From Lachnospiraceae bacterium (GTDB lineage: Bacteria; Bacillota; Clostridia; Lachnospirales; Lachnospiraceae), in the NCBI GenBank assembly GCA_029067085.1, contig JAIEFE010000016.1, positions 138,665 to 202,664 of the forward strand: DNA of 64,000 nucleotides, read 5' to 3'. Numbering within the stretch: the first letter of the stretch is position 1; the number at the start of each line of letters is the position of its first letter. Shown one piece after another: positions 1-64,000 of the stretch. Below the pieces are notes generated by a model that worked only from the letters and a program-made list of their open reading frames with translations, was not told the DNA's origin and ran no database searches. Both the position numbers and the translations under genes were made by a program.

Positions 1-2
1 GT

Positions 3-146
3 CAGTCTAATGGGTATCGCATTATATATTATGCAGTTCGGGATGATGCGGAGGTGTATCTTCTTACGATTTATTATAAAAAGGATGATAACAGGATACC
101 GACTAATCAGGAGATTATAGAGTTGGTAGAGACTTATTGCATGTAG
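3..146 (+). CDS. RelE/HigB-like toxin, C-terminal part (cut by window edge)
   Basis: An open frame enters from the left edge and ends at TAG 144-146, giving 47 residues. The segment contains GYRIIYYAVRDDAEVYLLTI followed by YYKKDD and a helix ending ELVETYCM. This matches the C-terminal beta-strands and last helix of RelE/ParE/HigB-type mRNA interferase toxins. The start is outside the window and no antitoxin gene follows, so any antitoxin would lie to the left. It stands 116 bp upstream of a Wadjet locus, which fits a defence-type island. The assignment rests on pattern recognition of a short piece; an unrelated beta-rich small protein is the main alternative. Confidence 0.6.
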   Translation, partial: QSNGYRIIYYAVRDDAEVYLLTIYYKKDDNRIPTNQEIIELVETYCM

Positions 147-262
147 TTTTTTTGCTGATTTATACTACGATTTTTGTGAAAAAATATTAAGAAGAAAGGT
201 TGAAAGAAAAATACTTTAATGATTGATTATGAGCCCGCTAAGGCGGACATGAGGATTATAAA

Positions 263-553
263 TTGAAATATTTGGAATCAATTCAGGAAACGATATATTT
301 ATCCGCTGGTAACGCTCCACAGTACAGACGTATTATGCGGATTTTTTTTATGGAATATGAAAAAATGCATTTTCAGTTATATAAGGAAGATGTGTTAGAA
401 TTGCTCAGAGAGTATCCAGAGTTTTCGGATTATCCTATGGAGCAGTTGAAAACAGATTTAGAGGCATTGGTTGCTTGGAAGAATCTCACACCTATTCAGG
501 ATCCCAAAAGAGTTTACACAATCGCAGAATATAAAAACAAGCAGTTCCGTTAG
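263..553 (+). CDS. jetA: Wadjet type II JetA, N-terminal fragment (stop at 551-553)
   Basis: This is the first 96 residues of a TIGR02677/DUF2397-type protein, the JetA (MukF/kleisin-like) subunit of type II Wadjet, which restricts plasmids. The start is TTG 263, with GAGG at 251-254 eight bases upstream; no in-frame ATG has a better site. The segment (SAGNAPQYRRIMRIFF, then a winged-helix-like stretch ending in IAEYKNKQFR) matches the usual N-terminus of the family. An in-frame TAG ends it, and the same frame reopens at ATG 557 with the remainder of the protein. Either the gene is inactivated by a nonsense change or it makes two polypeptides by termination and re-initiation. The frame is preserved across the stop, so this is not a frameshift. 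Confidence 0.8.
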   Translation: MKYLESIQETIYLSAGNAPQYRRIMRIFFMEYEKMHFQLYKEDVLELLREYPEFSDYPMEQLKTDLEALVAWKNLTPIQDPKRVYTIAEYKNKQFR

Positions 554-556
554 ACT

Positions 557-1738
557 ATGTCAGAATATGCGGTGGAGATAGAGAGAATGACGGTAAAACT
601 GGAAACTCTTTTTCTGGATAGCGGTAATCTGTCTATGAATTATTTTGCGCGGATAGAAAGTGCTTTACTTGAAATGGAGCAGATGAGTCATCAGGAACTC
701 AAAGCAGTGAATGAATGGTGGAGTAATTTACAGGAAGATTTTAAAAGATTAAATCGCAATTATCAGGATTATTTGCGGGAGTTCTATTCAGGAAAATCAG
801 ATAAAGTTCTTAAATCTATAGAGTTTGTTGTACACAAAGACAGATTCATTTCTTATTTACAGGAATTTGTGCAGCAGCTTCAGAATAAATCCATACGAAT
901 AGAAAATACAATTAAAAAATTGTCCAGAGAAATGGTAAACGAGGTATTGGAGAGGGTTATTGAAAGTGAATTGGAAATTCCGCATCCGAATTCTGAAATA
1001 CAGAATTTGAGAGAGAATGCAATAAGGGAAAATATTTATGGAAAATGGCAGAGCCTGTCGGACTGGTTTATTTCAACGGAAAAGCATCCGAGCGAAAGCC
1101 AGAAAGTGTTGGATGTTACAGACGAGGTTATCCGAAAAATAATACAAAATGCAGCTTTGATTGTACAATTGCAAAATTGGGGAATCAGCCGTAAGGAAGA
1201 TTATAAGAAATTTATTCAAATGTTTGCGCAGTGTGAAAATGTGGAAGCAGCGCACAAACTTTCGGCGCATGTATTTGGATTACAGCACGTGCGGCACTTT
1301 AAAGTAAACGGCCCGCGTGCTACTGACAGCATAAACAGTGGTGTTTTTGATGAAGTACCGTCAGTATATGAATTGAAGCCTCACACCAGAACGTATAAAC
1401 CAAGAATACATAAATCAGGTTTTGAAAGCAAAGCTTTGGAGAAGCAGGCACAGCGGAACCAATATTTGAAAAAGCTGGAAGAAGACAAAAAGCTGGTTAC
1501 AAAATATATCAAGGATAAGCAGCTGGATATCAGTTGGATTACTGACTGCATTTCGGTTGACACTAGGGAAACTCTTCTACGTTGGATTGCCCAGGCGAAT
1601 CTGAATGCTTCTAAAAGTGGGATGACAGAATATGGGCAGGCATTCCACATGAAAATATTAGAGGGCAGCCACACTTTGAAATGCGAGGATGGGGAACTGG
1701 TGATGCCTATATATGTATTCCAGTTTGAGGATGAGTAG
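557..1738 (+). CDS. jetA: Wadjet type II JetA, C-terminal fragment
   Basis: These 393 residues continue the 263-553 frame after one stop codon and one Thr codon. The opening SEYAVEIERMTVKLE is the normal interior of TIGR02677 proteins rather than an N-terminus. Both pieces with the intervening codons make about 491 residues, the usual family length. ATG 557 lies three bases after the TAG, so re-initiation by terminating ribosomes is possible, although no separate SD is needed or obvious. The body is helical and charged, as expected for a kleisin-like subunit that bridges the SMC heads. Its 3' end is nearly contiguous with jetB. Family identity is secure; whether functional protein is made is not. 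Confidence 0.85.
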   Translation: MSEYAVEIERMTVKLETLFLDSGNLSMNYFARIESALLEMEQMSHQELKAVNEWWSNLQEDFKRLNRNYQDYLREFYSGKSDKVLKSIEFVVHKDRFISYLQEFVQQLQNKSIRIENTIKKLSREMVNEVLERVIESELEIPHPNSEIQNLRENAIRENIYGKWQSLSDWFISTEKHPSESQKVLDVTDEVIRKIIQNAALIVQLQNWGISRKEDYKKFIQMFAQCENVEAAHKLSAHVFGLQHVRHFKVNGPRATDSINSGVFDEVPSVYELKPHTRTYKPRIHKSGFESKALEKQAQRNQYLKKLEEDKKLVTKYIKDKQLDISWITDCISVDTRETLLRWIAQANLNASKSGMTEYGQAFHMKILEGSHTLKCEDGELVMPIYVFQFEDE

Positions 1739-1739
1739 A

Positions 1740-2882
1740 ATGGAAGCGGTAAGGGCGTTAATAGAAAATTGTTGGATCGACAAAAAGAAAGATAAAGAAT
1801 TATATACAAAGGTACGTAGGGAACTGTCTAAATGCCAAAAATTTTTTCGTGAACAGTTAGGCTGGACGATTATTAATAATGAGCAGATATTAAAGGCAGA
1901 AAAAATTCCTGCCCATGCGGAAAGTTTTATGGGAATTACGGACTTTATAGAAAGCAGGGATTACTGCCTGTTTTGTGCTGTTCTGGCTTTCTTGGAAGAC
2001 AAGGAGGAGCAGGAGCAGTTTTTATTATCAGAATTGGTAGACATGCTGGAACTGCAATTGAAGGGTGTGCTTGATGTGAATTGGACATCATTTACGCAGA
2101 GAAAGTCTCTTGTAAGAGTTTTGCAGTTTTGTGAAAATATGAGATTGCTGGAAGCATATGAAGGGAGCTCTGATAATATCGGCAGCGGCATAGGGCAGGA
2201 GATTTTGTATGAAAATACAGGGCTTTCCAGATACATGGCGGTAAACTTCGCATATAGTATTGCAGACTTTCAGTCGTGGGAAGATTTTGAAAACCGGCAG
2301 ATAGAAGAAAGTGAAGCTGACAGAGGACATTATAGGATTAACCGTGTGTATAGACAGCTCGTTGCAGCACCTGCCCTATACTGGAGCCGGGCTGATAATC
2401 CGGACAGTATATATCTGAAAAATCAGAGGCAGTGGATACAGAAAAATATCAGTGAATATTTGGGAGGGTATCTCCATATACATAAAAATGCCGCTTTTTT
2501 GGTGATGGATGAGGAGGAATGTTTTGGGGAAAGACATCCCAGAGAGGCTATGCTTCCGGAGCTTGTTTTGATTTTGTGCAGGTTAATCAGGGAAAAAGTG
2601 GAAACCGGTGTTTGGGAGGAGCGGCAGGATGAGTGTATTGTGGTTTCACAAAAAGAGTTTCAGGCGGAACTTCATAATTGCCGTGACAGATATGGACAGG
2701 CATGGAGTAAGGAATACAGGGAAATGGAAGACACAAAGTTACTGACAACAGTTATTTCTTATATGAAATCCTGGATGATGATTGAAGAGTGTGACGAGGA
2801 AATTGTTATTTATCCGGCAGCAGGAAAGACAACCGGGAATTATCCCGCAGATTTTCAGACAAAGGGGAAAGCAGATGAATGA
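1740..2882 (+). CDS. jetB: Wadjet type II JetB (TIGR02678/DUF2398 family)
   Basis: An intact 380-residue protein of the TIGR02678/DUF2398 family, the MukE-like partner of JetA and JetC in type II Wadjet. Recognisable family segments are DYCLFCAVLAFLEDKEEQEQ followed by LLSELVDMLE near residues 80-110, and ENTGLSRYMAVNFA around 165. ATG 1740 is preferred because GAGG at 1727-1730 sits nine bases upstream; ATG 1731 would leave almost no spacing. It begins one base after the jetA stop and overlaps jetC by eight bases, so the genes are translationally coupled. No internal stop is seen. Among the four subunits, only jetB and jetD have uninterrupted frames. Confidence 0.9.
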   Translation: MEAVRALIENCWIDKKKDKELYTKVRRELSKCQKFFREQLGWTIINNEQILKAEKIPAHAESFMGITDFIESRDYCLFCAVLAFLEDKEEQEQFLLSELVDMLELQLKGVLDVNWTSFTQRKSLVRVLQFCENMRLLEAYEGSSDNIGSGIGQEILYENTGLSRYMAVNFAYSIADFQSWEDFENRQIEESEADRGHYRINRVYRQLVAAPALYWSRADNPDSIYLKNQRQWIQKNISEYLGGYLHIHKNAAFLVMDEEECFGERHPREAMLPELVLILCRLIREKVETGVWEERQDECIVVSQKEFQAELHNCRDRYGQAWSKEYREMEDTKLLTTVISYMKSWMMIEECDEEIVIYPAAGKTTGNYPADFQTKGKADE

Positions 2883-4473
2883 GCGTTGGCATATGAACCG
2901 AATAGGATTTGTAAATTTCTGGTTGTATGATGATGAAGTATTTTCTTTTGCAGAGGGCAAACTGCTGCTCCGCGGGCAGAATGCCTCAGGAAAATCTATT
3001 ACAACGCAGAGCTTTATTCCTTTTATACTGGATGGAGACAGGACACCCAGCCGGCTGGATCCTTTTGGATCCAGTGACAGGAGAATGGAATACTATTTTT
3101 TGCATGATGGTGAGAAAGAGGAAGCGACCGGTTATTTGTATTTGGAGTTTCAAAAGGGAAACCGTTATCGGACGATTGGAATCGGCCAGCAGGTGCAAAG
3201 AGGAAAAGCGATGGGCTTTTGGGGCTTTGTTGTGTTGGATGGGAGAAGAATTGGTTATGATTTTAAACTGTACCGGGAAGTGGGGAATACAAAGATTGTT
3301 TATACAAAGCAGGAAATGAAAAAAGAACTGGGAGAAAGTAATCTGTTTACGGAAGTACAGAAAGAATATATGAGTTTTGTGAACAAACATATATTTGGAT
3401 TTCCAAGGCTGGAACAATATAAGCAGTTTATACGGCTCTTGATAAAAGTCAGAGCGCCGAAGCTTTCTAAGGAATTTACGCCGAGAAAAGTATATGAGAT
3501 ATTGAACGACTCTTTACAGACTTTGTCTGATGAGGATTTACGTGCCATGGTAGATGCCATGGAGAAAATGGATGATATACAGGATAAGCTGGACGGCTTA
3601 AAAAGAGCTTATAAAGATTTGCAGATTATACGAAATGAGTACATAAAGTATAATCAGTATATGTTGGGACAAAAAGCAGCCGCATATCTGGAAGAAAAAG
3701 GACTGGTTGATGAAGCCAGAGGAAGACTGGAAGCGGAAAAAGATGAATTAAGGGAGACGAGAGAAAAGTTAGGGGAATCCTATGCAAGAAGCGCCGAACT
3801 CAAAACAGAGAAAAGTCTGTTGGAACGGGAGAAGGAAGCCATTGGTACAACGGACCTGGAGGAGGCGGATGAAAAATTAAGACAGTGTCGGAAACGGCAG
3901 GAAGAGGCAGAGAAGGAAGTTGACAAATATTGCCAAAGTATTGAGCAGCACAGAAATACGATACGGGAGTATTATGCCATAATCCGTGAGGTACAAAAGA
4001 GCATCAGTGCATGTCAATTGGAGATAGAGCAGCTTGTGAATGAGATGGATGAGCTGCAGGAAACCGTCTGCTTTTCCGGACATGCGCATGTTTTAAGCTT
4101 GTGGAAGAATTCGGACGGTTATGAGGAATGTAAGGAAATAAAAAGCCAGCTTGAAACATTATGTAAAAACGTAGAAATGGCATTGGCGGAACTGAAAAGG
4201 TTTAAAGAAGTGCAGATACAATGGGACAAGCTGTCAGAAGAATGCAGCAGTCTGGAAGAAAAGAAGGCGCAGGTAAAACAGCAGGTGGACGACGCGGAAG
4301 CGATGGAGGATGTGCTGAGGGATGATTTGATTGAGGCATACTATGGGTTGGAGCAGCTTAATCAAGAATTCTATTTATCCAAAAAAGAACTGGAACAAAT
4401 ATCAGGATATATTCAGAGATATCAGGGGATAGCGGATTATGGGGATGTGCGCAATCTCATCGGGAACATATGA
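2875..4473 (+). CDS. jetC: Wadjet type II JetC (SMC-like ATPase), N-terminal half ending at in-frame TGA
   Basis: The N-terminal 532 residues of a TIGR02680-family SMC/MukB-like ATPase, the DNA loop-extruding motor of Wadjet. Walker A is GQNASGKS at residues 34-41. The globular head continues through FSEQYKQF-like helices to about residue 230 and then becomes a long charged coiled coil. The start ATG 2875 overlaps the end of jetB. The frame is stopped by TGA 4471-4473, and translation of the same frame resumes without a shift (ETKNQKLGSELSALKI). The stop falls in the coiled coil just before the hinge-like segment, so the half-protein alone lacks the signature motif and Walker B. Nonsense inactivation, a split gene or an assembly error are the options. 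Confidence 0.85.
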   Translation: MNERWHMNRIGFVNFWLYDDEVFSFAEGKLLLRGQNASGKSITTQSFIPFILDGDRTPSRLDPFGSSDRRMEYYFLHDGEKEEATGYLYLEFQKGNRYRTIGIGQQVQRGKAMGFWGFVVLDGRRIGYDFKLYREVGNTKIVYTKQEMKKELGESNLFTEVQKEYMSFVNKHIFGFPRLEQYKQFIRLLIKVRAPKLSKEFTPRKVYEILNDSLQTLSDEDLRAMVDAMEKMDDIQDKLDGLKRAYKDLQIIRNEYIKYNQYMLGQKAAAYLEEKGLVDEARGRLEAEKDELRETREKLGESYARSAELKTEKSLLEREKEAIGTTDLEEADEKLRQCRKRQEEAEKEVDKYCQSIEQHRNTIREYYAIIREVQKSISACQLEIEQLVNEMDELQETVCFSGHAHVLSLWKNSDGYEECKEIKSQLETLCKNVEMALAELKRFKEVQIQWDKLSEECSSLEEKKAQVKQQVDDAEAMEDVLRDDLIEAYYGLEQLNQEFYLSKKELEQISGYIQRYQGIADYGDVRNLIGNI

Positions 4474-4512
4474 GAGACGAAAAACCAGAAGCTGGGAAGT
4501 GAGCTTTCTGCC

Positions 4513-6912
4513 TTGAAGATACGAATGGAAAAGAAAACGGAATCTGTAAAAGTTTGTACAGAAGAACTGGAGGAGTTGGAAAAAGCCCAGGAGATCACTC
4601 CTTTGCGCAGAGAAATCCTGTGCAGGACGAGGGAGCGGCTGTCAGAAAACAATATTTCTTTTTTGCCCTTTTATGAAGCGGTTGATTTTGCAGAGGGTAT
4701 TTCCATGCAGGACAGAGATTTGACGGAATGCCAGTTAGAGGATGCAGGCCTTTTAGACGCATTAGTTGTTTCAGAGAAAGACTATGTAAGGGCGATGCAG
4801 ATTTTGGGAGAATGGTCAGATAAGATTCTCTGGTTAAAAGATTCTGGAAAGAACGGATATGGCAAACTGGTAGTAGCGGCCAAAGACCCGGAACTGCAGA
4901 AGATGGCAAAGCAGATTTTGACCAATATCGGAGAAGAAGATGACTACCAGATTGTATTAAAGCCCAATGGCTATTTCAGGCATGGAGCAGTGGAAGGATT
5001 CAGTAAACCTGAAAAAGAGGCATGTTACATTGGAGAAGCGGTAAGAAGGGAAAAGAAGAAGGAGCAAATCAGAAGAAAGAGGGAAGAACTGCAGTTCTTG
5101 CAGCAGGAATTGGATGCGTTGGAACAAGGGAGTGATGTATTAAAGAAACGGCTTGAAATCTTGCGGGAAGAATATCGTGGATTGCCAGTATTTGATGAGT
5201 TGGACCAGGCAATTGCGATGAAGAGGGATTTAGACTGGGCGCTTGAAAAGTGCAGTGAAGAGTGCAGCAAGAAGCAAAGAGAAATAGAGGAGTGTGAAGT
5301 CAGGAAAAAGCAGTCTGCACAGCGGGTCATAACCAGCTGCCGGGAACTGCCCTACGAAAGAAATATTGACAGTTATGAAGAAGTTTTGGAGGCGCTTTGG
5401 GAGTATAAGAATCAGTTGGAATCGTTTCAGATGGCTGCTGTGCGTTATTCGGCGGAGCAGGACAGGGAAGATATGCAGAGGCAGCTGATTGAAAAAGAGG
5501 AAGACGCAATTGATACAGAAGATCTCTATAAAAAGAAGGGGGAGCAGGAGGTACAGGAACAGAAACTGCAAATAGAAAAACTGGAAGAATTTCTCAATGC
5601 ACCCGAAAATAAAGAGAAAGCGGAGCGACTGAAAGCAATCAAGGAAGAACTGCATCAGAAGGACGAGGAGGAACGGGAATTAGGTAAGAAGCAGGCTGTA
5701 TGGGAGAGTGATGTAAAAAAGCTGGAGCCGGATATTGAAAGGCAAAAAAATATAGTTATGGAAAAAATGGAGAAAGAGACCCGGCTCAGGAGATATTTTG
5801 AGGAGGAATTATCGCTGGGGCTTGTATTTGCAAGAGAAAGCAAAACAATACCGGAAGCTGCTGAACAGGCAAAAGGGATAATAAGGGAAAGTGACAGAAA
5901 TAAGTCGGTAGCAGAGGTTGTATCGAATCTGGACCGGATTTTCCATGCGCATATCGGAAATTTGGTAAATTACGGGACATTTATGGAAGAGTGTTTCGCA
6001 GAAGAAACAAAAGATGCGATGGTGTTGCGTAAGCGCCATAGGATTGTCTCTTATGTGCAGGGACGTAAATTGTATTTTGAAGATTTTTATAAAATAATTA
6101 AAGAAAGGATTGATGAAACCGAACTGTTAATTCGCCAAAAGGACAGAGAGTTGTTTGAAAATATTTTGTCGGACACATTGAGCCGAAAGCTGAATGTACG
6201 TATTGCCGAAAGCAGGAAGTGGATTCAGGATATGTCTTCTCTTATGCGTAAAATGGATACTTCCATGTCATTGACTTTTTCATTGGACTGGAGAGCAAAG
6301 ACCGCAGGTGGAGAAGGTGAATTGGATACAGCGGAATTGGAGAAGCTGTTGAACCGGGACAGAGAATTAATGACTACAGAGGATATCGAAAAAATTTCCG
6401 CACATTTCAGAAATAAGATTTATACTGTAAAGCAGATGGCAGAGGAAAACGGTGAAGTTTTGAGTTATTCTGATTTGGTGAGAGAAGCGCTGGATTATCG
6501 GAAGTGGTTTGAATTCAAAATGTTTTACTACAGGAATGATGAAAATAAGAAGGAATTAACCAATGGAGCTTTTAATCGCTTCAGCGGAGGTGAAAAGGCA
6601 ATGGCAATGTATGTCCCTCTGTTTGCGGCGGTAAATGCACAGTATAAAAAAGTGGAACATGATGATTTACCAAGAATGATCGCGTTGGATGAGGCATTTG
6701 CAGGTGTAGATGATAAAAATATCAGCAGTATGTTTGAACTTGTAAGAAGGTTTGATTTTGATTATATTATGAATTCACAGGTGCTGTGGGGATGTTACGC
6801 TTCTGTTCCTTTTTTGCGGATAGCAGAACTACTCAGGCCTGCAAATTCGCAGGTGGTTACGGTTATCTACTATTTATGGAATGGAAAGCAGAGAATTATT
6901 GAGGAGCAGTGA
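4513..6912 (+). CDS. jetC: Wadjet type II JetC, C-terminal half
   Basis: The C-terminal part of the same TIGR02680-type ATPase, in the same frame as 2875-4473. TTG 4513 is the first plausible re-initiation codon after the TGA, with a weak GGGAAG at 4494-4499. The order is coiled coil, a hinge-like segment (FLPFYEAVDF, then LLDALVVSEKDY), a second coiled coil, and the C-terminal head. The head carries the ABC signature FSGGEKAM near 6580-6603 and Walker B MIALDEAFAGVD near 6676-6711. Counted through the stop, the whole gene is about 1345 codons, the normal size. Motifs needed for ATPase function are intact in both halves, so the TGA is either recent or tolerated. Confidence 0.85.
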   Translation: MKIRMEKKTESVKVCTEELEELEKAQEITPLRREILCRTRERLSENNISFLPFYEAVDFAEGISMQDRDLTECQLEDAGLLDALVVSEKDYVRAMQILGEWSDKILWLKDSGKNGYGKLVVAAKDPELQKMAKQILTNIGEEDDYQIVLKPNGYFRHGAVEGFSKPEKEACYIGEAVRREKKKEQIRRKREELQFLQQELDALEQGSDVLKKRLEILREEYRGLPVFDELDQAIAMKRDLDWALEKCSEECSKKQREIEECEVRKKQSAQRVITSCRELPYERNIDSYEEVLEALWEYKNQLESFQMAAVRYSAEQDREDMQRQLIEKEEDAIDTEDLYKKKGEQEVQEQKLQIEKLEEFLNAPENKEKAERLKAIKEELHQKDEEERELGKKQAVWESDVKKLEPDIERQKNIVMEKMEKETRLRRYFEEELSLGLVFARESKTIPEAAEQAKGIIRESDRNKSVAEVVSNLDRIFHAHIGNLVNYGTFMEECFAEETKDAMVLRKRHRIVSYVQGRKLYFEDFYKIIKERIDETELLIRQKDRELFENILSDTLSRKLNVRIAESRKWIQDMSSLMRKMDTSMSLTFSLDWRAKTAGGEGELDTAELEKLLNRDRELMTTEDIEKISAHFRNKIYTVKQMAEENGEVLSYSDLVREALDYRKWFEFKMFYYRNDENKKELTNGAFNRFSGGEKAMAMYVPLFAAVNAQYKKVEHDDLPRMIALDEAFAGVDDKNISSMFELVRRFDFDYIMNSQVLWGCYASVPFLRIAELLRPANSQVVTVIYYLWNGKQRIIEEQ

Positions 6913-6913
6913 T

Positions 6914-8236
6914 GTGGAAGAAAATATTTTAGAACAATGCGCTTGTTATTTCAGAAAAAATAAAGCATATCTCCGTATGTTTATGGAGATGAAGAAGAAA
7001 TATATGAAATATGGAAAGCTTTCAGGGAAAATCTGCCTTGAGAATCTATCTGAAACAGAATGCAAAGCTTTAGGCGCGGTTTTCGGAAAAAGTCTGTTGC
7101 CGGGTGACTTTACATTTTCTATTTCACAGTTGCAGGCTGCATTAAATGAAACAAAATATTGTGATATCGAAGTGGAGAAACTTGTAGAAAAATATTTTGA
7201 AGAAAGGATTCTGTCAAACAGTCAAAAGAAAGAAGAAAAAACTGAGTCAAATAAAATGTTCTGGGAGATGTTTTTGAATGAGGCAATAGACCGGTTTGGC
7301 GCTGAAGCCAGGGGAGTCCTTTGGCTGAGGGTAGTATGGGAGCAGCGAAGATACGGCTATCAGCTTATTGTGAAGGAAAGAGAAAAATCGGAGAATATTA
7401 TAAAAGACATGCTTATGGAAGTATGCAGGGCATTGGAGTATTTGGCGGACGGGAATGGGAAAAAAGGTGTTAGACTGGCTGTGCTGGGGGCAAAAATAAC
7501 AAAGAATCCTCATTACTTTGATAGGCAGAATGCTGCGGGGCGTTTGTTGATCAACGCCCTAAGTTTTATTTATAATACAGAGGAGCCAAAGGGTCAGGAG
7601 GAGGTTTTGGCATTGTATTATTTGTCAGGAATTTATACTGATGACATTTCCAGTTACACAACATGCTATGGAATCCATTTTTATGAGGGTGATAGAGAAC
7701 ATGAAGCCTATTGGCATTTTATTGAAAAAGGCGAAAAATATGTTTTGACGCTTTCCAATTTAAGCAGGCTGACAAGGGCAGGGAGTAGTAGGAAGAAAGT
7801 ATTTATTATCGAAAATCAAATGGTTTTTTCCCAAGTGTGTGAAGAAATCAGAGGGGAAGAATATTCTGTTATGTGTACTTCCGGCCAGTTAAAAACGGCT
7901 TCCTTATTTTTGATTGATATGTTGGTAAAGTCTGACTGTGAATTATATTATTGTGGCGATATTGATCCGGAAGGGATTGAGATAGCGGATAGAGTAATGG
8001 CAAGAAATTCGGCTAATATTTTTCTCTGGAGAATGACAGTGGAGGACTATTATCGCTCGATATCGGATGAAAAGCTTACAGAGAAGCGTTTAAAGAAATT
8101 GGATAAAATTGCAAATATTCAACTAAGGAAACTTTCTGAAGTTTTGAAGATAGAAAAGAAAGCCGGTTATCAGGAACATTTAATTGATTTGATGGTACGG
8201 GATATTAGGATAAAAAGCTTTTCGGAAGAGTTATAG
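6914..8236 (+). CDS. jetD: Wadjet type II JetD (TOPRIM nuclease subunit, TIGR02679)
   Basis: An intact protein of about 440 residues in the TIGR02679 family, the topoisomerase VI-like TOPRIM subunit that cleaves DNA in Wadjet. The TOPRIM signature is visible as VFIIENQ (metal-binding Glu) near 7799-7819 and CGDIDPEG near 7952-7975, with the DxD pair. GTG 6914 is preferred because GAGGAG at 6901-6906 precedes it by seven bases. ATG 6881 would extend the protein 11 residues into jetC without an SD. The start is one base past the jetC stop. With jetA, jetB and jetC in this order it completes the type II gene set. Confidence 0.88.
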   Translation: MEENILEQCACYFRKNKAYLRMFMEMKKKYMKYGKLSGKICLENLSETECKALGAVFGKSLLPGDFTFSISQLQAALNETKYCDIEVEKLVEKYFEERILSNSQKKEEKTESNKMFWEMFLNEAIDRFGAEARGVLWLRVVWEQRRYGYQLIVKEREKSENIIKDMLMEVCRALEYLADGNGKKGVRLAVLGAKITKNPHYFDRQNAAGRLLINALSFIYNTEEPKGQEEVLALYYLSGIYTDDISSYTTCYGIHFYEGDREHEAYWHFIEKGEKYVLTLSNLSRLTRAGSSRKKVFIIENQMVFSQVCEEIRGEEYSVMCTSGQLKTASLFLIDMLVKSDCELYYCGDIDPEGIEIADRVMARNSANIFLWRMTVEDYYRSISDEKLTEKRLKKLDKIANIQLRKLSEVLKIEKKAGYQEHLIDLMVRDIRIKSFSEEL

Positions 8237-8496
8237 AGAATTTGGATTTTGTAAGGACAAATAAGAAGTCAAATATCTATGATTAGACAATTTGCAAAAG
8301 TGTGACATCAGTTTTTCTTAGATGGAAGAAATAATAGAGAATGTGTTTGTGTGTTGTATTGGCAACGGATGTGCAAAAGAGTTCGAATTTAAAACATGTT
8401 TTGGAATTTATATTAGAACAGGACGTTCTCCAAACTGAGACTAATTGCTATATGTTATGCCATATTACAAGTGAATTATGTTTGTATTGCAAGAAT

Positions 8497-8550
8497 AACT
8501 TGACACTAATTTACCACGATTTTTTCATGAACTTGACATTAATTTACCAC
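8497..8550 (+). repeat. Two direct copies of a 21-bp repeat, possible IS end remnant
   Basis: Copies at 8497-8517 and 8530-8550 differ by one base (aacttgacaYtaatttaccac) and are spaced 33 bp start to start. A weaker echo, tgacattaa, occurs at 8612-8620. Repeated terminal motifs of this size are typical of the ends of IS21-like elements, but no transposase frame is present between 8237 and 8869. An open frame across 8341-8601 runs through both copies and is not believed to be a gene. Apart from these copies and the palindrome at 8737-8762, I see nothing recognisable in this 630-bp gap. Confidence 0.6.
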
Positions 8551-8736
8551 AACCCCAACGAAGTTATGCGGCTTTGGGGGATTTTGATTCAAAAAAAGTG
8601 AAAAAAGTTCGTGACATTAACTTGACTCCATAGGGGTATGGGGCGTTGTGTGTGGCGGAGAGTCTGCCGAGTTAGAATGGAGAAGGTTTGATTTGAGTTT
8701 TGACATTATTATCTGCATAATCGATATCGTAAAAGC

Positions 8737-8762
8737 TAAAGTGGTCGAATTCGACCACTTTA
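8737..8762. promoter_or_regulatory. 26-bp perfect palindrome
   Basis: The half-site taaagtggtcgaa is followed directly by its exact reverse complement, with an EcoRI-like GAATTC at the centre and no loop. It lies 107 bp upstream of the membrane-protein gene at 8870. As RNA it would form a weak factor-independent terminator for either side; as DNA it has the form of a dimeric repressor operator. The sequence does not decide between these. Confidence 0.6.
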
Positions 8763-8869
8763 TTTACGACCCACATTTATAGCAGCTGATGACATTATAC
8801 TTGCCTGCGTATGTCATGCAGGTGTAAAATTTTATGTAATGATAATAACAAATGTGGAGGTTACAGAAG

Positions 8870-9700
8870 GTGAATCTAAAAGAATGGCTGACAGTAAATT
8901 TTACGGAAATACATACCGAAAAGCTGGCGAAGATTTTGCTGGCAATTTTTCTTATGGTGTTTTCTATATTTGTTCTGCCACATAAAGTTCCGGAGAGCCG
9001 GTTTGTGCAGGAGACCCTTGAAAACCTGGATGAGAGTAAAATGACCGTTATTGAATTCTCCGGTGCAACAATAGCTGTTTCTCTGGCAATTACGGCGCTT
9101 CCGGATGATTTTGGCAGTCCGTTGGCTAACACGTTAACGGATATGAACAAATACTTCATATTCATTTTTGCAGTTTTGTTTGTGGAAAAATTAATTGTTG
9201 TGGAAGGAATGATGCTTTCCTTTGTGTATATTATACCGTTGGCGTGCGGTCTTTATATACTATCGGTGTTGTCCGGGAAATCTATATGCAAAGTTTTTGC
9301 TTCAAAGCTGATGATCCTTGGTTTGGCAGTTGTATTTGTTATACCGATCAGTACACATTTTACGGAAAAAGTATGTAAAGATTACCTGGTTTATGTGGAT
9401 GAAACCATATCGGAGGCTAATGACGGAGCCGAAAAGGTTAATGGAGTCATGGCTTCAGGAGATGGGGAAGCATCCGTTTTTGAAAAGCTTACCGATGCAT
9501 TTAAGACTGCTGTTCAGGGAATATCCGATCTGCTTACTTATTTTGAAAATGTCTTAAAAAAATGTGTGAATTCCATTGCCATTATGATTGTGACGACATT
9601 TGTCCTGCCAATGATCGTTCTGCTACTCTTTCGGTGGCTGCTTAAGGAATTATTCAGTCTGAGTCTGCCGGCGCCCCGGGTGAACAAGGAGGAAAAGTGA
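8870..9700 (+). CDS. Multi-pass membrane protein of unknown function
   Basis: About 276 residues with hydrophobic segments near residues 20-36, 93-112, 113-136, 147-165 and 237-262, and a charged extracellular or cytoplasmic stretch with helix-forming sequence between about 165 and 235. I do not recognise the family. GTG 8870 has GGAGG at 8856-8860 nine bases upstream; ATG 8852 would put that SD inside the gene. Its end overlaps the DUF4230 gene by four bases, so the two are translationally coupled and probably act together at the membrane. There is no signal peptidase site and no catalytic motif. Its position after a palindrome and a non-coding gap suggests its own promoter, which I could not place. 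Confidence 0.75.
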   Translation: MNLKEWLTVNFTEIHTEKLAKILLAIFLMVFSIFVLPHKVPESRFVQETLENLDESKMTVIEFSGATIAVSLAITALPDDFGSPLANTLTDMNKYFIFIFAVLFVEKLIVVEGMMLSFVYIIPLACGLYILSVLSGKSICKVFASKLMILGLAVVFVIPISTHFTEKVCKDYLVYVDETISEANDGAEKVNGVMASGDGEASVFEKLTDAFKTAVQGISDLLTYFENVLKKCVNSIAIMIVTTFVLPMIVLLLFRWLLKELFSLSLPAPRVNKEEK

Positions 9701-10389
9701 TGAAGAGAGTACTCTTAAACAGTTCCTGCGTTGTCCTGTTCATCTTGATCGTTATTGTTCTGGTCTGGGGCAGGAACAATAAGATTTCAGTATTTCGTGA
9801 AGCTTATGACGATGGGGTAGAGCAGATCGATCTGGATACCATCTATCTGGAAAACAGCGGCGTGGAAGTCGATTTTTCAGAAATCCTTCTGGGAAAACAG
9901 GAGGAGACAAGGAAGCTTATTGTCAGTACACAGGAGGCAACGGTATCGACCGAACTTTCGGACAGATTGATTCAAAAACTTGATTTTGATTTTTTAAAGA
10001 AGACGCAGAAAGTCAGCTATACGGGGAAAGGTTATTTTGTTGTGGATCTCGACAATCTGACAAGGGAAGATATCATTGAGGATAAAGAAAGAAGGATCAT
10101 TACCATTAAAATCGGACACGCGTATCTTCAGACCATTGAGATAGACGCTGACAAAGTAATTGTTGATGATGTAAAAGAGGGATTATTGGCGCGTGGCGAT
10201 ATTGAGCTGACTGTGAAAGACTATAACATAATTGAAAAGGAATTGAGAAGCCGGCTGGAGACGAAATTCAATACTGCCGAAAATGGACAGGAAGCCGATG
10301 ATCTTGCGCTGAGGATGGTCAGAGAAGTTTATGAACCGGTTATAAAGGCTATTGACAAAAGGTATAGTATTGTGGTGGAATTTGAGTGA
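9697..10389 (+). CDS. DUF4230 family membrane-anchored protein
   Basis: 230 residues with an N-terminal membrane anchor (residues 5-24, LNSSCVVLFILIVIVLVWG) and a mainly beta/alpha exported domain. The pattern of strands and the segment around YTGKGYFVVDLDNL match DUF4230 proteins, which are small, usually single-pass proteins with no known reaction. It starts at ATG 9697, within the end of the upstream membrane protein, with GGAGG at 9688-9692. No cysteines or catalytic triad stand out. The pairing with the multi-pass protein suggests a two-component membrane assembly; this is inference from overlap only. Confidence 0.75.
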   Translation: MMKRVLLNSSCVVLFILIVIVLVWGRNNKISVFREAYDDGVEQIDLDTIYLENSGVEVDFSEILLGKQEETRKLIVSTQEATVSTELSDRLIQKLDFDFLKKTQKVSYTGKGYFVVDLDNLTREDIIEDKERRIITIKIGHAYLQTIEIDADKVIVDDVKEGLLARGDIELTVKDYNIIEKELRSRLETKFNTAENGQEADDLALRMVREVYEPVIKAIDKRYSIVVEFE

Positions 10390-10455
10390 TATTGCGGTCA
10401 TATCAAAAGTTGCCGTTTTATGGTTTCTATCAAATAAAAGAAAGGTGGATATGTC

Positions 10456-11406
10456 ATGCTGCGAGAGAGAGGTTTTTACAGAGGTGTCAATTTTGGAGGG
10501 TGGTTATCACAGTGTGATTACAGCGAGGACAGGCTGAATCATTTTATCACCGAGCCGGATTTTGAAAAAATTGCTTCCTGGGGAATGGATCATGTGAGGA
10601 TTCCGATTGATTACAATGTTCTTGAAAAGGAAGATGGTACATACAATGAGAGCGGTTTTATGCGTATCGAGAATGCCATTGGATTTGCCGAAAAATACGG
10701 GCTGAACACAGTTGTCGATCTGCACAAGACGGCGGGATTTTCTTTTGACGCAAACGAAAAGGAAACAGGATTTTTTGAGAACGAAACGTATCAGGAGCGT
10801 TTCTATAAGCTGTGGGAAGCGTTGGCCAAACAGTTCGGAAAATATTCGGATCATGTGGCGTTTGAGCTTTTGAATGAAGTTACGGAGCGGCATTATATCG
10901 ACGCATGGAATCGGATCTCGCGCGAGTGTATCAAGCGGATTCGTGTCTATGCGCCCGATACGTTGATTCTGCTTGGCAGCTATTGGAACAACAGTGCCGA
11001 GGCGGTGAAAGATCTGGAAAAGCCCTATGATGACAAAGTGATCTACAATTTCCACTGCTATTCTCCTATGGAATATACGCATCAAGGTGCACCGTGGCTG
11101 GATTTTATTGATCAGGATGCGAGAGTTTGTTTTGAAGATATGGAAATCACACCGGAATATTTCGAAAGACAGTTTGCGGGAGCTATGAAAAAAGCGAAAG
11201 AGAACGGGACAACTCTTTATTGCGGAGAGTATGGTGTGATCGACAGGGCTGAACCCGAAGATGCTCTGAAGTGGTTTAAGGTCATAGGCAGCGTGTTTGA
11301 AAAATATCAGATTGCAAGAGCGGCATGGAATTATAAGGAGATGGACTTTGGTCTGTCTGACAGCCGCATGGACGGTGTGAGGGAGGAATTAATTAAGTAT
11401 TTGTAG
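10456..11406 (+). CDS. Glycoside hydrolase family 5 (cytoplasmic beta-glucanase-like)
   Basis: A 316-residue GH5 (cellulase-fold) TIM-barrel enzyme. Features are the N-terminal RGVNFGGWL, the strand HVRIP at 46-50, the acid/base Glu in LLNE at residue 141, the substrate-binding FHCYSP at 199-204, and the nucleophile Glu258 in CGEYG. The closest functional types are exo-1,3-beta-glucanase or endo-1,4-beta-glucanase; the sequence alone does not fix substrate. No signal peptide is present, so it probably acts on imported oligosaccharides. AAAGGTGG at 10440-10447 lies upstream of ATG 10456. It precedes the LacI gene and belongs by position to the glycan locus reaching 23 kb. Confidence 0.85.
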   Translation: MLRERGFYRGVNFGGWLSQCDYSEDRLNHFITEPDFEKIASWGMDHVRIPIDYNVLEKEDGTYNESGFMRIENAIGFAEKYGLNTVVDLHKTAGFSFDANEKETGFFENETYQERFYKLWEALAKQFGKYSDHVAFELLNEVTERHYIDAWNRISRECIKRIRVYAPDTLILLGSYWNNSAEAVKDLEKPYDDKVIYNFHCYSPMEYTHQGAPWLDFIDQDARVCFEDMEITPEYFERQFAGAMKKAKENGTTLYCGEYGVIDRAEPEDALKWFKVIGSVFEKYQIARAAWNYKEMDFGLSDSRMDGVREELIKYL

Positions 11407-11471
11407 TTTTCTCATTCCCTTTTTCTCTTTCTTTTTTTGCCCTTTTCCATTATAATGAAAGAGATTTTTCC

Positions 11472-11500
11472 TTGACATTTTTAAGGAATTCTTAGAATAT
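11472..11500 (+). promoter_or_regulatory. Probable promoter of the lacI-family gene
   Basis: TTGACA at 11472-11477 and GAATAT at 11495-11500 are separated by 17 bp, placing the transcription start just ahead of the GGGAG SD at 11509-11513. The 65 bp before it are a long pyrimidine run (ctttttctctttc and similar) without a hairpin. Confidence 0.55.
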
Positions 11501-11518
11501 CTGATACCGGGAGAAAAT

Positions 11519-12523
11519 ATGGAAGATAAGAATCTGACCATCGGGGATATTGCCGAGGAGCTGGGTGTCTCCAAGACCACAATATCGCGGGCAATTTCCG
11601 GCAAGGGCAGGATCGGTGAAAAGACAAGGAAGCGGGTACTTACTTATATAGAAGAACACCATTACAGCCCGAATATCATTGCCAGAGGGCTGGCACAGAA
11701 CAAGACCTTTAATCTGGGCGTGGTGCTGCCGGGAGACTACAATGTGGCGGAACTCCCCTTTTTCCAGAAATGTATGCTGGGGATCACCAGAGTGGCTTCC
11801 GCCCGGGGATACGATGTGCTGCTTTCCATGGTGACGGCGCAGAAAACGACTCAGTTAAAGCGGGCGGTGAAAAACCGCAAGATCGACGGGGTGATCTTAA
11901 CGAGAACGCTTGTCGATGACAAAGCCATGAAGTATCTGCTTCAGAATGACGTACCTTTTGTGGCGATCGGCAGCGCCGACGATGAGAGGGTCGTACAGAT
12001 TGACAACGATCATCGAAACGCCTGCAGGGAGCTGACGGAGAAACTTTTAGAAGGCGGGATACGAAAGCTTGCCTTGATCGGCAGTGATGAGAATCATATT
12101 GTCACGGAAAACAGGCTGCAAGGTTTTGAGGACGCTTTTGTAAAGAAAAACGGATGGAAGGGCAGCAGACAGACTTTTTTGAATGTTAAGGACGACGCGG
12201 AGGTGCAAAAGATCGTAGAAAAACTTCTCGCGGACGGAACGGAGTGCATTGTGAGTATGGATGACTTTCTCTGCGGCTGCGTATTGAACGCCCTGCAGAT
12301 GAGACAGATCGCGGTGCCGGAGCAGATGCAGGTGGTGTCTTTCTATGACAGCACCCTGTTGGCAAATCGGACTCCCTCTGTCACATCCATCCGTTTTGAC
12401 GTGGAAGAGCTGGGAAAGAAGGCTTGCGAGACGCTGCTAGCCATGTTGGAGGGCGAAAAGGTGGAGCCGCGGACTCTGCTCGGCTACGAGGTGCGGATGC
12501 GGAGCTCGACAAAGCGGGCATAG
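11519..12523 (+). CDS. LacI-family transcriptional regulator
   Basis: A 334-residue LacI/GalR repressor. The N-terminal helix-turn-helix is at residues 4-25 (IGDIAEELGVSKTTISRAIS) and is followed by the hinge helix YSPNIIARGLAQ. A periplasmic-binding-protein-like sensor begins at about residue 60 (FNLGVVLPGD). ATG 11519 has GGGAG upstream. It sits between GH5 and the ECF/kinase genes and upstream of a promoter at 13765-13793 that carries a centrally symmetric CAACCGGTTG, the usual shape of a LacI-family operator. Control of the glycan genes is therefore likely; the effector sugar is unknown. Confidence 0.92.
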   Translation: MEDKNLTIGDIAEELGVSKTTISRAISGKGRIGEKTRKRVLTYIEEHHYSPNIIARGLAQNKTFNLGVVLPGDYNVAELPFFQKCMLGITRVASARGYDVLLSMVTAQKTTQLKRAVKNRKIDGVILTRTLVDDKAMKYLLQNDVPFVAIGSADDERVVQIDNDHRNACRELTEKLLEGGIRKLALIGSDENHIVTENRLQGFEDAFVKKNGWKGSRQTFLNVKDDAEVQKIVEKLLADGTECIVSMDDFLCGCVLNALQMRQIAVPEQMQVVSFYDSTLLANRTPSVTSIRFDVEELGKKACETLLAMLEGEKVEPRTLLGYEVRMRSSTKRA

Positions 12524-12576
12524 CCATACTGCGGCAGGCCGGAAGAAGATTCTTTGAAACAGAGAGGATAAGAAAG

Positions 12577-13152
12577 ATGAGACAGACGAAAAGATTGGTA
12601 TTATCGGCGTTGTTTATGGCGCTTGGGATCGTTTTGCCGTTCCTGACGGGACAGATTCAACAGATTGGAAACATGCTCCTGCCGATGCATATTCCGGTGC
12701 TTTTGTGCGGATTTATCTGCGGCTGGCAGTACGGACTGGCGGTGGGATTTATCACGCCTGTTTTGAGAAGCGTTCTCTTTGGAATGCCGCCGCTTATGCC
12801 CACCGCGGCAGCGATGGCGGTGGAATTGGCCGTTTATGGTCTCATGACGGGACTTTTGTACAGGAAACTGCCGAAGAAGACGCCTTATCTCTATGTGAGT
12901 CTTCTGTGTGCGATGGTCGCAGGCAGGATCGCCTGGGGGATCGTGGGCATTCCGCTTTTCGGCATGGCGGGGAATGGGTTTACCGCGCAGGTCTTTTTAT
13001 CCGGTGCGCTTCTCAATGCGATACCGGGTATCATTCTGCAGATCGTGTTGATTCCCGTTATTATGATGGCGCTTGCGCGCGCAGGTCTTTTGCGGGATGA
13101 GGAGGCGGAAAGCAGAGGAGACGAAGCAGTAAAAAGCGGAGAGATCAATTGA
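12577..13152 (+). CDS. ECF transporter S component (substrate-binding membrane subunit)
   Basis: A 191-residue, very hydrophobic protein with about six membrane helices and the typical ECF S-component layout. It starts LVLSALFMALGIVLPFL with small-residue helix-packing motifs, then MHIPVLLCGFICGWQYG. Energy-coupling ATPases and the T component are not in the window, so a shared ECF module encoded elsewhere is expected. ATG 12577 has GAGAGG at 12562-12567; a longer frame from 12424 would overlap lacI and lacks an SD. It shares four bases with the following kinase gene, so the imported vitamin or precursor may be phosphorylated on entry. The ligand cannot be read from sequence. Confidence 0.8.
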   Translation: MRQTKRLVLSALFMALGIVLPFLTGQIQQIGNMLLPMHIPVLLCGFICGWQYGLAVGFITPVLRSVLFGMPPLMPTAAAMAVELAVYGLMTGLLYRKLPKKTPYLYVSLLCAMVAGRIAWGIVGIPLFGMAGNGFTAQVFLSGALLNAIPGIILQIVLIPVIMMALARAGLLRDEEAESRGDEAVKSGEIN

Positions 13153-13736
13153 GTGCGGCAGGATTTGAAATACCGGATGTCGTCTGCAATGTCATAGAGC
13201 GGGCGCTTGCGGAAACGGAATTGACTAAAACAGTCATTGTTGCCATAGACGGTGTCTGCGGCGGCGGAAAGTCCACGCTGGGCGAAGCACTTGCGGCAAA
13301 GTATGCGTGCAGACTCTTCCATATGGACGATTTTTTTCTGCAGCGGGAGCAGCGCACGAAAGAGCGTTACGAACAGGCCGGCGGAAATGTGGACTACGAG
13401 CGTTTTAAAGAGGAGGTGCTCGCGCATCTTTCGGATAAGGACGGCCTTTTCTACCGTCCCTTCCGCTGTCACACCATGACATTCGGGGATGCCGTGCGGA
13501 TGCCGTGGTGCCGGCTGAACATTATCGAGGGAGCTTATAGCTGTCATCCTTACTTTGGTGATGTATATCAGGCACGCTTCTTTGTGGAAGCATCTCCGGA
13601 AGTACAGAAAGAACGCCTCCTTGCAAGGAACGGCAAAGAGCAGTATGAACGGTTTGTCAGAGAGTGGATCCCCATGGAAAACCGTTACTTTGACGCCTTT
13701 GCGATCAGGAGGCAGTGCATTTCCATTTCTCTTTGA
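13149..13736 (+). CDS. Uridine kinase-like P-loop kinase
   Basis: 195 residues with Walker A GVCGGGKST at residues 35-43 and HMDDFFL at about 58-64, the DDFF motif of uridine kinase/pantothenate kinase-type enzymes. A lid-like segment follows (LLARNGKEQYERF). The start TTG 13149 overlaps the TGA stop of the S-component gene (13150-13152), indicating translational coupling. The likely role is phosphorylation of the compound brought in by the S component, so nucleoside, pantothenate or another vitamin are all possible. It ends normally and is followed by the promoter of the next unit. Confidence 0.8.
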   Translation: MSAAGFEIPDVVCNVIERALAETELTKTVIVAIDGVCGGGKSTLGEALAAKYACRLFHMDDFFLQREQRTKERYEQAGGNVDYERFKEEVLAHLSDKDGLFYRPFRCHTMTFGDAVRMPWCRLNIIEGAYSCHPYFGDVYQARFFVEASPEVQKERLLARNGKEQYERFVREWIPMENRYFDAFAIRRQCISISL

Positions 13737-13764
13737 GATTATTTTCCTTTTTTCCAAAAACGCG

Positions 13765-13814
13765 TTGACAGTGTCTGTGCAGTATGTTATTCTATTGATT
13801 AGAACAACCGGTTG
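13765..13814 (+). promoter_or_regulatory. Promoter with LacI-type operator for the glycan operon
   Basis: TTGACA at 13765-13770 and TATTCT at 13788-13793 are 17 bp apart. The perfect 10-bp palindrome CAACCGGTTG at 13805-13814 lies at about +5 to +15, where a bound LacI-family repressor would block initiation. The CG-centred symmetry is the form used by most LacI-family sites. The 104 bp between it and ATG 13918 form a purine-rich leader. Confidence 0.7.
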
Positions 13815-13917
13815 CGCATGGTTAAAACCACCAAGAGCGCAGAGCGACAGAATGAAAAATATAGAAAAAACAAGTAAAAAGGCACAAAAAAGGATAGGAA
13901 ACGGAGGACGGGAAAGC

Positions 13918-15756
13918 ATGGATAAGTTTATTGTCAACATCATCCATCGGCCGGAGATGGTCCCGGAGTATGCAGAGAAGGTGACCGGACACGGTAAGGA
14001 AGAAGATATCGGAAGAAAGGAGCTTCTGACGGAGTCTCTGGATATCTTTAAGACCCAGCAGTCAATCGCACATAAGAACGGCTTGAAGACGACGATCCAG
14101 ATGACGTACGCTTCTCTGTTTAATGACGAGGCGGTAGCGCTGGCAAAGGAGCATCACGAGAAATACGGCGACGAGATAGCCTTATCACTGTTGGGACTTC
14201 CCTGTGAAGAGTTCCGCGAGAAATATAAGACGAAAGATTTCTGTATCTGGATGTTCTCCATGGAGGATAAGAAATCCATCGTGGACGATGTGTTTGGCAA
14301 GTTTAAGGATCGTTTCGGTTTTTATCCGGAGTCTACGGGATCCTACTATCTGGATGCGGATCTGGTAAATTATATTAAAGAAAAATATCCCATGGTGAAG
14401 TGTGCAGTGGCTACCTGCTGGGAGGAAGGCCCCAAAGCTTACCATACCTGCAATAATTCCTGGTACACTTTCATGGACGGCGGCCCCTGGGCGCCCTGGA
14501 TTCCCAGCAAACAGAACGTGCATGCACCGGCAGCAAACGAGGCGGAGGATTCCGGTATTGTGGCGATTCCGCACCTGTCTCGTGACCTGATCGCGTGTTA
14601 TGACGGTAACGGTTCCAATTTCGGGACCCATCCCCAGAATGTACTGCGGAGTATGTGTTACGATTCCAAAACATGGGAATACCCTTATATGTACAACCTG
14701 ATCGATCAGTTCAGGGCACTTGCGAAGTACAACAACGGATACGCTTATAATATGATGTTCGTCGGTCCCGGCTGGATGAATAAGATGGGCCGCTGGGAGG
14801 CGCCTTACGAGCTTCTCTTAAAGTCCTACGAGGATGGTATGGCATATTACGGCAAGCTCAAGAAAGAAGGGAAGCTTGACGACATGACCATGGCCGAGTT
14901 TGCGGATTATTTCCGTGAGAACAGAAGGCTGACGGAGCCGGAGTGTGCGCTTTGGCGGGATATCCTTTACGGTTCGGATAAGCAGCTTTTCTGGTACTGC
15001 GACCCCTATATGAGAGTGTGTGCAAACATGGACCAGGGCGGAGCGATCGTGGATCTGCGTCCTTATGCGGCAAAGCTCTACTGGCCGGTGGGAATCGGCA
15101 CGAAGCATGTAACGGATGCCTCCTATCCTTTCCTGATTCAGGAGAAGTACAGGGCCGGTTATTTTACCCACTATGCGGGTGAGGGTACAGTCAGAAGCGC
15201 AAAGCTAGTGCATAACGGCGAGGAGGTTGATCTTTGCCTGTGCAGGACGAAGGCTCATTTCTCCCAGGAGGGCAACACGAGGATTCTGACGCTCGATCCC
15301 GTAGATATTGAGTTTTACGATCTGACTGTGAAGCTGCAGACAAAGATGTACTTTGAGGAGGGAAGCTCCAATATCAAGATTGAGAGAAACATCCTTTCGA
15401 TGAGCGATCCGGATGCCGAGGTGGAGATCAATGAGTACATGGTGGCATGCTACGGCACCACGGAGTACTCCGAGGATATGACGGGTATCACCCTGACTGT
15501 TACCGACGGTACGAACGCCGAGAAGATCGACTATGCTTACAAGTGCCGTGAGGCGCAGATGCAGGGCGCATCGGAGGCTGTGGCTGTTGTGCCCCAGATC
15601 GAGACGAAGGTCTCCCTAAGCTGTGAGAAAAAAGACGCAGTGGGATACATCAAAGAAGGGTACGCGTTCTCTCCGATGTTCACTTTAGGCTATACGACCA
15701 AATTAAAGGATAAGGAGGTATTTGCGACATGGCTCAATCTGGCAAAGGCAAACTGA
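13918..15756 (+). CDS. Unrecognised 612-residue protein of the glycan locus
   Basis: I do not recognise this family with certainty. ATG 13918 has GGAGG at 13903-13907; the frame is open further upstream but without an SD. The N-terminal 300 residues read like a TIM- or NodB/GH57-type barrel (TTIQMTYASLF, DEIALSLLG, FYPESTGSYYLDADL, IPHLSRDLIACYD), rich in Trp, Tyr and acidic residues as in carbohydrate-active enzymes. The C-terminal half, after about 400, looks like beta-sandwich domains. There is no signal peptide. Position between LacI/ECF genes and GH53 supports a role in oligosaccharide breakdown. A new glycosidase, a deacetylase or a carbohydrate isomerase are possibilities; none is shown. 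Confidence 0.8.
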   Translation: MDKFIVNIIHRPEMVPEYAEKVTGHGKEEDIGRKELLTESLDIFKTQQSIAHKNGLKTTIQMTYASLFNDEAVALAKEHHEKYGDEIALSLLGLPCEEFREKYKTKDFCIWMFSMEDKKSIVDDVFGKFKDRFGFYPESTGSYYLDADLVNYIKEKYPMVKCAVATCWEEGPKAYHTCNNSWYTFMDGGPWAPWIPSKQNVHAPAANEAEDSGIVAIPHLSRDLIACYDGNGSNFGTHPQNVLRSMCYDSKTWEYPYMYNLIDQFRALAKYNNGYAYNMMFVGPGWMNKMGRWEAPYELLLKSYEDGMAYYGKLKKEGKLDDMTMAEFADYFRENRRLTEPECALWRDILYGSDKQLFWYCDPYMRVCANMDQGGAIVDLRPYAAKLYWPVGIGTKHVTDASYPFLIQEKYRAGYFTHYAGEGTVRSAKLVHNGEEVDLCLCRTKAHFSQEGNTRILTLDPVDIEFYDLTVKLQTKMYFEEGSSNIKIERNILSMSDPDAEVEINEYMVACYGTTEYSEDMTGITLTVTDGTNAEKIDYAYKCREAQMQGASEAVAVVPQIETKVSLSCEKKDAVGYIKEGYAFSPMFTLGYTTKLKDKEVFATWLNLAKAN

Positions 15757-15947
15757 ATTACAGATGTCCCTCCTGCTTTATGAGGGATTTGGACATTGAT
15801 ATGTTCTATGACAAGGAAAAGAAGGAGTTTCACTGTATCCGCTGTCAGTATGTGGGGACGGAGGAGGATGTGCTGGCGAAGAATGAGCTGGTGCGCTTCC
15901 GGTATAAAGATGCGATGAAGAGATTCACGAAATTCGATTTCGACTGA
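15729..15947 (+). CDS. Small zinc-ribbon protein
   Basis: 72 residues with CPSC at 13-16 and CIRC at 36-39, a four-cysteine zinc ribbon, followed by a short charged helix. ATG 15729 lies inside the end of the 612-residue gene in another frame (28-bp overlap), with AAGGAGG at 15713-15719, so expression is coupled. Proteins of this kind can bind nucleic acid or act as structural partners; its conserved-looking overlap suggests the two products work together. No specific function is assigned. Confidence 0.75.
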   Translation: MAQSGKGKLNYRCPSCFMRDLDIDMFYDKEKKEFHCIRCQYVGTEEDVLAKNELVRFRYKDAMKRFTKFDFD

Positions 15948-15978
15948 GAGCACTGACGGGCAGAAGCAGGAGACGGAA

Positions 15979-17097
15979 ATGAAATATTACAAGGGAATGG
16001 ATATTTCTACCATAAAAGAGGTGGAGGCTCTGGGCGGGAAGTTCTACGACAAGGGCGTGGAAAAAGACGTGTTTGAGATCCTGAAAAGTTATGGTACGAA
16101 TGCTGTCAGGCTGCGGTTGTGGAACGATCCCTACTCGGAAGACGGCACGCCTTACGGGGCGGGTACGAACGATCTGCCAACGACCATCGAACTTGCGAAG
16201 CGGGCAAAGGCGCATGGAATGGAAGTGCTTCTGGATTTTCAGTACAGCGATTTCTGGGCGGATCCGGGTAAGCAGAGGGTTCCCAAGGCATGGCGGGGAA
16301 TGGACGCAGATGAGTTGACCGAAGCAGTCTATACTTTTACCCGGGAATCCCTCCTGGCGATGAAGGAGGCGGACGTCCTGCCGGAGCTGGTGCAGGTTGG
16401 AAACGAACTTTCCAACGGGACGCTCTGGCCTTTGGGAAAGCTTCCCGAGTACGGCAACTATGACAATCTGGCAAGGTTTATCCGCGCGGGAATACGGGGC
16501 GTGCGTTCGGTGGATCCGGAAATGCCCGTGATGCTCCATCTGGACAACGGCGGCAACAATGCGCTGTACCGGGATTGGTTCGACCATTATCTGGAACGGG
16601 GTGAGGATGATTTTCAGATCATAGGACTCTCTTATTATCCGTTCTGGCATGGGACGCTTGAAGATCTCCGGAACAACATGAACGATCTGGCGAGCCGTTA
16701 CGGCAAAGATCTGATAGTGGTGGAGGTTTCTATGGGCTTTACTATGGAGGATTACGGAAGGTATGAGAAACTGCCTCCCGAGAACCGCAAGGGATATGCC
16801 ACGAAGCCGGAGCTGGCGGCAAAGGTCCCCTTCCCTATGACAAAGGAGGGGCAGGCGGATTTCTTAAGAGCGCTTTTTGCCGTGATCGATCAGGTGCCCG
16901 AGAAGAAGGGCAGAGGCTTTTTCTACTGGGAACCAGCCTGGCTTCCTGTGGCAGGTTCGGGCTGGGCCAACGAAGAGGCTTTGCACTATATCGAGGAGAA
17001 GGGCCCCGGAGGCAACGAATGGGCCAATCAGGCACTCTTTGACTATGAAGGAAATGCCCTGCCGGCCCTTGAGATCATCAGGGATCATAAAGCCTGA
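15979..17097 (+). CDS. GH53 endo-beta-1,4-galactanase, cytoplasmic type
   Basis: A 372-residue GH53 arabinogalactan endo-1,4-beta-galactosidase. Diagnostic segments are KGMDISTIKEVE at the N-terminus, VRLRLWNDPY at 43-52, LLDFQYSDFWADPGKQ at 84-99, the acid/base Glu143 in QVGNELSNG, and the nucleophile Glu249 in IVVEVSMGF. It hydrolyses beta-1,4-galactan chains. Unlike most GH53 enzymes there is no signal peptide, so it may process imported galacto-oligosaccharides. It precedes a binding protein and two permeases, an arrangement resembling ganSPQ-ganB loci of Bacillus. The start has GGAGACGG at 15969-15976. Confidence 0.92.
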   Translation: MKYYKGMDISTIKEVEALGGKFYDKGVEKDVFEILKSYGTNAVRLRLWNDPYSEDGTPYGAGTNDLPTTIELAKRAKAHGMEVLLDFQYSDFWADPGKQRVPKAWRGMDADELTEAVYTFTRESLLAMKEADVLPELVQVGNELSNGTLWPLGKLPEYGNYDNLARFIRAGIRGVRSVDPEMPVMLHLDNGGNNALYRDWFDHYLERGEDDFQIIGLSYYPFWHGTLEDLRNNMNDLASRYGKDLIVVEVSMGFTMEDYGRYEKLPPENRKGYATKPELAAKVPFPMTKEGQADFLRALFAVIDQVPEKKGRGFFYWEPAWLPVAGSGWANEEALHYIEEKGPGGNEWANQALFDYEGNALPALEIIRDHKA

Positions 17098-17132
17098 AAT
17101 CCGCACCCATAGCGAAAGAAAACGATTTCCTA

Positions 17133-17162
17133 TTGACAAAGATATCCGGTAAGTGGTACATT
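17133..17162 (+). promoter_or_regulatory. Promoter of the sugar ABC importer operon
   Basis: TTGACA at 17133-17138 and TACATT at 17157-17162 with an 18-bp spacer. It leaves a leader of roughly 180 nt before ATG 17352. Confidence 0.65.
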
Positions 17163-17171
17163 AAAAATACA

Positions 17172-17335
17172 GGGATCGGAAATCCCAAAAAACGCAGAAA
17201 TGCCTAGGCATTTCTCTATATCCTATAACTATAGGATATAAAACCCCTGTTCAACATAAATATAAAATGCGGTTCCGCATTTTATATAGAAGAAGCAAAA
17301 AGCAAAAGACCTCGCGCGGATCGCGGATAGAGGTC
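17172..17335 (+). promoter_or_regulatory. Structured 5' leader with successive hairpins
   Basis: The leader holds five inverted repeats in a row: gggat/atccc (17172-17186), a perfect 20-bp palindrome (17196-17215), a 10-bp stem (17217-17226 with 17231-17240), a 13-bp stem (17260-17272 with 17275-17287) and gacctc/gaggtc (17308-17313 with 17330-17335). None is followed by a T-run, so they are not simple terminators. mRNA stabilisation or protein binding is more likely. No known riboswitch core is recognised. Confidence 0.6.
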
Positions 17336-17351
17336 AGAAAGAGAGGAAATT

Positions 17352-18686
17352 ATGAAGAAGAAAGTATTGGCAACATTACTTGCTGCTGCTATGACGGCCG
17401 GAGCTCTTGCAGGCTGTGGCGGCGGCGCTGCGGAAACTCCTGCACAGCAGCCTGCTGCGGAGACTCCGGCAGCAGAGACACCGGCGGCAGAGGAGACACC
17501 CGTAGCTGAGGTAGCTTCCGCACCGGATGATGCGATCTCGAACCTGATCGCGGCTACCACCGGTCCGGTTGATCTTACCGTATGGGCATCCGAAGAGGAT
17601 CAGGATCTCACCAACAAGTTACTCGATCAGTTTAAGGCATTATATTCCGATGTGACATTTAATATCACTCTGGGCGCTGAGTCCGAGTCCACCGCAAAGG
17701 ACACGGTTCTTACGGATGTGGAAGCTGCTGCGGATGTGTACGCTTTCGCGGATGACCAGATCAACGATCTGGTACAGGCGGGCGCATTGCAGGAGGTAGT
17801 GGCAAACTACACCTACGATGTGGCCGGTGAAAATGTGGCCGGTGCGGTTGAGGCAGCCGGTGTGGGCGGCAAGCTTTACGCTTATCCGATGACAGCTGAT
17901 AACGGTTATTTCATGTTCTATGATTCCTCCGTTTTCTCTGATAGCGATGTACAGTCCTTAGAGAAGATGATCGAGGTTGCAGATGCGGCAGGCAAGAAGA
18001 TCGCAATGGATATCTCCAACGGCTGGTATATCTACGCTTTCTTCCAGGGTGCAGGATTAGAGCTTACCCTGAATGCTGACGGCACAAACACCTGTACCTG
18101 GAACGCTGCGGGCGGTACGGATGTGGCACAGGCAATTATTGACCTGACAGCATCCAACGTACTGGTAGACATGGGCGATGAAGACATGGCTACCCAGATC
18201 GCAGAGGGCAATGTAGTTGCCTGCGTAAACGGTACCTGGAGAGCAGAGACGGCAGCAGAGGCATGGGGCGATAACTATGCAGCTACCAAGCTTCCTACCT
18301 TTAAGGCAGGCGGCAAGGACTGCCAGATGTCCTCTTACTCCGGTTACAAGCTGATCGGCGTTAATCCTCACTCCAAAAATATCGGTTGGGCAATGCTTCT
18401 TGCAGAGTATTTGACAAATGAGGATTCCCAGAAGGCAAGATTTGAAGCGAGAGGCCTTGGCCCTGCAAACAGCGCAGCTGCAGCTTCCGATGCAGTACAG
18501 TCCAACCCGGCTATCGCAGCTCTGGCTGAGCAGGCAGCTTACGCTACGCCTCAGCGTGTAGGCGGCAACTTCTGGTCTCCCGCAGAGACCCTTGGTCAGA
18601 TCCTTGCTTCCGGCAATCCTGACGGAACAGATCTGCAGGAGCTGTTGGATACCACGGTTGAAGGTATCACGGCACCGATCGAATAA
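17352..18686 (+). CDS. Sugar ABC transporter solute-binding lipoprotein
   Basis: 444 residues of an extracellular solute-binding protein (family 1, MalE/GanS type). The signal sequence ends in the lipobox LAGC with the lipidated Cys22, and an Ala/Pro/Glu/Thr-rich linker spans about 25-55. The binding domain follows with VDLTVWASEEDQDL at its start and conserved aromatic segments. GAGAGGAAA at 17340-17348 precedes ATG 17352. It is the receptor for the two permeases downstream. GH53 upstream argues for galacto-oligosaccharides and GH13 downstream for alpha-glucans; the sequence does not settle this. No ATPase gene is present, so a shared MsmX-like ATPase is expected. Confidence 0.93.
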   Translation: MKKKVLATLLAAAMTAGALAGCGGGAAETPAQQPAAETPAAETPAAEETPVAEVASAPDDAISNLIAATTGPVDLTVWASEEDQDLTNKLLDQFKALYSDVTFNITLGAESESTAKDTVLTDVEAAADVYAFADDQINDLVQAGALQEVVANYTYDVAGENVAGAVEAAGVGGKLYAYPMTADNGYFMFYDSSVFSDSDVQSLEKMIEVADAAGKKIAMDISNGWYIYAFFQGAGLELTLNADGTNTCTWNAAGGTDVAQAIIDLTASNVLVDMGDEDMATQIAEGNVVACVNGTWRAETAAEAWGDNYAATKLPTFKAGGKDCQMSSYSGYKLIGVNPHSKNIGWAMLLAEYLTNEDSQKARFEARGLGPANSAAAASDAVQSNPAIAALAEQAAYATPQRVGGNFWSPAETLGQILASGNPDGTDLQELLDTTVEGITAPIE

Positions 18687-18689
18687 ACG

Positions 18690-18834
18690 TGTGAGAAGAA
18701 ATTCTAACACTCGCAGCAAAGGCTGCTTCGTGAAGAATTTCTATGTCTCACACACGAGGACTGCTTCGCAGCCTCGGCGCAATAAGATTATACAGATTAA
18801 GAGGGTGGGTGTAGATTCACCTGCCCTCTTCTTG
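18690..18834 (+). promoter_or_regulatory. Intercistronic hairpin cluster between binding protein and permease
   Basis: A long stem forms from 18690-18706 with 18734-18742 and 18746-18753 (8 plus 9 bp, three-base bulge), containing a nested gcagc/gctgc hairpin at 18713-18726. A second hairpin occupies about 18756-18775 (gagg..ctgc/gcag..cctc). A third, gaggg/ccctc, lies around 18800-18833 with a weak T-rich tail. Such structures commonly protect the upstream message and reduce read-through, giving more binding protein than permease. Confidence 0.65.
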
Positions 18835-18881
18835 AAGTAAGAAGGTATTTTCTGACATTCTGACATGGAGGTTCGATTCAT

Positions 18882-20306
18882 ATGAAGAACGCATTGAATG
18901 CAGTGGGAAAATATTTTAAGGATTTCGGGACTGCTCTTGCCAAAGGCGATATCGGGGTAAAGCTGTCGGCTGTCCTGATGGGGGCAGGTTATTTCGCGAG
19001 AAAACAGGTGATCAACGGTATCATCATGTGTCTGGTGGAGGTGCTGTTTGCGGTGCTGTGCATCGGTTATGCGGCGCCAAACCTTGCCAAGTTCGGAACA
19101 CTCGGCACGGTACAGTTTGAACAGGTCTTTGATCCGTTGACTATGACCAGTACGGTCAATGACTATGACAACTCATTCCTGATCCTGTTAAATTCCATTA
19201 TTTCGTTGTTTATCATTTTTGTTTTTATACTTTTCTATATTTCAAACATGAAAGCCGTATATCGTCTGCAGCTTAAGAAGGAAAACGGGGAACACATCAA
19301 TACTTTCCCTGAAGATCTGCGGATGATGTTTAATGAAAAATTCCATATTACGCTGCTGACACTGCCGGCGATCGGTATCATCATTATGAATATTCTGCCG
19401 ATCCTGGTGTTCGCGGTTGCATTTACCAACTACGACCAGCAGCACATGCCGCCGAACGCCCTGTTTACCTGGGTGGGGTGGACTAACTTTAAGAATCTGT
19501 TTACCAGTTCCGTGACTGTTACATTCGGCTATTCTTTCAAGAAAGTGCTGGTCTGGACGCTTGAGTGGGCGGTGTTTGCAACCTTCACGACTTATATCGG
19601 CGGTATCCTGATGGCGAAGTTCATCAATGACAAGCGCACGAAGCTGCCGAAGCTGTGGAGAACACTCTTCATCATAGCGATCGCCGTTCCGCAGTTTGTG
19701 ACCCTGCTTCTGGTGCGAAGTTTCTTTGCAGACAACGGTATTGTGAATACTTTCTGCAACAGCATCGGTTTTACCGGTTTTCTGAAAAACATCGGGCTGG
19801 TGCCCTCTAACTTAAGCTACATACCGTTTTTGACGAATCCCGGCTGGGCGAAGGTGATGATCATCCTCATCAATATCTGGATCGGTATTCCTTATCAGAT
19901 GCTGGTGGCGACGGGCGTTCTGATGAACATTCCCGAAGACCAGATCGAGAGTGCGAGGATCGACGGCGCGAACCCGCTGCAGATCTTTATCAAAATTACG
20001 ATGCCCTATGTGCTGTTTGTGACCGGGCCGAGTTTGATCACTGATTTCGTCAAGAATATCAACAACTTTAACGTGATCTATCTGCTCACGCAGGATGTGT
20101 TCGTCACGAGCGACCAGCTCCTTGCAAATTCAAATGCGAAGGAGATCGACCTGCTCGTCACATGGCTGTTCCGTCTGACGAACGAGTATTACAATTACAA
20201 GATGGCATCCGTCATCGGTATCATCGTATTTATCATCTGCGCGGCGTTCACTCTGGTGACCTTTACCAGAACCATCAAAGGAGATAAGGAGGAGGAGTTT
20301 CAATAA
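18882..20306 (+). CDS. Sugar ABC transporter permease, MalF/GanP type
   Basis: 474 residues with about eight membrane segments, and the permease EAA-like loop ESARIDGANPLQIFIKITMP near residues 353-372. The N-terminal 150 residues form extra helices and a soluble stretch, as in MalF and GanP, longer than ordinary CUT1 permeases. ATG 18882 has GGAGG at 18868-18872. It ends on the first base of the next permease (one-base overlap). Together with 20306-21148 it forms the membrane channel for the upstream binding lipoprotein. Confidence 0.93.
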   Translation: MKNALNAVGKYFKDFGTALAKGDIGVKLSAVLMGAGYFARKQVINGIIMCLVEVLFAVLCIGYAAPNLAKFGTLGTVQFEQVFDPLTMTSTVNDYDNSFLILLNSIISLFIIFVFILFYISNMKAVYRLQLKKENGEHINTFPEDLRMMFNEKFHITLLTLPAIGIIIMNILPILVFAVAFTNYDQQHMPPNALFTWVGWTNFKNLFTSSVTVTFGYSFKKVLVWTLEWAVFATFTTYIGGILMAKFINDKRTKLPKLWRTLFIIAIAVPQFVTLLLVRSFFADNGIVNTFCNSIGFTGFLKNIGLVPSNLSYIPFLTNPGWAKVMIILINIWIGIPYQMLVATGVLMNIPEDQIESARIDGANPLQIFIKITMPYVLFVTGPSLITDFVKNINNFNVIYLLTQDVFVTSDQLLANSNAKEIDLLVTWLFRLTNEYYNYKMASVIGIIVFIICAAFTLVTFTRTIKGDKEEEFQ

Positions 20307-21148
20307 TGAAAAAGACGATCAAATTTGTGATAAGACATCTCGTATTGCTTTTTCTGTCCATAGTCTGGCTGATTCCGATCCTTTGGCTGTTTGTTACGTC
20401 GTTTAGCGGCTACAAGGGAATCAACACCTCCCATTTCTTCCCGGAGACCTGGACCCTGGATAACTACGCGCAGCTTTTTCTGCGCTCGGATTCCATCGTG
20501 CAGTATCCCAGATGGTTCTGGAACACGTTTGTCATCGCATCATTTTCCTGCCTGATCTCCACCATTCTGGTGCTGATGGTGGCTTACACGATGAGTAAGC
20601 TGCGTTTCACAGGCAGAAAGGGCTTGATGAGCTTTGCGATCATCCTGAATATGTTCCCGGGTGTGCTTTCCATGATCGCAATTTACTTTATCTTAAAGAC
20701 CATGGGCCTGACCAACAGCCATCTGGGCATGATCATCGTGTACTCCGCCGGTGCGGGACTCGGCTATCTGATCTGCAAAGGCTTTATGGACACGATCTCG
20801 ATCTCCTTGAGTGAGGCGGCGAGACTGGAGGGCGCGTCTGAGGCGAAGATCTTTTGGTCGGTGATCATTCCACTGTCCAAACCGATCATCGTGTATACGG
20901 TCATCAATGCTTTCCTCGCGCCCTGGGCGGATTTCGTGTTTGCGAAGCTGATGCTCAACTCCGGCGTGGCAACGGACTGGACGGTAGCGATCGGACTCTT
21001 CAATATGTTAGGCAAATCTATGATCAACAAGTACTTCTCGGTATTCTGCGCGGGTGGTGTGATCATCGCTATTCCGATCTCGGCGTTGTTCGTGATCATG
21101 CAGAAGTTCTACGTGGAGGGTATTACGGGAGGTTCTGTCAAAGGATAA
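20306..21148 (+). CDS. Sugar ABC transporter permease, MalG/GanQ type
   Basis: 280 residues with six predicted membrane helices and the EAA loop LSEAARLEGASEAKIFWSVI near 168-187 that contacts the ATPase. Its end (VEGITGGSVKG) is typical for MalG/GanQ proteins. The start ATG 20306 overlaps the MalF-like stop, with AAGGAGGAGG at 20286-20295. A strong terminator at 21166-21203 closes this transport operon, so the following GH13 gene is probably transcribed separately. Confidence 0.93.
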   Translation: MKKTIKFVIRHLVLLFLSIVWLIPILWLFVTSFSGYKGINTSHFFPETWTLDNYAQLFLRSDSIVQYPRWFWNTFVIASFSCLISTILVLMVAYTMSKLRFTGRKGLMSFAIILNMFPGVLSMIAIYFILKTMGLTNSHLGMIIVYSAGAGLGYLICKGFMDTISISLSEAARLEGASEAKIFWSVIIPLSKPIIVYTVINAFLAPWADFVFAKLMLNSGVATDWTVAIGLFNMLGKSMINKYFSVFCAGGVIIAIPISALFVIMQKFYVEGITGGSVKG

Positions 21149-21165
21149 ATCAGAGCAACTGTATA

Positions 21166-21203
21166 AAACAGGCTGCACTATTGTAAGTGCAGCTTGTTTG
21201 TTT
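21166..21203 (+). terminator. Factor-independent terminator of the ABC importer operon
   Basis: A 13-bp stem (aaacaggctgcac at 21166-21178 with gtgcagcttgttt at 21187-21199, one G-U pair) is followed by a T-rich stretch. Confidence 0.8.
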
Positions 21204-21308
21204 CTGTGAGATTAGTATACATAAAGTAAAATTAAAGCTTGTGTATTCAATATAGTGGTTTACATAACATAAGGACGACAAAAAGGATTAAGATGGGAGA
21301 TCAGCAAA

Positions 21309-23057
21309 ATGAGGAGTAGACAGATAAAAACGCTTGCGGGAATGATGGCGGCAGTTCTGTTGTTTAGCGGCTGCGGCGCGGGGAATAGCGAGACACCTTT
21401 GCCCGACGAAACGGCCACAGAAGGACAGGAGAACGCACCGACGGACACTGATGCTGCGGAAGAACAGGCAGACGAAGAGGCACCTTCTCCGGAAGCGTGG
21501 GAAAGTCTGCCGTTACAGATGATCGACGACAATTATCGAACCTATTATGAGGTTTTTGTCTACTCTTTCTGTGACAGTGACGGCGACGGGATCGGCGATC
21601 TTCAGGGCCTGATCTCACGACTGGACTATATCAATGACGGCGACGACGCTACGGACACGGATCTTGGCTGTAACGGAATCTGGCTGATGCCCGTGAATCC
21701 TTCGCCCACCTATCATAAATACGATGTGGCGGATTATTACGCCATTGACGAGGCCTACGGTACGTTGGAAGATTTTCAGGAACTGCTTTCCGAGTGTGAC
21801 AGGCGGGGGATCAAGGTCATTATGGATCTGGTGCTGAATCACAGCTCCTCACAGAATCCATGGTTTCGCGATGCCTGCGCCTATCTGCAGGGACTGGGCG
21901 GCGCACAGCCGAGCGCAGCGGAATGTCCTTATTTTGACTACTATCATTTTTCGAAGGAGCAGGGCGGCGGATACTATCAGGTGGAGGGAACAGACTGGTA
22001 TTATGAGGCGCAGTTCTGGTCTGAGATGCCCGATCTGAATCTGGATTGCGAGGCACTGCGCACAGAGATTGAGAAGATTACGAAATACTGGCTGGATATG
22101 GGTGTAGGAGGTTTCCGTCTGGATGCAGTGAAGGAATATTATTCCGGCGCGCCTCAGTCAAATATTGAGTTTTTGGCGTGGTTGACCGAAACAGTTAAGT
22201 CACAGAAACAGGACGCTTATCTGGTGGGAGAGGCATGGCTCGATATGGCTGACTATGCCAAATACTATGAGAGCGGCATCGACAGCATTTTTGATTTCGC
22301 CTTTGCGGACAAGGACGGGATTATTTCAAAGGTGTTAAACGGATCATCAGCTGCGAAATACGGTGCGGCGATAGCTTCTCTGGATGAGATGTACGGCACT
22401 TATAATACGGACTATATTGACGCGCCCTTTTATACCAATCACGACATGGGCAGAAGCGCCGGCTACTATGCAGGAGAAGATTCCGCGGCGCAGACGAAGA
22501 TGGCCGGCGCGATGAACCTGTTTATGAGCGGGTCGGCTTTTCTCTATTACGGGGAGGAGCTTGGCATGAAAGGTTCCGGCAAAGATGAGAATAAGCGTGC
22601 GCCCATGTACTGGAGCATGGATCCTGATGCGGAGGGTATCTGCGACGGCCCCGCGGATATGGATGCCGTGAAGATGAAGTTTGACAGTCTGGAGGAGCAG
22701 GAAAAGGACGCGGATTCGGTTTATCAATATTATAAGAAAGTTATCAGGATCCGTAACCAGAATCCGGAGATCGCACGCGGGAAGGCCGAATATGTTACGG
22801 TGGGAGATTTTCTGATGGAGGATATAAAGGAAAGTGTCTGCGCCATCAAAAAGACCTATGGGGATTCGGAACTTCTGCTGGTGTTTGTGACGAAGGCGGA
22901 GACGGAGGAACTGGATCTTACGGGGATCACGTTAAACGGAAAGCACATCGGCGCGGAGACAGAGATCAGGGGAACGCTGGTCACGGGTGAGGAAAAGATA
23001 CGCTTTGAGAACGGAAAGGCGGTGATGCCGGGGTTCTCGGTGCTGGTGTTACAGTAA
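21309..23057 (+). CDS. GH13 alpha-amylase-family lipoprotein
   Basis: 582 residues with a lipoprotein signal ending FSGC (Cys22), an acidic linker to about residue 60 and a GH13 catalytic barrel. The conserved regions are DLVLNH at 173-178, GFRLDA at 268-273 with nucleophile Asp272, the general acid Glu308 in LVGEAW, and TNHD at 376-379. A Ca-binding-like loop DSDGDGIGD occurs at 89-97. The enzyme is predicted to sit on the outer cell surface and cut alpha-1,4-glucans or oligosaccharides, feeding the importer upstream. GGGAG at 21295-21299 precedes ATG 21309. The 160-bp gap before it holds the terminator of the importer operon and no other feature I can assign. Confidence 0.93.
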   Translation: MRSRQIKTLAGMMAAVLLFSGCGAGNSETPLPDETATEGQENAPTDTDAAEEQADEEAPSPEAWESLPLQMIDDNYRTYYEVFVYSFCDSDGDGIGDLQGLISRLDYINDGDDATDTDLGCNGIWLMPVNPSPTYHKYDVADYYAIDEAYGTLEDFQELLSECDRRGIKVIMDLVLNHSSSQNPWFRDACAYLQGLGGAQPSAAECPYFDYYHFSKEQGGGYYQVEGTDWYYEAQFWSEMPDLNLDCEALRTEIEKITKYWLDMGVGGFRLDAVKEYYSGAPQSNIEFLAWLTETVKSQKQDAYLVGEAWLDMADYAKYYESGIDSIFDFAFADKDGIISKVLNGSSAAKYGAAIASLDEMYGTYNTDYIDAPFYTNHDMGRSAGYYAGEDSAAQTKMAGAMNLFMSGSAFLYYGEELGMKGSGKDENKRAPMYWSMDPDAEGICDGPADMDAVKMKFDSLEEQEKDADSVYQYYKKVIRIRNQNPEIARGKAEYVTVGDFLMEDIKESVCAIKKTYGDSELLLVFVTKAETEELDLTGITLNGKHIGAETEIRGTLVTGEEKIRFENGKAVMPGFSVLVLQ

Positions 23058-23065
23058 ACTGTGGC

Positions 23066-23094
23066 TTGAAATTCCGATCGTTTTGTTTTAAAAT
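23066..23094 (+). promoter_or_regulatory. Promoter of the OFA-type MFS gene
   Basis: TTGAAA at 23066-23071 and TAAAAT at 23089-23094 are 17 bp apart, nine bases after the GH13 stop codon. Confidence 0.6.
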
Positions 23095-23133
23095 GATAGA
23101 AGTTACACACAGTTCTTGTGAGAGGGTTGGATT

Positions 23134-23184
23134 CCTGTTATCCATGACGGGCGTCTGACTCAATATAAGCGAAAGGATAACAGG
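23134..23184 (+). promoter_or_regulatory. Leader stem that can mask the SD of the MFS gene
   Basis: cctgttatcc at 23134-23143 is the exact complement of ggataacagg at 23175-23184. The right arm overlaps the AAGGATAA that would serve as SD for ATG 23193. Formation of the 10-bp stem would limit ribosome access. No known riboswitch core is recognised in the 31-nt loop. Confidence 0.5.
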
Positions 23185-23192
23185 TACTAAAC

Positions 23193-24494
23193 ATGAAAAA
23201 CTGTCAAAACAAATGGGTGCGTGCCGCAATTCCGGCGCTGCTCCTGCATTTCAGTATCGGCACGGTGTACTGCTGGTCCATCTTCAGTCAGGAGATCGCT
23301 GACTACATAGGCTTTTCCAAGGCCGCTACGGAGTGGGCGTTCAGCTTCGCGATCTTCTTCCTCGGTATGTCGGCGGCATTTCTGGGAAATGTGGTGGAGA
23401 AGGACATCCACAAATCGTCTCTGATCGCCACGATCACCTTTGCGCTGGGCATGGCGGGCACGGGTTTCTTCATCTACTACGGCGGAAACCATCAGGGGAG
23501 CGCATTAGCTCTCGTGGGCATTTACATCTGTTACGGCTTCATCATGGGTATTGGTCTGGGAACCGGGTATCTCTCTCCGGTAAAGACGCTGATGCTCTGG
23601 TTCCAGGATAAGAAAGGACTTGCGACCGGTCTTGCGGTAGCGGGCTTCGGCGGTGCGAAAGCAATTGCGAGCCCCATCATGCAGGCGCTCCTTGCGAATC
23701 TCGGTGAGGGCGGCATCTATAAGATGTTCTGGATTCTGGCGGCTGTCTACTTTGTGATGATGTTTGTCGGCCACCTTCTTCTGGCAAAGCCTGCAGACTG
23801 GCATGAGCCCCAGAAAAAGGAGAAAGGGCAGGGTATCATGGATACCATCAAAACTCGCCCGGTCAGCAACTATGTGGGTATCTGGCTGATGTTCTACATC
23901 AATATCACCTGCGGTCTGGCGCTGATATCTCAGGAGAAAATGATCGTGAAGTGTATCGGTCTCGCCGGCGTGGTGGGCATCATTTCCACCATCTCCGCTA
24001 TCTTCAATGCGGGTGGACGACTGGGCTTCTCCGCATGGGCAGATCTTATGAAGGACAGAAATACGATCTACAAACTGATCTTTGTTCTTTCCATTGTCTT
24101 CACGGGTATCGTAATGCTGACAGGCGGTATCAAAAACGGCGAAGGCAATATCCTGCTGGTGATCCTTGTGCTGGCATTGATCTTCATGGTGAACGCGGGT
24201 TACGGCGGCGGTTTTTCCAACGTCCCGACGCTGCTCTCCGATCACTACGGTATGGGAAGCATCAGTGCGATCCACGGCATTACCCTTTCGGCATGGGCCT
24301 TTGCGGGTCTGACAGGAAACCAGATCGCGACCCTGATCGTAAGCAATACAGGAACTTTTGTAGACGACGGACACGGCGGACAGATCAATCCTGTGGGATA
24401 TCAGAATGTACTGTACTTTACGATCGTGCTCTATATCATCGCCCTGCTGCTCAGTCTGTTTTTGGTAAAGCCGTCAACTACGGATAAGAAATAA
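23193..24494 (+). CDS. MFS transporter, oxalate/formate antiporter (OFA) family
   Basis: 433 residues with 12 membrane segments. The opening WVRAAIPALLLHFSIGTVYC, followed by WSIFSQEI, is characteristic of the OFA family of the major facilitator superfamily. Family hallmarks include the GIGLGTGYLSPVKTLMLWF loop around 116-134 and KGLATGLAVAGFG. Members exchange or take up small carboxylates; substrate is not determined by sequence. The gene is monocistronic, with its own promoter and a bidirectional terminator at 24555-24590. Confidence 0.9.
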   Translation: MKNCQNKWVRAAIPALLLHFSIGTVYCWSIFSQEIADYIGFSKAATEWAFSFAIFFLGMSAAFLGNVVEKDIHKSSLIATITFALGMAGTGFFIYYGGNHQGSALALVGIYICYGFIMGIGLGTGYLSPVKTLMLWFQDKKGLATGLAVAGFGGAKAIASPIMQALLANLGEGGIYKMFWILAAVYFVMMFVGHLLLAKPADWHEPQKKEKGQGIMDTIKTRPVSNYVGIWLMFYINITCGLALISQEKMIVKCIGLAGVVGIISTISAIFNAGGRLGFSAWADLMKDRNTIYKLIFVLSIVFTGIVMLTGGIKNGEGNILLVILVLALIFMVNAGYGGGFSNVPTLLSDHYGMGSISAIHGITLSAWAFAGLTGNQIATLIVSNTGTFVDDGHGGQINPVGYQNVLYFTIVLYIIALLLSLFLVKPSTTDKK

Positions 24495-24554
24495 GGCAGG
24501 AGTCAGTGTAAGAAAAGAATCCAAATGGTAAGATGATATAAATGGATATCATAG

Positions 24555-24590
24555 AGAACCCCGAAAGCATAAGCCTTCGGGGTTCTGTTA
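24555..24590. terminator. Bidirectional terminator between convergent genes
   Basis: agaaccccgaa at 24555-24565 pairs with ttcggggttct at 24576-24586, an 11-bp stem followed by T-rich sequence on the plus strand and A/T-rich sequence on the minus strand. It serves both the MFS gene and the cyclic-nucleotide-binding gene. Confidence 0.8.
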
Positions 24591-24605
24591 TTTCAGAAAC
24601 TATTT

Positions 24606-26861
24606 TTACATGCTCAGATATTCATACTGATCCTGAAGCTCTTTCGGAATCGGACTCCCTGAATTTTTAAGCTTCTGGAATACATTGTCGTAGTGATGGA
24701 TCTTCTGCGACAGCTTAATGTCATAGCGGGCCATGGTCTCTTTGTAGAGCGGGTTTGCCATCAGTTTTGTGCGGATCTCCTTGGAGAACGGACAGTAGGT
24801 GAAGATAATGTTGCGGGACACCTTGTTCAGTCTGGGAGAACCGGCACCCTCATAGAGGATCCACGCCTCGTAGTCTCTGATGAACATTTCTTTGTAGCTG
24901 TTTTTCGCCTTCTGCATACTGAGCTTGATCTTATCCTTGGCATCCGCAGACAAATCGCGGTTTTTGCGGTAGAACTGGATATAATCGAAATACTCGCTGG
25001 TGAGGGAGGCTTCTGAAATATCGTTCCAGCGGGCGCCCTGCACGCGCTTGCACATTTCCCAGCGGAAATCGCCGGTTAAGCGGACCAGAATATTGGTCAG
25101 ATCCTCCATCTGGAAGATGGAGACCATCATGCGGGCCGGCGTCGTGCGCTTTCGTCCTTCAATCTCCTGCCACGCAATGCCGCGAGTGCCCACATTGGGC
25201 ATCAGGATAATATCAGGGAGCACTTCCACGCCGACAGACTCTTTGCCGATGCCAAGTTCGGGATTTGTGTAAATGACGTCGCGGTAGTAGGCGCTGAAGT
25301 CGATATCCCGGATTTTCCGGAAAGCTTCCTCCACCTGATCAGCAGACACCAGAGTGCCGTCCAGATCTTTTAAGACATTGTGCTCTGAAAAAATCGGGCA
25401 AAAACTGAGGATGCGGCCAAAGGTAATCTTATTGACGGAAGGGAACATATTGCGAATCTCAAAGAGTACCTGTTCTTTCGGATCGTTCAGCATCCGCGCC
25501 TCATCAGCGGCGGAAATATTGCCGGTTATTTTCTGTTCACGCAGATAAGTGGGGAAGTCTGAGTCAAACTCGTTGCGGCTCGGCGACTTTTTCCCCTGAT
25601 AGATGGCAGTAAACCATTCGTAGGCGGTGTAAACTTTGCGATCAGGATCGGTGGGAAGCTTGTCAACGATTCTGTACAGAAAGGCGGCATTTTCCAGACC
25701 GGCCAGATTTTCGTCGATATAGCCGAAGTTAAAGAACATCTTTACCACCTTTGGAATGGAGGTATCGTTCAGGCTCTTTAAGAAGGCTTTCTCATAAATC
25801 TGATAGAACAGCTTTGTGATAGAAAGCCGCAGTTTTCTGGCAGCGTCATCGGATGCGTTCTTATCCGTCATTTTGGTAAACTTCCTGACAGCCTCGCGGA
25901 AGGCGGTTGCGGTTTCACCGCTTATTTCGGCATAGTTGAGAATGGTATCCATGGAATGCTCCACGTCAGGCACATCGTCCACCGTAGTGCTTTCCTCTTC
26001 GCTGCGTTCCCCGAGCGTTTCCAGCTTAGTTCGATATTCCGCGATTCTTTGTCGATACATTTCCTTGTCGATCGAAGGCAGATCTTCAAGCTGGATCATC
26101 ATGGTGGAGATCGTCGCGATCAGCGGCGTGGAATCTGCATCGTTTGCACCGATCTTGTATAATAGTCCCGCGTATAGATCAAATAAGTCGAGACGGTTTT
26201 CATTCATCAACAGACTTGCAATGTCCGCTTTGTAGTCATAAAAAATGCGGCAAATGGAAATAATGCGATGAATATCCTGATCAGCTTTCAGGACTACCCC
26301 CGCAAGGAAGTCGGTATTGTGGAATTTGGAGGATTTTTCAGTGACCAAAGCGGTCAATTGTTGATAGTAACCATCCAGCCAGCTGTCCAGATCTTCTTCC
26401 AGCGTAAGCGGCGCTAAATCATCCATATCAGGCAGCGCTCTCGGCGCAATGCCGTGTTTGACACAAAAGGACTTGTATTCCTCATAACGGTCCATCAGAA
26501 AGTGATAAGTATTTTCACAGTCAAAGCTCATCAGCTCATACAGGTCATATATTTCACGAAACTGCCGAAACAGCGAGGAGACGATCATATTTGTCAGATC
26601 CACGCTCTTTTGCATCAGCAGGGAGAGCTGTGCGGCCGTACACGGATAGGAAGCGATTCCCGTAGGTTCCTCCGTTTCATAAGTGATAAAATGAGAACCA
26701 AAAAAAATCTCACAGACGCCGATGACATCCCCTTTTTTCAGATAGAAAGTTCCCCCCGGATAGGAGGCGCAAACGCTTCCCTTAGCGATGACGTGCAGGG
26801 CAGTCAGATTCTGTTCGCTCTGGATCAGCTGTGTGCCTGCCGGAAATTCTTTTACAGCCAT
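24606..26861 (-). CDS. Large protein with N-terminal cyclic-nucleotide-binding-like domain
   Basis: 751 residues. Residues 1-120 resemble a Crp/cNMP-binding beta-barrel (FPAGTQLIQ, LHVIAKGSV, LKKGDVIGVCEIFFG). The remaining 630 residues are mostly helical, and I recognise no DNA-binding helix-turn-helix, kinase or nuclease motif. It is therefore not an ordinary Crp/Fnr regulator. There is no signal peptide or clear membrane segment, so it is likely cytoplasmic. ATG (complement of 26859-26861) has a G-rich SD upstream. A nucleotide-gated scaffold or sensor is possible; the ligand and output are unknown. Confidence 0.8.
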   Translation of the reverse strand: MAVKEFPAGTQLIQSEQNLTALHVIAKGSVCASYPGGTFYLKKGDVIGVCEIFFGSHFITYETEEPTGIASYPCTAAQLSLLMQKSVDLTNMIVSSLFRQFREIYDLYELMSFDCENTYHFLMDRYEEYKSFCVKHGIAPRALPDMDDLAPLTLEEDLDSWLDGYYQQLTALVTEKSSKFHNTDFLAGVVLKADQDIHRIISICRIFYDYKADIASLLMNENRLDLFDLYAGLLYKIGANDADSTPLIATISTMMIQLEDLPSIDKEMYRQRIAEYRTKLETLGERSEEESTTVDDVPDVEHSMDTILNYAEISGETATAFREAVRKFTKMTDKNASDDAARKLRLSITKLFYQIYEKAFLKSLNDTSIPKVVKMFFNFGYIDENLAGLENAAFLYRIVDKLPTDPDRKVYTAYEWFTAIYQGKKSPSRNEFDSDFPTYLREQKITGNISAADEARMLNDPKEQVLFEIRNMFPSVNKITFGRILSFCPIFSEHNVLKDLDGTLVSADQVEEAFRKIRDIDFSAYYRDVIYTNPELGIGKESVGVEVLPDIILMPNVGTRGIAWQEIEGRKRTTPARMMVSIFQMEDLTNILVRLTGDFRWEMCKRVQGARWNDISEASLTSEYFDYIQFYRKNRDLSADAKDKIKLSMQKAKNSYKEMFIRDYEAWILYEGAGSPRLNKVSRNIIFTYCPFSKEIRTKLMANPLYKETMARYDIKLSQKIHHYDNVFQKLKNSGSPIPKELQDQYEYLSM

Positions 26862-26943
26862 TGGAATACCCCCCTGTTTGTTTAAAGTTAGTAAAAAGAC
26901 CCTGCATCTATCTTATGCTCTTTTATGGGAAAAGTCAATAAAA

Positions 26944-26975
26944 CCAGCCGAACCTCTAAGATCCGGCTGGCTTTT
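26944..26975 (-). terminator. Terminator downstream of the S8 protease gene
   Basis: On the minus strand ccagccgga (26962-26970) pairs with ttcggctgg (26944-26952), one mismatch, followed by tttta. The plus strand also has a T-run after the stem, so it may act in both directions. It separates the protease gene from the promoter region of the 24606-26861 gene. Confidence 0.7.
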
Positions 26976-26997
26976 TCGCAGAGTAGAAATTATCTGA

Positions 26998-29900
26998 TTA
27001 TCTAAAAAATTTGACGCTTCCATCTTTAAATCGAGCGACATATAGGGTCCGTTTTGCGGTCAGACCGGAACCGTCCTGAAGCTTTACAGTGACAGTCATT
27101 TTTTGCAGATCGCTCGCATAGAGTATTCTGGAACTGGAGGGTTTATTCGTAGTCACATGACCGGGGATCGGATAAAAATAATACATACCGTCATATCCCT
27201 TTTTCAGTCCGGGGTTTTTTCCGCCGGACACGGTGACCGTGTAATAGGCCGGAGCATATTTTTTGGCATTTTTTCCGGTGCTATCCCATCCGACTGCCAC
27301 GAAACCATTTTCAATCGTGAGCTTTTTGTAGAGCGGTGTAATGGTAAAGGTATACTTGTTGGAGGTGACGCCGCTGCCGTCCGCCGCGGTAGCGGTAATA
27401 TATGCGGAACCGCTGGCACCTTTTTGGGCAGTCACTTTGCCGTTCTTGTCTACGGTCAGGATATTCTCATTGCTGGACTTCCAGATCACTTTTTTATTCG
27501 TGGGCGTACCGTAGTTACTGCTGTACTTGGCAGACATCTTGATGCTCTTACCGGAAGCGATACAACCGATGTATCCGGAAGAAGTATATTCGCCATAGCT
27601 GCTGGTCGTTCCTATGGACAGTCCGGACATAGGAATCGTGACATTGACCGTACAGGTCGCTTTTTTGTTGCTGCCGTCTGTGGCGGCGCAGGTGATGGTC
27701 GCTTTGCCGGCACTTTTTGCAGTCACTTTACCTTGCGAATCTACCGAAGCAATAGAAGGAGCGCTGCTTTGCCATTTGATCAGAGTGTTTTCTACGCCGG
27801 TCTTACCCTGTACATCAGCGGTCAGTTTTGCCGTCGAAAGCTTGCCTGTTTTAGGAGAAAACAAAGTCAGTTTTGTTGCGGACAGCTTAATGGATGTGAT
27901 CTCTCCGGATACGATACTGACAACATAGGCATATGATTTGTCAGAACCATCCTTGGTGGCAGCAAGCACCGTACAGGTTCCTGTAGCATCCTTTTTCGCA
28001 GTCACTTTACCGCTTGCGTTTACGGTTACTTTGTCGTTGTCCAAGATTTTCCAGTCAAGCTTCTTATTAGTGGCATTAGAAGGGGTGATGGAAGCGGTAA
28101 GGGTGATACTCTTTCCGGCGGCCATTTTGAACGGCCCGCTTAAGGTGATTTTTGTGACGGGCTGTGCCACTGTAACAGTATAGGAAGCGCTCTTTTTGCA
28201 GCCATCGTTGGAGATTGCCTTGATGACAGCTTTACCCGGTGCAACGGCGGTGATCACACCATTTGCAACGGTGGCAACCTTGGTGTTGCTGCTGGACCAG
28301 ACGACTTCGTCAGCAGCAGCGGCGCCGGTAAGATCGATATCTGTTTTGCTTACCGCGTCTGTTTTGGTTACTGTGAGGTAGTCTATTAAGGAAAAAGTCC
28401 TGCCATTGACCGTATTCATATTCCGCGACTTGAGTGCCTTCTTGTCGCTATCCAGAAAAGCTACCTTTTTGATCGTGGCACTGTCAATGACGTTAAATGT
28501 ATAGGTGCCTTTTACCGTGCTGATAGCAGTTTTGCCGTCTTTTTCCGTAGCGGTAGCGGTGACGGTATATTTACCTGCTTTGGTAGAAGCGGTTTTGGAA
28601 GCTTTTGTTTTTACGGTGCCGTTTGATACGGTGATGCCTTCAGCCTTGGCGGTATCGTCTACAGTCCAGACAACTTTGGTGGAGATTGCATAGGATGGAG
28701 TGACTGCCGCAGTCAATTTTATGCTTTTTCCTGCAACGATCTTTGCTTTGCCGTTTGCGATGCCGTCCGCAGAAGACACAGTTACCGAGGTGGGAGCCGG
28801 TGTCAGTACGCATGTCTTAGAAGCTGCCTTACTCACTTTCCCGGTGATCGGATTGACTGCGATCGCCTTGATGGTCATATTTCTGGCGCCTCCAACCTTG
28901 AAAGCTTTCGTGTATTTCTGTCCGACCGTGATCTGTCCGTTTTTAAAAGCAGGAGTCTTGCCGTCTGTGGTATAGTAGAGTTCCACGCCCACAGCAGTTT
29001 TGGCAGAGAGCGTAACGGTAACATTTTCTGTTGTGTAAGTTTTACCGGCCTTGTCTGAAGCCTTTTCGGCAATGGTGATCGTCGGAGCAGCCGGCGTGGT
29101 CATATCGGTAGCGAGCTTTAACACACCCGGCAGCCAGGTGGTGCCTGCGCCCATGCCGGAGTTGGTGCATTTGGTGGTGGAGGACTTCATGGCGGAGAGG
29201 AGTGCATCCACTCTTGCCTTGCCTTTTTTATTCCTGATGCTTTCGTTAGCGGAAAGGATCACCGCCGCCGTGCCTGCCGCTGCGGGGGATGCCTGGCTGG
29301 TGCCGCTCATGAGAGCATAGCCGCCGGGCACTGTGGAATAAATAGCCACACCCGGGAAAGACAATTTCACAGCGCCTCCGTAGTTGGAGAAACTTGCTCT
29401 GGAGCTGTTTCGGTCCACGGCGCCCACGGAGATAGCACCGGGGTAGGATGCAGGGAAATTATTGCCGTCCGAGTCATCATTACCGGCGGAGGCAAAAATC
29501 GCAACGCCTTTCTGGTAGGCGTTCCGGACAACCTTTGCGGAGTTGCCGTCATACATCGGCCCGCCCAGACTCATGTTGATGATATCGTTGCCGTCTGCTA
29601 CGGCGGCGTTGATGGCACGATTGATGTATGCGGAGTCTGTCTGTGACTTATTATTAAAGACAGCGTAGCCTCGTATCTGCGCTTGCGGCGCAATTCCCAC
29701 ACCGCCTTTTCCGTTGGAGGCAGCGGCAATGATACCGGCCACATGGGTGCCGTGTTGACCGTTGTCGCCATCGAATGCTGTCCCGCCGGCTCCGTTTGAA
29801 AAGTTTCTGCCCGACACGGCATTTGCAGATAAATCTTCGTGATTTCTCTGAAGCCCGGTGTCGATGACAGCTACTTTACTTCCACTGCCCTTATATCCGG

Positions 29901-31032
29901 CGGACCAGGCATAGCGGGTGCCGATATAGTCATGATGCCATTGTCTGGCAAATCCGGGATCTGAGGGTGCGGATGCATCAGGCGTGATGTTATCAAACGA
30001 GGAGTCATCAGGCGTGGATGCATCAGACACGAGGTCATCAGACGTAAAGTCATCAGAGGCGAAGTCATCAGCCAGATAGTCATCAGGCATAATATCTGTG
30101 TCATCATTCAAATAACTGTAGTAGTTAGGCCACACGGCGGGCAGATTGCAATCGGGCTCTGCTGCAGCAGCGATCGCCATAGCCACCGTAGCCTGCTCGG
30201 GAAGTCTGATCACGGCAACCTCATAGGAGTAGCTGTCCACTGTTCCGCCAAATGCCTTAGCCACTTCCGCCGCCTCTGTTTCGGTTTCAGCCAGATATAC
30301 CACCTCGCCGAGCTCGTAAATGCCCTCTGCATCGGGATAGTCTTCGGCCTTTCCGGTATTTTTCGCTACAATGTCACCCACATGAGCGGCCAATTCGCGT
30401 TTGTCGGCCAGCTGTTGGGAGGACAGGATATAATTCTCGCCTAATCCGGGGAAGATGTCGAAGGCATCCTCGTCTTCCTCGGGGAGCGTGTTTTCCGAAA
30501 TGGTGTTTTCGGAAACGGTATCTTCGGCGTTTTCTTCGTCGGGAGGAAGTTCTTCGTCCTTGACGGCTTCCTGATCTTCAGGGTTCTCTTCGTTCTCAGG
30601 GTTTTCTTCGGCTGAAGAGTCCTCACCGTTCTCAGGGTTTTCTTCGGCTGCGGAGTCCTCACCGTTCTCAGGGTTTTCTTCGGCCGCAGAGCCTTCACCG
30701 TTCTCAGGGGTCCCTTCGGTTCCGGAGTTCTCCCCGTTTCCGGTAGTTTCTTCGTTATCCGTATCCTTTTCTTTGTCATCAGAAGGATTCTTGGTTTCTT
30801 CGTCTCCGGCGGAGGGCTGCCCAGCATTCTCCCCGTTCTTGTCATCTTCAGCGGAAGGCTGTTCCGGATTTTCACGGTCCGGAATCTCTTCGGAGGATTC
30901 ATTTTCGGGTTCATCAACGGATTCGCTGACAGAGACAGGGTCTAAGCCGGCAGTTGCCAGCGCGTCGATCCCTGCTGTGTGGAACAGCAGAGAGCCTGCT
31001 AATAAGAATGACAGTACCTTTACTCGTTTCAT
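26998..31032 (-). CDS. Secreted S8 (subtilisin-type) protease with Ig-like domains
   Basis: 1344 residues. The order is a signal peptide (1-27), a Glu/Pro/Asn-rich linker (about 31-190) with 12-residue repeats, a propeptide-like domain (about 197-300), an Asp-rich linker (about 311-355), and an S8 catalytic domain (365-640). The catalytic triad is Asp391 (VAVIDTG), His427 (HGTHVAG) and Ser579 (GTSQASP), with oxyanion Asn518. After this come a chitobiase-like domain (about 650-735) and several bacterial Ig-like (Big_2) repeats to the end. No LPxTG sorting signal is seen, so wall attachment would be non-covalent or the protein is released. The gene directly follows a lipoprotein gene that resembles its own propeptide. 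Confidence 0.93.
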   Translation of the reverse strand: MKRVKVLSFLLAGSLLFHTAGIDALATAGLDPVSVSESVDEPENESSEEIPDRENPEQPSAEDDKNGENAGQPSAGDEETKNPSDDKEKDTDNEETTGNGENSGTEGTPENGEGSAAEENPENGEDSAAEENPENGEDSSAEENPENEENPEDQEAVKDEELPPDEENAEDTVSENTISENTLPEEDEDAFDIFPGLGENYILSSQQLADKRELAAHVGDIVAKNTGKAEDYPDAEGIYELGEVVYLAETETEAAEVAKAFGGTVDSYSYEVAVIRLPEQATVAMAIAAAAEPDCNLPAVWPNYYSYLNDDTDIMPDDYLADDFASDDFTSDDLVSDASTPDDSSFDNITPDASAPSDPGFARQWHHDYIGTRYAWSAGYKGSGSKVAVIDTGLQRNHEDLSANAVSGRNFSNGAGGTAFDGDNGQHGTHVAGIIAAASNGKGGVGIAPQAQIRGYAVFNNKSQTDSAYINRAINAAVADGNDIINMSLGGPMYDGNSAKVVRNAYQKGVAIFASAGNDDSDGNNFPASYPGAISVGAVDRNSSRASFSNYGGAVKLSFPGVAIYSTVPGGYALMSGTSQASPAAAGTAAVILSANESIRNKKGKARVDALLSAMKSSTTKCTNSGMGAGTTWLPGVLKLATDMTTPAAPTITIAEKASDKAGKTYTTENVTVTLSAKTAVGVELYYTTDGKTPAFKNGQITVGQKYTKAFKVGGARNMTIKAIAVNPITGKVSKAASKTCVLTPAPTSVTVSSADGIANGKAKIVAGKSIKLTAAVTPSYAISTKVVWTVDDTAKAEGITVSNGTVKTKASKTASTKAGKYTVTATATEKDGKTAISTVKGTYTFNVIDSATIKKVAFLDSDKKALKSRNMNTVNGRTFSLIDYLTVTKTDAVSKTDIDLTGAAAADEVVWSSSNTKVATVANGVITAVAPGKAVIKAISNDGCKKSASYTVTVAQPVTKITLSGPFKMAAGKSITLTASITPSNATNKKLDWKILDNDKVTVNASGKVTAKKDATGTCTVLAATKDGSDKSYAYVVSIVSGEITSIKLSATKLTLFSPKTGKLSTAKLTADVQGKTGVENTLIKWQSSAPSIASVDSQGKVTAKSAGKATITCAATDGSNKKATCTVNVTIPMSGLSIGTTSSYGEYTSSGYIGCIASGKSIKMSAKYSSNYGTPTNKKVIWKSSNENILTVDKNGKVTAQKGASGSAYITATAADGSGVTSNKYTFTITPLYKKLTIENGFVAVGWDSTGKNAKKYAPAYYTVTVSGGKNPGLKKGYDGMYYFYPIPGHVTTNKPSSSRILYASDLQKMTVTVKLQDGSGLTAKRTLYVARFKDGSVKFFR
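30571..30690 (-). repeat. 36-bp tandem repeats encoding the acidic linker of the S8 protease
   Basis: About three and a half copies of a 36-bp unit encode ENPENGEDSAAE-type 12-mers (residues about 115-154). Copies differ by single bases. Such coding repeats expand and contract easily, so linker length may vary between strains. A shorter 15-bp periodicity (gtcatca core) at 29998-30085 encodes the DDFxS linker after the propeptide-like domain. Confidence 0.75.
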
Positions 31033-31059
31033 TTTTTCCTCTTCTTTCTTTAAGTATGG

Positions 31060-31461
31060 TTAGTTTATTGTTTCTGTGTGAAGATAAACTTCGGTATCGG
31101 GAGCCAGAGTAGGATAATCATGATCCAGTCCAAACTGGATGAGTTCCGATATATCCTTGTCGGTATGATAGACGGCTACGCCGTATGAGTAGCTGTCAAG
31201 TTCGATTCCGTACAGATCGGCAATTTCCTGCGCTTCTTCCGGAGTGTCCGCCAGAGCAGTCAATTGCGGTGAGGCAGAACCTTCATTTTCATAGGAGACC
31301 GCATCATCGGTCGGAAATGCTTCGTCAGATACCGGCGTATATAACGGTTTTTCCTCCGAAGAGTCAGTGGTCAACTCGGTGAATTCCCGGTTCAGGCCGC
31401 AGCCGCTGAGACCCGTTACGGAGAGCAGGATAAGTCCTGCTGCGATAACAGTTCTTTTCAT
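31060..31461 (-). CDS. Propeptide-like lipoprotein upstream of the S8 protease
   Basis: 133 residues with a lipoprotein signal ending LSGC (Cys21). ATG (complement of 31459-31461) has AAGGAGG upstream; a 12-residue longer start has no SD. The C-terminal 60 residues (EEAQEIADLYGIELDSYSYG, then VAVYHTD) resemble the region of the S8 protease around residues 253-310 (TEAAEVAKAFGGTVDSYSYE, then VAVIRLP), sharing DSYSYxVAV. The lipoprotein therefore looks like a stand-alone version of the protease propeptide/inhibitor domain. It is 27 bp ahead of the protease gene and probably co-transcribed. A role in folding, inhibiting or anchoring the protease is inferred. Confidence 0.8.
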   Translation of the reverse strand: MKRTVIAAGLILLSVTGLSGCGLNREFTELTTDSSEEKPLYTPVSDEAFPTDDAVSYENEGSASPQLTALADTPEEAQEIADLYGIELDSYSYGVAVYHTDKDISELIQFGLDHDYPTLAPDTEVYLHTETIN

Positions 31462-31746
31462 TTTGTGTTTGCCCCTCCTTAAGCTCACATTCCACATATT
31501 CAGGCAAAAACCTTATATCATATCTATTTATAATTCTACTATTTCTAAGGTAAAAAAACAATGCGGTTTTTATATGTCTCCTCGGCTTGACAGATTGCAC
31601 AAGAACAGATCGATTTTTTGTACTGTACATTTTACGAATTTATGCTAAAATGAAAAGTGACAGCCTTGTCGGGAGCATTTTGACCGGCAGAAATCGGGAA
31701 TAATCTGTAAATCGTGATTGGAGACGAAAGCGAGAGAGAAGCAGTC

Positions 31747-32304
31747 ATGGATAAGATACAGAGTGAAAAAGAGGATATCGCATACAGACAGCAGGTAGTG
31801 AATGAATACAGACCGGATGTGGAGAAACTGGCACGTTATCTGCCCTGGCTGGAAAGCAAGATGGGAACCAGTGTGCAGCAGAGCTATTCCGGTTCCGGTA
31901 TTGAGGAGCATTCCATATCCTTTCCGGTGTACGACAGTACACTGATGAGTTTTGTCAAGGAAGCGCAGCGAACGAAGCTGATGGATCGCAATTACAGATA
32001 TGTTTACTCGCGCTGTAAGATCCGTACGCTGCAGGACGAACTTCGGACCATCGAAAAATGTACCATTCAGGAGATGGATGTGTTGAAGGGAATCCTGTCC
32101 AAGTATGTGATGGGCGGTATGACAAAAGGCCGAATGTGGTCAGAGGCTGTGGAGACGGGCATTTTCCTGTATGTGATCAAGAAAATGAAGGCAAATCTGG
32201 ATTTTTGGGATACTCCGGTACAGACCAGAGTAGTCAATGTTAAGGAAGCGGAGAAACAGGAGAAAAAAGCCGAACCCAATGCGCCGCAGGATACATTTTT
32301 TTAG
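31747..32304 (+). CDS. Hypothetical protein, 185 residues
   Basis: I do not recognise this family. The protein is soluble, charged and mainly helical. It has a coiled-coil-like N-terminus, a short strand-rich piece (SYSGSGIEEHSISFPVYDST), and a Lys/Glu-rich tail. The start is probably ATG 31747 rather than GTG 31714, because GAGAGAGAAG at 31732-31741 precedes it. The gene is divergent from the lipoprotein/protease pair and 39 bp ahead of the TetR gene, so it may share a transcript with the regulator. Confidence 0.7.
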   Translation: MDKIQSEKEDIAYRQQVVNEYRPDVEKLARYLPWLESKMGTSVQQSYSGSGIEEHSISFPVYDSTLMSFVKEAQRTKLMDRNYRYVYSRCKIRTLQDELRTIEKCTIQEMDVLKGILSKYVMGGMTKGRMWSEAVETGIFLYVIKKMKANLDFWDTPVQTRVVNVKEAEKQEKKAEPNAPQDTFF

Positions 32305-32343
32305 TTATTCAGGAAATTGCGACAGAGTTTAGGGAGAGAAACC

Positions 32344-32928
32344 ATGGGAGAAAAATCAGCGCAGAAAAAGAGGCATATATTGGAAAATGCCAGAAAGGTG
32401 TTTGTGGAGAAGGGCTTTCAGAGCGTGACGATGAAGGATATCGTGGAAGCCTGTGAGATCAGCCGGGGCGGCCTGTATCTCTATTTTGACAGCACAGAGC
32501 AGATCCTGATGGAAGTGCTGCAGATGGAAGCAGACGAGACAGACGACGTATTTACGGAGCGGATCGCGCAGGGAGATACGGCGGCGGATATCCTGACACT
32601 CTTTTTAAAAGAGCAGAAGAAGGAGCTTTTGCGGAAAAAGGATAATTTGACCGTGGCGGTCTACGAATATTTCTTTGTACATAAAACGACTGATAAGGAT
32701 AATATGCTTCGCAGGCAGTTTGATGCTGGCGTCATGGTGATCGAGAAACTGATCGAAGCAGGGATTGCCAGCGGAGAGTTCTACTGCGAGGATCCCAAGG
32801 GAGCGGCAGCCAACATCATGTATGTGCTGGAGGGCATGAAGATCAATGCGCAGACCTTCGGCATTACGGAAAAGATGGTGGACGAGCAGCTGCTCTACAT
32901 TATGCAGGGACTGAGCACGGAAATATAG
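32344..32928 (+). CDS. TetR/AcrR-family transcriptional regulator
   Basis: 194 residues. The N-terminal helix-turn-helix spans about residues 8-52 (ILENARKVFVEKGFQSVTMK, then CEISRGGLYLYF), which is diagnostic for TetR. The C-terminal ligand-binding part is helical and variable, so the effector cannot be predicted. ATG 32344 has GGGAGAGAAACC upstream. A terminator follows immediately, so it does not control purL by read-through. The regulated gene may be the 31747-32304 gene or one outside the window. Confidence 0.9.
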   Translation: MGEKSAQKKRHILENARKVFVEKGFQSVTMKDIVEACEISRGGLYLYFDSTEQILMEVLQMEADETDDVFTERIAQGDTAADILTLFLKEQKKELLRKKDNLTVAVYEYFFVHKTTDKDNMLRRQFDAGVMVIEKLIEAGIASGEFYCEDPKGAAANIMYVLEGMKINAQTFGITEKMVDEQLLYIMQGLSTEI

Positions 32929-32935
32929 GAAACAG

Positions 32936-32967
32936 AAAAAGATACTTCGAAGAGGGGTATCTTTTTT
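32936..32967 (+). terminator. Terminator after the TetR gene
   Basis: aaaaagatac (32936-32945) pairs perfectly with gtatcttttt (32957-32966). The T-run is part of the right arm. Confidence 0.8.
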
Positions 32968-33013
32968 AACACAGGGACCCGGTGATATTGCGACAATGGA
33001 GGAGAGGACAAGT

Positions 33014-36000
33014 ATGGAAAATGTAAGGCGTATCTATGTGGAAAAGAAGGAGCCGTTCGCGGTCAGAGCAAGAGAGCTTAAGGAGGAGATCGAGGGCTTT
33101 CTCGGGATCAAGAGCGTGGAGCAGGTGAGGGTCTTTATCCGGTACGATGTGGAGAATATTTCCGACGAGGTTTTTGAGAGGGCCTGTCTCACAGTCTTCT
33201 CGGAGCCGCCGGTGGATATCCTGTATCGGGAGACCATCGAGATTCCGGAGAATGGACAGGCGTTTTCGGTGGAGTTCCTGCCGGGGCAGTTTGATCAGCG
33301 TGCGGATTCCGCCGTGCAGTGCATCCAGTTTCTGAAAGAGGATGAGGAACCGATCATTCGGACAGCAGTGACCTATCTGGTCAATGGAAAAATCACAGAG
33401 GATGAGTTTGCACGGATCAAAGCCTACTGTATCAACCCGGTGGATTCCAGAGAGACAGATATGGTCAAGCCGGATACGCTGGAGATGGCATATGAGGAAC
33501 CGGCGGATGTGCTGGTGTTCGAGAATATGCCGGAGCGGGAAGATTTTATCGATATGCCCCAGGCGGAGTTAAAGGAGCTTTACGATTCTTTGGGGTTAGC
33601 CATGACCTTTAAGGATTTCTTACATATACAGAATTATTTTGCCAAGGAAGAGAAACGAAATCCTACCATGACGGAGATCAGGGTGCTTGACACTTACTGG
33701 TCGGACCACTGCCGTCATACTACTTTCTCTACGGAGTTAAAAAATGTAAGCTTCGGGGAGGGATATTACAGAAAACCCATTGAGGACGCTTATCAAAATT
33801 ACCTGAGCGTACGCAGGGAGATCTTCGGAGAGAGGCAGGATAAATTCGTCTGTCTGATGGATCTGGCCCTGATGGCAATGCGGAAGCTTAAAAAGGACGG
33901 GAAGCTGGCGGACATGGAGGAGTCGGATGAGATCAACGCCTGCTCCGTGGTAGTGCCTGTGGAGATGGACTACGGCGACGGTCCGGTAAAGGAGGAGTGG
34001 CTGGTATTTTTCAAGAACGAGACGCACAACCATCCCACCGAGATCGAGCCTTTCGGCGGCGCGGCCACCTGTCTGGGCGGTGCGATCCGCGATCCCCTCT
34101 CCGGCAGAGGATACGTCTATCAGGCTATGCGTGTGACCGGTGCGGCGGATCCCACGGTGCCTGTGGCTGATACACTGAAGGGCAAACTTCCGCAAAAAAA
34201 GCTGGTACGAGGCGCGGCGGACGGCTACTCCTCCTACGGCAACCAGATCGGTCTTGCGACCGGGTTGGTCAAAGAAATTTATCATCCGAATTATGTGGCG
34301 AAGCGCATGGAGATTGGCGCAGTCATGGGTGCGGCGCCCAGAAAGAACGTGATCCGGGCAACATCCGATCCGGGCGACATCATCATTCTTTTGGGCGGCA
34401 GGACCGGGCGTGACGGCTGCGGCGGCGCGACGGGCTCCTCAAAGGTGCATACGGAGAAATCCATCGACACCTGCGGCGCTGAGGTGCAGAAAGGAAACGC
34501 TCCCACGGAGCGGAAGCTCCAGAGGCTTTTCAGGCGTGAGGAAGCGAGCCGTCTCATCAAGAAATGTAATGACTTCGGCGCGGGCGGCGTGTCCGTGGCG
34601 ATCGGCGAGCTGGCGGACGGCCTGGTGGTGGACTTGGATAAAGTTCCGAAAAAGTATGCGGGTCTGGACGGTACGGAGCTTGCCATATCCGAGTCGCAGG
34701 AACGCATGGCGGTGGTGGTTTCCCCGGATGACGTAGAGCAGTTTCTCGCCTATGCCGGAGAAGAAAACCTGGAGGCGGTACCGGTGGCAGTGGTGACAGA
34801 GGAACCCCGTCTGGTGCTCAAATGGCGCGGCAGTAAGATCGTGGATATCTCCAGAGCCTTCCTTGACACCAACGGTGCGCATCAGGAGACGGACGTCTTT
34901 GTGGAGCTGCCGGATGAGAAGAAAAATTACTTCAAAAAGTTGGCAAATCCTGTGATCACGCAGGCGCTTTCCCGCGGTGATGTGCGGACGGCATGGCTTG
35001 CTCTGCTGGGAGATCTGAATGTCTGCTCTCAGAAGGGGCTTGTGGAAATGTTTGACGCCTCCATCGGCGCGGGCAGCGTGTATATGCCCTATGGCGGCAA
35101 GTATCAGCTCACGGAGACGCAGACCATGGTAGCCAAGCTTCCGACCCTTGCCGGTAAGACTGATACGGTCACCATGATGAGCTATGGGTTTGATCCCTAC
35201 CTCTCGTACTGGAGCCCTTACCACGGTGCGGTCTACGCTGTGACGGAATCCATGGCGAAGATCGTGGCAAACGGCGGAGATTACAGAACGATCCGCTTTA
35301 CTTTCCAGGAGTATTTCAGGCGCATGAGTGAGGAGCCTTCCCGTTGGAGCCAGCCCTTTGCGGCGCTCCTCGGTGCTTATGATGCGCAGATGAAATACGG
35401 ACTGCCCTCTATCGGCGGAAAAGATTCCATGTCCGGCACTTTCAACGACATTGATGTGCCGCCCACCCTGGTGTCCTTTGCGGTGAATGTAAACCGGAGC
35501 GGCAATATCGTCTCTCCGGAGTTAAAATATCCCGGAGACAGACTGGTGCGCTTCTGCATTCCGAAGGATGAATACGATCTGCCGGTTTATGAAGAGGTTA
35601 TGACACTTTATGACAAAATAACGGCACTAATGTCAGAATATGTTGACACTGATGTCATAAATGGTATTTCTGTTAAAATAGCGAAGAGAAAGATTGTGGC
35701 GGCCTACGCACTGGATGCATACGGCGTGGCTGCAGCAGTAAGCAAGATGGCTTTCGGTAACGGTTTAGGTGTGGCGATAGATTCTTCCTATAAAAAGGAC
35801 AGACTGTTTGACAAAGGTCTCGGCGATATTGTGGCGGAGATGCCGGCAGGGGCGGTGCGTGCCCTGAAGGGGCTGGGCATTGCCTACGAGGAGATCGGTA
35901 CCGTGACGGCAGACGGCATTTTCAGCTACGGTTCCATGAAACTGAGCGGGGAGGATGCGAAGTGGGCGTGGAGCGGCACATTAAACCGTGTGTTCCCCTA

Positions 36001-36880
36001 CACCGCAGGGCATGATAAGTCGCCTGTGGAATCGCCGCTTTATCAGGCGAAGGAAGTGTATGTGTGCAGGCATAAGGTGGCGAAACCCACCGTGTTTATT
36101 CCGGTATTCCCGGGCACAAACTGTGAGTATGACAGCGCGAAAGCCTTTGCAAACGCCGGGGCTGAGACTGTTGTGAAGGTGTTTAGGAATCGGACGGCAG
36201 AGGATATCCGGGAGAGCGTGGAGGCCTTTGAAAAGGCGATCGGACAGGCGCAGATCATCATGTTCCCGGGCGGCTTTTCCGCGGGCGACGAGCCGGACGG
36301 TTCCGCGAAGTTCTTTGCTACAGCTTTTCAGAATGAAAAGATCAAAGAGGCGGTCATGAAGCTGCTGAACGAGAAGGATGGACTGGCTCTGGGTATCTGT
36401 AATGGTTTTCAGGCGCTCATCAAGCTGGGACTTGTGCCTTACGGGGAGATTCTGGGACAGAAGGAAGATTCTCCTACGCTGACTTTCAACACCGTGAACC
36501 GCCACATTTCCAAGATGGCGTATCTCAAAGTGGTATCCAACAAGTCGCCATGGCTTGCAGGCGTGGAAGTTGGGCAGACTTATGTAAACCCGGCATCCCA
36601 CGGGGAAGGCCGTTTTGTGGCGCCGCAGGAGTGGATCGACAAACTTTTTGCAAACGGCCAGGTGGCGACGCAGTACGCGGATGCGGACGGCAGGGTTTCC
36701 ATGGACGAAGAGTGGAATATCAACGGTTCCTATGCATCCATCGAGGGCATTACCTCCCCCGACGGGCGCTGTCTCGGAAAGATGGCCCATGCCGAGAGAC
36801 GTGGCGAGTCCGTGGCGATCAATATCTTCGGAGAGCAGGATATGAAGATCTTTGAGAGCGGGGTGGCGTACTTTAGGTAA
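33014..36880 (+). CDS. purL: Phosphoribosylformylglycinamidine synthase (single-chain)
   Basis: 1288 residues combining the ATP-dependent FGAM synthase and glutaminase domains in one chain, the large clade found in Clostridia. It converts FGAR to FGAM in purine synthesis. Visible segments include the DTYWSDHCRHTTF motif at about 229-241, GGAATCLGGAIRDPLSGRG in the first AIR-synthase-like half, and a C-terminal class I glutaminase domain with the catalytic Cys in LGICNGFQAL near 1130. ATG 33014 has GGAGG at 32999-33003; ATG 32996 would place that SD inside the gene. The gene stands alone, with a terminator at 36924-36970. Confidence 0.95.
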   Translation: MENVRRIYVEKKEPFAVRARELKEEIEGFLGIKSVEQVRVFIRYDVENISDEVFERACLTVFSEPPVDILYRETIEIPENGQAFSVEFLPGQFDQRADSAVQCIQFLKEDEEPIIRTAVTYLVNGKITEDEFARIKAYCINPVDSRETDMVKPDTLEMAYEEPADVLVFENMPEREDFIDMPQAELKELYDSLGLAMTFKDFLHIQNYFAKEEKRNPTMTEIRVLDTYWSDHCRHTTFSTELKNVSFGEGYYRKPIEDAYQNYLSVRREIFGERQDKFVCLMDLALMAMRKLKKDGKLADMEESDEINACSVVVPVEMDYGDGPVKEEWLVFFKNETHNHPTEIEPFGGAATCLGGAIRDPLSGRGYVYQAMRVTGAADPTVPVADTLKGKLPQKKLVRGAADGYSSYGNQIGLATGLVKEIYHPNYVAKRMEIGAVMGAAPRKNVIRATSDPGDIIILLGGRTGRDGCGGATGSSKVHTEKSIDTCGAEVQKGNAPTERKLQRLFRREEASRLIKKCNDFGAGGVSVAIGELADGLVVDLDKVPKKYAGLDGTELAISESQERMAVVVSPDDVEQFLAYAGEENLEAVPVAVVTEEPRLVLKWRGSKIVDISRAFLDTNGAHQETDVFVELPDEKKNYFKKLANPVITQALSRGDVRTAWLALLGDLNVCSQKGLVEMFDASIGAGSVYMPYGGKYQLTETQTMVAKLPTLAGKTDTVTMMSYGFDPYLSYWSPYHGAVYAVTESMAKIVANGGDYRTIRFTFQEYFRRMSEEPSRWSQPFAALLGAYDAQMKYGLPSIGGKDSMSGTFNDIDVPPTLVSFAVNVNRSGNIVSPELKYPGDRLVRFCIPKDEYDLPVYEEVMTLYDKITALMSEYVDTDVINGISVKIAKRKIVAAYALDAYGVAAAVSKMAFGNGLGVAIDSSYKKDRLFDKGLGDIVAEMPAGAVRALKGLGIAYEEIGTVTADGIFSYGSMKLSGEDAKWAWSGTLNRVFPYTAGHDKSPVESPLYQAKEVYVCRHKVAKPTVFIPVFPGTNCEYDSAKAFANAGAETVVKVFRNRTAEDIRESVEAFEKAIGQAQIIMFPGGFSAGDEPDGSAKFFATAFQNEKIKEAVMKLLNEKDGLALGICNGFQALIKLGLVPYGEILGQKEDSPTLTFNTVNRHISKMAYLKVVSNKSPWLAGVEVGQTYVNPASHGEGRFVAPQEWIDKLFANGQVATQYADADGRVSMDEEWNINGSYASIEGITSPDGRCLGKMAHAERRGESVAINIFGEQDMKIFESGVAYFR

Positions 36881-36923
36881 AACTACATTTGAACATGGCA
36901 CAATACCTTACATAAAATAGTTG

Positions 36924-36970
36924 ACGACCTTAAAATGAGAGCAGTGTTCCCGTTTTAAGGTCGTTTTCAA
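36924..36970 (+). terminator. purL terminator
   Basis: acgaccttaaaa (36924-36935) pairs perfectly with ttttaaggtcgt (36953-36964), then tttc. The rest of the 36881-37200 gap holds a promoter at 37011-37039 and no further gene I can support. Confidence 0.75.
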
Positions 36971-37010
36971 TGACAAACGAAATACCGTTTGTGAAAAGTA
37001 TAAAAAAGAA

Positions 37011-37039
37011 TTGACGCAAGCATTGTTGTATGATACCAT
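37011..37039 (+). promoter_or_regulatory. Putative promoter of the Uma2-family gene
   Basis: TTGACG at 37011-37016 and TACCAT at 37034-37039 with a 17-bp spacer; the -10 is weak. Confidence 0.4.
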
Positions 37040-37200
37040 CTTTGTAAAGCATATATTCTGTAAATCTAAGCGCACACAGCGCATCTTATTTTTCTAAAAA
37101 ACCATTCAGGAAATCTATGCTTTTGAATCCGGTAAACAGGCAAAAGCGGGAGATGGACTGAATACAAACAGATGATTCTCCTGCGGAAAAGGAGAACGAA

Positions 37201-37785
37201 ATGATGGGAAGAGCAGAAAGGAAAGAAATGGATGAGAAGAGTGGGAAAATTTATACGATTAGAGATATCGAGGCTCTGCCGGAGGGCAAGCGGGCGGAAC
37301 TGATCGACGGACGGATGTATGAGATGGCGAGTCCGAGCCGGGTGCATCAGCGGCTTCTGGGTGCATTGTATCGGTTGATCGCCAATTACATTGAGGAGCG
37401 GGATGGTGCCTGTGAGGTGTATCTTGCGCCCTTTGCTGTGTATATTAATAATGATGCGTATAATTATGTAGAGCCGGATGTGTTGGTGATCTGCGATGAG
37501 GAAAAGCTGGACGAGAAGGGATGTCACGGAGCGCCGGATTGGGCGATAGAGATCGTGTCGCCGAGCAGTGTAAAGATGGATCGAAAGATAAAGCTGTTTA
37601 AGTACAGAACAGCGGGCGTGCGGGAATACTGGATCGTAGATCCCGCTGAAAGAATAGTTGAGGTACATCAATTTTCGAGAAATGAGGAAAAGAAATATAC
37701 GTTTCGGGAGACCGTGCCGGCGGGTATCTATGAGGACTTTGCCATTGATTTCAGCAAATTTTTAAAATTTTTTCAGACCCCTTGA
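37201..37785 (+). CDS. Uma2-family (DUF820) putative endonuclease
   Basis: 194 residues of the Uma2/DUF820 family, which has a PD-(D/E)xK nuclease-like fold. Visible features are the RAELIDGRMYEMASPS strand-turn near 33-48, the acidic VEPDVLVICD near 90-99 and AIEIVSPSS near 116-124, then KxxLFKYRTAGVREYWIVDP. These supply the Asp and Glu residues of the nuclease core. ATG 37201 has AAGGAG at 37189-37194; ATG 37204 is an alternative. Members are common in Cyanobacteria and some Clostridia, and their biological role is uncertain. The gene is monocistronic and ends three bases into the trp promoter. Confidence 0.88.
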   Translation: MMGRAERKEMDEKSGKIYTIRDIEALPEGKRAELIDGRMYEMASPSRVHQRLLGALYRLIANYIEERDGACEVYLAPFAVYINNDAYNYVEPDVLVICDEEKLDEKGCHGAPDWAIEIVSPSSVKMDRKIKLFKYRTAGVREYWIVDPAERIVEVHQFSRNEEKKYTFRETVPAGIYEDFAIDFSKFLKFFQTP

Positions 37786-37810
37786 CATCTGTTTTGCCAA
37801 GTGCTATTCT
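37782..37810 (+). promoter_or_regulatory. Promoter of the trp operon
   Basis: TTGACA at 37782-37787 and TATTCT at 37805-37810 with a 17-bp spacer. The -35 overlaps the stop codon of the Uma2-family gene by four bases. Confidence 0.8.
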
Positions 37811-37845
37811 ATAGAAAATTTAATCTGATAAACCGTTGAAGCGGA

Positions 37846-38096
37846 GATAAAGGTGATGATGCCTTTACAGAGAGCCTGTGTTGCTGAGATCAGGTAAGAA
37901 ACAAGTCATCAAATGGACCGCGGAGGGTGCAGTCAAATGTGCATGGCACAGAGTATTCTGCAACGCATGGCCCGCGTCAGAGGCCGGGGATATGTTGGTA
38001 TCCTGCAAAGGGCACGGGGTTTCCCGTGAAGCAAGGTGGCACCGCGGATTTGGTAAATTCGTCCTTGACAAGACTCAGGTTTTGTCAAGGACTTTT
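37846..38096 (+). ncRNA. T-box leader controlling trp genes (tRNA-Trp responsive)
   Basis: The T-box signature AAGGTGGCACCGCGG is at 38033-38047. It is followed by the terminator stem gtccttgacaa (38061-38071) with ttgtcaaggac (38082-38092) and a T-run. Upstream sequence has the length and internal repeats of a stem I domain, with a TGG at 37914-37916 as the likely Trp specifier codon. Uncharged tRNA-Trp would pair with specifier and the TGG of the T-box bulge, favouring the antiterminator. The left boundary is approximate. Confidence 0.9.
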
Positions 38097-38136
38097 CTTA
38101 TGCGCGAATTTGGAAAAGAGAGATAAGGAGGCAGTT

Positions 38137-39600
38137 ATGAAATTCTTACCATCGTTTGAGGAAGTGCAGAAGCTTGCAGCCACCGGCGATTACAAAGCCG
38201 TCCCCATCAGCTGTGAGATGTTATCGGATATCTGTACGCCCATTGAGGCTCTAAGGATCTTAAAGAACGTATCAACCCATTGTTATCTTCTGGAATCTGT
38301 AGCAGAGAAGGAGAAGTGGGGGCGCTACACCTTCCTCGGGTACGATCCCAAGCTGGAGATCAACTGTCTGGACGGTGAGATGAAGATCGGTGATGTGACT
38401 CTGCACACGGAGAATCCTTCCGAAAAACTGCGGGAGATCCTGGCTGCATACAAAAGTCCGAGGCTGTCCGGTCTCCCCTCCTTTACCGGCGGGCTTGTGG
38501 GTTACTTTTCCTACGATTATTTGGGCTACAGTGAGCCGACAATCCGTACGGGCGTCAAGGATACGGAGGCGTTTAAGGACGTGGATCTCATGCTCTTTGA
38601 CAAGGTGATCGCCTTTGACAATTTCAAACAGAAGATCATTCTGATCGCGAATATGCTTCTGGCGGATGGGGAAACCGGTTACAACAAAGCCTTGCGGGAA
38701 CTTTCCCAGATGGCAGACCTTCTGCGCACGGGAGAGAAGAAAAAGGAGGAGAAGGGGCGTCTGACGGGAGAGGTCAAACCCCTCTTTGACAGCGAAGCCT
38801 ACTGCGGCATCGTGGAACGGGCGAAACGCCATATCAGGGAGGGCGACATTTTTCAGATTGTGCTCTCGAACCGGTTGGAGGCTCCGTTTGAGGGAAGTCT
38901 GTTAAATACCTACCGGGTGCTGCGCACCGTAAATCCTTCGCCTTATATGTTCTACTTTTCAGGCACGGATGTGGAGGTGGCAGGCGCTTCTCCCGAGACG
39001 CTGGTAAAGCTGGAGGACGGCGTGCTTCATACCTTCCCGCTGGCAGGTACGAGACCCAGGGGAAAGACGGAGGAGGAAGATCTTGCGCTGGAGAAGGAGC
39101 TTTTGCAGGATCCGAAGGAACTGGCGGAGCACAATATGCTGGTGGATCTGGGCCGGAATGATCTGGGGAAGATCAGCGAGTTCGGCACCGTGCAGGTGGA
39201 GAAGCTCCATTCCATAGAACGGTATTCCCACGTCATGCACATCGGTTCCACTGTGCGGGGACAGATCAGAGAAGGATATGATGCGCTGGATGCCATTGAG
39301 GCGGTGCTGCCGGCAGGAACGCTCTCGGGGGCGCCGAAGATCAGAGCCTGCCAGTTGATCGGTGAACTGGAACAGAACAAGAGGGGGATTTACGGCGGGG
39401 CCATCGGCTACATTGATTTTACCGGCAACATGGACACCTGCATCGCCATTCGCATTGCCTACAGGAAAAACGGCCGTGTGTTTGTCAGGAGCGGGGCGGG
39501 GATCGTGGCTGACTCGGAGCCGGAGAAAGAATATAACGAGTGCATCAATAAGGCAAAGGCGGTCATTCGTGCCTTAGAGCTCGGACAGGAAGAGGAGTGA
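38137..39600 (+). CDS. trpE: Anthranilate synthase component I
   Basis: 487 residues of the chorismate-utilising enzyme family; it makes anthranilate from chorismate with ammonia supplied by TrpG. The C-terminal catalytic half shows GDIFQIVLSNR, ASPETLVKLEDG, LAGTRPRGKTEEED, LVDLGRND and GAPKIRA motifs; the N-terminal part (SCEMLSDICTPI) carries the region where Trp feedback binds in this family. ATG 38137 has AAGGAGG at 38126-38132, directly after the T-box. Longer upstream open frames run through the RNA leader and are not used. Confidence 0.96.
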   Translation: MKFLPSFEEVQKLAATGDYKAVPISCEMLSDICTPIEALRILKNVSTHCYLLESVAEKEKWGRYTFLGYDPKLEINCLDGEMKIGDVTLHTENPSEKLREILAAYKSPRLSGLPSFTGGLVGYFSYDYLGYSEPTIRTGVKDTEAFKDVDLMLFDKVIAFDNFKQKIILIANMLLADGETGYNKALRELSQMADLLRTGEKKKEEKGRLTGEVKPLFDSEAYCGIVERAKRHIREGDIFQIVLSNRLEAPFEGSLLNTYRVLRTVNPSPYMFYFSGTDVEVAGASPETLVKLEDGVLHTFPLAGTRPRGKTEEEDLALEKELLQDPKELAEHNMLVDLGRNDLGKISEFGTVQVEKLHSIERYSHVMHIGSTVRGQIREGYDALDAIEAVLPAGTLSGAPKIRACQLIGELEQNKRGIYGGAIGYIDFTGNMDTCIAIRIAYRKNGRVFVRSGAGIVADSEPEKEYNECINKAKAVIRALELGQEEE

Positions 39601-39673
39601 GCACTGTCTCAGGTTAATGTGTGGACGGCGGTTTAAGATAATGAAGGAACAGTGCTTCGGGAAGGAGGCAGAC

Positions 39674-40243
39674 ATGATATTGCTGATTGATAATTACGAC
39701 AGTTTTTCCTATAACTTATATCAGATGATCGGGGAGATCAATCCCGATATCCGGGTGGTCCGCAACGATGAGATGACAGTGGATGAGATCAGAGCGCTTG
39801 CGCCGGAGCGGATCATACTTTCGCCGGGGCCGGGACGGCCGGAACATGCGGGGATCATCGTGGAAGCTGCAAAAACGCTGGGAAAGGAAATCCCTACGCT
39901 GGGCGTCTGTCTGGGGCATCAGGCCATCTGCGCGGCCTTTGGCGCTGTCGTAACTTATGCGAAGGAGCTTATGCACGGGAAGCAGTCGGAGATCAGTTTC
40001 GAGAGAGACTGTCCTCTGTTTGAGGGCTGCCCTGAGAAAATGCCGGTGGCTCGCTATCATTCGCTGGCGGCGGACGAGAGCACGATGCCGGACTGTCTGC
40101 GCGTGACAGCGCGCACGGCGGACGGGGAGGTGATGGCGGTGCAGCATAGAACCTACCCCATCTACGGCGTACAGTTTCATCCGGAGTCGATCATGACCCC
40201 GGAGGGCGGACGAATGCTGCGAAATTTCATTTTATCTAAATAA
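39674..40243 (+). CDS. trpG: Anthranilate synthase component II (glutamine amidotransferase)
   Basis: 189 residues of the class I glutamine amidotransferase family. The nucleophile is Cys79 in GVCLGHQ, and His/Glu are in [13 protein letters not shown] near the end. It releases ammonia from glutamine for TrpE; such subunits may also serve PabB. ATG 39674 with AAGGAGG at 39662-39668 is chosen; the frame opens earlier at 39617 without an SD. It is separate from trpD, unlike the fused TrpGD of enterobacteria. Confidence 0.95.
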
Positions 40244-40281
40244 GGAAGAGAGACAGGAAATGTCTCGGAATGGAGGAAAAG

Positions 40282-41307
40282 ATGATCAAAGAAGCAATTG
40301 TTAAAATCGTAAACAAGGAGGATCTCACCTACGACGAAGCTTACGCCGTGATGAATGAGATCATGAGCGGGGAGACTTCCCCCACTCAGAATGCAGCTTT
40401 TCTGGCGGCTTTGTCCGCTAAGAGCGCAAAGGCGGAGACGACGGATGAGATCGCAGGCTGCGCGGCGGCCATGCGTGATCACGCCCTGCGCCTTGAAACA
40501 GAACTGGATATTTTTGAGATCGTGGGAACCGGAGGCGACAATGCTCACAGCTTCAATATTTCCACGACCTCGGCGCTGGTGTGCGCGGCAGGTGGCATGA
40601 AAGTGGCAAAGCACGGCAATCGCGCAGCTTCCTCCAAGTGCGGCACGGCGGACTGTCTGGAGGCGCTTGGCGTCAACATCGAACAGAGTCCTGAGCTTTG
40701 CGAGAAGCTTTTGCAGGAGGTAGGGATGTGCTTCTTCTTCGCTCAGAAATATCACGCTTCCATGAAGTATGTCGGGGCGATTCGCAAGGAACTGGGTTTC
40801 CGTACGGTGTTTAACATTCTCGGCCCTCTGACGAACCCCGGCAGCCCTAAGATGCAGCTCCTTGGCGTGTATGATGAGTATCTGGTGGAGCCTCTGGCGC
40901 AGGTGCTTATCAATCTGGGCGTGAAGCGGGGCATGGTGGTATACGGAACGGATAAGCTGGATGAAATTTCTATGAGCGCGCCTACCACAGTATGCGAATT
41001 TAAGGACGGCTGGTTTAAAACCTACACGATCTGCCCGGAGGACTTTGGTTTTGAGCGGTGCACGAAGGCAGATCTGGTGGGCGGTACACCTGAAGAAAAT
41101 GCTAAGATAACGCGTGATATCTTAAATGGAGAAAAGGGACATAAGGGACATAAGAGAAATGCTGTCCTGATGAACGCGGGTGCGGCACTCTATATCGGCG
41201 GCAAGGCGGAGAGCATGAAGGATGGAGTGAAGCTGGCGGCGGAGATCATCGACTCAGGCAAGGCGGCAAAGACGCTGGAGCAGTTCATTGCCCTGAGCAA
41301 TCAATAA
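40282..41307 (+). CDS. trpD: Anthranilate phosphoribosyltransferase
   Basis: 341 residues. TrpD transfers the phosphoribosyl group of PRPP to anthranilate. The PRPP-binding GTGGD segment ([19 protein letters not shown]) and [15 protein letters not shown] are both present, followed by [12 protein letters not shown] and GPLTNPG. ATG 40282 is taken because GGAGG at 40272-40276 is upstream; ATG 40270 is possible. One run, [11 protein letters not shown], contains a short duplicated GHK that is probably a surface loop. Confidence 0.95.
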
Positions 41308-41428
41308 ACGGCTGTTATAAAAATAAAATTCGTCGATATTGGCAGATTCAGAACGCGGTAAATCAATCATATGAAAAAAGACGAAATGATTAAAATAAGA
41401 TTTAATGTAGAAAGAAGTGGAAAAAACG

Positions 41429-42211
41429 ATGTCTAATATTTTGGAGCAGTTAGCAGAGCACGCAGCCTATCGCACAGAGCAGAAAAAGAAAAAAATCCCG
41501 TTAACAGAAATAAAAAAACAAGCGCTATTCTTAAAAAAAGGAGATTTCACATTTGAGAAGGCGCTGCAGAAACAGGGGATTTCATTTATTTGTGAATGCA
41601 AGAAGGCATCCCCGTCCAAGGGACTGATCGCCCCGGACTTTCCCTATCTGGAGATAGCGAGACAGTATGAGGCGGCGGGTGCGGATGCCATCTCAGTGTT
41701 GACGGAGCCGAAGTGGTTTCTGGGGAGCGACGCGTATCTGCGGGAGATCGCGGAGGCAGTCTCCGTTCCCTGTCTGCGAAAAGACTTTACAGTGGATGAA
41801 TACATGATTTATGAAGCAAAACTGCTCGGCGCATCGGCGGTGCTGCTTATCTGCGCTATCTTAAGTGAGGTGCAGATCAGGGAGTATCTGGCGGTCTGCG
41901 ACGAGCTGGGATTGTCTGCGCTGGTGGAGGCGCACGACGAAACGGAGGCTGATATGGCGATCCGGGCCGGGGCGCGGGTGATCGGTGTCAATAACCGTAA
42001 TCTGAAGGATTTTTCGGTGGACACGGAGAACAGCCGCAGGCTCAGGGAAAGAATACCGGAGCAGGTACTGTTTGTATCCGAGAGCGGCGTCCGCGGACCG
42101 GAGGATGTGAGACGCCTGACGGAGATCGGTGCGGATGCGGTTCTGATCGGGGAAGCGCTGATGCGGGCAGAAAATAAAAAACAGTTGTTATATGATTTGC
42201 GTAATGCATGA
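41429..42211 (+). CDS. trpC: Indole-3-glycerol phosphate synthase
   Basis: 260 residues of the TrpC TIM barrel, which closes carboxyphenylaminodeoxyribulose phosphate to indole glycerol phosphate. Characteristic strands are FICECKKASPSKG with the catalytic Lys, ISVLTEPKWFLGS, VPCLRKDFTVDEYMIYEA, VLLICAIL, LVEAHDETE, GVNNRNLKDF and SESGV. It is a single-function protein, with trpF as a separate gene. ATG 41429 is used; GTG 41417 is in frame. A 21-codon upstream frame overlaps this start (see findings). Confidence 0.95.
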   Translation: MSNILEQLAEHAAYRTEQKKKKIPLTEIKKQALFLKKGDFTFEKALQKQGISFICECKKASPSKGLIAPDFPYLEIARQYEAAGADAISVLTEPKWFLGSDAYLREIAEAVSVPCLRKDFTVDEYMIYEAKLLGASAVLLICAILSEVQIREYLAVCDELGLSALVEAHDETEADMAIRAGARVIGVNNRNLKDFSVDTENSRRLRERIPEQVLFVSESGVRGPEDVRRLTEIGADAVLIGEALMRAENKKQLLYDLRNA

Positions 42212-42271
42212 CCGGTTTGTATAACACATAGAGCATAAGATGCAAAAAAAGAAATGGGGCGGTGTAAAATC

Positions 42272-42892
42272 ATGAAAGAAAATAAAATCAAGATTAAACT
42301 GTGTGGATTGCGCCGTCCCTGCGACATGGAAGTTGCAAATGAGCTGCGTCCCGATTACATTGGTTTTGTCTTCGCAAAAAAGAGCATTCGTTATGTTTCA
42401 CCGGAACAGGCGGCATCTTTGAGGAAGCTGCTTAATCCCGATATTTTGGCGGTGGGGGTGTTTGTAAAGGAACGGACAGAGACGGTGGCCGACCTGCTCG
42501 CTTCCGGGGTGATCGACATGGCCCAGCTCCACGGCGGAGAGGACGAAACTTATATGAAAGCTCTGCGGCGGCTGACAGACCGTCCACTGATCAAGGCGTT
42601 TTCTGTCAGAGGGGAGGAAGATATTCAAAGCGCCTGCAAGAGTACGGCGGAGCTGGTGCTCTTAGATGCGGGAGAGGGCGGCACGGGAACAGCCTTTGAC
42701 AGAACATTGCTGCAAAATATGAACCGCCCTTATCTGCTTGCCGGCGGGCTGGACGCATCCACTGTAGGTGAGGCGGTGAAGCGATGGCGTCCTTACGGCG
42801 TGGATGTGAGTTCCGGAATTGAGACGGACGGGTATAAGGATGCGGAGAAGATGCGGGCTTTTGTAAGAGCAGTAAGGGAAACAGAACGATAA
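42272..42892 (+). CDS. trpF: Phosphoribosylanthranilate isomerase
   Basis: 206 residues of the TrpF TIM barrel, which carries out the Amadori rearrangement before TrpC. The catalytic Cys lies in KLCGLRRPCD at the N-terminus, and the acid Asp in IDMAQLHGGED. GGTGTAFDRT and LLAGGLDA form the phosphate-binding loops. ATG 42272 is chosen over ATG 42254, since the G-rich GGGGCGG at 42256-42262 can act as SD. The gene keeps the order trpC-trpF-trpB usual in Clostridia. Confidence 0.94.
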   Translation: MKENKIKIKLCGLRRPCDMEVANELRPDYIGFVFAKKSIRYVSPEQAASLRKLLNPDILAVGVFVKERTETVADLLASGVIDMAQLHGGEDETYMKALRRLTDRPLIKAFSVRGEEDIQSACKSTAELVLLDAGEGGTGTAFDRTLLQNMNRPYLLAGGLDASTVGEAVKRWRPYGVDVSSGIETDGYKDAEKMRAFVRAVRETER

Positions 42893-42991
42893 CACTTGAT
42901 ATATAATTAATACGAAATATTTTATGGCTGGCAATATGCGAGGAACGGATAGAAGTGATATAACAAACAGAACGGAGGTAAGAAGACGAAT

Positions 42992-44182
42992 ATGACAAAT
43001 CAAAACGGACGTTTTGGAATTCACGGCGGACAGTACATTCCGGAGACGCTGATGAATGCGGTGATCGAGCTGGAGGAGGCCTACAATCATTATAAGGACG
43101 ATCCCGCCTTTAACGCGGAACTGACAGCATTGTTTAATGAGTATGCAGGCAGACCGTCCCGTCTCTATTATGCAGAGAAAATGACAAAGGATCTGGGCGG
43201 CGCTAAGATCTATCTGAAACGAGAAGACTTGAACCACACCGGTTCACACAAGATCAACAACGTGCTGGGACAGGCGCTTCTGGCAAAGAAGATGGGGAAG
43301 ACCCGTCTGATCGCGGAGACGGGAGCAGGACAGCACGGCGTGGCGACTGCCACAGCAGCGGCGCTCTTAGGGATGGAGTGTGTGGTCTTCATGGGAGAGG
43401 AGGATACCATTCGACAGGCCCTGAATGTCTACCGCATGCGGCTGCTGGGTTCAGAGGTGATCCCAGTGAAGACGGGAACAGCAACTCTGAAAGATGCGGT
43501 ATCGGAGGCGATGCGGGAGTGGACTTCGCGGATCGCGGATACCCATTACTGTCTCGGTTCTGTGATGGGGCCTCATCCGTTCCCCACCATTGTGCGGGAT
43601 TTCCAGGCAGTTATTTCCAGAGAGATCAAGGCACAGCTCATGGAGAAGGAGGGACGCCTTCCCGACGCGGTGATCGCTTGTGTGGGCGGCGGTTCCAATG
43701 CCATGGGCAGTTTCTATCATTTCATAGAGGATAAGGGTGTCAGGCTGATCGGCTGCGAGGCGGCGGGCAGAGGCATAGACACCTTTGAGACGGCAGCTAC
43801 GGTAAACACCGGAAAGCTGGGAATATTCCACGGGATGAAATCCTATTTCTGTCAGGATGAGTACGGGCAGATCGCACCAGTCTATTCTATCTCGGCGGGG
43901 CTTGACTATCCGGGAATCGGGCCGGAACACGCGCATCTGCACGATATCGGCCGGGCGGAGTATGTGCCGGTGACGGATGATGAGGCGGTGGATTCTTTCG
44001 AATATCTTTCTAAAACGGAAGGAATCATTCCCGCTATCGAGTCGGCTCACGCGGTGGCTTATGCGAGAAAAATAGCACCTGTTATGAATAAAGATCAGAT
44101 TATCGTCATTACCATATCCGGTAGAGGAGACAAGGATTGCGCCGCGATCGCGCGTTACAGAGGGGAGGATATCCATGAGTAA
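42992..44182 (+). CDS. trpB: Tryptophan synthase beta subunit
   Basis: 396 residues of the PLP-dependent TrpB1 type. The Schiff-base Lys87 is in [10 protein letters not shown], with the phosphate-binding GGGSNAMG and [12 protein letters not shown] segments. It condenses indole with serine. GGAGG at 42973-42977 precedes the ATG. It overlaps trpA by eight bases, matching equimolar alpha/beta synthesis. Confidence 0.96.
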
Positions 44183-44951
44183 GATCAGAGAAGCCTTTGA
44201 CGGGAAAAAGGCATTTATCGCATTTATAACCTGCGGAGATCCCGATTTGGAGACCACAGCGGCCTGCGTGCGCGCAGCAGTGGCAAACGGCGCGGGTCTT
44301 ATTGAGCTGGGGATTCCCTTTTCCGATCCGACTGCGGAAGGTCCCGTGATCCAGGGAGCAAACCTGCGAGCGTTGACCGGAGGAGTCACCACTGATAAAA
44401 TATTTGATATGGTGCGTTCTCTCCGACAGGACGTGACAGTGCCTATGGTGTTTATGACCTATGCCAATGTGGTTTTCTCTTACGGCGCGGAACGTTTTCT
44501 CTCCACTTGTAATGAGATCGGGATGGACGGTGTTATCCTGCCGGATCTGCCCTATGAGGAAAAAGAGGAGTTCCTGCCCTTGTGCCATACCTATGGTGTG
44601 AATCTGATCTCCCTGATCGCACCCACCTCCGAAAACCGCATCGCCATGATCGCGAAGGAAGCGGAGGGTTTTCTCTACATTGTATCAAGCCTTGGCGTCA
44701 CCGGTACCCGGAGCGAGATCAAGACGGATCTGAAATCCATCGTGGAGGTGGTCAGACAGAATACGGATATTCCCTGTGCGATCGGCTTCGGTATTTCTAA
44801 TCCCGATCAGGCAAAGAAGATGGCTGACATCTCCGACGGCGCCATCGTCGGCTCCGCCATCATCAAGATCATTGAGAAGTACGGGAAGGAAGCGCCCGCG
44901 CATGTGGGAGAGTATGTAAAAGAGATGACAGAGGGCATGAAAATTAGTTGA
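44175..44951 (+). CDS. trpA: Tryptophan synthase alpha subunit
   Basis: 258 residues of the TrpA TIM barrel, which releases indole from indole glycerol phosphate and passes it to TrpB. Catalytic Glu and Asp are in [19 protein letters not shown] and [23 protein letters not shown] and IVGSAI form the phosphate site. It is the last gene of the trp operon; two palindromic elements follow before carA. Confidence 0.96.
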
Positions 44952-44981
44952 AGCTCCGTTTTGCTTGTGATACAATAAACG

Positions 44982-45096
44982 GTGCAGGTCCTGCGACCTG
45001 CACCCAAAGAATTGCTATGCAATTCTTTCCTCAATGTTTAGCGATAACGGCATTTGAGTTTGCACACTAATCGGTGCAGGTCCGGCGACCTGCACC
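44982..45096. repeat. Duplicated 24-bp palindrome flanking a hairpin between trpA and carA
   Basis: The palindrome arms ggtgcaggtc/gacctgcacc occur at 44982-44991/44996-45005 and again at 45073-45082/45087-45096, with central bases differing (ctgc, cggc). Between them, aaagaattg/caattcttt at 45007-45015/45021-45029 is another hairpin. Neither copy has a strong T-run. They resemble small dispersed intergenic palindromes and may also end trp transcription. Confidence 0.75.
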
Positions 45097-45179
45097 AATG
45101 ATATACTGTAGCGGCATTAGTGATTGATAAAACTGATAAATAAGAAACGGACGAATCGGCGAAAGGGACAGAACACAAA

Positions 45180-46361
45180 ATGAAAGCATTCCTAATTTTA
45201 GAGGACGGTACCGTGTTCGAGGGGACACATATCGGTGCCCAAAAGGAGGTCATCAGCGAGATTGTCTTTAACACCTCCATGGCAGGTTATCTGGAGGTGT
45301 TGACAGATCCATCCTACGCGGGACAGGCAGTGTGTATGACTTATCCGTTGATCGGCAATTACGGGGTCTGTATGGACGATATGGAATCGAGGCGGCCCTG
45401 GCCGGATGGATTTATCGTACGGGAGCTATCGAGGATTCCCAACAATTTCAGATGTGATATCACAATTCAGCAATTCTTAGAGGACAATGGCGTACCGGGA
45501 ATCGCCGGGATCGACACCAGAGCCCTTACTCGAATCCTTCGTGAGAAGGGTACCATGAACGGTATGATCACCACCGACGAAAACTACGATCTGGACGAAA
45601 TCATTCCCAAGTTAAAAACATATACGACAGGAAAGGTAGTGGAGCGGGTAAGCTGCACCGAAAAGTATACCCTGACTGGTTCAAAGGAGCTTGCTGAAAA
45701 CGGACCGCTTTCCGGCAGCGCTTCTTTTAAAAGGGAAGATTACAAGGCGGGAATCCGGGAAAAGAAGCCGAGCCTCGTGCGAAGCTTAAACGGTGCGGGG
45801 CTTAGGGTGGCGCTCCTTGATCTGGGAGCGAAAGACAACATTGCAAGGTCGCTTACGGCCAGAGGGTGCGAGGTGACAGTCTATCCGGCCAGCACCACGG
45901 CGGCGGAGATTCTTGCGGACAAGCCGGACGGCATTATGCTCAGCAACGGCCCGGGCGATCCCAAAGAGTGTACTGCAGTGATAGAAGAGATCCGGAAGCT
46001 GTATGCCTCCGATACGCCCATCTTTGCGATCTGTCTGGGACATCAGCTGATGGCGCTGGCTACGGGAGCAGACACCTTTAAGATGAAATATGGACATCGG
46101 GGCGGGAATCATCCGGTGAAGGATCTTTCCACGGGCAGGGTCTACATTTCTTCCCAGAACCACGGCTATGTGGTGGATATGGATAAGCTGGATCCGAAGG
46201 TAGCGACCCCCGCTTTTATCAATGTCAATGACGACACCAACGAGGGGCTTTCCTACACCGGCAAAAATATCTTTACGGTGCAGTTTCATCCCGAGGCGTG
46301 CCCCGGACCGCAGGATTCCTCGTATCTGTTTGACCGGTTTATCAGTATGATGCGAATGTGA
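45180..46361 (+). CDS. carA: Carbamoyl-phosphate synthase small subunit
   Basis: 393 residues. The N-terminal domain starts AFLILEDGTVFEG and the class I glutaminase domain is C-terminal, with the nucleophile Cys in AICLGHQLM and the HPE motif VQFHPEACPGP. It supplies ammonia to CarB. About 30 residues (TGSKELAENGPLSGSASFKR region, near 163-195) lengthen the linker between domains relative to compact homologues. AAAGGGAC at 45162-45169 is the SD. It forms a unit with carB, 63 bp downstream. Confidence 0.95.
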   Translation: MKAFLILEDGTVFEGTHIGAQKEVISEIVFNTSMAGYLEVLTDPSYAGQAVCMTYPLIGNYGVCMDDMESRRPWPDGFIVRELSRIPNNFRCDITIQQFLEDNGVPGIAGIDTRALTRILREKGTMNGMITTDENYDLDEIIPKLKTYTTGKVVERVSCTEKYTLTGSKELAENGPLSGSASFKREDYKAGIREKKPSLVRSLNGAGLRVALLDLGAKDNIARSLTARGCEVTVYPASTTAAEILADKPDGIMLSNGPGDPKECTAVIEEIRKLYASDTPIFAICLGHQLMALATGADTFKMKYGHRGGNHPVKDLSTGRVYISSQNHGYVVDMDKLDPKVATPAFINVNDDTNEGLSYTGKNIFTVQFHPEACPGPQDSSYLFDRFISMMRM

Positions 46362-46424
46362 TACTGACGCATTATTTTTCGCATTGGAGATTGAAGTAAA
46401 GACAATAGATAATGGAGGCGTACA

Positions 46425-49400
46425 ATGCCAAAGAATCCAAACGTAAAAAGAGTATTAGTCATAGGTTCCGGCCCTATTGTGATAGGACAGGCAGCTGAGT
46501 TTGACTATGCGGGAACGCAGGCCTGCCGATCTCTGAAGGAAGAGGGCATGGAGGTCATTCTGGTGAACTCCAACCCGGCTACCATCATGACGGACGGTGA
46601 CATTGCAGATAAAGTGTATATAGAACCTTTGACGGCCAAGGTGTTGGAACAGATCATCATAAAAGAAAAACCGGACTCCCTGCTCCCCAATATGGGCGGT
46701 CAGGCAGGCTTGAATCTGGGCATGGAACTGGACGAGTCAGGGTTCCTCGCAGCTCACGGCGTGACGCTCCTCGGCACCACGGCGAAGACTATCCGTAAGG
46801 CGGAGGACCGGCTGGAGTTTAAGGAGACCATGGAGAAGATCGGGGAGCCCTGCGCGCCCTCTCTGGTGGTGGAAAATATAGAGGATGGTGTCGCTTTCGC
46901 CAAAAAGATCGGCTATCCGGTGGTGCTTCGTCCCGCCTACACGCTGGGCGGCTCCGGCGGCGGCATCGCTCATGACCAGATGCAGCTGGAGGAGATCCTG
47001 GCGAATGGTCTCAGGCTTTCCCGTGTGGGACAGGTACTGGTGGAGCGTTGTATCGCAGGCTGGAAGGAGATCGAATACGAGGTCATGCGGGACAGCGCCG
47101 GCAATTGCATTACTGTATGTAATATGGAAAATATCGACCCTGTGGGTGTGCATACGGGTGACAGTATCGTGGTGGCGCCCTCTCAGACTTTGGGTGATAA
47201 GGAATACCAGATGCTGAGGAGTTCCGCACTTAACATCATCAATGAGCTGGAAATCACCGGCGGCTGTAACGTACAGTTTGCCCTGCATCCCACCAGCTTT
47301 GAATATTGCGTGATCGAGGTCAATCCCCGTGTGAGCCGTTCTTCCGCGCTGGCAAGTAAGGCGACCGGTTACCCGATTGCCAAAGTGGCGGCAAAGATTG
47401 CATTAGGCTATACGCTGGACGAGATCAAAAACGCCATTACCGGCAAGACCTACGCCAGCTTTGAACCGACACTAGACTATTGTGTGGTCAAGATACCAAG
47501 ACTGCCTTTCGATAAATTTATAACGGCAAAACGGACACTTACTACCCAGATGAAGGCTACCGGAGAGGTCATGAGTATCGGTAACAACTTTGAGGGAGCG
47601 CTGATGAAGGCGATCCGCTCTTTAGAGCAGCACGTGGACTGTCTGCGCAGTTACGATTTCTCCGCACTTACGCAGGAAGAACTATTGGAGCGCATGGAGA
47701 TCGTGGATGATCAGAGAATCTATATCATCGCAGAGGCCATTCGCAAGGGAATCGGTTACGACAGGATTCATGAAATCACCATGGTGGATCACTGGTTTAT
47801 AGATAAGATTGCTATTCTGACGGAGATGGAGGCCGCATTGGAGAAAGGGCCTCTGACGGTAGAGCTTTTAAAAGAAGCGAAAAGAATTGAGTTCCCGGAC
47901 AATGTGATCGCCAGACTGACCGGGAAACCAGAAGAAGAGATTAAGAAGATGCGCTATGAAAATGGGATCGTGGCAGCATTTAAGATGGTGGATACCTGTG
48001 CAGCGGAGTTTGCGGCAAGTACGCCCTACTACTATTCCGTGTTTGGTTCTGAGACCGAGGTGGAGGAGACGCATCCGAAGAAGAAGGTGCTGGTATTAGG
48101 CTCCGGCCCCATCCGCATCGGGCAGGGTATCGAATTCGACTACTGTTCTGTACACGCAACCTGGGCCTTTGCGAGAGAAGGCTATGAGACCATCATCATC
48201 AATAATAACCCGGAGACTGTCAGCACCGACTTTGATATCGCGGACAAGCTTTATTTCGAGCCTTTGACCCCGGAGGATGTGGAGAACATCGTCAATGTGG
48301 AAAAACCCGATGGCGCGGTGGTGCAGTTTGGCGGGCAGACGGCTATCAAGCTGACGGAGAGCCTGATGAAGATGGGCGTGCCGATTCTTGGTACCCGGGC
48401 GGAGGACGTGGACGCTGCCGAGGACAGGGAGCTTTTTGACAAGATTCTGGAGGAGACGCAGATTCCCAGAGCGGCCGGCGGCACGGTATACACGGCAGAG
48501 CAGGCCAAGGAAGTGGCGAACAGATTGGGGTACCCTGTTCTGGTCCGTCCCTCCTATGTGCTGGGCGGTCAGGGAATGCAGATTGCGATCTCTGATGAAG
48601 AAATTGAAGAATTTATGGCGGTCATCAACCGCTATGAGCAGGATCATCCGATCCTGGTAGATAAATATCTGCAGGGGAAAGAGCTGGAAGTGGACGCGGT
48701 CTGCGACGGCACGGACATCCTGATTCCCGGTATTATGGAGCATATTGAACGGACGGGCGTTCATTCCGGAGACAGTATTTCCGTCTACCCGGCGTTCACG
48801 GTAAGCGACAAGGTGAAGGAGACCATTGCGGAGTATTCCAGAAGACTGGCAAAGGCTCTCCATGTGATTGGTCTGATCAATATTCAGTTTATAGCGGTGG
48901 GAGACGAGGTGTATGTGATCGAAGTCAATCCCCGTTCTTCCCGCACTGTGCCCTATATCAGCAAAGTGACGGGTATTCCCATCGTGGATCTGGCTACCGA
49001 GGTGATCATCGGGAAAAAGATACGGGATCTGGGCTATGAGCCGGGCTTACAGCCGGCGGCGGATTACTATGCCATCAAGATGCCGGTATTTTCCTTCGAG
49101 AAGATTCGGGGAGCGGAGATCAGCCTTGGTCCGGAGATGAAATCCACCGGCGAGTGTCTGGGCATTTCCAGAACCTTTAACGAGGCGCTCTACAAGGCTT
49201 TCCTTGGTGCTGGGGTCAATCTGCCCAGGCACAAACAGATGATCATAACCGTCAAGGATGCGGATAAGGGGGAAGCCATCGAGGTGGCGCGCCGATTCGA
49301 GAAGCTGGGCTATATTATTTACGCTACCAGAAGTACGGCAAAGGCCTTAAACGATGCCGGGGTGAAGGCCCGCAAGGTCAACAAGATTCATCAGGAGTCC

Positions 49401-49634
49401 CCTACGGTCATGGATCTGATCTTAGGACATAGGATCGATCTGGTCATCGATACGCCCACCCAGGGGCGGGACAAGAACAGGGATGGTTTCCTGATCCGCA
49501 GAACTTCCATTGAGACAGGCGTTAATTGTATCACGGCGATGGATACCGCCACGGCGTTGGTGACCAGTCTGGAGAATGCGGCGTCGCAAGGAGAATTGGA
49601 TCTGGTGGATATTGCGGGGATCGCGAGAAGATAA
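46425..49634 (+). CDS. carB: Carbamoyl-phosphate synthase large subunit
   Basis: 1069 residues with the two ATP-grasp halves (starts KRVLVIGSGPIVIGQAAEFD and KKVLVLGSGPIRIGQGIEFD) and the C-terminal methylglyoxal synthase-like allosteric domain after about 930. Nucleotide-binding loops TLGGSGGGIAHD and VLGGQGMQIA are intact. It makes carbamoyl phosphate for pyrimidine and arginine synthesis. GGAGG at 46412-46416 precedes the ATG. Confidence 0.96.
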   Translation: MPKNPNVKRVLVIGSGPIVIGQAAEFDYAGTQACRSLKEEGMEVILVNSNPATIMTDGDIADKVYIEPLTAKVLEQIIIKEKPDSLLPNMGGQAGLNLGMELDESGFLAAHGVTLLGTTAKTIRKAEDRLEFKETMEKIGEPCAPSLVVENIEDGVAFAKKIGYPVVLRPAYTLGGSGGGIAHDQMQLEEILANGLRLSRVGQVLVERCIAGWKEIEYEVMRDSAGNCITVCNMENIDPVGVHTGDSIVVAPSQTLGDKEYQMLRSSALNIINELEITGGCNVQFALHPTSFEYCVIEVNPRVSRSSALASKATGYPIAKVAAKIALGYTLDEIKNAITGKTYASFEPTLDYCVVKIPRLPFDKFITAKRTLTTQMKATGEVMSIGNNFEGALMKAIRSLEQHVDCLRSYDFSALTQEELLERMEIVDDQRIYIIAEAIRKGIGYDRIHEITMVDHWFIDKIAILTEMEAALEKGPLTVELLKEAKRIEFPDNVIARLTGKPEEEIKKMRYENGIVAAFKMVDTCAAEFAASTPYYYSVFGSETEVEETHPKKKVLVLGSGPIRIGQGIEFDYCSVHATWAFAREGYETIIINNNPETVSTDFDIADKLYFEPLTPEDVENIVNVEKPDGAVVQFGGQTAIKLTESLMKMGVPILGTRAEDVDAAEDRELFDKILEETQIPRAAGGTVYTAEQAKEVANRLGYPVLVRPSYVLGGQGMQIAISDEEIEEFMAVINRYEQDHPILVDKYLQGKELEVDAVCDGTDILIPGIMEHIERTGVHSGDSISVYPAFTVSDKVKETIAEYSRRLAKALHVIGLINIQFIAVGDEVYVIEVNPRSSRTVPYISKVTGIPIVDLATEVIIGKKIRDLGYEPGLQPAADYYAIKMPVFSFEKIRGAEISLGPEMKSTGECLGISRTFNEALYKAFLGAGVNLPRHKQMIITVKDADKGEAIEVARRFEKLGYIIYATRSTAKALNDAGVKARKVNKIHQESPTVMDLILGHRIDLVIDTPTQGRDKNRDGFLIRRTSIETGVNCITAMDTATALVTSLENAASQGELDLVDIAGIARR

Positions 49635-49650
49635 GGAGACGAAAAGAATA

Positions 49651-49884
49651 ATGCCGCATATAGAGATTAAGTGTTATCCGGGAAGGACAGTGGAGCAGAA
49701 AAAGGCGCTGGCAGAGAAGATAACGGAAGATGTTGTCAATATATTTAAGACGGAAGAGAGCAGCGTTTCCGTTGCGATATATGATGTTTCACAGGACGAG
49801 TGGCAGGAACAGGTCTGGGATAAACAGATCGCGCCGAATCTGGGAAGTCTGTATAAAGAGCCGGGATATGATTACAATGATTGA
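49651..49884 (+). CDS. 4-oxalocrotonate tautomerase-family protein
   Basis: 77 residues including Met; after Met removal the N-terminal Pro (PHIEIKCYPGR) is the catalytic base of this superfamily. The strand-helix layout (AEKITEDVVNIF) fits a 4-OT-like hexameric or related enzyme. AAGGAG at 49632-49637 precedes ATG 49651; a longer frame from 49576 overlaps carB and is not supported. The substrate is unknown. It is 16 bp after carB and may be co-transcribed. Confidence 0.85.
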   Translation: MPHIEIKCYPGRTVEQKKALAEKITEDVVNIFKTEESSVSVAIYDVSQDEWQEQVWDKQIAPNLGSLYKEPGYDYND

Positions 49885-49925
49885 GCCTGACGATTGAAGT
49901 TTGAAATCTTAAATGGAATAAACAT

Positions 49926-50585
49926 ATGAACACAGTCAGAAATTATCAAAAAGAACTGGATAAAATAATAGAAAAGCTCGGCGCGGCAGCAGGATGCGCG
50001 CCGACTCTTTTTCTGCACAGCTGCTGCGCACCCTGCAGTAGCTATGTGCTGGAATATCTGCGGCAGTATTTTCGGATCACCGTTTTTTACTACAACCCCA
50101 ATATCACCGAGGATGCGGAGTACCGCAAGCGGGTGACGGAGCAGAAAAGGCTGATCGCGGCTTATAACAAAATGTTGACTGGGTCAGTCGAAGATGAGCA
50201 GGGCGGATATTTGATCCAAATCATAGAAGGAGATTATGAGCCACAATGCTTCTATGAGATCGCCAAGGGTTTAGAGCAGTGCCCGGAGGGCGGTGAGCGG
50301 TGTTTTGCGTGCTATGAGCTGCGTCTTCGGGAGACAGCAAAGCGGGCGCAGGCGGGAGATTTTGATTATTTTACCACGACACTCTCCATCAGTCCTTTAA
50401 AAAATGCGGCGAAGCTGAACGAGATCGGTGAACGGCTGGCACAGGAGTACGATATTCCCTGGCTTCCCTCGGATTTTAAGAAACGGGACGGTTACAAGCG
50501 TTCCATTGAACTGTCGAAAGAATATGACCTGTATCGGCAGGATTACTGTGGGTGCGTGTATTCACGCAGAGCGCGGGAGGCGTGA
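49926..50585 (+). CDS. queH: Epoxyqueuosine reductase QueH
   Basis: 219 residues of the QueH (DUF208) family, which reduces epoxyqueuosine to queuosine in tRNA using an iron-sulfur cluster. Cysteine motifs are HSCCAPCSSY at 31-40, CFACYELR near 122-129 and DYCGCVYS near 206-213. The interior FTTTLSISPLKN is typical. It is independent in sequence from the QueG enzyme. Spacing to argS is 123 bp. Confidence 0.93.
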   Translation: MNTVRNYQKELDKIIEKLGAAAGCAPTLFLHSCCAPCSSYVLEYLRQYFRITVFYYNPNITEDAEYRKRVTEQKRLIAAYNKMLTGSVEDEQGGYLIQIIEGDYEPQCFYEIAKGLEQCPEGGERCFACYELRLRETAKRAQAGDFDYFTTTLSISPLKNAAKLNEIGERLAQEYDIPWLPSDFKKRDGYKRSIELSKEYDLYRQDYCGCVYSRRAREA

Positions 50586-50708
50586 TTTTGAGCAGTCACA
50601 ACATGAAAAATTTGACTGTTTTCGGAAAGAATGCTATGATACAACCCATGAGTATCAAAGACATATAAGAGTAGATAACAAGGCAGTGACAGAAAGGCGC
50701 GGTATAGT

Positions 50709-52490
50709 ATGAAGAAGCTGTTGGATCTGATTTCAGAGGAAATGAAAAAGGCCTTCGAGGCGGCGGGCTATGACGGGGAACTCGGTAAGGTGACTCTCTC
50801 AAACCGCCCCGATCTGTGCGAGTTTCAATGTAACGGTGCCATGGCAGGGGCTAAGAAGTATCACAAGGCGCCGCTCATGATCGCACAAGAGGTGGCGGAA
50901 AAGCTTACAGACAGCGATGTTTTCGGGGAAGTGAGTGCAGTCGCACCCGGATTCCTGAACCTGAAGCTCAAGGAGAGCTTTGTAAAAGATTATCTTAACG
51001 AGATGAGAGAGAGTGATAAATTTGGACTGCCTACACCGGTCAACCCGGAGAAGATCATCATAGATTACGGCGGTCCGAATGTGGCGAAACCCCTTCATGT
51101 AGGCCATTTGCGCTCTGCTATCATCGGGGAGAGCATTAAGCGGATCTGCCGCTATGCCGGGCACGAGGTCATTGGCGATGTTCATTTGGGAGACTGGGGG
51201 CTTCAGATGGGGCTGGTTATGACAGAGCTTCGGAAGAGGCATCCGGATATGGTCTATTTTGATGATTCTTATGAAGGAGAGTACCCCGTGGAGGCGCCCT
51301 TTACCATATCGGAGCTGGAGGAGATCTATCCCACGGCAAGTGCGAAATCGAAGGAAGATGAAGCATACAAGGCGGAAGCGATGGAAGCGACCTATAAGTT
51401 TCAGAATGGTGTCCGCGGTTATTGGGCGTTGGGAGAACATATCATCCATGTGTCAATACCGGATCTGAAGCGAAATTATGATAATCTGAACGTGGAATTT
51501 GATCTTTGGAAAGGGGAATCCGACGTACGCGATATCATGCCTGCCATGGTGGAAGATATGAAGAAGGGCGGATATGCCTACGAGAGCGACGGAGCGCTTG
51601 TGGTGGATGTCAAAGAGGAGACAGATACCAAGGAAATACCGCCGTGTATGATCTTGAAATCCGATGGCGCTTCTTTATACAATACGACGGATCTGGCGAC
51701 GATCAAAGATCGTATGGATCAGTATCGGCCAAACAAGATAATCTATCTGGCAGATAAGAGGCAGGAGCTTCACTTTGAACAGGTATTCCGCTGTGCTAGA
51801 AAGACCGGTTTGGTCAATGAAGATACGGAGCTTATCTACATTGGGTTCGGCACCATGAATGGCAGAGACGGCAAACCCTTTAAGACAAGGGACGGCGGTG
51901 TGATGCGTCTGGAGAATCTGATCTGCGAGATCAATGAGGAGATGATCCGCAAGATTCATGAGAATGCGGAGACGAAGGGCTATGAGGTGGATGAGGAGCA
52001 GGCTGCGGAGACAGCACGGATTGTAGGTCTTGCTGCGATCAAGTACGGAGACTTATCCAACCAGGCCGCAAAGGACTATATATTCGATATGGATCGCTTC
52101 ACCTCCTTTGAAGGGGATACAGGTCCGTATATCCTTTATACTATAGTACGGATCAAGTCAATCCTGAATAAATACAGGGAGCAGGGAAAAGAATTGACTG
52201 ATCTGGTCATCAAAGAGGCTGTGAACGATTCCGAGAAGAGCTTTATGCTGGAGCTGGCGAAATATAACGCCACGATGGAAGCAGCCTGCGAGGAGACTGC
52301 GCCCCACAGGATCTGTGCTTATATCTACGATCTTGCCAATGCCTTCAATCATTTCTACCATGAGACGAAGATCCTGACGGAGGAAGATGAGCAGAAGAAG
52401 GAGAGTTGGATCGCGTTGCTGGCATTGACCAGAGATGTGCTGGAAGTTTGCATTGACCTGCTTGGTTTTTCTGCACCGGAGAGAATGTAA
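50709..52490 (+). CDS. argS: Arginyl-tRNA synthetase
   Basis: 593 residues of class I ArgRS. The HIGH motif is HVGH in KPLHVGHLRSAIIG near 118-131, and the usual KMSKS is replaced by a GKPFKTRDGG segment near 391-400, as known for many ArgRS proteins. The DALR-type anticodon-binding domain (IVRIKSILNKY, APHRICAYIYDLANAFN) is C-terminal. It charges tRNA-Arg. A terminator at 52528-52580 ends the transcript. Confidence 0.96.
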   Translation: MKKLLDLISEEMKKAFEAAGYDGELGKVTLSNRPDLCEFQCNGAMAGAKKYHKAPLMIAQEVAEKLTDSDVFGEVSAVAPGFLNLKLKESFVKDYLNEMRESDKFGLPTPVNPEKIIIDYGGPNVAKPLHVGHLRSAIIGESIKRICRYAGHEVIGDVHLGDWGLQMGLVMTELRKRHPDMVYFDDSYEGEYPVEAPFTISELEEIYPTASAKSKEDEAYKAEAMEATYKFQNGVRGYWALGEHIIHVSIPDLKRNYDNLNVEFDLWKGESDVRDIMPAMVEDMKKGGYAYESDGALVVDVKEETDTKEIPPCMILKSDGASLYNTTDLATIKDRMDQYRPNKIIYLADKRQELHFEQVFRCARKTGLVNEDTELIYIGFGTMNGRDGKPFKTRDGGVMRLENLICEINEEMIRKIHENAETKGYEVDEEQAAETARIVGLAAIKYGDLSNQAAKDYIFDMDRFTSFEGDTGPYILYTIVRIKSILNKYREQGKELTDLVIKEAVNDSEKSFMLELAKYNATMEAACEETAPHRICAYIYDLANAFNHFYHETKILTEEDEQKKESWIALLALTRDVLEVCIDLLGFSAPERM

Positions 52491-52527
52491 CGGAGAATAT
52501 TTTGATAGAGAATTTCACAAAAGATCA

Positions 52528-52580
52528 GGAAGCGGAATCAATCTTTTACGAGAAGCGTGAGAGATGGGTTCCGCTTCTTT
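52528..52580 (+). terminator. argS terminator
   Basis: ggaagcggaa (52528-52537) pairs with ttccgcttct (52569-52578), nine to ten bp with a 31-nt loop, followed by ttta. Confidence 0.65.
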
Positions 52581-52658
52581 ATTTAAAATAATGAACCTGT
52601 TTTCGGGAAACGGACTCTTACTATCAGGTGCACCGAAAACGCAAGAGGAGAAGAAGGC

Positions 52659-53201
52659 TTGAAGGAAGAAATTCTGGTAGCGCAGTTGAGAGAGGGCAGC
52701 AGGGAGGCCTTTGATGAACTGTACGAAAAATACAAGAATATGGCGATCCACACGGCGTATCTGGTCACGGGAAATCTGCCGGACAGTGAGGATGTTGTAC
52801 AGGAGACTTTTGTCAAAGTGTGGCTTCACATCCGTGAACTCAAGAATGACAGTGGATTTAAGCCGTGGATGATGCGGATTCTTGTCAGAACTGCTTACCG
52901 TGTCGGGAAAAAGAGCAGGCAGGAGCTTGCGGACGATACGGTGATCGAACGGCTGGAAGACCGGACGGACGCTTCTTCTCTGGATAAAGTCATACAACTG
53001 GAAGAGGCTGAAATGATCCAGACGACGGTCAGAGCGCTTCCCGTGAAATTGCGGACGGTGGTCGTGCTGTACTATTATGATTCCTTTTCCGTCAAAGAGA
53101 TCGCGGGGATGCTCGGACTGATGGAGGGAACAGTAAAATCCAGACTGCACACCGCCAGAAGGCGGATGCAGTCGATGCTGAAGAGAAAGATGGAATCTTA
53201 A
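52659..53201 (+). CDS. ECF-type RNA polymerase sigma factor
   Basis: 180 residues of the sigma-70 ECF group. Region 2 (DELYEKYKNMAIHTAYLVTG, then SEDVVQETFVKVW) and region 4 (TVVVLYYYDSFSVKEIAGML, then EGTVKSRLHTARRRM) are clear. The start is TTG 52659 with GAGGAG at 52645-52650. The next gene, 21 bp downstream, is a single-pass membrane protein likely to be its regulator. The target promoter could not be placed upstream of the pair. Confidence 0.93.
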   Translation: MKEEILVAQLREGSREAFDELYEKYKNMAIHTAYLVTGNLPDSEDVVQETFVKVWLHIRELKNDSGFKPWMMRILVRTAYRVGKKSRQELADDTVIERLEDRTDASSLDKVIQLEEAEMIQTTVRALPVKLRTVVVLYYYDSFSVKEIAGMLGLMEGTVKSRLHTARRRMQSMLKRKMES

Positions 53202-53222
53202 ACTCTTAGAAGGAGGATTGAT

Positions 53223-54161
53223 ATGTGGATAGAACAGAATGACGACGGCAGAGTGAGGGCTGCTTTGGAAAAAGAATGTGAAGGCATTTCAGCTTCAGAA
53301 GCATTGAAACGCAGGATCGATGAGTCGATTTGCGGAAAACAGGAGGGAAATGTTATGAAGCGTATGAGTATGAAAAAATTATGTATCAGTGTGGCAGCGG
53401 CATGTCTGCTCGTGTCAGGGATCACTGTATGGGCGGGCGGCAGAGCATTTTTTGTAACCGGCAGCAGCATAGAGCCGAAGTACACGGATTATGCCATGAT
53501 CAAACAGGCGGAGAAAGAAATGGGGTATGCGGTAGACAGTGTGGAGCGTTTTGACAACGGTTATATCTTCTACGGTATGAGTGTGGAAAACATGCAGGCC
53601 TGCACGGAGGAGGGCGGCAAAATGTACAGCATTCCTTCGATGAACATCAGATACCGTCGGGACGGTCAGGAGATTGACCTGAATGTCAACGAGACAGTGT
53701 CGGATATGGCATCGCAAAAGGAACCGAAGGCTGTAAGGATGTGCGGAGATATTGAGCTGCGGTATGATGAATATACGAATAAGTTTGTTCCCGCCTCATA
53801 TGAATTGACGGAAGAGGATAAGATCAACGAACAGCGGGATGATTACAATATCGTATACACGACGATCGCGCTGAACGGAGATACACAGATCGCCGTGTAT
53901 ACGAATGATGCAAATGGGGATGAAGTGAAGCATGGAACCTATGCCGTTTCGGAGGACGGAAGTGTCGTTTCTACCGGAAAATCTATCGTAGGTCAGGACG
54001 ATAACTCTCTTTCAATCACATATGATGAGGTGAGTGTCCACCAGAATATGCTCGTAAGATGGGAAAAGGATGGAAAGACCTATGAACTGTCATGCACGGA
54101 TCTTGACATGAGCGCAGATGAACTGTTTGATATGGCGGAAGAGATTCTTGCAGCACACTAG
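53223..54161 (+). CDS. Membrane-anchored putative anti-sigma factor
   Basis: 312 residues. A cytoplasmic N-terminus (1-48) is followed by one membrane helix (about 50-70, LCISVAAACLLVSGITVW) and a large exported domain with no recognised fold. The layout and position after an ECF sigma gene suggest an anti-sigma factor with an extracellular sensor. The cytoplasmic part lacks a clear zinc-containing anti-sigma motif, so identity is by context. AAGGAGG at 53210-53216 precedes ATG 53223. An internal ATG at 53355 could make a form starting just before the membrane helix. Confidence 0.75.
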   Translation: MWIEQNDDGRVRAALEKECEGISASEALKRRIDESICGKQEGNVMKRMSMKKLCISVAAACLLVSGITVWAGGRAFFVTGSSIEPKYTDYAMIKQAEKEMGYAVDSVERFDNGYIFYGMSVENMQACTEEGGKMYSIPSMNIRYRRDGQEIDLNVNETVSDMASQKEPKAVRMCGDIELRYDEYTNKFVPASYELTEEDKINEQRDDYNIVYTTIALNGDTQIAVYTNDANGDEVKHGTYAVSEDGSVVSTGKSIVGQDDNSLSITYDEVSVHQNMLVRWEKDGKTYELSCTDLDMSADELFDMAEEILAAH

Positions 54162-54209
54162 ACTGTGAATGACGGAAATAAAATTCTGCATGATTTTAGT
54201 TTAAAATAC

Positions 54210-54239
54210 TTGACAAGCAATGCACAAAAATTGTATACT
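54210..54239 (+). promoter_or_regulatory. Promoter of the tRNA pair
   Basis: TTGACA at 54210-54215 and TATACT at 54234-54239 with an 18-bp spacer, 35 bp before the first tRNA. Confidence 0.8.
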
Positions 54240-54273
54240 AGCAAAGCGGGTTGCACGAGCGGCCCGCTGATAT

Positions 54274-54346
54274 GGGGTCTTAGCTCAGCTGGGAGAGCAT
54301 CTGCCTTACAAGCAGAGGGTCATAGGTTCGAGCCCTATAGGCCCCA
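54274..54346 (+). tRNA. tRNA-Val (TAC)
   Basis: Acceptor GGGGTCT pairs with AGGCCCC (one G-U), with discriminator A at 54346. D-arm gctcagctgggagagc, anticodon loop CTTACAA with anticodon TAC, and T-loop ggttcgagccc are all in place. The CCA end is not encoded. A gggaag/cttccc hairpin separates it from the next tRNA. Confidence 0.95.
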
Positions 54347-54382
54347 TTTGGGAAGTCGAAAACGGCTTCCCCATAGTTTTAT

Positions 54383-54456
54383 GGCGAGATAGCTCAGCTG
54401 GCTAGAGCATACGGTTCATACCCGTAGTGTCGAGGGTTCAAGTCCCCCTCTCGCTA
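54383..54456 (+). tRNA. tRNA-Met (CAT)
   Basis: Acceptor GGCGAGA pairs with TCTCGCT (terminal G-T), discriminator A. The anticodon loop is TTCATAC with anticodon CAT; T-loop ggttcaagtcc is present and CCA is not encoded. An elongator Met is most likely; a lysidine-modified Ile(CAU) tRNA is less likely but cannot be excluded by eye. Confidence 0.9.
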
Positions 54457-54461
54457 TTTGG

Positions 54462-54491
54462 GAACACCGATCAATGCGGTGTTCTTTTTTT
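54462..54491 (+). terminator. Terminator of the tRNA transcript
   Basis: gaacaccg (54462-54469) pairs with cggtgttc (54477-54484), followed by a run of eight T. Confidence 0.9.
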
Positions 54492-54573
54492 TGAACCTTT
54501 TACATGGAACAGAGAGCGGTATGTGATATAATCATTGAGAATAGAGTCAGGTTATATTATGAGGAGTGACCAT

Positions 54574-55611
54574 ATGATAGTGAAAGATACCGGGAAAGAA
54601 CAATTTCAAACAAGGCTGGATTATATGGATCTTTTTAGAGGACTTGGCATCATCTTAATGATAATGGGACATATAGGTTTTGGAGATACATTTGATTTTT
54701 TCATACATGCATTTCATATGCCTCTGTTTTTTTTCGCTTCCGGCTTTTTCTTTTCAAAGAAATCATCTGACCAATTGAAAACCGTAGATTATATCAAGAG
54801 GAAATGTAAAACCCTGATCGTTCCCTATTGTTTTTTTGGCCTTTTTCACTTTTTGATTTTATGTATCACGCAGAGGACGGGAAAAGTATGGAAATCTTTA
54901 GTGCATTTATTGTTTATTAATACAACAGCATTGCCGATAGCAGGTGCGTTATGGTTTTTAACAGCAATATTTTTTACAAATGTTATTTATTTTTTGTTGG
55001 ACAGATACATTTCTGATAATAGACTAAGAACAGTGTTGATCATCATATTATCATTATTTGGTAATATTGCCCCGAAAATCTTGCCGTTCAGGCTGCCATA
55101 TGCATTGGATATTTCCTTTGTTGGGATCGGATTGTTTCATATTGCCTACACCTTAAAACAACATATGGAAAACAAGCATATAGGAAAGATGTTTAAACTG
55201 AATAAAGCGATATGGTTAATTAGCGCTATTCTGGTAACAGTCCTGATCTTTGTAAATGGATATGTCAATATGCGGACAGGTCTTTATGCAATCATTCCGT
55301 TGTTTTGGGTGAATGCGATCGGAGCATGTATTGTTGGGATCAATTTATCTGAATATCTGGAAGAATTTAAGATAAATGGGAAATCATTGCCCCTTATTCA
55401 GTTCCTAAAAAGAATCGGGAAGAATTCAATCGTTTATTTGTGTCTGAATCAGATTGTGCTTATCGTGATCCGGAATATGTTAGAGCCGTTTGGAATCCCG
55501 CGGGGATTCTTACAGATTGCAATTTTGATATTGGGTTTGGTCGTACTGTATGTTTGCGATTTGCTTATCAATGGGACGAAACTAAGGGTTCTGATCGGAA
55601 AAAGTAATTAG
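54574..55611 (+). CDS. Acyltransferase family 3 membrane protein
   Basis: 345 residues with about ten membrane helices. The N-terminal YMDLFRGLGIILMIMGHIG with the conserved His and the following FFIHAFHMPLFFFASGFFFS are typical of acyltransferase-3 (OafA/NodX-like) proteins, which O-acetylate or succinylate glycans and lipids. ATG 54574 has GAGGAG at 54561-54566; ATG 54535 and ATG 54559 are less well placed. It lies 20 bp ahead of the response regulator, so modification of envelope components may be part of the response. Confidence 0.85.
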   Translation: MIVKDTGKEQFQTRLDYMDLFRGLGIILMIMGHIGFGDTFDFFIHAFHMPLFFFASGFFFSKKSSDQLKTVDYIKRKCKTLIVPYCFFGLFHFLILCITQRTGKVWKSLVHLLFINTTALPIAGALWFLTAIFFTNVIYFLLDRYISDNRLRTVLIIILSLFGNIAPKILPFRLPYALDISFVGIGLFHIAYTLKQHMENKHIGKMFKLNKAIWLISAILVTVLIFVNGYVNMRTGLYAIIPLFWVNAIGACIVGINLSEYLEEFKINGKSLPLIQFLKRIGKNSIVYLCLNQIVLIVIRNMLEPFGIPRGFLQIAILILGLVVLYVCDLLINGTKLRVLIGKSN

Positions 55612-55631
55612 TTACAAGGAGCAATATCAAT

Positions 55632-56303
55632 ATGGAACGTATTTTGATCATTGAAGACGAAAAAGATGTGAATCAACTGTTGGCACAGAATTTACAAAAC
55701 AACGGATATGAGACCGTATCTGTCCAAAATGGACTTGACGGCATGCGACAGTTACAAATGCAGCATTTTGATATGGTGTTACTGGATCTGATGCTTCCTT
55801 ACAAGAGCGGGGACGAGGTGTTAAAAGAGATCAGAAAAGATCATGACATTCCGGTCATTGTGATTTCAGCAAAGGATCTGGTGGGTACCAAGATCGATCT
55901 TCTGACATTGGGAGCAGATGATTATATCACAAAGCCGTTTGACCTGGGAGAAGTAACCGCAAGAGTCGTTTCAAATCTGCGTCGATATCACAGCAAGGAT
56001 CAGAAAAAACAGCTCACATACAAAGAATTGACACTGGATACCGAGAGTAAAACACTCAAAGTCAATGGTATCGAGCTGGAACTGACGGCCAAGGAGTATG
56101 GTATCATGGAATTATTGATACAATTTCCGAGCAAAGTCTTTTCCAAGGCTTATCTCTATGAAACGATCTGGGGCTATGAATATCTGGGGGATGAGAATGT
56201 CATCAAGACACACATCAGTAACCTTAGAACCAAAATGAAGAATCACAGTGAGAACAATTATATTGAGACGGTGTGGGGACTGGGATACCGACTTGCGAAA
56301 TAG
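55632..56303 (+). CDS. OmpR/PhoB-family response regulator
   Basis: 223 residues. The receiver domain has the acidic pair EDE at 8-10, the phosphoacceptor Asp52 in LLDLMLP and Lys101 in DDYITKPF. The winged-helix effector has GIELELTAKEYGIMELLIQF and ETVWGLGYRL at the end. It pairs with the histidine kinase at 58180, with the ABC transporter genes between them. This gene arrangement is common in antimicrobial-peptide sensing and resistance modules. Confidence 0.94.
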   Translation: MERILIIEDEKDVNQLLAQNLQNNGYETVSVQNGLDGMRQLQMQHFDMVLLDLMLPYKSGDEVLKEIRKDHDIPVIVISAKDLVGTKIDLLTLGADDYITKPFDLGEVTARVVSNLRRYHSKDQKKQLTYKELTLDTESKTLKVNGIELELTAKEYGIMELLIQFPSKVFSKAYLYETIWGYEYLGDENVIKTHISNLRTKMKNHSENNYIETVWGLGYRLAK

Positions 56304-56472
56304 AACTTAACCTTTTCTTTACGATTTTACACATTTTGCATGATTTTCTTAACGTTTATCAAACCATTGGGTGCTACACTTTCAGTTATAAGAAATCATT
56401 CTTTGAAAATCTACATAACAGAAAGGAAGCGTTACAGTTCGGCAAATCCGGACTGTGATCAGGAAACAGATT

Positions 56473-57396
56473 ATGGGCAATATGGTTTTGGAAACAAGAG
56501 ATTTATCAAAGCAGTATAAATCTCAACGGGCATTAAGTCATGTGAATTTAAGCCTGCAGCAGGGAAAGATTTACGGCTTGATCGGAAAAAACGGCGCCGG
56601 AAAGACAACACTCATGCGAATGATCGCGGGATTGGGATTCCCGACACAGGGCAGCATTCTGTTGTTCGGAACAGAAGACCGCAGCGGGTTAGAAGCAGCG
56701 GGCAAACGCATCGGTTCTCTGATCGAGGCTCCGGGGTTGGTGGCAGGTATGTCTGCAAAAGAAAACATGCACCTGCAATGTCTGATGAAAGGCATACCTA
56801 ATTATGAGATTGAAAATGAGCTGCTGGAACTCGTAGGTCTGAAAGACGCCGGTAAAAAGAAAGTAAAAAACTTTTCCCTTGGTATGAAACAGCGGCTCGG
56901 AATCGCTGCAACACTGATCGGGAATCCTGATCTGCTCATGCTGGACGAACCGATCAACGGTTTAGATCCCGCCGGTGTCATTGAAATCCGAAATCTACTC
57001 AAAAAACTAAGCACATATGAGAATAAGACAATTCTGATCTCCAGTCATAATCTTCCGGAACTATATCAGGTTGCCACTGATTTCATCATTATCCATGAAG
57101 GAGAAATTCGTGAAGTCCTTTCTCACGAAGAACTGGATGACCGGTGCAAATGTTATATTTCCTTAGAAGCTGTCAATGTAAATCACTTGACAGCAGTGTT
57201 GGAAGAAAAATTGCACACGCAAAATTTTCAGGTAATGCCGGATAACAGTGTCAAGCTGTTCGATTTTCTGGACGAAAGAGAACGGGTGGGACGGATTCTG
57301 CATGAAAACGACGTGATCATTACAAAAATCGCGGTGTGTGAGACAAGTTTGGAAGACTATTTTATGAGTGTGATCGGAGGAAAGAAAAATGCTTAG
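56473..57396 (+). CDS. ABC transporter ATPase (antibiotic/peptide resistance type)
   Basis: 307 residues. Walker A GKNGAGKT at 38-45, the signature LGMKQRLGIA, and Walker B LLMLDEPINGLD are intact. The C-terminal tail of about 80 residues is typical of BcrA/LanF-like ATPases. ATG 56473 is preferred; GTG 56455 is in frame. The 169-bp gap after the response regulator may hold a promoter under its control. It overlaps the permease gene by eight bases. Confidence 0.93.
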   Translation: MGNMVLETRDLSKQYKSQRALSHVNLSLQQGKIYGLIGKNGAGKTTLMRMIAGLGFPTQGSILLFGTEDRSGLEAAGKRIGSLIEAPGLVAGMSAKENMHLQCLMKGIPNYEIENELLELVGLKDAGKKKVKNFSLGMKQRLGIAATLIGNPDLLMLDEPINGLDPAGVIEIRNLLKKLSTYENKTILISSHNLPELYQVATDFIIIHEGEIREVLSHEELDDRCKCYISLEAVNVNHLTAVLEEKLHTQNFQVMPDNSVKLFDFLDERERVGRILHENDVIITKIAVCETSLEDYFMSVIGGKKNA

Positions 57397-58168
57397 TTTA
57401 TTGCGATGTGAATGGTATCAGGTACGAAAATCATTGTCTTTGAAAATTACGGTTATCATTTTGGTAGTTGCATCTGTCATTTTTGGATGCAAGATTACAG
57501 ACGCCGCCAATATTACTAATTTGAAAGCATGGGATGAGATGTATCTTCTGTATTTCGGAGGTGGTGTTTACAGCGCGATGAGTGACGGCGCGTTGGCTCT
57601 GCTGGTAGCCAGTTTATTTGCGGGGTGGATGATCGGCGGAAGCTTCGAGAATCGAGTGATTCAGGAATCTATCTCCTATGGAAAAAAACGAAGCAGTGTC
57701 TATCTGGCTAAAATGTTGATGTATTCTATGGTGGTGATCGTGCTTTGCCTGATATATTGGTGTTTTACAGCGCTTCCGGCAGGACTCAAAAACGGTCTGG
57801 GCACAGCGGACATCTGTGGAAATTTAGTTCAGATCCACTATATTATCGGAATGGTTGTCGCCGGTAGTGTGGCATATATCAGCGTGATCACGATCTGCGG
57901 TATCATAGCATTCTTTGTACGGAAAACCGGAGCCACAATGGGTATCTGTTTTGTCGGGATTTTATTTGGCGGAAATCTTCTGGCATCCATCCTTTCCGAA
58001 GATATCATAAAGATCATCAATTACACCCCGCTCGGACTGTATCGTCACGTATTGAAATTAGATGTAACATGGTCTGATATCTGCCGGACAGTTATGATCA
58101 GTCTGTTCTGGATCATTCTCTTCTGGACGATCGGATATCTTAAATTTAGAAAGACAGAGTTAAAGTAG
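57389..58168 (+). CDS. ABC-2-type permease of the resistance transporter
   Basis: 259 residues with six hydrophobic segments and the ABC-2/LanEG-like layout (MLSLLRCEWYQVRKSLSLKI at the N-terminus, GGSFENRVIQESISYGKKR near 80-98). It probably forms the membrane part with the upstream ATPase, exporting or removing a membrane-active compound. It overlaps the kinase region: its TAG stop lies at 58166-58168. Confidence 0.88.
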   Translation: MLSLLRCEWYQVRKSLSLKITVIILVVASVIFGCKITDAANITNLKAWDEMYLLYFGGGVYSAMSDGALALLVASLFAGWMIGGSFENRVIQESISYGKKRSSVYLAKMLMYSMVVIVLCLIYWCFTALPAGLKNGLGTADICGNLVQIHYIIGMVVAGSVAYISVITICGIIAFFVRKTGATMGICFVGILFGGNLLASILSEDIIKIINYTPLGLYRHVLKLDVTWSDICRTVMISLFWIILFWTIGYLKFRKTELK

Positions 58169-58179
58169 TGGAGGAAGCG

Positions 58180-59112
58180 ATGCGGCTTGCAGTTTTTGTC
58201 ATCAGTGTGTTGTGGATTACTCTTATCATCTATCTTGTGGGTTTAAAATTACAGCTGCGCAGTTTGAGGCGGCAGTTGGAATACCGTATCAGCGCACCGG
58301 TAAAAAAGCCGCTTGCACTGGAATTACAGGATAATGACCTGATGGCACTGACTGCTGCTTTGAATCAGATATTTAAACAGGACGAGGAGTTTCGCGGCAT
58401 CCAGAACATGCATGAAAATGAATATAGAGAATTGATTACCAATATTTCTCATGATCTGCGGACTCCGTTGACGGTCCTGAAAGGATATCTGCAGTTATTG
58501 GAGCACTGTGAGACTGATGATGAAGGCAAAAAATATCTGTCCGTCTGTTTTCGGCATACGGATGAATTGGAGAGGCGAATCGGACAGTTCTTTGAATACT
58601 CCTATTGGATGAATCAGGACGAAGAACCGCAGCTGGAACTGTTAAATATAACCAACATGGCTGCTGATATCATGACAGATTTTATTCCGATGTTTGAGGA
58701 TAAAGGTCTCACGATGCGCTTAGAGCAAAATAGCATCTGCAAAGGGATGGCTGAGGAAGAGATGTTTCGTCGGGTGATGCAGAATCTTCTGAAAAACTGT
58801 CTGCAGTATTCTGTTGGGGAAGTGACGGTTTTCATCACACAGGATACAGATAAATCTATGAGCTCCCTGCAAAACGATGCGACAAAAGACAAGATCCGAA
58901 TCTGCATCCAAAATCCGATTGCTGAAGATTCAGAGTTGGATGTATCCAAAATATTCCAACGGTTCTACGTAGAAAAGAAAGAGCGAAACCAGTCCACCGG
59001 TCTTGGCTTGTCCATTGTAAAGCTTCTTGTGGAAAAAATGCAGGGAGAAGTCTTTGCCATGCGCGATGAGAACCTGCTGAATATCGGTTTTTATCTGAAA
59101 GCCGGTTTTTAG
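58180..59112 (+). CDS. Sensor histidine kinase
   Basis: 310 residues. One N-terminal membrane segment (3-22), no large sensing domain, then the dimerisation helix with phospho-acceptor His91 in ITNISHDLRTPLTVL. The N-box (QNLLKNCLQYS) and G-box (STGLGLSIVKLL) complete the ATP-binding domain. The small membrane part suggests that the ABC transporter takes part in sensing. GGAGG at 58170-58174 precedes ATG 58180. A terminator at 59139-59165 closes the operon. Confidence 0.92.
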   Translation: MRLAVFVISVLWITLIIYLVGLKLQLRSLRRQLEYRISAPVKKPLALELQDNDLMALTAALNQIFKQDEEFRGIQNMHENEYRELITNISHDLRTPLTVLKGYLQLLEHCETDDEGKKYLSVCFRHTDELERRIGQFFEYSYWMNQDEEPQLELLNITNMAADIMTDFIPMFEDKGLTMRLEQNSICKGMAEEEMFRRVMQNLLKNCLQYSVGEVTVFITQDTDKSMSSLQNDATKDKIRICIQNPIAEDSELDVSKIFQRFYVEKKERNQSTGLGLSIVKLLVEKMQGEVFAMRDENLLNIGFYLKAGF

Positions 59113-59138
59113 ATAGAAAAATCATTTAATTAAATGTG

Positions 59139-59165
59139 CGGAAAGCCTATTGGCTTTCCGTTTTG
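59139..59165 (+). terminator. Terminator of the sensor/ABC operon
   Basis: cggaaagcc (59139-59147) pairs with ggctttccg (59152-59160), followed by tttt. Confidence 0.85.
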
Positions 59166-59249
59166 TGTCTTTGATCAGATGAATTGTATACTGGAGAATA
59201 AGAGTGTGATATACTCAGATCAGTAAATTTTGCGAGGAAATGTTAAAGA

Positions 59250-59855
59250 ATGTGGGTATCAAAGATAACAAAAGAGGATCTAACGAATACAGTGATAGAT
59301 TGTCTTTTATTTGAAGGTTTGAATGATAATGGAGCGAGTGCTGACTGCATTATTGTTTTGGGCAGTATAAAGGCGGCAAAATATAGAGTTCCGGTAGCGG
59401 CTAAGGCTTTTTTTTCGGGAAGAGCTGAAAAGATTATGCTGTGTGGCGGAAAAATCAGAGACTTTTCAGATGGAAGTATGACAGAAGCAGAGAATATGTA
59501 TAACAAAGCCCTAGAATTAGGCGTCCCGGAAACAAGCATTATTGTCGAAAATAATTCTCAAAATACAATAGAAAATATATTGTGCTCACTTTTGGAATTA
59601 CAACGTTCCATGTGGCTTAATAAAATAAAAAGTGTATTGCTGGTGACAACAACATATCATATGCGCCGAAGTTTGCAGATAGCAAAATATCTTTATCCCT
59701 CGCATATAAGCGTATATCCTTGTCCGGCGGATGACATGACAACGAAAAGAGATAATTGGATGAATACACCTGAGGGAATCAACAGAACAACAGAGGAGGC
59801 GTTGAATATTGTAAGATGTGTTAATAATGGAGTGATTCCTGATTTCGAAATATAA
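59250..59855 (+). CDS. YdcF/DUF218-family protein
   Basis: 201 residues of the DUF218 (YdcF/SanA/ElyC) family. Core motifs are DCIIVLGS near 31-38, IMLCGGK near 66-72, SMTEAENM, ENNSQNTIENI near 100-110 and LLVTTTYHMRRS near 128-139. There is no N-terminal membrane anchor, so it is cytoplasmic, as for YdcF-type members. Roles in cell-wall precursor or nucleotide handling have been suggested for the family; none is settled. ATG 59250 has GAGGAA at 59234-59239, a rather long spacing. Confidence 0.85.
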   Translation: MWVSKITKEDLTNTVIDCLLFEGLNDNGASADCIIVLGSIKAAKYRVPVAAKAFFSGRAEKIMLCGGKIRDFSDGSMTEAENMYNKALELGVPETSIIVENNSQNTIENILCSLLELQRSMWLNKIKSVLLVTTTYHMRRSLQIAKYLYPSHISVYPCPADDMTTKRDNWMNTPEGINRTTEEALNIVRCVNNGVIPDFEI

Positions 59856-59964
59856 AATAGGATACAACTTCCTGTTAGTGGAATTGTCTGATGACAGTGA
59901 AGAAATTCAACTTGTTGATGGACAGGCAGTTTATATTGAAGGGGCTGGTCTCAGATTAATTTAA
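59836..59964 (+). pseudogene. Open fragment without start codon, possible gene remnant
   Basis: An open frame in a different register from YdcF runs to TAA 59962-59964 and reads YKIGYNFLLVELSDDSEEIQ, then LVDGQAVYIEG. It has no ATG, GTG or TTG and overlaps the YdcF 3' end by 20 bp. The composition is protein-like, so it may be the 3' remnant of a gene removed by recombination. No family is recognised. Confidence 0.35.
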
Positions 59965-60033
59965 TACATAAATAATACCTTTAGACAATTATGATTGAAC
60001 TAAACCCCAAATAAAACGTGGAGAAAAGATGAA

Positions 60034-60477
60034 ATGAACGTACTAAAATTGGAATCCGATAAATTTGATGAAGTCAAATTGCTATTTAAAGACATTTTTA
60101 TGAATGAGCCATGGAATGATGATTGGAGCAATGATAAACAACTTACGGAATATATGTTGGATTTGATGGGGAATAGGAACTCGCTTGCAATAGGTCTGTT
60201 TGATGAAAATGAGCTGATAGGTTTCTCACTTGGTAGCATCATGCACTGGTGGATTGGAGCTGAATATTATATCTTTGAGTTTTGTATTAAAAGAGAGCGG
60301 CAGCAGAACGGTCTGGGAACCCTGTTTTTAAATGAAATTGAAGCTTATGTAAAAAGTCTGGGTATCAATCACATTTTCCTTCAAACAGATAAAATTGCTC
60401 CTGCATATGAGTTTTATAAAAAGAACGGTTTTTCAGAACTGGAAGGACATGTCTCCCTGGTTAAGATGTTTGATTGA
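60034..60477 (+). CDS. GNAT-family N-acetyltransferase
   Basis: 147 residues with the acetyl-CoA-binding segment KRERQQNGLGTLFLNEIE (Q/RxxGxG/A motif) near 90-107 and AYEFYKKNGFSE near 129-140. It transfers an acetyl group to an amine of unknown identity. The N-terminal half is short on specific features. It precedes a Nudix gene 32 bp downstream, with GGAG at 60019-60022 upstream. Confidence 0.9.
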   Translation: MNVLKLESDKFDEVKLLFKDIFMNEPWNDDWSNDKQLTEYMLDLMGNRNSLAIGLFDENELIGFSLGSIMHWWIGAEYYIFEFCIKRERQQNGLGTLFLNEIEAYVKSLGINHIFLQTDKIAPAYEFYKKNGFSELEGHVSLVKMFD

Positions 60478-60509
60478 AATGAAAAATTGGATTTGTGAGG
60501 AGAAAAGAC

Positions 60510-60986
60510 ATGGATATATCATATGTTTTAGAAAATGAAAAGTTTAATTACAGAGTTTGTGCAATCATCATCTCCGATGGTAAAATCCTTGCAATGCATG
60601 ATGAGCGTTCTCCTTACTATTATTTGCCCGGAGGCAGAGTTCAAATGGGCGAGACTGCGGAACATGCGGTTATTCGAGAAATGGAAGAAGAACTGAATAT
60701 CTCTCCTGAGATCATTCGCCCTTTATGGTTGAACCAGAGCTTTTTCACTGAGGATGTCGATAAACTGAATTACCATGAAATCTGTATTTATTTTTTGATG
60801 GACATTTCGGAGACCGGGCTTTTAGAAAAAGGAGAAAGGTTTACACTTCGGGAAGGTCACCATATACATGACTTTGAATGGCTTTCTTTTGAGCGCTTAT
60901 CGGATGCGTATTTTTACCCAATATTTTTGAAAAAAGAGATTTTTAATCTCCCGGAACAATTCACGATCAGAACGGAATATGAGTAA
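60510..60986 (+). CDS. Nudix hydrolase
   Basis: 158 residues. The Nudix box GGRVQMGETAEHAVIREMEE (then ELNI), matching Gx5Ex7REUxEExGU, lies near 42-65, and the enzyme probably hydrolyses a nucleoside diphosphate derivative. ATG 60510 has GAGGAG at 60496-60501. The last 73 bp overlap the antisense ankyrin-repeat frame. The C-terminal sequence (LPEQFTIRTEYE) looks natural for the family, so the overlap is probably caused by damage to the other gene. Confidence 0.9.
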   Translation: MDISYVLENEKFNYRVCAIIISDGKILAMHDERSPYYYLPGGRVQMGETAEHAVIREMEEELNISPEIIRPLWLNQSFFTEDVDKLNYHEICIYFLMDISETGLLEKGERFTLREGHHIHDFEWLSFERLSDAYFYPIFLKKEIFNLPEQFTIRTEYE

Positions 60987-61480
60987 GACTCTAATCTTTG
61001 ATTGCGGTAGTGATTGTTTAGCCAAGCTGAAGAAGCACTTTTACGCTCCAAAATCATTTGTGCATGATTTATTGCCTTACCTATCGGAAGCACTCCTGAT
61101 GATGTTTTACGATTAGGATTGGCTCCATTCTCAAGCAATCTTTTAATCAAATTGATATACTTTTCGGAATCACTATACTGTTTATAACATAATGCAGAAA
61201 ATACACCTATTATAGCATCATGCAGGACAGACATGCATGCACTATGAGGCGGGACAAGTGCAGGATCTTCCATGAAATCGGCGTCAGCACCCTTTTCAAG
61301 CAATAACTCTATGATTTCAAATTCTCCGCATTTAATCGCTACTTGTAATGGCGATTGCCCTATATCCTTTTTGGGTGCTTTTGCATTGTAAACCTCGTTT
61401 ACAACAGCGGCATTCTTTGATATTGATGCCCGCACTGCTTCAATATCGCTGTGCCTTATATCTTTAAATAATTTATTCAT
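60914..61480 (-). CDS. Ankyrin-repeat protein, apparently truncated and run on
   Basis: 188 residues on the minus strand. Residues 1-125 are ankyrin-type (LFKDIRHSDIEAVRASI, SPLQVAIKCGEFEIIELLLE, LIKRLLENGANPNRK). The final part, from about residue 165, is read from the antisense strand of the Nudix gene and does not look like ankyrin sequence. The normal 3' end was probably lost and the frame now runs into the neighbour. A convergent overlap of 73 bp otherwise has no clear function. ATG is the complement of 61478-61480. Confidence 0.7.
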   Translation of the reverse strand: MNKLFKDIRHSDIEAVRASISKNAAVVNEVYNAKAPKKDIGQSPLQVAIKCGEFEIIELLLEKGADADFMEDPALVPPHSACMSVLHDAIIGVFSALCYKQYSDSEKYINLIKRLLENGANPNRKTSSGVLPIGKAINHAQMILERKSASSAWLNNHYRNQRLESYSYSVLIVNCSGRLKISFFKNIG

Positions 61481-61601
61481 TTGATTTCTCCAAATTTCGG
61501 CTTATATTTGTAGTAGAATACCACAATCAAATTGATATTTCAATTAAATTGCTTCTTCCAGAAATACAATCTCATCTTGGAAAAATAAATTAAATAATGA
61601 A

Positions 61602-61829
61602 TTGCTTATAAACGGAACTAAGATCAATGGAATCGTAGAAAAAGTACATTGGCAAAGATATACGCAGTATGGGAGCGAATCTCCCTATATAATCTTTTAT
61701 ACTTATACTTGGCAAGGGAAGGTTTATCATCACAAGAGTGATCTGTTATGGGATAAGCCTGATTATGCGGTAAATGATCCGATCGTGGTATATGCAAACG
61801 ATTTTGGAAAATCAACGATTCGATTATGA
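61602..61829 (+). CDS. Short DUF3592-like protein or remnant
   Basis: 75 residues from TTG 61602. The strand pattern (KINGIVEKVHWQ, YIIFYTYTWQGKVYHHKSDL, then VVYANDFGKSTIRL) resembles the soluble beta-domain of DUF3592-type proteins. There is no upstream membrane helix and no convincing SD, so the 5' end may be missing. Either a small intact gene or a broken one is possible. Confidence 0.45.
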   Translation: MLINGTKINGIVEKVHWQRYTQYGSESPYIIFYTYTWQGKVYHHKSDLLWDKPDYAVNDPIVVYANDFGKSTIRL

Positions 61830-61877
61830 TTCAGGGTTGTATCTGTTAATCCATTCCTGTATAACAAAACAATCACA

Positions 61878-61940
61878 TTGACACCTAAATTAAAAAGTGA
61901 TATATTTGTATCATGAAAAGAGATAAATATATCACTTTTT
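61878..61940 (+). promoter_or_regulatory. Promoter with 16-bp inverted-repeat operator
   Basis: TTGACA (61878-61883) and TATATT (61901-61906) are 17 bp apart. A 16-bp perfect inverted repeat has its left arm, aaaaagtgatatattt, at 61892-61907 covering spacer and -10. The right arm is at 61925-61940, directly before the GGAGGTG SD. A repressor bound here would block both polymerase and transcript. The XRE-type protein encoded at 62652 is the obvious candidate. Confidence 0.75.
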
Positions 61941-61951
61941 GGAGGTGAATC

Positions 61952-62605
61952 ATGAAAAAGCATAAAATAGTGATGCCGGGGATTCTTTGTATCTTCTTTT
62001 TGGCTGCTTCCATTTGGTATTCCGTGAGATACAATGAATCGCGACTCATAGTGCCGACTGATTTAGAGACATATCAGTTCAGTCCGAAAGATCTTCCTAT
62101 GATGTGTTCGATCGTGATGACAATAGTGTATGGATGCTATTTGTTGGTTTGTGTGAGAAAGACAGGTATTCAGCAAAAGAAAAATGTTCTCAAAACAAAC
62201 AGAACCCGAAAACTAAATCCCAAATTGGGGCTCCTTGGTTTTTTGGGTTTTCTTGGCTTTACGGAGGGTTGGGCGTACTTTGTATTTTGGGGTTTTTTTG
62301 GATTTTTCTATGAGGCTAAAATGTCTGATACCTTAATGGATGAGAGATTTAGAGAAAATAAAATCAAAGCTCAGCTTATGGCATTAAAAGCAGCTTTTGG
62401 CGTTATCATAGCTGCTTTTCTCTTTCTCGATCTAGGTGAGTATTTTATGATTATGAGCATAGAACATTTGCTTGTCGGGGGACAGATCCTCATCGCATTA
62501 TCAATTGCGCTTGCCATTTTTCTCAGCGAGTATCTGTTATATCGTTATGACCACGATGATTGCGGAAATGAAGATTCTGTAAACGAAAAATCTGTCGATG
62601 GCTGA
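61952..62605 (+). CDS. DUF3796 membrane protein
   Basis: 217 residues with an N-terminal membrane helix (7-26), a second (about 49-67), a glycine/phenylalanine-rich pair in GLLGFLGFLGFTEGWAYFVF, then helices near 145-165 and 175-196. This is the DUF3796 family, usually encoded beside a small XRE regulator, as here (46 bp). GGAGGTG at 61941-61947 precedes the ATG. No enzyme motif is seen; the role is unknown. Confidence 0.85.
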   Translation: MKKHKIVMPGILCIFFLAASIWYSVRYNESRLIVPTDLETYQFSPKDLPMMCSIVMTIVYGCYLLVCVRKTGIQQKKNVLKTNRTRKLNPKLGLLGFLGFLGFTEGWAYFVFWGFFGFFYEAKMSDTLMDERFRENKIKAQLMALKAAFGVIIAAFLFLDLGEYFMIMSIEHLLVGGQILIALSIALAIFLSEYLLYRYDHDDCGNEDSVNEKSVDG

Positions 62606-62651
62606 TATGAGCGAATGCTATGGCGAAGATGTTAGGGAGGAATAAACGGAT

Positions 62652-62855
62652 ATGGCAGAGTTTGAGTGCAGATTGAAAAAGTATCGTTTACTAAAAGAAT
62701 TGACGCAGGAACAGTTGGCAGATTTAGTGGGTGTCCGCAGAGAAACGATCATGCGGCTGGAAAAGGCGCAGTACAATCCCTCATTGAAATTAGCGATAGA
62801 CATATCCAGAGTCGTGGAAGCGCCGATCGAGGAGATATTTATCTTCTCGGAATGA
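62652..62855 (+). CDS. Small XRE-family helix-turn-helix regulator
   Basis: 67 residues that are essentially one helix-turn-helix ([20 protein letters not shown], then [20 protein letters not shown]) plus a short tail EEIFIFSE. It is the common YozG/compact XRE form paired with DUF3796 proteins. GGAGG at 62636-62640 is the SD. It probably represses the operon from the operator at 61892-61940. Confidence 0.93.
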
Positions 62856-63010
62856 TGTTGTACAGCGTTGGAAAATTTGCATTTTGCGGAGAGCGTCCGT
62901 TAAAAAATATCGCTCTGTTTCTGAAACATGACATACTATTGTCGTGGTTGCCCTGATAAAATAGATTATCGAGGCAAAATAATGCGCAAAATATAGGGAG
63001 GATAGATACT

Positions 63011-63415
63011 ATGAGCAGATTTAGCGAAAAAGGATATTTGGTAAAAGAAAATGCACCCATCTACCTGACGTCAGATATGGATAGAACCGCTAAGTGGTTT
63101 GAAGATATACTGGGTTGGTATAGCAATATTGTTGAGCGAGATAATAACGGAGTGGGTTGTTATGGGGTTGTTTTTGATATGTTGCCTGAAGTAGAACGCA
63201 CTCACTTGGCACCTTTTACAGGTATACAAATGTTTTTGGGTGAGCCGGAATCGCGGTTGATTTCATTTATGCAGGTTGAGGGAATTGAGAAAATGTACGA
63301 CTATGTTACATCAAAAGGTTGGGATAAGATTACGAAAGTTGAAATACAACCTTGGGGTGGAAAAACTTGCAGTCTGACAACTATTGATGGTTATATTATC
63401 AATGTATTTGAATAA
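63011..63415 (+). CDS. VOC-family (glyoxalase/bleomycin-resistance fold) protein
   Basis: 134 residues with paired beta-alpha-beta-beta-beta modules: APIYLTSDMDRTAKWFEDIL at the start and KTCSLTTIDGYIINVFE at the end. Metal ligands of true glyoxalases are only partly visible, so the activity is unknown. GGGAGG at 62996-63001 precedes ATG 63011. It is a single gene, 155 bp after the XRE gene. Confidence 0.85.
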   Translation: MSRFSEKGYLVKENAPIYLTSDMDRTAKWFEDILGWYSNIVERDNNGVGCYGVVFDMLPEVERTHLAPFTGIQMFLGEPESRLISFMQVEGIEKMYDYVTSKGWDKITKVEIQPWGGKTCSLTTIDGYIINVFE

Positions 63416-63592
63416 ACAGATAACTTACAATTTGTAAAATTGAACAATATATGCAGATAATCGTTTCATTGATAAAAAGTATACTATAAACGATTGCTAA
63501 ATCGTGCGCCATATGATAAGATTAGTGTACGGGAACAATCGCGTCACTGCAAGGTGTTGACCTCCTATTACAAAAGATGGGAGGTGGTGCGG

Positions 63593-63676
63593 ATGAAATA
63601 TGATTTCAAAGATCTAATGTCTTTTGGAATGTTCATTCTTGCATTACTGACCTTGATCGTTTTGATAAGTCAGTAG
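63593..63676 (+). CDS. Putative holin-like type I toxin, 27 residues
   Basis: A 27-residue peptide with a short charged start (MKYDFKDL) and one membrane helix (GMFILALLTLIVLI), the form of small holin-like type I toxins. GGGAGG at 63579-63584 is a strong SD, but ACCTCC at 63560-63565 can pair with GGAGGT at 63580-63585 and hide it, as in known type I toxin messages. A convergent antisense RNA is predicted at 63706-63797. An open frame from 63494 is longer but ignores the strong SD. Confidence 0.7.
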   Translation: MKYDFKDLMSFGMFILALLTLIVLISQ

Positions 63677-63705
63677 CGTTTTTCAAGTCCTAGCAATAGG
63701 TGCAG

Positions 63706-63797
63706 AAAAACCACCCTTGTATACTTGACCGGTAGCGAGGGTGGCAATTCTGTCATATTCGTAAGGTCAACCACCTTGTGGGCGGTTGTTCCTTTTA
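63706..63797 (-). ncRNA. Predicted antisense RNA of the type I toxin module
   Basis: On the minus strand TTGAAT (plus coordinates 63828-63833) and TATATT (63805-63810) form a promoter with a 17-bp spacer, putting the start near 63797. A terminator follows: ccaccct and agggtgg (63738-63744 with 63711-63717) and then TTTTT at 63706-63710. The RNA of about 90 nt would overlap the 3' region of the toxin transcript and holds an additional stem at about 63767-63789. Confidence 0.65.
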
Positions 63798-63896
63798 TAT
63801 CTATAATATAGCATATTCGACTGTTTTATTCAAGTAGATTATAAAACGAAATACAGCCAACATATTTCTGTTATATGATATTGCTTTCTAGAGTTT

Positions 63897-63929
63897 GGAA
63901 ACGCTGATAGATACAGCGTTTCCTTTTTT
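63897..63929 (+). terminator. Strong factor-independent terminator
   Basis: ggaaacgctg (63897-63906) pairs perfectly with cagcgtttcc (63914-63923), then TTTTTT. Confidence 0.85.
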
Positions 63930-63930
63930 G

Positions 63931-64000
63931 GTATGACGGGCATGCCCGTGTTCTGTGGTGAAAGTCCACATAGGCGTAGCTACCGACGAACTATATAGCG
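63931..64000 (+). mobile_element. Possible 5' end of a group II intron (cut by window edge)
   Basis: The last 70 bp contain a cgggcatgcccg hairpin, then GGTGAAAGTCC and GCTACCGACGAACTATATAG, which resemble the domain I start of bacterial group II introns. The element runs out of the window; no reverse transcriptase can be seen. Identification is by pattern memory only. Confidence 0.4.

Follow-up and report, generated by a model that had tools for sequence, protein, structure and literature searches.

The window analysed here, a stretch of 64,000 nucleotides, corresponds to bases 138665-202664 of contig C8 in a 3.76-Mb, 26-contig assembly that is 83.6% complete. Window bases 1-9000 were read, and they carry a type II Wadjet operon, jetA-jetB-jetC-jetD, in which all genes run in one direction on the forward strand (263-8236). 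The 5' piece of jetA (263..553) starts with TTG, encodes 96 amino acids matching DUF2397/JetA2 and positions 6-100 of the PADLOC profile PDLC00540, and ends at a premature in-frame TAG, JetA codon 97 (551..553). The 3' piece (557..1738), 393 amino acids if read from ATG 557, is again DUF2397 and matches positions 103-493 of PDLC00540. jetB is open (1713..2882; 389 amino acids, DUF2398/JetB2), with an in-frame ATG at 1740 as an alternative start. The 5' piece of jetC (2875..4473) encodes 532 amino acids including the Walker A motif, matches positions 1-532 of profile PDLC00550 and ends at a premature in-frame TGA, JetC codon 533 (4471..4473), while the 3' piece (4474..6912) contains the hinge, the ABC signature and Walker B, matches PDLC00550 positions 536-1354 as well as SbcC_Walker_B, and has possible starts at TTG 4513 and ATG 4525. 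jetD is also open (6881..8236; DUF3323, DUF2399 and JetD_C); its start is more likely GTG 6914, which has GAGGAG before it at 6901-6906, than ATG 6881.

The first-pass annotation had described a type II locus with two in-frame stops, an unchanged frame and a normal protein downstream of each, intact jetB and jetD, and well-kept ATPase motifs, and this description was borne out in all these respects. PADLOC type 2 models were best for all six Jet pieces, with concordant Pfam assignments, and each pair of halves matches adjoining stretches of one PADLOC profile. Wadjet systems of this kind are known for cutting plasmids that enter the cell. The gene set is that of Wadjet type II, i.e., jetA with DUF2397, jetB with DUF2398, a MukB-like SMC as jetC and jetD with DUF3323/DUF2399, in this order; one unbroken SMC chain is not found for JetC, owing to the TGA at codon 533, nor one unbroken kleisin with N-terminal winged helix for JetA, owing to the TAG at codon 97. 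The Walker A (GQNASGKS), signature (FNRFSGGEKAMAMY) and Walker B (ALDEAFAGVDD) stretches are kept in JetC. The Gly to Ala change in Walker A was considered as an older lesion and ruled out because Ala is common at that place, being shared by 56 of the 208 motif-bearing proteins listed (a count that includes the window's own P0001 and P0243). The window's Jet proteins belong to the same families as those of the type II JetABC complex of Neobacillus vireti (structures 9qe0 / 9qe1), and JetC and JetA align with 9qe0 over nearly the whole length (E 5.1e-164 and E 2.6e-71, respectively). However, JetA and JetC of N. vireti are single full chains, whereas jetA and jetC of the window are each cut by a stop. 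The N. vireti type II Wadjet cleaves naked circular DNA (PMC12647877).

Several other features surround the operon. A short gene pair lies directly upstream of jetA (L059:19628-19999 and window 1-146), its second gene running into the window, and resembles a toxin-antitoxin module. Just 3' of jetD, within 8500-8550, are two direct copies of TTGACAYTAATTTACCAC, the only exact copies in the assembly. For the gene to the right of the operon (8852-9700), a search of 20 other genomes gave no match, and the neighbourhood therefore appears variable. Further along the window a T-box leader (RF00230) at 37827-38069 precedes a gene cluster which we take to be for tryptophan synthesis, and an open reading frame of 1344 amino acids on the reverse strand (26998-31032) looks by eye like a surface protein of the subtilisin type, with Ig-like segments that recur and a long, acidic stretch of repeats.

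Comparison with jetA and jetC of close relatives revealed sense residues at both stop columns. A tblastn comparison comprised 58 loci, 21 of them from GTDB genome contigs and the others including genus and family genomes. The JetA column holds Tyr in all 19 of these loci whose alignment reaches it, own loci not counted, and in 118 of the 120 database proteins listed, the other two having no letter there. The JetC column holds Trp in all 23 close relatives from the database (P0003 and P0005-P0026); over the 120 database proteins listed it is Tyr in 62, Trp in 31 and another residue in 18, with no letter in nine, the window's own C-terminal half among them. On sequence grounds the stop-broken jetA and jetC frames thus exceed what chance noise among open reading frames would give. 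Intact Wadjet II operons with the same gene order are present in Sporofaciens musculi (L038), Lachnospiraceae bacterium 28-4 (L039) and bacterium 1xD8-48 (L049), with 82-89% amino-acid identity to the window in JetA, JetB and JetC and 72-75% in JetD, but they differ from it in that their aligned JetA-D are without a stop. The closest intact JetC (P0003; 1339 amino acids), found in a public assembly whose source tag is lgn, is about 99% identical to that of the window, from which it differs by 15 amino acids and the stop column; its first six residues are absent.

The absence of the JetC stop from this sister allele, together with the incompleteness (83.6%) and fragmentation (26 contigs) of the genome, would fit one or both stops being errors of the assembly or its consensus. 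Against this, the stop-ended N-terminal half of JetC (526-aa product) is identical on three contigs, the window's own among them, though reads could be shared between these, and among the 10 same-frame neighbour pairs of open reading frames in the window only the two jet pairs look like parts of a single gene (the other eight judged by eye). An error is accordingly considered very unlikely. A second way to rescue both proteins would be that readthrough or recoding of the stops yields full-length JetA and JetC. The residues of relatives are aromatic at both columns, tRNAs for these aromatic residues are near-cognate to TAG and TGA, and frame and downstream protein are intact. On the other hand, the genes for RF1 and RF2 are both present, none of the 42 distinct tRNAs found in the 83.6% complete genome has a stop anticodon, and no tRNA-Sec scored over the cut-off in the genome, which speaks against selenocysteine at the TGA. 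Neither a suppressor tRNA nor the loss of a release factor, the marks of a recoded or stop-suppressing organism, was found in this genome, although at its level of completeness a suppressor tRNA may have been missed. The codons themselves are in ordinary use as terminators: the stop codons of 42 long, mostly non-overlapping open reading frames of the window are 15 TGA (one being the disputed jetC stop), 15 TAA and 12 TAG, i.e., TAG or TGA ends 27 of the 42 with the disputed stop counted, and within the operon TAG terminates the jetA 3' piece, while TGA terminates both jetB and the jetC 3' piece. With release factors present, no stop-reading tRNA among the 42 and the same codons ending other genes, genome-wide recoding is rejected as unlikely, and production of full-length JetA and JetC across the stops is regarded as exceedingly improbable.

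The two breaks were said to fall between domains, which is so for JetC and not for JetA. In a structural model of the JetC middle of the S. musculi locus (mean pLDDT 91.9), the best solved match of which is the JetC of the N. vireti type II complex, 9qe0, the stop column lies in a coiled-coil helix spanning model residues 80-131, some 38 residues ahead of the hinge-like part, and conservation around it is low (17th percentile). In the JetA model, which is of modest confidence (mean pLDDT 62.3), winged-helix matches span residues from about 6 to 98-101, and the stop column is in strand 91-95, with which the N-terminal winged helix ends. The JetA stop is thus placed by the model inside the predicted last strand of this domain, and conservation around it is high (93rd percentile).

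It is conceivable that translation restarts at ATG 557 and at TTG 4513 or ATG 4525, and that the halves of JetA and JetC come together again as a functional or altered complex. The restart codons named by the first-pass annotation, ATG 557 and TTG 4513, do exist, the former only three bases past the TAG. The JetC cut in a poorly conserved coiled coil shortly before the hinge and the kept ATPase motifs are consistent with a split protein. Some database proteins also begin near the two breaks. In P0141 and P0145 (JetA, 392 amino acids) the first residue is the methionine at the position of ATG 557, and in P0119 (JetC, 819 amino acids) it is the counterpart of residue 529. All three come from short contigs (2001, 1543 and 3954 bases, respectively), so edge effects are possible; at one further locus (L041), which opens on the contig's end and where the JetA match runs from residue 88, at base 54 of the locus, it is the contig end that cuts jetA. 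The 795-aa database entry P0004 begins at ATG 4525. Ribosome binding was assessed as the duplex energy of the 16S tail with the bases upstream of each codon, for which the background median was -3.0 and the 25th percentile -5.0. The annotated starts gave -5.6 (jetA, TTG 263), -8.0 (jetC, ATG 2875) and -4.8 (jetB, ATG 1713). Of the restart candidates, TTG 4513 showed moderate pairing similar to that of jetB (-4.9), whereas ATG 557 (-0.9) and ATG 4525 (-1.4) pair more weakly than the background median, and by this test there is no Shine-Dalgarno pairing upstream of ATG 557.

Other observations also speak against a split system. The JetA cut is within a predicted winged-helix strand in a conserved block, the allele about 99% identical in JetC is unsplit, and the other located jetC breaks are at different places, none of them at 533, which rules out a conserved split site for these breaks. 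A restarted JetA would moreover be without its N-terminus. In type I JetABC, dimerisation of the kleisin N-terminus joins two motors, and finished loop extrusion is proposed to activate JetD (PMC10586767). By analogy we infer that motor pairing and JetD activation of this kind also hold in type II, in which case the restarted JetA would lack the part that pairs the motors. The suggested assembly of the system from five or six polypeptides is consequently disfavoured by the location of breaks elsewhere in relatives, the JetA break in a conserved winged-helix block and the want of a ribosome-binding site at ATG 557, and reassembly of the halves is thought very improbable. A special form of it is more doubtful still, in which a JetA that has lost the domain for motor pairing would join a JetC in two pieces to make a single motor that extrudes DNA but has neither a partner nor a trigger for cutting; if true, such a split, uncoupled Wadjet would be a plasmid killer turned into a machine that compacts or tolerates plasmids.

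The reading preferred here is that the operon was very probably inactivated recently by two ordinary nonsense mutations, one each in jetA and jetC. The jet genes show the mark of strong purifying selection, with dN/dS in the window against seven close relatives (six for jetD) of 0.05-0.08 for jetA, 0.07-0.11 for jetB, 0.07-0.12 for jetC and 0.14-0.17 for jetD. The dS values to these relatives approach saturation (0.69-1.36), and for five outgroup loci 16 of the 20 comparisons gave no defined dS. The intact operon of Lachnospiraceae bacterium 28-4 gave values similar to those of the window against the same relatives. Changes private to the window at otherwise invariant columns numbered 5, 4, 9 and 2 in JetA-D, compared with 6, 4, 14 and 4 at a related locus (L043) and mostly fewer in the six remaining close relatives, for which closer sisters were among the loci compared. 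Relative to close relatives, the window's jet genes showed no surplus of nonsynonymous or private changes. When the JetC differences from the intact allele were polarised, seven were derived in the window (the stop included), six were derived in the allele and three were without clear polarity.

Decay elsewhere in this copy, which the first-pass annotation had named as evidence against its own reading, was looked for through private changes and dN/dS in jetA-D and was not seen beyond the two stops. Strong purifying selection without excess decay implies that the stops are young. Relaxed selection could not serve as a clock, as neither dN/dS nor private changes gave a signal of it, so that only "recent" can be said of their age. 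The earlier proposal of a very recent inactivation thus agrees with the intact JetC at about 99% identity, the lack of excess nonsynonymous or private changes and the balance of derived changes (7 vs 6). Absence of decay beyond the stops would fit a working system as well, though young age explains it too. To judge from its substitutions, the operon is one that was under constraint until recently.

Most of the copies read in relatives are whole, but broken or missing Wadjet genes are not confined to the window. JetC was surveyed in 44 genomes with a match at E <= 1e-100 (29 of 397 genomes in one set and 18 of 392 in another, with three in both), and four of the 44, own included, have an in-frame JetC stop. 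In the other three it lies at the equivalent of residue 1228 (G082; TAG), near the equivalent of residue 99 with N bases close by (G515), and at the equivalent of residue 1292, the end of the match (G593). N-terminal JetC fragments in the database are mixed with contig-edge pieces and were left out of these rates. Like the window, Lachnospiraceae bacterium strain 526-35 (L045) and the lineage of P0244 are close relatives with a broken jetC, but here by frameshifts, at about 355 and about 735, respectively, and not by a stop at 533. P0244 (781 amino acids) has a tail that matches the other frame of relatives, and its presence on 27 contigs indicates that disruption of jetC is widespread within one closely related lineage.

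For JetA, matches at E <= 1e-30 were found in 34 of 397 family genomes, with a stop inside the match only in the window's own genome. Only part of JetA is matched in five of the 34. Contig ends account for three of these (G165, G168 and G082), whereas two lie within long contigs and are collapsed Wadjet remnants, with short JetA, JetB and JetC pieces (L136, G208:C36) or short JetA and JetD pieces (L137, G331:C33) within about 1.5 kb. In the genus Wadjet is patchy, since a match covering most of JetC occurs in only two of 77 genomes, one of them the window's own and the other with 32% identity. An origin from a virus or a plasmid was rejected: no relative was found in viral contigs, and all 21 plasmid records with a match were below 60% identity. 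Breaks of jetC at varied places in relatives from the family and order, together with remnants in two family genomes, suggest that Wadjet anti-plasmid immunity has been lost repeatedly in this lineage. No report on broken Wadjet genes was recognised by title among the literature matches listed (titles and abstract starts), which is no proof of absence.

If the two nonsense mutations act as ordinary stops, ribosomes would halt at JetA codon 97 and leave a kleisin piece ending inside the N-terminal winged helix, and at JetC codon 533, leaving an SMC arm that lacks the hinge as well as the ATPase half with signature and Walker B. No SMC ring or loop-extruding motor would then form, JetD would never be triggered, and small circular plasmids would escape restriction. 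Whichever stop came first would render the second neutral. A precedent for such an effect exists in Clostridium cellulovorans, which like the strain studied here belongs to Bacillota and has a chromosomal jetABCD, and where deletion of the native jetABCD raised conjugative plasmid uptake by about five orders of magnitude, so that its loss opens the cell to plasmids (PMC12287153). The same paper reports that in Bacillota jetABCD and small plasmids almost exclude each other (PMC12287153). In C. cellulovorans the operon was deleted and the effect measured, whereas in the window the lesions are nonsense mutations and their effect is deduced. The locus represents a known system in broken form, found in a lineage with recurring Wadjet loss. 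Defence catalogues that count families would score it as an active Wadjet although it is likely dead. Should the copy indeed be inactive, the strain would be expected to be open to small plasmids, and the prediction of such plasmid-accepting strains may be relevant to genetic access to anaerobes of this kind.
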